From: an uncultured Clostridia bacterium
Lineage (GTDB): Bacteria; Bacillota; Clostridia; Oscillospirales; Acutalibacteraceae
Direction of reading: 5' to 3'
NCBI GenBank assembly: GCA_945868935.1
Contig: CAMBNE010000002.1
Coordinates: forward strand, 1-14,890
Length of the DNA: 14,890 nucleotides
Shown here: positions 1-14,890 of the stretch, in pieces
Position numbering within the stretch: position 1 is the first letter of the stretch
Layout: each line of letters opens with the position of its first letter
The notes under the pieces: model-generated
Seen by the model: only the letters and a program-made list of their open reading frames with translations
Told to the model about the DNA's origin: nothing
The model's database searches: none
Made by a program: the position numbers and the translations under genes

Positions 1-487
1 GTTCTTTGGGTTCAACTGTTTCATTTGCATAGCCGACAACAATACCCGACACAGCCGTATATTCATCGGGAATCCGGAGCGCTTTTTTCAAATCGGGTAC
101 AGCATTTACGACAATACTGCTTCCCCAAATGACAACGCTTCCAAGCCCCTGTTCCGTCGCTTCCAACATCATATTCTGCATAATGCAGCCAGCATCCGCA
201 AATTCGATATTCGGGAAGGGCATTTTTTTAGATGAAACAAGTATCAGCACAGGTGCGTTGTATAACGGGTTAAAATCCACGTGCATATTCATTTTTAATC
301 CTTCGGAAATGGAGCGAAGAATTTCTTTGTTCTCAATAACAGTAATACGCAAATTATCGTACAGATTCTTGCCGACAGGTGCGGCGCAACCGGCTTTCAG
401 TATTTGCTCCAGCTTGCTGTCCTCCACAGATATATCCTTGTAAGAACGAATCGATCTCCTTGATGAAATGGCATTCAGTAATTCCAT
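1..487 (-). CDS. Nitroreductase family protein (3' end cut by window edge)
   Basis: Reading leftwards from an ATG at 487, the frame stays open for 162 codons to the window edge. The N-terminus MELLNAISSRRSIRSY carries the RRSIRSY motif typical of the FMN-binding start of nitroreductases. Further on are an NAPVLILV strand and an EATEQGLGSVVIWG segment, matching the family core. Such enzymes are cytoplasmic FMN flavoproteins that reduce nitro compounds, quinones or other electrophiles with NAD(P)H. The family is usually about 170-200 residues, so only a short C-terminus is missing. A GGAGGT ribosome binding site at 497-502 fixes the start. It is divergent from an HxlR regulator, the usual arrangement for an electrophile-inducible reductase. 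The substrate cannot be told from sequence. Confidence 0.9.
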   Translation of the reverse strand, partial: MELLNAISSRRSIRSYKDISVEDSKLEQILKAGCAAPVGKNLYDNLRITVIENKEILRSISEGLKMNMHVDFNPLYNAPVLILVSSKKMPFPNIEFADAGCIMQNMMLEATEQGLGSVVIWGSSIVVNAVPDLKKALRIPDEYTAVSGIVVGYANETVEPKE

Positions 488-509
488 ATTAAAATGACCT
501 CCAAATTTA

Positions 510-538
510 TTGACATTAAGTTGATTGGTTAGTATAAT
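510..538 (+). promoter_or_regulatory. Perfect-consensus sigma-A promoter for the first HxlR gene
   Basis: TTGACA at 510-515, a 17-base spacer and TATAAT at 533-538 match the housekeeping consensus exactly. Transcription would start near 545, giving a leader of about 80 bases before the ATG at 625. The -35 box lies only eight bases from the ribosome binding site of the divergent nitroreductase, so this promoter sits inside the opposing gene's leader. So strong a promoter in front of a regulator gene suggests it is normally repressed. Confidence 0.8.
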
Positions 539-594
539 AATCATACTATATATCATTTTGAAAAGCAAGTACGCAGATTATACTTATCAAGTAT
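530..594. promoter_or_regulatory. Two candidate HxlR operators between divergent genes
   Basis: Two palindromes lie between the divergent starts. TAGTAT (530-535) and ATACTA (543-548) are perfect inverted arms separated by seven bases, and they cover the -10 box and start point of the regulator promoter. ATACTT-ATC-AAGTAT (580-594) is a perfect 15-base palindrome. It lies just upstream of a leftward TATAAT (582 to 577) that could serve the nitroreductase, although no good -35 was found for that box. Family knowledge: HxlR/YodB-type repressors bind inverted repeats built on TACT and AGTA. Binding by the adjacent HxlR protein is inference. Confidence 0.55.
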
Positions 595-624
595 CATTTT
601 TCGTACTATGGAGGTTATATAGCG

Positions 625-972
625 ATGACTTTTGAAGATTTTCAGGAATATATCAAAAATGAGTATCCACAGGAAAACTGTCCTGTTTTAAAAACGCTGG
701 AGCTTTTGGGTGGAAAATGGACATCCCGTGTTATTTATGAACTGGAAAAAGCGAATCAACTTAGATTCGGTCAGTTGAAAAAGAACCTGACCGGGATTAC
801 CAACACAATGCTTTCCTCCACCTTGAAAACCTTAGAGGAACGAGGAATTGTTGAGAGAGTGCAATACAACGAAGTGCCCTTGCGTGTTGAGTATTCATTA
901 ACAGAAGCCGGAAAAGCAATGCTTCACATCTATTATGAAATGGCTAAATGGGGAAGCACTTACCTGACCTGA
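625..972 (+). CDS. HxlR-family winged-helix regulator 1
   Basis: This 115-residue protein has the typical length and layout of HxlR regulators. It has a conserved Cys in NCPVLKTLELLGGKW (residue 19), a winged helix over residues 20-95 with RFGQLKK, the recognition stretch TNTMLSSTLKTLEERG, and the wing VPLRVEYSLTEAG. Family members act as dimeric DNA-binding proteins, often repressors that sense quinones, aldehydes or other electrophiles through the N-terminal Cys. The Cys is present here, so a thiol-based switch is plausible. The ATG at 625 follows a TGGAGG ribosome binding site at about 609-613. It is divergent from the nitroreductase, which is the likely target along with its own gene. The true inducer is not visible. 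Confidence 0.93.
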   Translation: MTFEDFQEYIKNEYPQENCPVLKTLELLGGKWTSRVIYELEKANQLRFGQLKKNLTGITNTMLSSTLKTLEERGIVERVQYNEVPLRVEYSLTEAGKAMLHIYYEMAKWGSTYLT

Positions 973-1079
973 CTTTATTCTGCCTGCTTTTGCATTTCAA
1001 AATTCATTGTAGTATTTGGTTTGTTAGCATAAAGAGGAATTTTTTATTTTATGAAATACTGTTTACGGAGGCTGGCACA

Positions 1080-1970
1080 TTGGAACTTCGTGTATTAAAC
1101 TACTTTTTAGCGATTGCAAGAGAAGAAAACTTTACAAAAGCCGCACAGCAGCTCCACATCACACAGCCGACTTTGTCAAGACAGATTGCACAGCTTGAAG
1201 AAGAACTCGGTGTAGAGCTGTTTGTAAGGAGCAATCATAACATCATTCTGACAGAAGACGGTATGATACTCAAACGCCGTGCTCAGGAGCTTTTGTCCTT
1301 AGCCGACAAAACCAAAAGAGATTTCTTACATAAAGAAGAAAACCTTGAGGGAACTATATCCATCGGAAGCGGCGAATTTCAATCTACACGCTGTTTAACA
1401 GACTGTATTGCCGCATTTCGGGAAAAGCACCCGCTTGTCAGATATGAATTTTACAGCGGCAACGCCGGCAATATCCGTGACGGTATTGAGCGTGGACTGT
1501 TGGATTTAGGGCTTATGTCGGAACCGATTGATATAAGAAAATACGATTTTGTGTCTATGCCGGTTAAAGAGCAATGGGGTGTTTTGGTAAGGCACGATTC
1601 ACCGCTGGCAGAAAAAGATGTTGTTACTCCGCAGGACTTATTGGGTGTTCCTCTCATATCTGCATTAGGTGAGTTTTTGGAAAGCAATATCGGCAAATGG
1701 TTCGGAGAATACGCCGAGCAAATGAATATCGTTGCAAAGGGCAATTTGCTTTACAATGAAGCAATGTTAGCGGAAAGCAATATCGGTGTTGTTATCGGAA
1801 TCCGATTGAATTACCGTTATGATAAACTGAAATTTATTCCTTTATCTCCTGCTTTGGAAAGCGCAACCGCTTTAGCGTGGAAAAAGGAGCAGATTTTTTC
1901 AGCCGCTACCACTGCATTTATCGAATTTTCAGAGCAATACCTAAAAGGCATTTCTGACGATAAAATATAA
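1080..1970 (+). CDS. LysR-family transcriptional regulator (TTG start)
   Basis: A 296-residue LysR regulator of normal family length. The N-terminal helix-turn-helix is ELRVLNYFLAIAREE (residues 2-16) followed by FTKAAQQLHITQPTLSRQ, then a linker helix. From about residue 90 a periplasmic-binding-protein-like effector domain begins (GTISIGSG, GLLDLGLMSEP, VLVRHDSPLA). The frame is open further upstream, but the LysR fold begins exactly at a TTG at 1080, with GGAGG at 1067-1071 eight bases before it. TTG is therefore the supported start, which weakens translation. It lies between HxlR 1 and the MerR-flavodoxin operon on the same strand, so control of that operon is likely but unproven. The effector is unknown. 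Confidence 0.92.
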   Translation: MELRVLNYFLAIAREENFTKAAQQLHITQPTLSRQIAQLEEELGVELFVRSNHNIILTEDGMILKRRAQELLSLADKTKRDFLHKEENLEGTISIGSGEFQSTRCLTDCIAAFREKHPLVRYEFYSGNAGNIRDGIERGLLDLGLMSEPIDIRKYDFVSMPVKEQWGVLVRHDSPLAEKDVVTPQDLLGVPLISALGEFLESNIGKWFGEYAEQMNIVAKGNLLYNEAMLAESNIGVVIGIRLNYRYDKLKFIPLSPALESATALAWKKEQIFSAATTAFIEFSEQYLKGISDDKI

Positions 1971-1974
1971 GTAT

Positions 1975-2003
1975 TAGACATTTCAATATTATGATTATAT
2001 AAT
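1975..2003 (+). promoter_or_regulatory. Promoter of the MerR-flavodoxin-AKR operon
   Basis: TAGACA at 1975-1980 (five of six to consensus), a 17-base spacer and TATAAT at 1998-2003 lie directly after the LysR stop codon. The spacer is the ordinary 17 bases, not the 19-20 bases typical of MerR-activated promoters. The start point would be near 2010, inside the 5' arm of the hairpin at 2001-2033. Confidence 0.6.
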
Positions 2004-2037
2004 AAAGGTGTTCCAAGACGGAGCATCTTTATTTTTT
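2001..2037 (+). terminator. Intrinsic terminator after LysR, overlapping the next promoter
   Basis: Arms 2001-2014 and 2020-2033 pair over fourteen positions, allowing two G-U pairs, around the loop AAGAC. A run of six T (2032-2037) overlaps the end of the 3' arm. Transcripts coming through LysR would end here. A transcript starting near 2010 lacks most of the 5' arm and could not form the hairpin. Confidence 0.7.
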
Positions 2038-2061
2038 ATTGCCGGCGGAAGGGAGATAAAA

Positions 2062-2418
2062 ATGACAATAAACGAAGCAAGTGAACGGTACAGTATTCCT
2101 ATTGAGGTTTTAAAGGAGTACGAAAGCTGGGGGTTATGCAATGAAGTAGAAAAAGTAATGGGTTCGTGGCACTATGACGAAAGCGATATCGAGCGCTTAA
2201 GTACAATTATGACTTTGCACGATATCGGCTTTTCGAACGAAGATGTAGAAAAATATATGCGTTTGCTGACAAGGGGAAAATCTACCGAAAATGAACGATT
2301 GCAAATGCTTGAATGTAAGAGAAACGGCACACTTGATGAGATTCACTTCAAAGAAAAGCAATTAGATCGTTTGGACTACCTTCGCTTTGCAATGAAAAAT
2401 AATAACAATAATATTTAA
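2062..2418 (+). CDS. Short MerR-type regulator
   Basis: The protein is 118 residues from the ATG at 2062, chosen because GGAAGGGAG at 2047-2055 sits six bases upstream. The frame is also open to 2008 without a ribosome binding site. MTINEASERYSIPIEVLKEYESWGL resembles the MerR helix-turn-helix, although the usual 'RYYE..GL' is altered to 'KEYESWGL'. A wing (SWHYDESDIERLSTIMTLHDIGFS) and a helical dimerisation region from about 70 to 110 follow. There is no long effector domain and no obvious metal-binding Cys cluster; C26 and C93 are the only cysteines. It heads the operon, 23 bases before the lipoprotein flavodoxin, and probably controls it. The DNA-binding family is fairly sure; the signal is unknown. 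Confidence 0.82.
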   Translation: MTINEASERYSIPIEVLKEYESWGLCNEVEKVMGSWHYDESDIERLSTIMTLHDIGFSNEDVEKYMRLLTRGKSTENERLQMLECKRNGTLDEIHFKEKQLDRLDYLRFAMKNNNNNI

Positions 2419-2441
2419 CATCAGAAAGGAGATTTTTTGTA

Positions 2442-3119
2442 ATGAAAAAATTAGTTTCAATGCTTATGGTATTTACTCTGCTGTTTTCTTTTACAGCCTG
2501 CGGCAATAACAACAACGCCGGTGAAAGCGAGAAATTGCAGGATTCTGCATCACAGACCGAACAGCAAACTACTGTTTCTGAACAGGAGCCTGACAGTTCA
2601 GCCGAAACATCTTTGGCAGAGTCCAATCCTGTTGAAACAGAAACAAAATCGTTGGTTGCTTACTTTTCCTGTACCGGAAATACAAAAGCTGTTGCGGAAA
2701 GAATTGCAGAACTGACAGGTGCAGACCTGTATGAGATAGTTCCGGCAGAGCCGTACACCGATGAAGATTTGAATTACAACAATAATGATTGTCGTGCAAA
2801 CAGAGAAATGAACGATTCCTCTGCACGACCTGCCATAGGAAGTGACTCTATCGACATTTCCGTTTATGACACCGTATATATCGGATACCCGATTTGGTGG
2901 GGAACGATGCCGAGAATTATCAATACTTTTCTTGATACCTATGACTTGTCAAATAAAACGGTAATGCCGTTTTGCACTTCCGGCTCAAGCGGTATTTCAA
3001 AATCAGTATCGGATATGAAAGCGGAAGAACCGGACGCTGATATTCGTGACGGCCTTAGAGCGAGTGGTTCATCTGACAGCGGTATCAACGAATGGTTAAG
3101 TAATAACGGACTTATGTAA
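2442..3119 (+). CDS. Lipoprotein-anchored flavodoxin
   Basis: The 225-residue product begins with a lipoprotein signal peptide: MKK, a hydrophobic stretch, then a lipobox ending FTAC with the lipidated Cys at residue 20. A Ser/Glu/Gln/Thr-rich linker runs to about residue 68. A flavodoxin domain follows, with the FMN phosphate-loop SCTGNTKAVA (76-85), the GYPIWWGTMP strand-loop (148-157) and the TSGSSGIS loop (179-186). It should carry FMN and transfer electrons outside the cytoplasmic membrane. The domain is closely similar in layout to the cytoplasmic flavodoxin encoded 19 bases downstream, suggesting duplication followed by gain of an export signal. A GAAAGGAG ribosome binding site precedes the ATG. 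The redox partner is not evident in the window. Confidence 0.93.
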   Translation: MKKLVSMLMVFTLLFSFTACGNNNNAGESEKLQDSASQTEQQTTVSEQEPDSSAETSLAESNPVETETKSLVAYFSCTGNTKAVAERIAELTGADLYEIVPAEPYTDEDLNYNNNDCRANREMNDSSARPAIGSDSIDISVYDTVYIGYPIWWGTMPRIINTFLDTYDLSNKTVMPFCTSGSSGISKSVSDMKAEEPDADIRDGLRASGSSDSGINEWLSNNGLM

Positions 3120-3138
3120 TATAAGGAGGAAAAATAAT

Positions 3139-3609
3139 ATGAGCAAAAAATTAGTAGCATATTTCTCGGCAAGCGGCGTTACAAAAGCCGCCGCCGAGCG
3201 TTTAGCAAAAGCAATCGGTGCAGACCTGTTTGAAATCAAACCAAAAACACCGTACACCCGTGCAGACCTTGACTGGACGGATAAAAAGAGCCGTAGCTCC
3301 GTTGAAACAAATGACCCTAATTGCCGTCCCGAAATTTTCGATACCCTTGCCAATATGGACGATTACAGCACGGTATTCCTCGGCTTTCCTATCTGGTGGT
3401 ATGTTGCACCGAAAATTATCAACACCTTTGTGGAAAGCTATGACTTTTCGGGCAAGACGGTTATTCCGTTTGCCACCTCCGGCGGCAGCGAAATGGGCAA
3501 AACTACCGATGTACTGAAAAGCCTTTGTCCTGCCGCAAATTGGAAAAACGGCAAGGTGGTAAACGGTATGTCCGAAAAAATGCTTGGGGACTGGGCTGAC
3601 ACATTTTGA
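3139..3609 (+). CDS. Cytoplasmic flavodoxin
   Basis: This 156-residue protein has no signal peptide. It begins MSKKLVAYFSASGVTKAAAE, with the FMN phosphate-loop SASGVTKAAA at residues 10-19. It then shows FLGFPIWWYVAPKIINTF, the second flavin-contacting loop, and PFATSGGSEMG. The length fits the short flavodoxin family often listed as flavodoxin_4-like. It would be an FMN-dependent electron carrier or quinone/electrophile reductase in the cytoplasm. AAGGAGG at about 3122-3128 supports the ATG at 3139. It lies between the lipoprotein paralogue and the aldo/keto reductase in one operon with gaps under 20 bases. Confidence 0.94.
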   Translation: MSKKLVAYFSASGVTKAAAERLAKAIGADLFEIKPKTPYTRADLDWTDKKSRSSVETNDPNCRPEIFDTLANMDDYSTVFLGFPIWWYVAPKIINTFVESYDFSGKTVIPFATSGGSEMGKTTDVLKSLCPAANWKNGKVVNGMSEKMLGDWADTF

Positions 3610-3626
3610 AATCAGGAGGCAGTAAT

Positions 3627-4589
3627 ATGGAATACACGAAACTCGGTAATACCGATATTGAAATATCAAAGCTTTGCGTCGGTTGTATGAGCTTCGGCAA
3701 GCCGTCGGCAGACCTTCACGAATGGACGCTGAATCCGCAGGATACGGAAAATACGGTTCGCCACGCATTGGAGCTTGGTATCAATTTCTTTGATACAGCC
3801 AACACCTACGCACACGGAACCAGCGAAGAGTATCTGGGGCGTGCTATAAAAAACTGCACATCAAGAGATAAGGTTGTTTTAGCTTCAAAGGTATATTTTA
3901 ATGAGGGACATCTCTCGAAAGAGGCGATTAACCGGGAAATTGACGGCACACTGAAACGGCTGGGTACTGACTATCTTGATTTGTATATTATCCACCGCTT
4001 TGATTATGAAACGCCGATTGAAGAAACAATGGAAGCACTTGACGGACTTGTTAAATCAGGTAAAGTGCGTGCGCTCGGTGCTTCCGCAATGTACGGGTAT
4101 CAGTTTTACAATATGCAGCTTACAGCAAGGGATAACGGCTTTACACCTTTTGTATCTATGCAGAATCATTACAGCCTTCTTTACCGTGAGGATGAGCGTG
4201 AATTGATTCCCTTATGCAAGCAAATGGGTGTTTCGCTTACACCGTACAGTCCACTTGCGGCAGGCAGACTTTGCCGAAAAGAGTGGCATACCGATACAGA
4301 AAGAAGCAAAACCGACCGTATGGCTGCAAGCAAATATGACAGCACACAGGAGGAAGATTACAGAATCGTCCTTCGTGTGGCGGAGCTTGCCGAAAAATAC
4401 GGAAAAACAATGACGCAAATTGCACTTGCGTGGCAGTTTGCAAAGGGCGTATCTGCTCCTATCATCGGAGCAACAAAAGCAAAGTATTTTGATGACGCAG
4501 TAGGCGCATTTGATGTTAAGCTGACAGCCGAGGACATTGCTTATCTGGAAGAATTGTATGTTCCTCATAAAATTGTCGGCGCACTTTGA
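3627..4589 (+). CDS. Aldo/keto reductase
   Basis: A 320-residue NAD(P)H-dependent oxidoreductase of the aldo/keto reductase superfamily. From the ATG at 3627, supported by AGGAGG at about 3615-3620, the catalytic tetrad is visible: D56 in FFDTANTYAHG, Y61 in the same motif, K88 in LASKVY and H123 in YIIHRFD. MQNHYSLLYRE and SLTPYSPLAAGRLC are typical of the bacterial 'YghZ/Tas/IolS-like' subset, and APIIGATKAKY near the C-terminus contacts the nucleotide phosphate. It is complete and of normal length. Co-transcription with flavodoxins suggests detoxifying reactive carbonyls; the actual substrate cannot be inferred. Confidence 0.95.
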   Translation: MEYTKLGNTDIEISKLCVGCMSFGKPSADLHEWTLNPQDTENTVRHALELGINFFDTANTYAHGTSEEYLGRAIKNCTSRDKVVLASKVYFNEGHLSKEAINREIDGTLKRLGTDYLDLYIIHRFDYETPIEETMEALDGLVKSGKVRALGASAMYGYQFYNMQLTARDNGFTPFVSMQNHYSLLYREDERELIPLCKQMGVSLTPYSPLAAGRLCRKEWHTDTERSKTDRMAASKYDSTQEEDYRIVLRVAELAEKYGKTMTQIALAWQFAKGVSAPIIGATKAKYFDDAVGAFDVKLTAEDIAYLEELYVPHKIVGAL

Positions 4590-4608
4590 GAACCAAAGGA
4601 GAACGGAT

Positions 4609-5301
4609 ATGAACTTAAAAATTACAGACCCCGAATTTACAGAGCGTTTTGAATATTTCGCCTTCAACGAGGTTGTGAACGAAGAAAGCTGTCATTTAGA
4701 CACAGAAACACGCTATATTTCTGTGCTTGCTGTTCTTATAGGCTGCGGCGGTGTGGACGCATTTCGTGAAATGCTGATAAAGGCATTAGATGACGGCATT
4801 TCTCCGATAATCGTAAAGGAAATTGTTTATCAGGCAACCGATTATTTAGGTTACGGCAGAATGTTGCCGTTTCTCAAATGCGTAAACGAAGTTCTGACAG
4901 ATTGCGGTATAGCTTTACCTCTTGAGGGACAGGCAACAACTACCCTTGAAAACAGACTTGAAAAAGGAATAGAAGCACAGGCAGAAATCTTCGGAGAGCA
5001 TATGAGAGAAGCGTGGAAGGCAGGACAAATAAATCGCTGGCTTGCTTCAAACTGTTTCGGAGATTACTATACCCGAAACGGGCTTTCCCTTGCACAGCGT
5101 GAGCTTATCACCTTTTGCTTTCTTATGGCGCAGGGCGGTTGTGAGCCTCAGTTAATCGCCCATTCAAAGGGTAATATGAATATGGGAAACGACAAGGACT
5201 TTCTTATAAAGGTGGTTTTGCAATGTCTGCCTTATATCGGCTATCCCCGCTGCTTGAACGCTATTGCCTGCGTTAATAAGGCGGCAGAACAAAGAGTTTA
5301 A
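4609..5301 (+). CDS. Two-domain carboxymuconolactone decarboxylase-like protein
   Basis: The start is the ATG at 4609, behind an AAAGGAG ribosome binding site, giving 230 residues. Two AhpD/CMD-like helical repeats can be seen. The first is about residues 18-100 (ETRYISVLAVLIGCGG, MLIKALDDGISPIIVKEIVYQATDYLGYGR). The second is about residues 115-225 (LSLAQRELITFCFLMAQGGCEPQLIAHSKGNMNMG, FLIKVVLQCLPYIGYPRCLNAI). The CxxC peroxidase centre of AhpD is not seen, so peroxidase activity is doubtful; a CMD/hydrolase-like or peroxide-related role remains open. It is the last gene of the MerR-flavodoxin-AKR operon, and this combination is common in Clostridia near redox enzymes. Confidence 0.88.
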   Translation: MNLKITDPEFTERFEYFAFNEVVNEESCHLDTETRYISVLAVLIGCGGVDAFREMLIKALDDGISPIIVKEIVYQATDYLGYGRMLPFLKCVNEVLTDCGIALPLEGQATTTLENRLEKGIEAQAEIFGEHMREAWKAGQINRWLASNCFGDYYTRNGLSLAQRELITFCFLMAQGGCEPQLIAHSKGNMNMGNDKDFLIKVVLQCLPYIGYPRCLNAIACVNKAAEQRV

Positions 5302-5331
5302 AAAACGACAAATAGGGTGTTATACAAATTC

Positions 5332-5370
5332 AGACCGTCAAATCTCATTCGAGACTTGACGGTCTTTCTT
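5332..5370. terminator. Terminator shared by convergent CMD and SirTM genes
   Basis: AGACCGTCAA (5332-5341) pairs with TTGACGGTCT (5356-5365). An inner stem TCTC/GAGA (5343-5346 with 5351-5354) pairs around ATTC, and TTTCTTCT follows on the plus strand. The hairpin overlaps the last codons and stop of the convergent SirTM gene, which ends at 5338. It is nearly identical to the hairpin at 9082-9120. Confidence 0.85.
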
Positions 5371-6240
5371 CTCTGTAATTGTATGAAGAAAATTTCCTAT
5401 GTCGACTTGTATACAAAGAGATCGCCCTGCTATTTCGTTTGGACAATAGCTTTCTTTGAGGTTTACACATGCATATACAGCGTTGGGATTCTTCACTGTC
5501 ATCTGCCAAAACGGATATTTTATAATTACAGGCGTATTCATTCCAACACCGAGTTCCAAAAACAAAATATGCGAATTGCTGTGGCGGCGAATAAAATCCT
5601 CATAACGGTTCGCCGCCGCATACCAGCCTGCGTCCTGTACGAATGTATCGTCGCACCTTAAATTCATTGTCATAGGTGCGCCGCAGACCGGACATTTCGG
5701 GATAAGATTTGTTGGTATTTTCATATCATTTTGCTGTTCTGCCATTGCTCTGACAGCTTCTTCATTATCATAAGTTTTATCGTGACAAGGCTTGGAGCAT
5801 TGCCATAAGCCGTAATCTCCCTGTGTATAAAACAAGCGATTTTTATCAAAGCCTGCCCGTTGGAACTGATGGTCTACATTTGTTGTCAGTACGAAATAAT
5901 CCTTATCTTTTAAAAGTTCAAGTAAATCGCTGTACGGCTTGCCGACAGGACAGTCATATCGGTTTACAAGAATATGCCTTGACCACCACACCCAATATTC
6001 TTCGAGTGTTTCATAAGGGTAGAAACCGCCCGAATACATATCGGTAATGCCGTATTTTTTATGAAAGTCCGAAAAATACCTCTCGAATCGTTCGCCGCTG
6101 TAATCAAAGCCTGCTGAAACGGAAAGACCCGCTCCCGCCCCTATAACAATAGCGTCTGCCGTGTCTATTTCATTCTTCAGCCTTGTTATATTATCCGAGA
6201 AGTTCTCGGTAGATTTCGTAGTCTGTATCTTTGAAAACAT
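5338..6240 (-). CDS. sirTM: SirTM: class M protein ADP-ribosylating sirtuin
   Basis: Three hundred residues from the ATG at 6240, chosen because AAGGTGG (6247-6253) lies six bases upstream; the frame is open to 6285. The Rossmann motif GAGAGLSVSAGFDYSG (34-49) is the sirtuin NAD loop. TTNVDHQF holds N121, and TQGDYG has Gln140 where deacetylase sirtuins have the catalytic His. That substitution is the hallmark of SirTM enzymes, which transfer ADP-ribose from NAD to protein. C148, C152, C183 and C186 form the zinc site. It overlaps the macrodomain gene by 50 bases, so the two are translationally coupled. In known operons the target is a lipoylated GcvH-like carrier; no such gene is present here, so the substrate is open. 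Confidence 0.92.
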   Translation of the reverse strand: MFSKIQTTKSTENFSDNITRLKNEIDTADAIVIGAGAGLSVSAGFDYSGERFERYFSDFHKKYGITDMYSGGFYPYETLEEYWVWWSRHILVNRYDCPVGKPYSDLLELLKDKDYFVLTTNVDHQFQRAGFDKNRLFYTQGDYGLWQCSKPCHDKTYDNEEAVRAMAEQQNDMKIPTNLIPKCPVCGAPMTMNLRCDDTFVQDAGWYAAANRYEDFIRRHSNSHILFLELGVGMNTPVIIKYPFWQMTVKNPNAVYACVNLKESYCPNEIAGRSLCIQVDIGNFLHTITEKKDRQVSNEI

Positions 6241-6964
6241 TGAATACCACCTTAATTTTGCTGTGTGAATACCTCTTATAGTCATTTACGGTTTTGACTG
6301 CGATTTCAGCGGCTGTGTCATTGGGAAAATGAAATTCTCCCGTTGATATACAGCAAAACGCAATGCTTTTTATGCTGTTTTGCTCTGCAAGCTCCAGACA
6401 TGAACGATAGCAGGAAGCAAGTAAATCACAGTCCTGCTTTGTAAGCTTTCCTCTGACAATCGGGCCGACTGTGTGAAGTACATATTTGCAGGGCAGATTG
6501 TACGCCGGTGTTATTTTTGCCTTGCCGGTTTCTTCTTTGTGTCCCTGTTTCTTCATAATTTCAGCACATTTCAAGCGAAGCTGAACACCGGCAAAGGTGT
6601 GAATCGCATTGTCTATACAGCCGTGACAGGGACAGAAACAGCCCAGCATTTCGGAATTGGCGGCGTTTACGATAGCGTCACAGGCAAGCGTTGTAATATC
6701 TCCCTGCCATAAATAAATATCCGGCTCAGAAGGCTCTAAATCATCAAGATTTGTAATCCCCTTCTGACTTGTTTCCTCACGAAGATACTCGTCTTGTATA
6801 GCAATGAAATCATCACTAACAGGCAAAGGCATACGGATATTAAACAGAGAGCGTAAAAGTTTTTTCTGTTCCGTTTCGTTTGTCGGGATTTTTATGCTTC
6901 CATATTCCGGCAGTTCTTTCAAAAGCTCTGTGATTAAATATTCTCTTTTCTCGGCTTGTGTCAT
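6191..6964 (-). CDS. Zinc-dependent macrodomain ADP-ribosyl hydrolase
   Basis: A 257-residue protein. An N-terminal helical extension (1-80) precedes the macrodomain: LWQGDITTLACDAIVNAANS (85-104), the GCFCPCHGCIDNAIH region (108-122) and YVLHTVGPIV (161-170), then a C-terminal CCISTGEFHFP loop. C109, H114 and C116 match the Cys/His/Cys pattern of the SirTM-linked zinc macrodomains, which remove ADP-ribose from protein; two extra cysteines (C111, C133) are nearby. Pairing with SirTM makes it the eraser for the modification SirTM writes. It starts four bases after the stop of the ferredoxin-fusion gene, with AGAGGA as ribosome binding site. The name is secure; the protein substrate is not known. 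Confidence 0.92.
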   Translation of the reverse strand: MTQAEKREYLITELLKELPEYGSIKIPTNETEQKKLLRSLFNIRMPLPVSDDFIAIQDEYLREETSQKGITNLDDLEPSEPDIYLWQGDITTLACDAIVNAANSEMLGCFCPCHGCIDNAIHTFAGVQLRLKCAEIMKKQGHKEETGKAKITPAYNLPCKYVLHTVGPIVRGKLTKQDCDLLASCYRSCLELAEQNSIKSIAFCCISTGEFHFPNDTAAEIAVKTVNDYKRYSHSKIKVVFNVFKDTDYEIYRELLG

Positions 6965-6968
6965 AGTC

Positions 6969-7583
6969 TTATCCTCTTTTTATAACTGCATTATTGGGGC
7001 AGACAGTCATACAGTTTCCGCAATGCAGACAGTTCTTTTGAATAATCATAGCCGGAACAGCCCCAAAATCAATGCAGTTTTGCGGACAAACAGGTTCACA
7101 CGCTTTGCAACCGATGCAGTTATCGCCAATCTCATATCCCTCATTTATTTCTTGCCCGTTCCCAAAAGTGAAAGAAGCTCGCTCAATAGGTTTTTTGGAA
7201 AGGTCGAACCATTCGCCGGTTCCCTCATAAATGCGAAATACGGTAAGAGCCTTGCGGGACTCTTTTGTCGGATAGATTTCTTTCATATAGCTGTTTTTCT
7301 CAAACAGCATGTTAAGCGGTTCGCTGCCGACTTCTTCGACCTTACCACTGACAGAAACGGAGGCGCAAGATAATGTGTTGCTGCCTTTCATTCCGGTCAA
7401 AGCAACATACCCTTTTTGTTTTAATCGCTCGTAAAGATTCTTACCCTTTGCCGTTAAAAAATACAGTCCGCTCTCGTCATAGTCCATTATATCAATAGCA
7501 CAGGTTACCGGCAGTCCGTTATTATCTACTGTTGCCATTACGATAGTATGGATTTCTTCAACAAGATATTTCAGGTAGTTCAT
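6969..7583 (-). CDS. FMN-binding split-barrel / 2x[4Fe-4S] ferredoxin fusion
   Basis: From the ATG at 7583, behind GAGGAG, the product has 204 residues. Residues 1-125 look like a pyridoxamine-phosphate-oxidase-type split barrel (IHTIVMATVDNNGLPVTCAID, LYFLTAKGKNLYERL), which binds FMN or F420-like cofactors. Residues 153-200 are a bacterial ferredoxin with two CxxCxxCxxxC clusters: Cys156/159/162/166 and Cys185/188/191/195. Such fusions are cytoplasmic flavin-iron-sulphur electron-transfer proteins of unknown substrate, common in strict anaerobes. It follows the SnoaL-like gene, with a hairpin between them, and precedes the macrodomain gene by four bases. This suggests the ADP-ribosylation pair answers a redox signal. 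The ORF extends upstream to 7697, but that part crosses the hairpin and has no family similarity. Confidence 0.93.
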   Translation of the reverse strand: MNYLKYLVEEIHTIVMATVDNNGLPVTCAIDIMDYDESGLYFLTAKGKNLYERLKQKGYVALTGMKGSNTLSCASVSVSGKVEEVGSEPLNMLFEKNSYMKEIYPTKESRKALTVFRIYEGTGEWFDLSKKPIERASFTFGNGQEINEGYEIGDNCIGCKACEPVCPQNCIDFGAVPAMIIQKNCLHCGNCMTVCPNNAVIKRG

Positions 7584-7607
7584 TTCATATCTCCTCGTTA
7601 TGGTAGG

Positions 7608-7642
7608 GAAAGCCACGCAAAACAAATGCTTGCGTGGCTTTC
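7608..7642 (-). terminator. Hairpin between SnoaL-like and ferredoxin-fusion genes
   Basis: GAAAGCCACGCAA (7608-7620) and TTGCGTGGCTTTC (7630-7642) are perfect 13-base inverted arms. On the transcribed minus strand the sequence after the stem is CCCTACC, without a U-run. A partial terminator or RNA-processing/stabilising hairpin that lowers expression of the downstream genes is more likely than a full stop. Confidence 0.6.
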
Positions 7643-7653
7643 GGTTGTTAAAT

Positions 7654-8427
7654 TTAGAACTTGCCGTTCTGATTCTGCCAAGCGGATTTATCTGCAATCG
7701 TCTCCATTACATCCCAATGCTCGGCAATCTTACCGTCCTCAACTCTCCAAAGGTCATAGTAAGAGGTCGGAGCGCCGCCAAAGGTACCTTCGCTGACTGC
7801 AAGTACGAAATTGCCCTGTGCAAGCACCTGATGTACGGTAGTGTAAATCATCTGAATGTTTTGCTCTGCAAGAGCGGCGAGTGCAGCACCTAAACCGGAT
7901 AAACCGTCTGCAATTCCTGTGTTATGCTGAAGGTATGTATCACCGTCAAAATAATCGGGCATTTTCTCCGGACGGTTGCCCTGCATAACATCGTAAAGGA
8001 AGTTCTTTACGACCTCACGGTTTGCTTCGGTCTTGTCAAGGTCTTTGATTACCAAAGTTCCGTCAAGCTGTGTTCTGCCGGACGGATTCGGTTCTGCTTT
8101 TGCGGCAAGGTTATCCCAATGCTCTGCAATCTTACCGTTTTCATCAAAGCGGAAGATGTCAAAAGCGACCTGTTCACCCGCACCTGCAAAATTGTAAACG
8201 GTCTGCAAGAAAACCTTGTCGCCGTCCTCAAAGGCACGAATATTGTTTACTGTTGTCTTAACCGGAGCGGAAGCAAGATATGCAACTGAACCGACAAAGG
8301 CGTCACGACCTGTGCCGTATGCAAGGTTGTGCTGAATGTAGCCTTCTGCAAGCAGTTCGGTTGCTTTCTCGGTGTCACCGGTTGCGAATGTGTTGATAAG
8401 CTCAAGTGCTTTCTGTGTGTTTGTCAT
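7654..8427 (-). CDS. Tandem SnoaL/NTF2-like domain protein
   Basis: The start is the ATG at 8427, with AAGGAGG eight bases upstream, giving 257 residues; the open frame runs to 8478 without support. The protein is an internal duplication of a cone-shaped SnoaL/NTF2-like domain. Repeat 1 covers about 6-107 and repeat 2 about 134-242. Matched motifs are YIQHN (30-34) with YLQHN (165-169), and GKIAEHWD at both 98-105 and 232-239. Single-domain members bind small hydrophobic molecules, and some are cyclases or isomerases; the conserved His in each QHN and EHW supports an active pocket. No signal peptide is seen. It is the first gene of the minus-strand operon divergent from HxlR 2, so it is probably the main induced product. 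Substrate unknown. Confidence 0.88.
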   Translation of the reverse strand: MTNTQKALELINTFATGDTEKATELLAEGYIQHNLAYGTGRDAFVGSVAYLASAPVKTTVNNIRAFEDGDKVFLQTVYNFAGAGEQVAFDIFRFDENGKIAEHWDNLAAKAEPNPSGRTQLDGTLVIKDLDKTEANREVVKNFLYDVMQGNRPEKMPDYFDGDTYLQHNTGIADGLSGLGAALAALAEQNIQMIYTTVHQVLAQGNFVLAVSEGTFGGAPTSYYDLWRVEDGKIAEHWDVMETIADKSAWQNQNGKF

Positions 8428-8498
8428 TTTTGTTTCCTCCTTAATATCATTTTGGATTACTTCTTTGGATTTTTTCAAGCTTTGTAGCTCTTGACTAT

Positions 8499-8527
8499 AT
8501 TATATTTGTGACAGTACTGCCTGTAAA
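8499..8527 (-). promoter_or_regulatory. Promoter of the SnoaL-ferredoxin-macro-SirTM operon
   Basis: Read on the minus strand, TTTACA (8527 to 8522), a 17-base spacer and TATAAT (8504 to 8499) form a near-consensus sigma-A promoter 72 bases before the ATG at 8427. It is the only strong promoter seen for the four-gene operon. Confidence 0.75.
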
Positions 8528-8580
8528 GTAAGCACAATATTGTGGTGTGGTTACCAAAAGGGTACTAATGGACGGTTACC
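8515..8580. promoter_or_regulatory. Candidate HxlR operators at the minus-strand operon promoter
   Basis: TACTGCCTGTAAAGTA (8515-8530) is a TACT-N8-AGTA inverted repeat that overlaps the -35 and spacer of the operon promoter. It resembles the TACT-N7-AGTA sites known for HxlR/YodB regulators. CACAATATTGTG (8533-8544) is a perfect 12-base palindrome just upstream. GGTTACC occurs twice as a direct repeat (8549-8555, 8574-8580), with a related GGGTACT (8560-8566) between them. The stretch is a dense cluster of possible binding sites; which one HxlR 2 uses is not decidable by eye. Confidence 0.5.
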
Positions 8581-8670
8581 GAGAGGAAACAAATGTGTAA
8601 ACAAAAGGATTTCAGCAGCTTTTAAGCTCTAAAAAAATTTTTTGTAATTTTTTATATTTCGGTGAAATAC

Positions 8671-8728
8671 TTGATTTCATCTATGACAGTATAGTATAAT
8701 ATGAGTGTTAGAAACAAAAAGATACTAT
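8671..8728 (+). promoter_or_regulatory. Promoter and inverted repeat before HxlR 2
   Basis: TTGATT (8671-8676), an 18-base spacer and TATAAT (8695-8700) form a sigma-A promoter. ATAGTAT (8691-8697) over the -10 box and ATACTAT (8722-8728) in the leader are perfect 7-base inverted arms, 24 bases apart. The TAGTATAAT core is the same as in the HxlR 1 promoter. Part of that identity is simply the -10 box, so autoregulation is only suggested. Confidence 0.55.
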
Positions 8729-8743
8729 TGTGAGGTTTTCATT

Positions 8744-9079
8744 ATGAGTAATAACAAATCAAAAGAATTGCCGGCTTGCCCGGTTGAAACAACGCTCACC
8801 TTAATCGGTGATAAATGGAAGGTTTTAATATTAAGAGACTTACTGCCGGGGACAAAGCGTTTCGGAGAACTGAAAAAATCAATCGGCAGTGTGTCTCAAA
8901 AGGTGCTTACTGCTCAGCTTCGTGATATGGAAGAAAACGGTCTTGTAAACCGAAAGGTATATGCGGAAGTGCCGCCGAGAGTAGAATACTCTCTGACAGA
9001 ACTGGGACAGAGCCTGAAGCCCATACTTGACGCTATGTGGAATTGGGGAGAAGATTATAAAGAAAAATGTAATAAATAG
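8744..9079 (+). CDS. HxlR-family winged-helix regulator 2
   Basis: A 111-residue HxlR regulator. The ATG at 8744 is preferred, with GAGG eight bases upstream; a GTG at 8705 has no ribosome binding site and lies at the transcription start. Residues 9-35 (LPACPVETTLTLIGDKWKVLILRDLL) carry the conserved Cys12 and the first helices. RFGELKKSIGSVSQKVLTAQL is the helix-turn-helix, and VPPRVEYSLTELGQSL is the wing and following helix. The Cys suggests thiol sensing of electrophiles, as in YodB-like members. It is divergent from the SnoaL-ferredoxin-macro-SirTM operon, which it most likely controls. It is a distant paralogue of HxlR 1 in the same window, and both sit in the same kind of divergent arrangement. 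Confidence 0.94.
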   Translation: MSNNKSKELPACPVETTLTLIGDKWKVLILRDLLPGTKRFGELKKSIGSVSQKVLTAQLRDMEENGLVNRKVYAEVPPRVEYSLTELGQSLKPILDAMWNWGEDYKEKCNK

Positions 9080-9081
9080 CA

Positions 9082-9120
9082 AAAGACCGTCAGTTCTCAT
9101 TTAGAGAGTTGACGGTCTTT
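9082..9120. terminator. Bidirectional terminator after HxlR 2, copy of the 5332 hairpin
   Basis: AAAGACCGTCA (9082-9092) pairs with TGACGGTCTTT (9110-9120). An inner TCTC/GAGA stem (9095-9098 with 9104-9107) surrounds ATTTA. The T-rich end on the plus strand and the A-rich start, which gives U on the minus strand, allow termination of both HxlR 2 and the convergent WYL gene. The arms and inner stem are shared with 5332-5365. Confidence 0.88.
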
Positions 9121-9162
9121 ACATTTGTCATTGGCTATGAAGCCGTAAACAGTGTTGTTGAA

Positions 9163-10212
9163 TTATGATATTAAATTATTACTGTAATTAATTACTGCTT
9201 TTTCAAATTCTTCTTTTATTTCATTTTTCAGAGAATCGGGTTCGATTATTGTAGCATCAGCACCGAATTTTAAGAAGTAGTTTTTTGCTTGATTTTCAGA
9301 ACAGTAGAAATTATATTCCTTTATATCGTTACTTTTATTATTGATTGCAGTAAATTCCGGTCGGTTGTGTTGCAATATGGAATATAAATGTTGCCCTTTG
9401 TTTGTAAGGAGTACTTTTATTTGAATTGGTTCATAAGAAATATATGCAGGAGTACGCACTGCTAAAATTTTTTCAATTTCATTTTGCTCGTTTTTAGTGA
9501 TAGTTTCTTTTTTTCCATACACACTTATTTTATTTAATCTTGAAATCCTGTATGAACATATTGTGTTTTTTTCATCATTTTCAAAATGTGAAAATCCAAC
9601 AAGGTAATTATAGTTTGTTTCAGGATCATGCATTATTTGATAGGGTTTTATGAAAACAATTGCCCCACCGTGAAGCTCTGCTCTCAATAATTTATTGTTT
9701 TTAATTGAATTTTCTATCTCATCGTAAAAATCAGCAAATATTATTTTTTCTCGGAAATTAAGTGATTGTGATGCATAATCTTCAAATAAATAGTGCAAAT
9801 ATTTGCCGATATATTCATAGCTGTAATCACTAACCGAGTCGGGAAAAATATTGCGATTTACGTTAAGCGTATCCATTGTTTTCTCTGAAATACTGAATTT
9901 AAAAGAAACACCATGGATTGGTTTATTTTTTTCTTCAAAAAATGCTTTTTTATGAGCAATAAAGAGTTTTTCAGAGAGTCCTTTTTTATCTTCTGATTCG
10001 AGATTGTTGAGAGCGGAATTAATGATTTGTTCTATACTGTCGCTGAAATAAGAAAAATCTGCAGAAGATTTTCCGCTATAATTTTTTATTATCCTGTTGA
10101 GAATTCCGTTGAAAGTAAGCTTATTATTTTTGTTTCGAAACAACAGAACATCGTTTTTGATTATTTTATATGTGTTTAGTGTAACTGTTACATTTTGCGG
10201 TGTAATACCCAT
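9163..10212 (-). CDS. WYL-domain regulator with ribbon-helix-helix-like N-terminus
   Basis: A 349-residue protein starting at the ATG at 10212, with AGGAGG eleven bases upstream. Residues 7-46 (VTVTLNTYKIIKNDV..., TFNGILNRIIKNY) have the strand-helix-helix look of a ribbon-helix-helix DNA-binding domain, not the winged helix usual in WYL proteins. A second such segment may lie at 102-150. Residues about 178-240 resemble a WYL ligand-binding barrel (LHGGAIVFIKPYQIMHD, NYLVGF, YRISRLNKISVYG). The C-terminal KNYFLKFGADATIIEPDSLKNEI resembles the WCX tail. RHH-WYL proteins are known as accessories of type VI-D CRISPR in Ruminococcus-like bacteria, but no cas gene is present here. It is divergent from the micro-ORF operon, which it likely controls. 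The ligand is unknown; WYL domains are thought to sense nucleotides or nucleic-acid ends. Confidence 0.82.
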   Translation of the reverse strand: MGITPQNVTVTLNTYKIIKNDVLLFRNKNNKLTFNGILNRIIKNYSGKSSADFSYFSDSIEQIINSALNNLESEDKKGLSEKLFIAHKKAFFEEKNKPIHGVSFKFSISEKTMDTLNVNRNIFPDSVSDYSYEYIGKYLHYLFEDYASQSLNFREKIIFADFYDEIENSIKNNKLLRAELHGGAIVFIKPYQIMHDPETNYNYLVGFSHFENDEKNTICSYRISRLNKISVYGKKETITKNEQNEIEKILAVRTPAYISYEPIQIKVLLTNKGQHLYSILQHNRPEFTAINNKSNDIKEYNFYCSENQAKNYFLKFGADATIIEPDSLKNEIKEEFEKAVINYSNNLIS

Positions 10213-10249
10213 TTGAACATTAACCTCCTTGTATTATTAATTATTATAT

Positions 10250-10330
10250 TTTACAACATAATTCAAATATTGTAAATATAAATAGAATAAATAAGTATAT
10301 AAAAATCTTAAAATATATAGAGTTTAAGAT
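10250..10330. promoter_or_regulatory. Two inverted repeats, candidate WYL-regulator operators
   Basis: TTTACAA (10250-10256) and TTGTAAA (10270-10276) are perfect 7-base arms with a 13-base spacer, next to a leftward TATAAT (10248 to 10243) that may be the WYL gene's own promoter. ATCTTAAA (10305-10312) and TTTAAGAT (10323-10330) are perfect 8-base arms with a 10-base spacer, in the middle of the divergent region. The rest of 10213-10429 is AT-rich sequence without other clear signals. AT-richness makes chance repeats more likely, so the assignment is tentative. Confidence 0.4.
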
Positions 10331-10370
10331 AAAATAATAGAATAAAAATATAAAAATAAATGATATTTGA

Positions 10371-10379
10371 TGTTATAAT
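10371..10379 (+). promoter_or_regulatory. Extended -10 promoter of the micro-ORF operon
   Basis: TG at 10371-10372 one base before TATAAT (10374-10379) forms an extended -10 element. The sequence 17 bases upstream (TAAAAA) is a poor -35, which is usual for extended -10 promoters. Transcription would start near 10386, about 44 bases before the first micro-ORF. Confidence 0.5.
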
Positions 10380-10429
10380 ATATCTATGGTATTATATTAA
10401 CACAACAAAAGTGATGCGGAGGTGATTTG

Positions 10430-10555
10430 ATGTTTGGATTAATAGCACTTACCGGTTTGACAACATGGAAAACAATAGGTCTTATCTGCTCAGTGTCCGG
10501 AGCGGTTTTAGAACTTGGTTCTACCGTTTCGGGATTGTTTAGAGATGACGATTAA
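10430..10555 (+). CDS. Hydrophobic micro-protein 1 (41 residues)
   Basis: An ATG at 10430, four bases after GGAGGTGA (10418-10425), opens 41 codons ending at TAA 10553-10555. The product begins MFGLIALTGLTTWKTIGLIC and continues as a Gly/Ser/Thr-rich hydrophobic helix (SVSGAVLELGSTVSGLF) that ends in RDDD. It is long enough to cross a membrane once, has no cleavable-signal layout, and is slightly acidic overall. I do not recognise a family. It is the first of three micro-ORFs that share the same ribosome binding sequence, in the operon divergent from the WYL regulator. Its C-terminal half matches micro-protein 2 in pattern (G-x-x-Φ-E-L...G). A membrane-active peptide, small membrane subunit or bacteriocin-like product are all possible. 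No function is assigned. Confidence 0.7.
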   Translation: MFGLIALTGLTTWKTIGLICSVSGAVLELGSTVSGLFRDDD

Positions 10556-10587
10556 TGACAGCGGTTATTGTAGTGGGAGGTGATACT

Positions 10588-10668
10588 ATGTTAGGGGAAA
10601 TCCTTATGGGAATTGGTATGGTTATCGGCACTGCTATTGAATTAATTGAGAATATCAAGGGCAGATGA
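10588..10668 (+). CDS. Hydrophobic micro-protein 2 (26 residues)
   Basis: An ATG at 10588 follows GGGAGGTGAT at 10576-10585 and opens 26 codons to TGA at 10666-10668. The product starts MLGEILMGIGMVIGTAIEL and ends IENIKGR: an amphipathic or membrane-inserting helix with Gly at 8, 10 and 14 that could support helix packing. An in-frame ATG at 10555, overlapping the stop of micro-protein 1 as TAATG, would add 11 residues. The strong ribosome binding site directly before 10588 argues for the shorter form. The segment G-T-A-I-E-L-I-E-N-I-K-G lines up with G-A-V-L-E-L-G-S-T-V-S-G of micro-protein 1, suggesting a duplicated peptide gene. No known family was recognised. Confidence 0.65.
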   Translation: MLGEILMGIGMVIGTAIELIENIKGR

Positions 10669-10702
10669 TAATCAGAATTATTATATATGCGGAGGTGATA
10701 TA

Positions 10703-10846
10703 ATGCCAAGTCCTAAAGATACACACGGACCAATCGTAAAGACAGGTCCTACCGCCGGAAAAAACCGCAGCAGAAATAACAATGGTAGATGGCGAGGTAA
10801 ACGCAGTGACGCCGGAAAGAAGAGGTGGATGAGAGTTGACAGTTGA
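10703..10846 (+). CDS. Basic micro-protein 3 (47 residues)
   Basis: An ATG at 10703, four bases after GGAGGTGAT (10691-10699... ATAATG), gives 47 codons; an upstream in-frame start at 10646 has no ribosome binding site and overlaps micro-protein 2. The peptide has 13 Lys/Arg against 3 Asp, a net charge near +10, and is rich in Gly and Asn. Its C-terminal half has a loosely repeated pattern (TAGKNRSR, NGRWRGKR, DAGKKRW). It is probably unstructured or nucleic-acid-binding, quite unlike its two hydrophobic neighbours. It closes the micro-ORF operon and is followed by a GC-rich hairpin 12 bases after the stop. No family was recognised; RNA or DNA binding, or neutralising an acidic partner, is speculation. 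Confidence 0.72.
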   Translation: MPSPKDTHGPIVKTGPTAGKNRSRNNNGRWRGKRSDAGKKRWMRVDS

Positions 10847-10857
10847 ACATCATAGAG

Positions 10858-10886
10858 CAAAGCCGCCCTTAATCAGGGCGGCTTTG
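10858..10886 (+). terminator. GC-rich hairpin ending the micro-ORF operon
   Basis: CAAAGCCGCCCT (10858-10869) and AGGGCGGCTTTG (10875-10886) form a perfect 12-base stem with loop TAATC. The T's lie within the stem end and the tail (GCAAATTT) is weak. It is probably a terminator, possibly leaky, between the micro-ORFs and the DUF3825 gene. Confidence 0.7.
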
Positions 10887-10926
10887 GCAAATTTAATATA
10901 AATTACGACAAATATGGACAAAAATA

Positions 10927-10955
10927 TTGAAAATATAACCAATATGTGATATAAT
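10927..10955 (+). promoter_or_regulatory. Near-consensus promoter of the DUF3825 gene
   Basis: TTGAAA (10927-10932), a 17-base spacer and TATAAT (10950-10955) with an extended TG at 10947-10948. Upstream, GACAAATAT and GACAAAAATAT start exactly 10 bases apart (10907 and 10917), a possible binding site on one face of the helix. The leader is about 28 bases, with AGGAGAG before the ATG. Confidence 0.75.
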
Positions 10956-10990
10956 ATATAAAAATTTAAAAAAATTCAGGAGAGATAAAC

Positions 10991-12958
10991 ATGATTGATA
11001 ATAATAGTTCAAATAATAATTTTTGCAATGACTCTGAAAATAAGCAGAATAATGAAACTGAATGTGAAACAAAGAACTTTCAGGAAACTTATCGAGATTT
11101 TATCTATCATCCGGGAGAGTACGCATATGCAAAATGTATCAAAGTGACGGAGAACCGTTATATATTTCAATGTATTGACAAATATTCTTATTTTTATATT
11201 TCAAAATCTTTGGCGGACGAGTTTAATTTTAATATTGAAATAGATAAATATTATTGGTCTAAGCTTGGAACTGATTTTAAACAAACAGAGAATAATTGTC
11301 AATACTCAAAAGTGTGGTTTATTGCAGATGCATCAAAAAGTAATACAGGAATTGAAATTAACCAATTTGCAAACTTGCATAGAAAGAACGATATAATCTA
11401 TGCTCCTATCACAGATAAAAATATAGATTACATATCGGTTAATATTTCTCCGAATTTTACATTACGTATAGAATCAAATAAATTTAAGGGTCAATATTCC
11501 GATTTTAAGCAAGGAGATATCGCTAAGTTTGAGATAGAAAGTCTTTTGAGGAAAGAAAATGGCAAAATCACTGTACAATTAAAGCCGGTTTTCCACGAAA
11601 CTAGGAATGATAAGTTCCTTTGGGATATGTTGCCAAAAACAATGGATTATTCTGAAGTTACTATACCTGAAAAAATTTTGGGTATAATTAATAAAAATAT
11701 ACAAGATAAACTTTTTTCATATTCAACATTTACGAACTGTGCTTTAGATGATAATGATGATTCACTGAGCCGTGAAGAGTTAATATCATTTCTCAATGAG
11801 AAATATAAAATTGCATATGATAGTAAAAAAGTGACTATGCATTATAATTATAATTACTATTATATGGAATTTGATACGGGAGAAAAAGATGAAAGAGGCG
11901 TACCGATACATGTTTGTTTTAAAAAGAAAAGAGAAGAGATAAACAGGAATTGGAAATGTAATCTGATTGGATTTTCAAGCGCAGAACGTGAATTTGAAAA
12001 ATATGTTTATGTTGATAATTGGCAGAAACTATTGGACGAATTAAGCGATATGTTACTTAAAGGAGAAAACTGGGATTTATCAGGCGAAAATGAAAAAGGT
12101 AAGCACTTCATTCTCAAACAATATCTGAAATTCACTTTCTATAAAGTTCGTATTGACAACAAAATAACTGAAAATATAGATAAAGGTATTGCTGTTTTTG
12201 ATACGGGTCTTGTGGATAAATCATATGATAATATATATTGCTACCTTGAGAAAAATAAGAACAAATATGACTTTTATGAGCGAGATTGGAGCTTTGGATA
12301 TTTTGCAACATGGGGAAAGGGGGAGAATGGTAAAAACTTACCTCGTTTATTTGCAATACAACCAAATCCGGCAAAATATATTGATAAATTAGAAAATATT
12401 TTCTATGACACTGATAAAATTTTGTTTTGTGATTATGAACACATAATATTGGATAATATAAACCGATTGCCTTTTGAATTTTTGAAAACCAAATTGAAAG
12501 ATTACGAGCGTTTTCAAAAGATTATTAATAAATATAGCAATGACCCGAAATCTTTTAAAAAATTTAATGAGGTATCAGAATATATTAAGGAAGACCATAA
12601 GGGAGATGGAAAAGCTTATAAAGAAATTCAAACGAGTTTGGAAACGGCAGTTGATACGGCAATAAAATATTGCAGATGGAATTATAAAACTGCGATACCG
12701 ATATATTATCCCAGAACAAATGGTATCAGTTTGTTGCTGCCTTTGTGTTTAACTAACAATGACAACAGAGCTGATGTTGCATTGGTGATTGAGAAACTTG
12801 AAAGCGGACATTATCAAGGTCAGACAATATTAACCCTTGATATGGCATATCAGGATGCAAGACTAATATGTCGCCCAAACAGCGAATGGCTTACACCTGA
12901 AAACATTGAAACTTATCATAATATAGAAGATGATGATTTGGATGATTTTGATGAGTGA
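10991..12958 (+). CDS. DUF3825 domain protein with N-terminal OB-fold-like region
   Basis: A 655-residue protein. Residues 1-30 are Asn/Glu-rich and disordered. Two beta-rich stretches (about 42-75, AYAKCIKVTENRYIFQCID; and 145-200, FKGQYSDFKQGDIAKFEIESL) look like S1/cold-shock OB folds. Residues about 205-300 may hold a small helical, HTH-like module. The C-terminal half matches DUF3825: the AVFDTGLVDKSYDNIYCYLE motif near 401-420, and a closing block with ISLLLPLCLTNNDNRADVAL, HYQGQTILTLDMAYQDARLI and CRPNSEWL (579-634). The tail is acidic (DDDLDDFDE). DUF3825 has no established activity; its partners suggest RNA binding. It has its own promoter just after the micro-ORF operon, on the same strand. 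No membrane segment or known catalytic motif was found. Confidence 0.8.
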   Translation: MIDNNSSNNNFCNDSENKQNNETECETKNFQETYRDFIYHPGEYAYAKCIKVTENRYIFQCIDKYSYFYISKSLADEFNFNIEIDKYYWSKLGTDFKQTENNCQYSKVWFIADASKSNTGIEINQFANLHRKNDIIYAPITDKNIDYISVNISPNFTLRIESNKFKGQYSDFKQGDIAKFEIESLLRKENGKITVQLKPVFHETRNDKFLWDMLPKTMDYSEVTIPEKILGIINKNIQDKLFSYSTFTNCALDDNDDSLSREELISFLNEKYKIAYDSKKVTMHYNYNYYYMEFDTGEKDERGVPIHVCFKKKREEINRNWKCNLIGFSSAEREFEKYVYVDNWQKLLDELSDMLLKGENWDLSGENEKGKHFILKQYLKFTFYKVRIDNKITENIDKGIAVFDTGLVDKSYDNIYCYLEKNKNKYDFYERDWSFGYFATWGKGENGKNLPRLFAIQPNPAKYIDKLENIFYDTDKILFCDYEHIILDNINRLPFEFLKTKLKDYERFQKIINKYSNDPKSFKKFNEVSEYIKEDHKGDGKAYKEIQTSLETAVDTAIKYCRWNYKTAIPIYYPRTNGISLLLPLCLTNNDNRADVALVIEKLESGHYQGQTILTLDMAYQDARLICRPNSEWLTPENIETYHNIEDDDLDDFDE

Positions 12959-13050
12959 TTAATTAGATGTAAAACCAAGAGTCAATGATATTAATAATAG
13001 GCAAATCAATATAGAACTGTAATATTCTATAATTGCAACCAAACAACACA

Positions 13051-13082
13051 AAATGCACCCATAACACAGCTTGGGTGCATTT
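13051..13082. terminator. Hairpin downstream of the DUF3825 gene
   Basis: AAATGCACCC (13051-13060) pairs perfectly with GGGTGCATTT (13073-13082) around a 12-base loop. The following GTATTAAA is a weak tail, so it may act together with the stronger hairpin 30 bases further on. Between the DUF3825 stop at 12958 and this hairpin nothing else was seen. Confidence 0.6.
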
Positions 13083-13107
13083 GTATTAAAATAAGAGATT
13101 TGTTCCA

Positions 13108-13149
13108 ACCGAGTACCTCGGTACGTAAATCGCGTACCGAGGTTTTTTT
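13108..13149 (+). terminator. Strong intrinsic terminator with an alternative hairpin
   Basis: ACCTCGGTACG (13115-13125) pairs with CGTACCGAGGT (13133-13143) around TAAATCG, followed by seven T (13143-13149): a textbook terminator. The preceding ACCGAG (13108-13113) can instead pair with CTCGGT (13117-13122) around TAC, using the same bases as the terminator's 5' arm. This closes the AT-rich island before xpt. The stretch 13150-13227 shows nothing. Confidence 0.85.
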
Positions 13150-13227
13150 CACACGTATTTATTTAATCTGTATTAATTTTATTAATTTCTTACGTAATAT
13201 TTCTACATTTTATATAAAAATAAACAA

Positions 13228-13256
13228 TTGAATCTTGTCGATTAATGTAGTATAAT
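13228..13256 (+). promoter_or_regulatory. Promoter of xpt
   Basis: TTGAAT (13228-13233), a 17-base spacer and TATAAT (13251-13256). The start point near 13263 leaves a leader of only about 36 bases, too short for a purine riboswitch. Confidence 0.8.
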
Positions 13257-13298
13257 ATTTTTATATTTCTATTTTTATAAACAGAGGATGCAGGTATT

Positions 13299-13874
13299 AT
13301 GAAGCTTTTAGAGGACAGAATTCTCAAGGACGGTCATATCGGTAAGGGCAATGTGTTAAAGGTTGACAGCTTTTTAAACCACCAGATTGACACCGCTTTT
13401 ATTTCTGAGTTAGGCAAGGAGTTTTACAGACTCTATAAAGATGAAAAAGTCACAAAAATTCTCACTATCGAAGCTTCGGGGATAGGTATTGCCTGCTTAA
13501 CTGCACAATATTTTAATGTTCCTGTTGTATTTGCAAAGAAAACGCCAACAATAAATATATATTCTGATATATATACCTCTAAGGTATATTCATTTACCCA
13601 CAAAAAAGACTATGATATTTATGTATCAAAGCAGTTTATCAATAAAGATGACCGTATTCTTATTATTGATGACTTTCTTGCAAAGGGCAGTGCATTATCT
13701 GCATTGATTAATCTTATCAATGACGCAGGTGCTCAGACTGTCGGAGCAGGCATCGTTATTGAAAAGGCTTTTCAGGATGGCGGAAAAATAATCCGTGATA
13801 TGGGAATCAGGGTTGAGTCGTTAGCAATGATTAAGGAAATGACTGAAGAAGACGGCATTGTTTTCTGCAGTTAA
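13299..13874 (+). CDS. xpt: Xanthine phosphoribosyltransferase
   Basis: The product is 191 residues, the normal length of Xpt. MKLLEDRILKDGHI at the N-terminus and DSFLNHQID are highly typical of the family. EASGIGIACLTAQYFNVPVVFAKK forms the central region, and ILIIDDFLAKGSAL (120-133) is the PRPP-binding loop. The enzyme makes XMP from xanthine and PRPP in the cytoplasm, letting the cell reuse xanthine. It is transcribed from its own promoter and followed 49 bases later by a BMP-family lipoprotein that probably brings in purine nucleosides, so the pair forms a purine salvage unit. In many Firmicutes xpt lies under a purine riboswitch; none was seen here. Confidence 0.96.
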   Translation: MKLLEDRILKDGHIGKGNVLKVDSFLNHQIDTAFISELGKEFYRLYKDEKVTKILTIEASGIGIACLTAQYFNVPVVFAKKTPTINIYSDIYTSKVYSFTHKKDYDIYVSKQFINKDDRILIIDDFLAKGSALSALINLINDAGAQTVGAGIVIEKAFQDGGKIIRDMGIRVESLAMIKEMTEEDGIVFCS

Positions 13875-13880
13875 ATAATC

Positions 13881-13909
13881 AGAGAGCATAGCTCTTTGAC
13901 ATATTTTTT
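13881..13909 (+). terminator. Small hairpin between xpt and the BMP gene
   Basis: AGAGAGC (13881-13887) can pair with GCTCTTT (13891-13897), with one G-U pair, around ATA; six T follow at 13904-13909 after GACATA. The stem is short and the T-run is displaced, so it could at most attenuate. The AGGAGG ribosome binding site of the next gene follows at once. Confidence 0.35.
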
Positions 13910-13923
13910 GAGGAGGAATTTAA

Positions 13924-14890
13924 AATGTTCAAAAAGTTATTATCAATTACATTGGCTGCACTAATGGTGCTTTCGTTTGCCGCTGTATTCACAGGCTGCG
14001 GTTCAAGCAGCAGTTCAAGCAGCAACTCAGGCAGCAGCAGTGCTGAAAGCCTCAAGTTTGGTTTCATCTATCTTCACGATGAAAACTCAACATACGACAA
14101 CAACTTCTTAGTTGCAGCTAAGGAAGCTTGCGAGAAGATGGGCGTAGAAATGATTAACAAGACAAACATCGACGAAAGTGACGCTTGTAAAGAAGCTGCT
14201 CTTGACTTAGTTGATCAGGGCTGCGATATCATTTTTGCCGACAGCTTCGGTCACGAGGACTTTATGATTGAGGCTGCAAAGGCTAATCCCGATGTTCAGT
14301 TCCTGCACGCTACAGGCACAAAGGCTCACACAGAGAAGCTTGACAACTTCCACAATGCTTTTGCTTCTATCTACGAGGGACGTTACCTTGCAGGTGTTGC
14401 AGCAGGTATGAAAATCAACGAAATGATTGAAGCAGGAAAATTCACAAAAGACGAAGCTAAGATGGGATATGTTGGTGCTCACCCGTACGCTGAGGTTAAA
14501 TCAGGCTACACATCATTCTATCTCGGCGCAAAGTCAGTTTGTCCTACAGTTACTATGGAAGTAACATTCACAGGCTCATGGTATGACGAAACTCTTGAAA
14601 AAGAGGCTGCTAACAAGCTTATTTCCGACGGCTGTGTTCTTATCAGCCAGCACGCTGACTCAATGGGTGCTCCTACAGCCTGCGAGTCTGCAGGTGTTCC
14701 CAATGTATCTTACAACGGCTCAACTGTAAGTGCTTGCCCCAACACATTTATAGTTTCTTCAAAAATCAACTGGGCTCCTTACTTCGAGTATGCTATCAAG
14801 TGCGTACAGGAAGGCAAGGCAATTGATACAGACTGGACAGGTACAGTTGCAACAGGTTCGGTTGAGCTTACAGAGATTAACGAAAAGGCT
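13924..14890 (+). CDS. BMP-family nucleoside-binding lipoprotein (3' end cut by window edge)
   Basis: From the ATG at 13924, behind AGGAGG, 322 codons are open to the window edge. MFKK, a hydrophobic core and a lipobox ending FTGC (Cys25) mark a lipoprotein, followed by a Ser-rich linker to about residue 45. The rest is a BMP/PnrA-like substrate-binding protein: LKFGFIYLHDENSTYDNNF, the DIIFADSFGHEDFM loop, ASIYEGRYLAGVAAGM, MGYVGAHPYAEV and the SQHADSMGAPTACE ligand region. Family members bind purine nucleosides and feed an ABC importer, which fits the xpt gene just upstream. The codon choice is strongly biased (AAC, AAG, GCT, ACA), unlike the AT-rich island before it, which suggests high expression. 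The permease and ATPase genes should lie to the right, outside the window. Confidence 0.94.

Follow-up and report, generated by a model that had tools for sequence, protein, structure and literature searches.

The window (i.e., the whole stretch of 14,890 nucleotides analysed here, from an uncultured Clostridia bacterium) contains an island in which the gene for an RHH-WYL regulator is divergent from three consecutive microprotein genes (m1, m2 and m3) and the gene for a large DUF3825 protein (Table 1). This arrangement had been proposed in an earlier, sequence-only reading, and it is confirmed by homology, Shine-Dalgarno (SD) signals and a Pfam match. The same reading described the island as AT-rich, which holds for the island as a whole (G+C of 0.302 at 9163-12958 vs. 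0.416 in the remaining window) but not for the micro-ORF stretch itself (0.422). The anatomy of the locus is well supported; its function we infer. Rfam has no match anywhere in the window.

Table 1. Features of the island and its borders, in window coordinates.
Feature	Position	Strand	Remarks
Hairpin	9082..9120		near-perfect; -24 kcal/mol, z -6.8; HxlR-type gene on one side, WYL gene on the other
RHH-WYL regulator, 349 aa	9163..10212	-	RspWYL1 relative (6oaw); PADLOC WYL
AT-rich divergent promoter region, candidate operator	10213..10429		weak inverted repeats and promoter-like sequence
Shine-Dalgarno GGAGGTGAT of m1	10418..10426	+	perfect match, 3 nt 5' of ATG
m1, 41-aa microprotein	10430..10555	+	SD-led ORF; best 19-residue hydropathy 1.52, charge -2
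Shine-Dalgarno GGAGGTGAT of m2	10576..10584	+	perfect match, 3 nt 5' of ATG
m2, 26-aa hydrophobic microprotein	10588..10668	+	SD-led ORF; best 19-residue hydropathy 1.81, charge -1
Shine-Dalgarno GGAGGTGAT of m3	10691..10699	+	perfect match, 3 nt 5' of ATG
m3, 47-aa basic microprotein	10703..10846	+	conserved family, 103 relatives; net charge +10
Hairpin just 3' of m3	10858..10886	+	perfect 12-bp stem, -23 kcal/mol, z -6.0; without T run
Promoter-like TTGAAA-17-TATAAT with TG, 5' of DUF3825	10927..10955	+	11/12 match
DUF3825 protein, 655 aa	10991..12958	+	Pfam 6.6e-62; AF2 model pLDDT 89.3
Two S1/OB-like domains of DUF3825 protein	11108..11608	+	about residues 40-112 and 117-206
DUF3825 region, residues 290-645, modelled alone	11858..12925	+	Pfam match 357-633; AF2 pLDDT 92.7
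Hairpin 3' of DUF3825, possible terminator	13048..13084		-16.9 kcal/mol, z -4.6
Terminator-like hairpin with T run, 5' of xpt	13115..13143	+	-21.3 kcal/mol, z -4.8

The three micro-ORFs share an SD signal that is identical in sequence and spacing. The motif GGAGGTGATNNNATG occurs without mismatch exactly at the starts of m1, m2 and m3 and at no other place in the window; with up to two mismatches there are four matches, as against a mean of 0.82 in shuffled sequences. Three SD-led ORFs of 20-75 aa thus signalled lie within 1 kb here, and at least two were found in none of 2462 background 1-kb strand bins, which represent mostly DUF3825 and xpt neighbourhoods and not random genome. The expectation of two membrane-type peptides and one basic peptide holds for m2, which is membrane-like (1.81), and for m3, which is basic (+10), but m1 is borderline (1.52).

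The island had also been described as bounded by strong terminators. Hairpins are present at 9082-9120, 13048-13084 and 13115-13143, but only the last has both the stem and the T run that constitute our terminator rule; that at 9082-9120 is possibly a bidirectional terminator. An additional hairpin inside the island (10858-10886), absent from the earlier reading, separates m3 from the DUF3825 gene. It falls outside the terminator rule because it has no T run, but it is possibly the terminator of the micro-operon, and comparable hairpins lie 3' of m3 at two other loci (L175 and L176). A promoter-like TTGATG-17-TATTAT with TG precedes m1 (10367-10395; 9/12 match), and the score of the one upstream of the DUF3825 gene is reached by four sites among the 41 found in total (mean in shuffles, 28.7). 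Given the intervening hairpin and its own promoter-like sequence, the DUF3825 gene looks like a transcription unit separate from that of the microproteins.

The assignment of the WYL regulator to the RHH type is borne out by profile homology to RspWYL1, a protein with two RHH motifs. RspWYL1 (6oaw) is its best relative in the PDB in a single-sequence search (4.3e-13, residues 68-335), and a profile (A6) extends the match to positions 5-348 (E of 5.5e-30), the N-terminal RHH1 stretch included. We looked for a winged HTH at the N-terminus and obtained no HTH family match; in the alignment, this stretch of the protein corresponds to the RHH portion of 6oaw. Pfam detects only WCX (25.9 bits vs. 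a cut-off of 23.9), and the matches in PADLOC 2.0.0 are to CRISPR-associated WYL models only (7.8e-15 for the WYL model). RspWYL1 binds ssRNA, which it prefers over dsDNA, and boosts Cas13d (PMC6547453). The likeness of the window protein to type VI-D WYL1 consists of homology through RHH1, RHH2, WYL and the C-terminal domain, to which can be added the Ruminococcus origin of RspWYL1; however, type VI-D WYL1 neighbours cas13d, whereas the window, up to the contig end at 14890, has no Cas13d-sized ORF (the longest encodes 655 aa). Unlike RspWYL1, the window gene is divergent from microproteins, and its product has Ser103 and Lys105 aligned with Arg131 and Arg133 (one extra residue in the chain allowed for), the two residues that were changed together in an RspWYL1 mutant that lost ssRNA binding (PMC6547453). 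Because of these replacements and the ssRNA preference of RspWYL1, binding to DNA and binding to RNA are both uncertain here.

Other WYL regulators offer partial parallels. CapW/BrxR likewise combine WYL with a C-terminal extension domain and lie beside candidate defence genes, but they carry a winged HTH where the window protein has RHH motifs, and their neighbouring genes differ (PMC9122588, PMC9122601). PafBC and DriD act upon binding ssDNA (PMC11804915, PMC12340889), and in Caulobacter DriD induces DidA, a 71-aa membrane protein, such that division is blocked (PMC4211646). This pair also joins a WYL regulator to a small membrane-protein output, but the comparison is only one of how the systems work: DriD, whose locus tag is distant, is an activator of the HTH-WYL type, and DidA is no known relative of m1 or m2.

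In the large protein, the profile match to DUF3825 (PF12873) reaches 209.7 bits, against a curated cut-off of 27. Its C-terminal domain has the conserved residues common to DUF3825 proteins with other N-termini (His484, Arg492 and Tyr608 are kept in 52/52 sequences and Lys566 in 48/52), from which it differs in the two S1-like domains that precede DUF3825; OST-HTH has no match in the window protein, and its match in P0012 is just under the cut-off. Searches with the AF2 model of the DUF3825 region, RelE/ParE-type RNases included, produced no confident fold match, sequence searches of the PDB gave chance-level matches only, and BFVD gave nothing under an E of 0.001. The idea that DUF3825 consists of two duplicated RelE-like halves was discarded (hhalign probability of 0.3%, with weak structural matches).

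The sequence-only reading had grouped the DUF3825 protein with the WYL gene and m1-m3 in one possible new system and had named their co-occurrence as the test; the counts do not support DUF3825 as the core of one fixed system, and as a general fixed partner of these genes it is rejected. A WYL relative was found at only 1/80 DUF3825 contig loci, and tblastn with m1-m3 gave no match under an E of 0.09 among the 105 loci searched. Flanks are short at many of these loci, and tblastn has little power with queries of 26-47 residues. The one locus with a WYL relative (L029, from Adlercreutzia, in another phylum) has a double-RHH WYL gene divergent from a DUF3825 gene that is again of the full-length type, with small ORFs between them. 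The better unit is that of the WYL gene and the microproteins, with DUF3825 as one among several large neighbours.

The pairing of an RHH-WYL gene with SD-led micro-ORFs on its divergent side recurs at two loci from other genomes that were found by WYL homology alone (L121 and L190), where the regulator faces clusters of tiny SD-led proteins and no DUF3825 gene was seen. At least two SD-led microproteins were present at 0/566 control genes and in 0/1472 background bins. The pairing is not universal, since three of the six other RHH-WYL loci (L122 and, in Fusobacterium, L177 and L178) lack SD-led microproteins on that side and L029 has only one. A HATPase identity for the 751-aa protein of L121 was dropped for want of Pfam support. 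In plasmids, WYL relatives were confined to two Fusobacterium records, and scans of viral contigs for DUF3825, m3 and WYL returned no confirmed match.

Conservation of the micro-ORFs at the protein level is evident for m3 (THGPIVKTGPTAG), for which we found 103 relatives with a core of about 40 residues: T7, G9, P10, G15, P16 and R22 are identical in 103/103. The family has no name or description in the databases searched, and we found no paper on the m3 motif or on DUF3825 (PF12873) in the searched literature, whose coverage excludes most subscription journals. Within the genus, m3 occurs in 1/100 genomes, which is the window's own, and within the family in 5/398, its own genome and one remnant counted in (G173 has a degraded m3-like remnant). 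A phylum-wide search with the m3 profile yielded, apart from the window's own genome, four partial matches in 398, of which the three examined resemble other basic proteins; plasmids and phages yielded no match to m3. In L119 and L175, m3 adjoins homologous kinase-STAND-TPR genes (44% over 1002 aa), which resemble those of kinase/STAND conflict systems (PMC7159879), but the window has no kinase/STAND gene and the relevant passages of that paper do not mention microproteins. Conflict-type neighbourhoods, in line with the role considered from the sequence alone, are found at several loci: in L175, AbiE and type I R-M genes accompany m3 and the kinase-STAND gene, and L190, which has no Rfam match, carries CRISPR-like repeats at both ends. 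Because two m3 islands (in the window and in G133) lie directly 5' of an xpt-like gene, we considered an insertion hotspot upstream of xpt; this was rejected, as inspection by eye of xpt loci from the same genus (17 loci, covering ORFs of at least 60 aa over a maximum of 6.5 kb on the upstream side and a shorter distance in a few) revealed variable upstream genes and no similar island.

Judged by sequence, an operon of membrane and basic microproteins under putative RHH-WYL control, paired with variable large proteins, is probably a stress or anti-phage module. We tentatively favor, without much confidence, the reading that this locus is a horizontally acquired cassette of the stress/anti-parasite type. 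Its regulator, as a dimeric member of the RspWYL1 family, would control the divergent, strongly translated microprotein operon, either by repression or by activation upon binding a nucleic acid (e.g., ssRNA or ssDNA). The m1 and m2 proteins would act in or on the membrane, slowing or stopping the cell, and the basic m3 could act on nucleic acid or as a partner of m1 and m2. A variable large protein would complete the cassette: here the S1-S1-DUF3825 protein, probably with its own promoter, with predicted RNA binding and possible RNA cleavage, and elsewhere other large proteins. We count in favor of this reading the RspWYL1-like homology along all four domains, the SD-led microprotein clusters that face the regulator at L121 and L190, the kinase-STAND, AbiE and type I R-M neighbours of m3, the precedents of PafBC, DriD and DidA, the scattered distribution of m3, the order of hydrophobic first and basic last in both the window and L190, the CRISPR-like repeats of the latter, the 139-aa protein with a TM-like stretch followed by a basic 32-aa ORF in L029, and the carriage of DUF3825 by a 3.1-kb plasmid and its presence at the end of a prophage. 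Against it we count the borderline hydropathy of m1, the RHH-WYL loci that lack divergent SD-led microproteins, the uncertain nucleic-acid binding of the WYL protein, the lack of a decisive WYL operator among the several weak AT-rich inverted repeats of the divergent promoter region, the absence of a PADLOC 2.0.0 match for the DUF3825 protein, and the setting of the DUF3825 gene in a Ruminococcus phage, where exonuclease and anti-repressor genes belong to the same run and the position is atypical of cargo.

It is possible, if doubtful, that the DUF3825 gene is instead mobile and independent, perhaps with a defensive role, and ended up next to a cassette of WYL and microprotein genes with which it does not cooperate. 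The hairpin and promoter-like sequence that set it apart point in this direction, as do the 79/80 DUF3825 contig loci at which no WYL relative was found, the plasmids and phages that encode DUF3825 proteins of a short kind (5/10 records examined), and the fact that no DUF3825 gene was seen beside m3 upon reading the ORFs of L119, L175 and L176; the Adlercreutzia locus, by repeating the divergent arrangement with a full-length DUF3825 gene, argues for the contrary. Were the WYL protein an RNA-binding accessory, as with Cas13d, it would modulate the DUF3825 protein directly and have no control over the micro-ORFs. Its homology to an ssRNA binder, the S1-like domains and the pairing in L029 are consistent with such a role, but RHH-WYL genes face microproteins with no visible DUF3825 at L121 and L190, and Arg131, altered together with Arg133 in the binding-loss mutant, is a serine here; we regard this role as improbable.

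Two further alternatives concern the microproteins themselves. To a toxin-antitoxin system, in which m1 and m2 are membrane toxins that m3 or the WYL protein silences or neutralizes, we accord little probability: the scattered distribution and a gene run that begins with hydrophobic and ends with strongly basic products would fit, but m3 is present without visible tandem hydrophobic microproteins in L175 and L176, and antitoxins that are paired with variable toxins are not usually as well conserved as m3. The tandem arrangement of short hydrophobic peptides, each with a strong SD, and the two similar 26-aa copies in L121 (20/26 residues identical), recall secreted peptides of the leaderless type, either a multi-peptide bacteriocin or a signal, regulated by the WYL protein. 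This is likewise improbable: no transporter or immunity gene was seen within the island, m3 belongs to the set, and m1, m2 and the hydrophobic peptides of L190 are acidic, unlike known leaderless bacteriocins of the cationic kind.

In this gut bacterium, the cassette that we favor resembles a stress or anti-virus module, one so far undescribed. A broader generalization, which we consider rather unlikely, is that RHH-WYL proteins of the Cas13d-accessory family would serve as the switch of undescribed immune modules whose effectors are microproteins of 25-60 residues (membrane-active and basic), plugged into varied large partners (S1-DUF3825, kinase-STAND and others) and CRISPR loci, with m3 as the shared near-invariant component of several. 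If true, the RHH-WYL protein that helps Cas13d, unannotated microprotein clusters, and the DUF3825 proteins of plasmids and phages, which are now viewed separately, would become linked; the result would include the m3 family, with its invariant positions and without a description in our searches, and a small, concrete and testable candidate in gut Clostridia for a response to infection or nucleic-acid stress that is based on microproteins.

The arrangement described in the sequence-only reading, a WYL gene divergent from three micro-ORFs and a DUF3825 gene, is confirmed as observed. The window spans the entire contig of 14,890 bases in a fragmented genome of 58.9% completeness, and ORF reading places an HxlR-type gene to the left of the island and an xpt-like gene to the right. 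In the island, an AT-rich gap lies between the WYL gene and the micro-ORFs. The G+C content of the island is 0.302, that of the sequence outside it 0.416 and that of the micro-ORF stretch 0.422. By folding, the island is flanked left and right by strong hairpins, and another stands between m3 and the DUF3825 gene; only one island hairpin has the T run required by the terminator rule, and the remaining ones, which lack it, may be terminators. The promoter-like sequence before the DUF3825 gene has 11/12 matches, a level reached by four of the 41 promoter-like sites found in 8400-13600 (shuffles, mean 28.7), such sites being common because the sequence is AT-rich. Elsewhere in the window, two genes overlap that look, on reading, like ones for a Sir2-type protein and a macrodomain protein; they may resemble SirTM-macrodomain ADP-ribosylation pairs.

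Table. Coordinates of features in the window and in comparison loci
Locus	Feature	Position	Strand
Window	Island	9163-12958	
Window	WYL gene	9163-10212	minus
Window	m1 (41 aa)	10430-10555	
Window	m2 (26 aa)	10588-10668	
Window	m3 (47 aa)	10703-10846	
Window	Hairpin between m3 and DUF3825 gene	10858-10886	
Window	Hairpin with T run	13115-13143	
Window	xpt-like gene	13299-13874	
Window	Overlapping Sir2-type/macrodomain-like genes	5338-6285 and 6191-6964	minus, both
L119	xpt-like gene	7385-7984	
L120	Degraded m3 remnant	9983-10096	
L122	RHH-WYL gene and divergent AAA protein gene	7924-9396 and 9447-10514	
L029	Transposase gene interrupting the RHH-WYL gene	6365-7489	
L175	Defence-like island	3548-16741	
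L190	CRISPR-like repeats	33-140 and 3696-3796	

In a single-sequence search, the sole PDB relative of the WYL protein was the Cas13d accessory protein RspWYL1 (6oaw; 4.3e-13), which is described as a dimer that prefers ssRNA and whose ssRNA binding is abolished by a double change of Arg131 and Arg133 in RHH2 (PMC6547453). Counting along the alignment, these residues correspond to Ser103 and Lys105 in the island's protein, so DNA, RNA or both are each possible as its ligand. Five database relatives (56-100% identity, own entry included) lay within reach of the search. One of them, P0016, shares its longest contig (43,014 bases) with P0023, a relative of m3, which suggests, without proving, that the two are neighbours.

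In some loci, genes of this type recur beside small ORFs led by a Shine-Dalgarno (SD) signal. Three RHH-WYL loci (L121 in G080, L122 in G100 and L190 in G1064) were recovered by WYL homology, L029 (Adlercreutzia caecimuris) via DUF3825 and then tblastn, and L177 and L178 are two Fusobacterium records with near-identical genes and N-termini that are RHH by eye. Over 1.6 kb on the divergent side, SD-led ORFs of 20-75 aa numbered three in the window, two in L121, four in L190, one in L029, and none in L122, L177 or L178. The weaker WYL hits L191, L192 and L193 (the last with only 489 bases available) likewise had none, and the hits in L191 and L193 have HTH-like N-termini. Background bins contained one such ORF in 28/1472 cases and two in 0/1472; control genes of at least 250 aa from 72 background loci gave 7/566 and 0/566. 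With the window left out, two or more such ORFs occur at 2/6 RHH-WYL loci and 0/566 controls, for which the hypergeometric probability comes to about 9e-5; most of this background consists of DUF3825 and xpt neighbourhoods, and the two loci from Fusobacterium do not count as independent.

These loci vary in their contents. In L121 the WYL gene appears frameshifted or degraded, and a third ORF, of 25 aa, has a weaker SD. L190 additionally encodes hydrophobic proteins of 121 and 55 aa. Its contig, 3.8 kb long, has the RHH-WYL gene and microprotein operon in the middle and, at each end, two copies of one and the same CRISPR-like repeat, spaced 66 and 69 bases and without an Rfam match. In L029 a transposase gene splits the RHH-WYL gene, and the stretch between the WYL and DUF3825 genes encodes a 139-aa protein with a TM-like segment (2.18) and has a basic SD-led ORF of 32 aa. 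The AAA protein of L122, whose locus has no SD-led microproteins, matches peptidase M41 slightly under the cut-off.

In the window, GGAGGTGAT lies exactly three bases 5' of the ATG of m1, m2 and m3, with no further perfect match elsewhere. Among the 103 m3 relatives found, Thr7, Gly9, Pro10, Gly15, Pro16 and Arg22 are invariant, and Ser3, Pro4, Val12, Lys13, Thr14, Thr17, Gly19, Ser23, Arg24, Asn25, Gly28, Trp30, Arg31, Lys33, Arg34, Asp36, Gly38 and Arg41 are common to at least 95, a conservation somewhat overstated because the search recovers only proteins with exact five-residue words of the query and misses more divergent ones. The databases and literature searched here yielded no description of m3. 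Its occurrence is rare and scattered: 1/100 same-genus genomes (the window's own), 5/398 family genomes (counting its own and one degraded remnant), and 1/39 and 1/4 genomes in the genera of G271 and G290, each being the starting genome. The remnant, in L120 (G173), shows decay of the gene.

Elsewhere, m3 lies downstream of homologous large genes in L119 (G133) and L175 (G271; 44% identity over 1002 aa), and the partner genes of these are likewise homologous (46% over 396 aa). The large protein has kinase, NB-ARC and TPR domains in L119 (Pfam) and kinase and TPR in L175 (PADLOC). In L175, m3 adjoins AbiEi/AbiEii, type I R-M specificity and restriction genes and an NYN gene, which together with it and the kinase-TPR gene make up a dense defence-like island of about 13 kb; in L176 (G290) it occurs in a stretch with Cch-type and recombinase-like genes. 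By reading, m3 has a small zinc-ribbon-like ORF before it in each of the three loci, with weak Pfam support, below cut-off (9.3e-5), for the one in L119; there three small hydrophobic ORFs separate it from m3. The window, L175 and L176 each have a comparable hairpin immediately after m3, and the best one in L119 begins 77 bases past the gene. An xpt-like gene lies directly downstream of the m3 island in two genera (L119 and the window); by eye, none of 17 same-genus xpt loci has a similar island.

The DUF3825 protein is 99% identical to a database entry labelled Ruminococcus sp., and searches of databases and literature found no description of DUF3825 function. Short DUF3825 proteins occur on mobile elements: the 3.1-kb plasmid pK666_3k (four annotated genes), a prophage end after the lysin (phage Javan385), and a Geobacillus plasmid near an abortive-infection gene. 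The interpretation drawn from the sequence finds partial support, the centre of the proposed system shifting from DUF3825 to the WYL regulator with its microproteins.

The established part of the model is limited to anatomy, homology and recurrence. Precedents for the remainder are the WYL regulators PafBC and DriD, both described as responding to ssDNA (PMC11804915, PMC12340889), the DriD output DidA, a small membrane protein that blocks division (PMC4211646), and CapW and BrxR, which are linked to defence genes (PMC9122588, PMC9122601). An analogous role for the RHH-WYL protein would be to sense nucleic-acid signs of damage or infection and then release the micro-operon; m1 and m2 would act at the membrane, m3 would act on nucleic acid or serve as a partner, and RNA would be the target of the S1-DUF3825 protein. 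We rate the locus as a variant of the WYL-controlled conflict cassettes, a known kind; a bolder reading is less probable.
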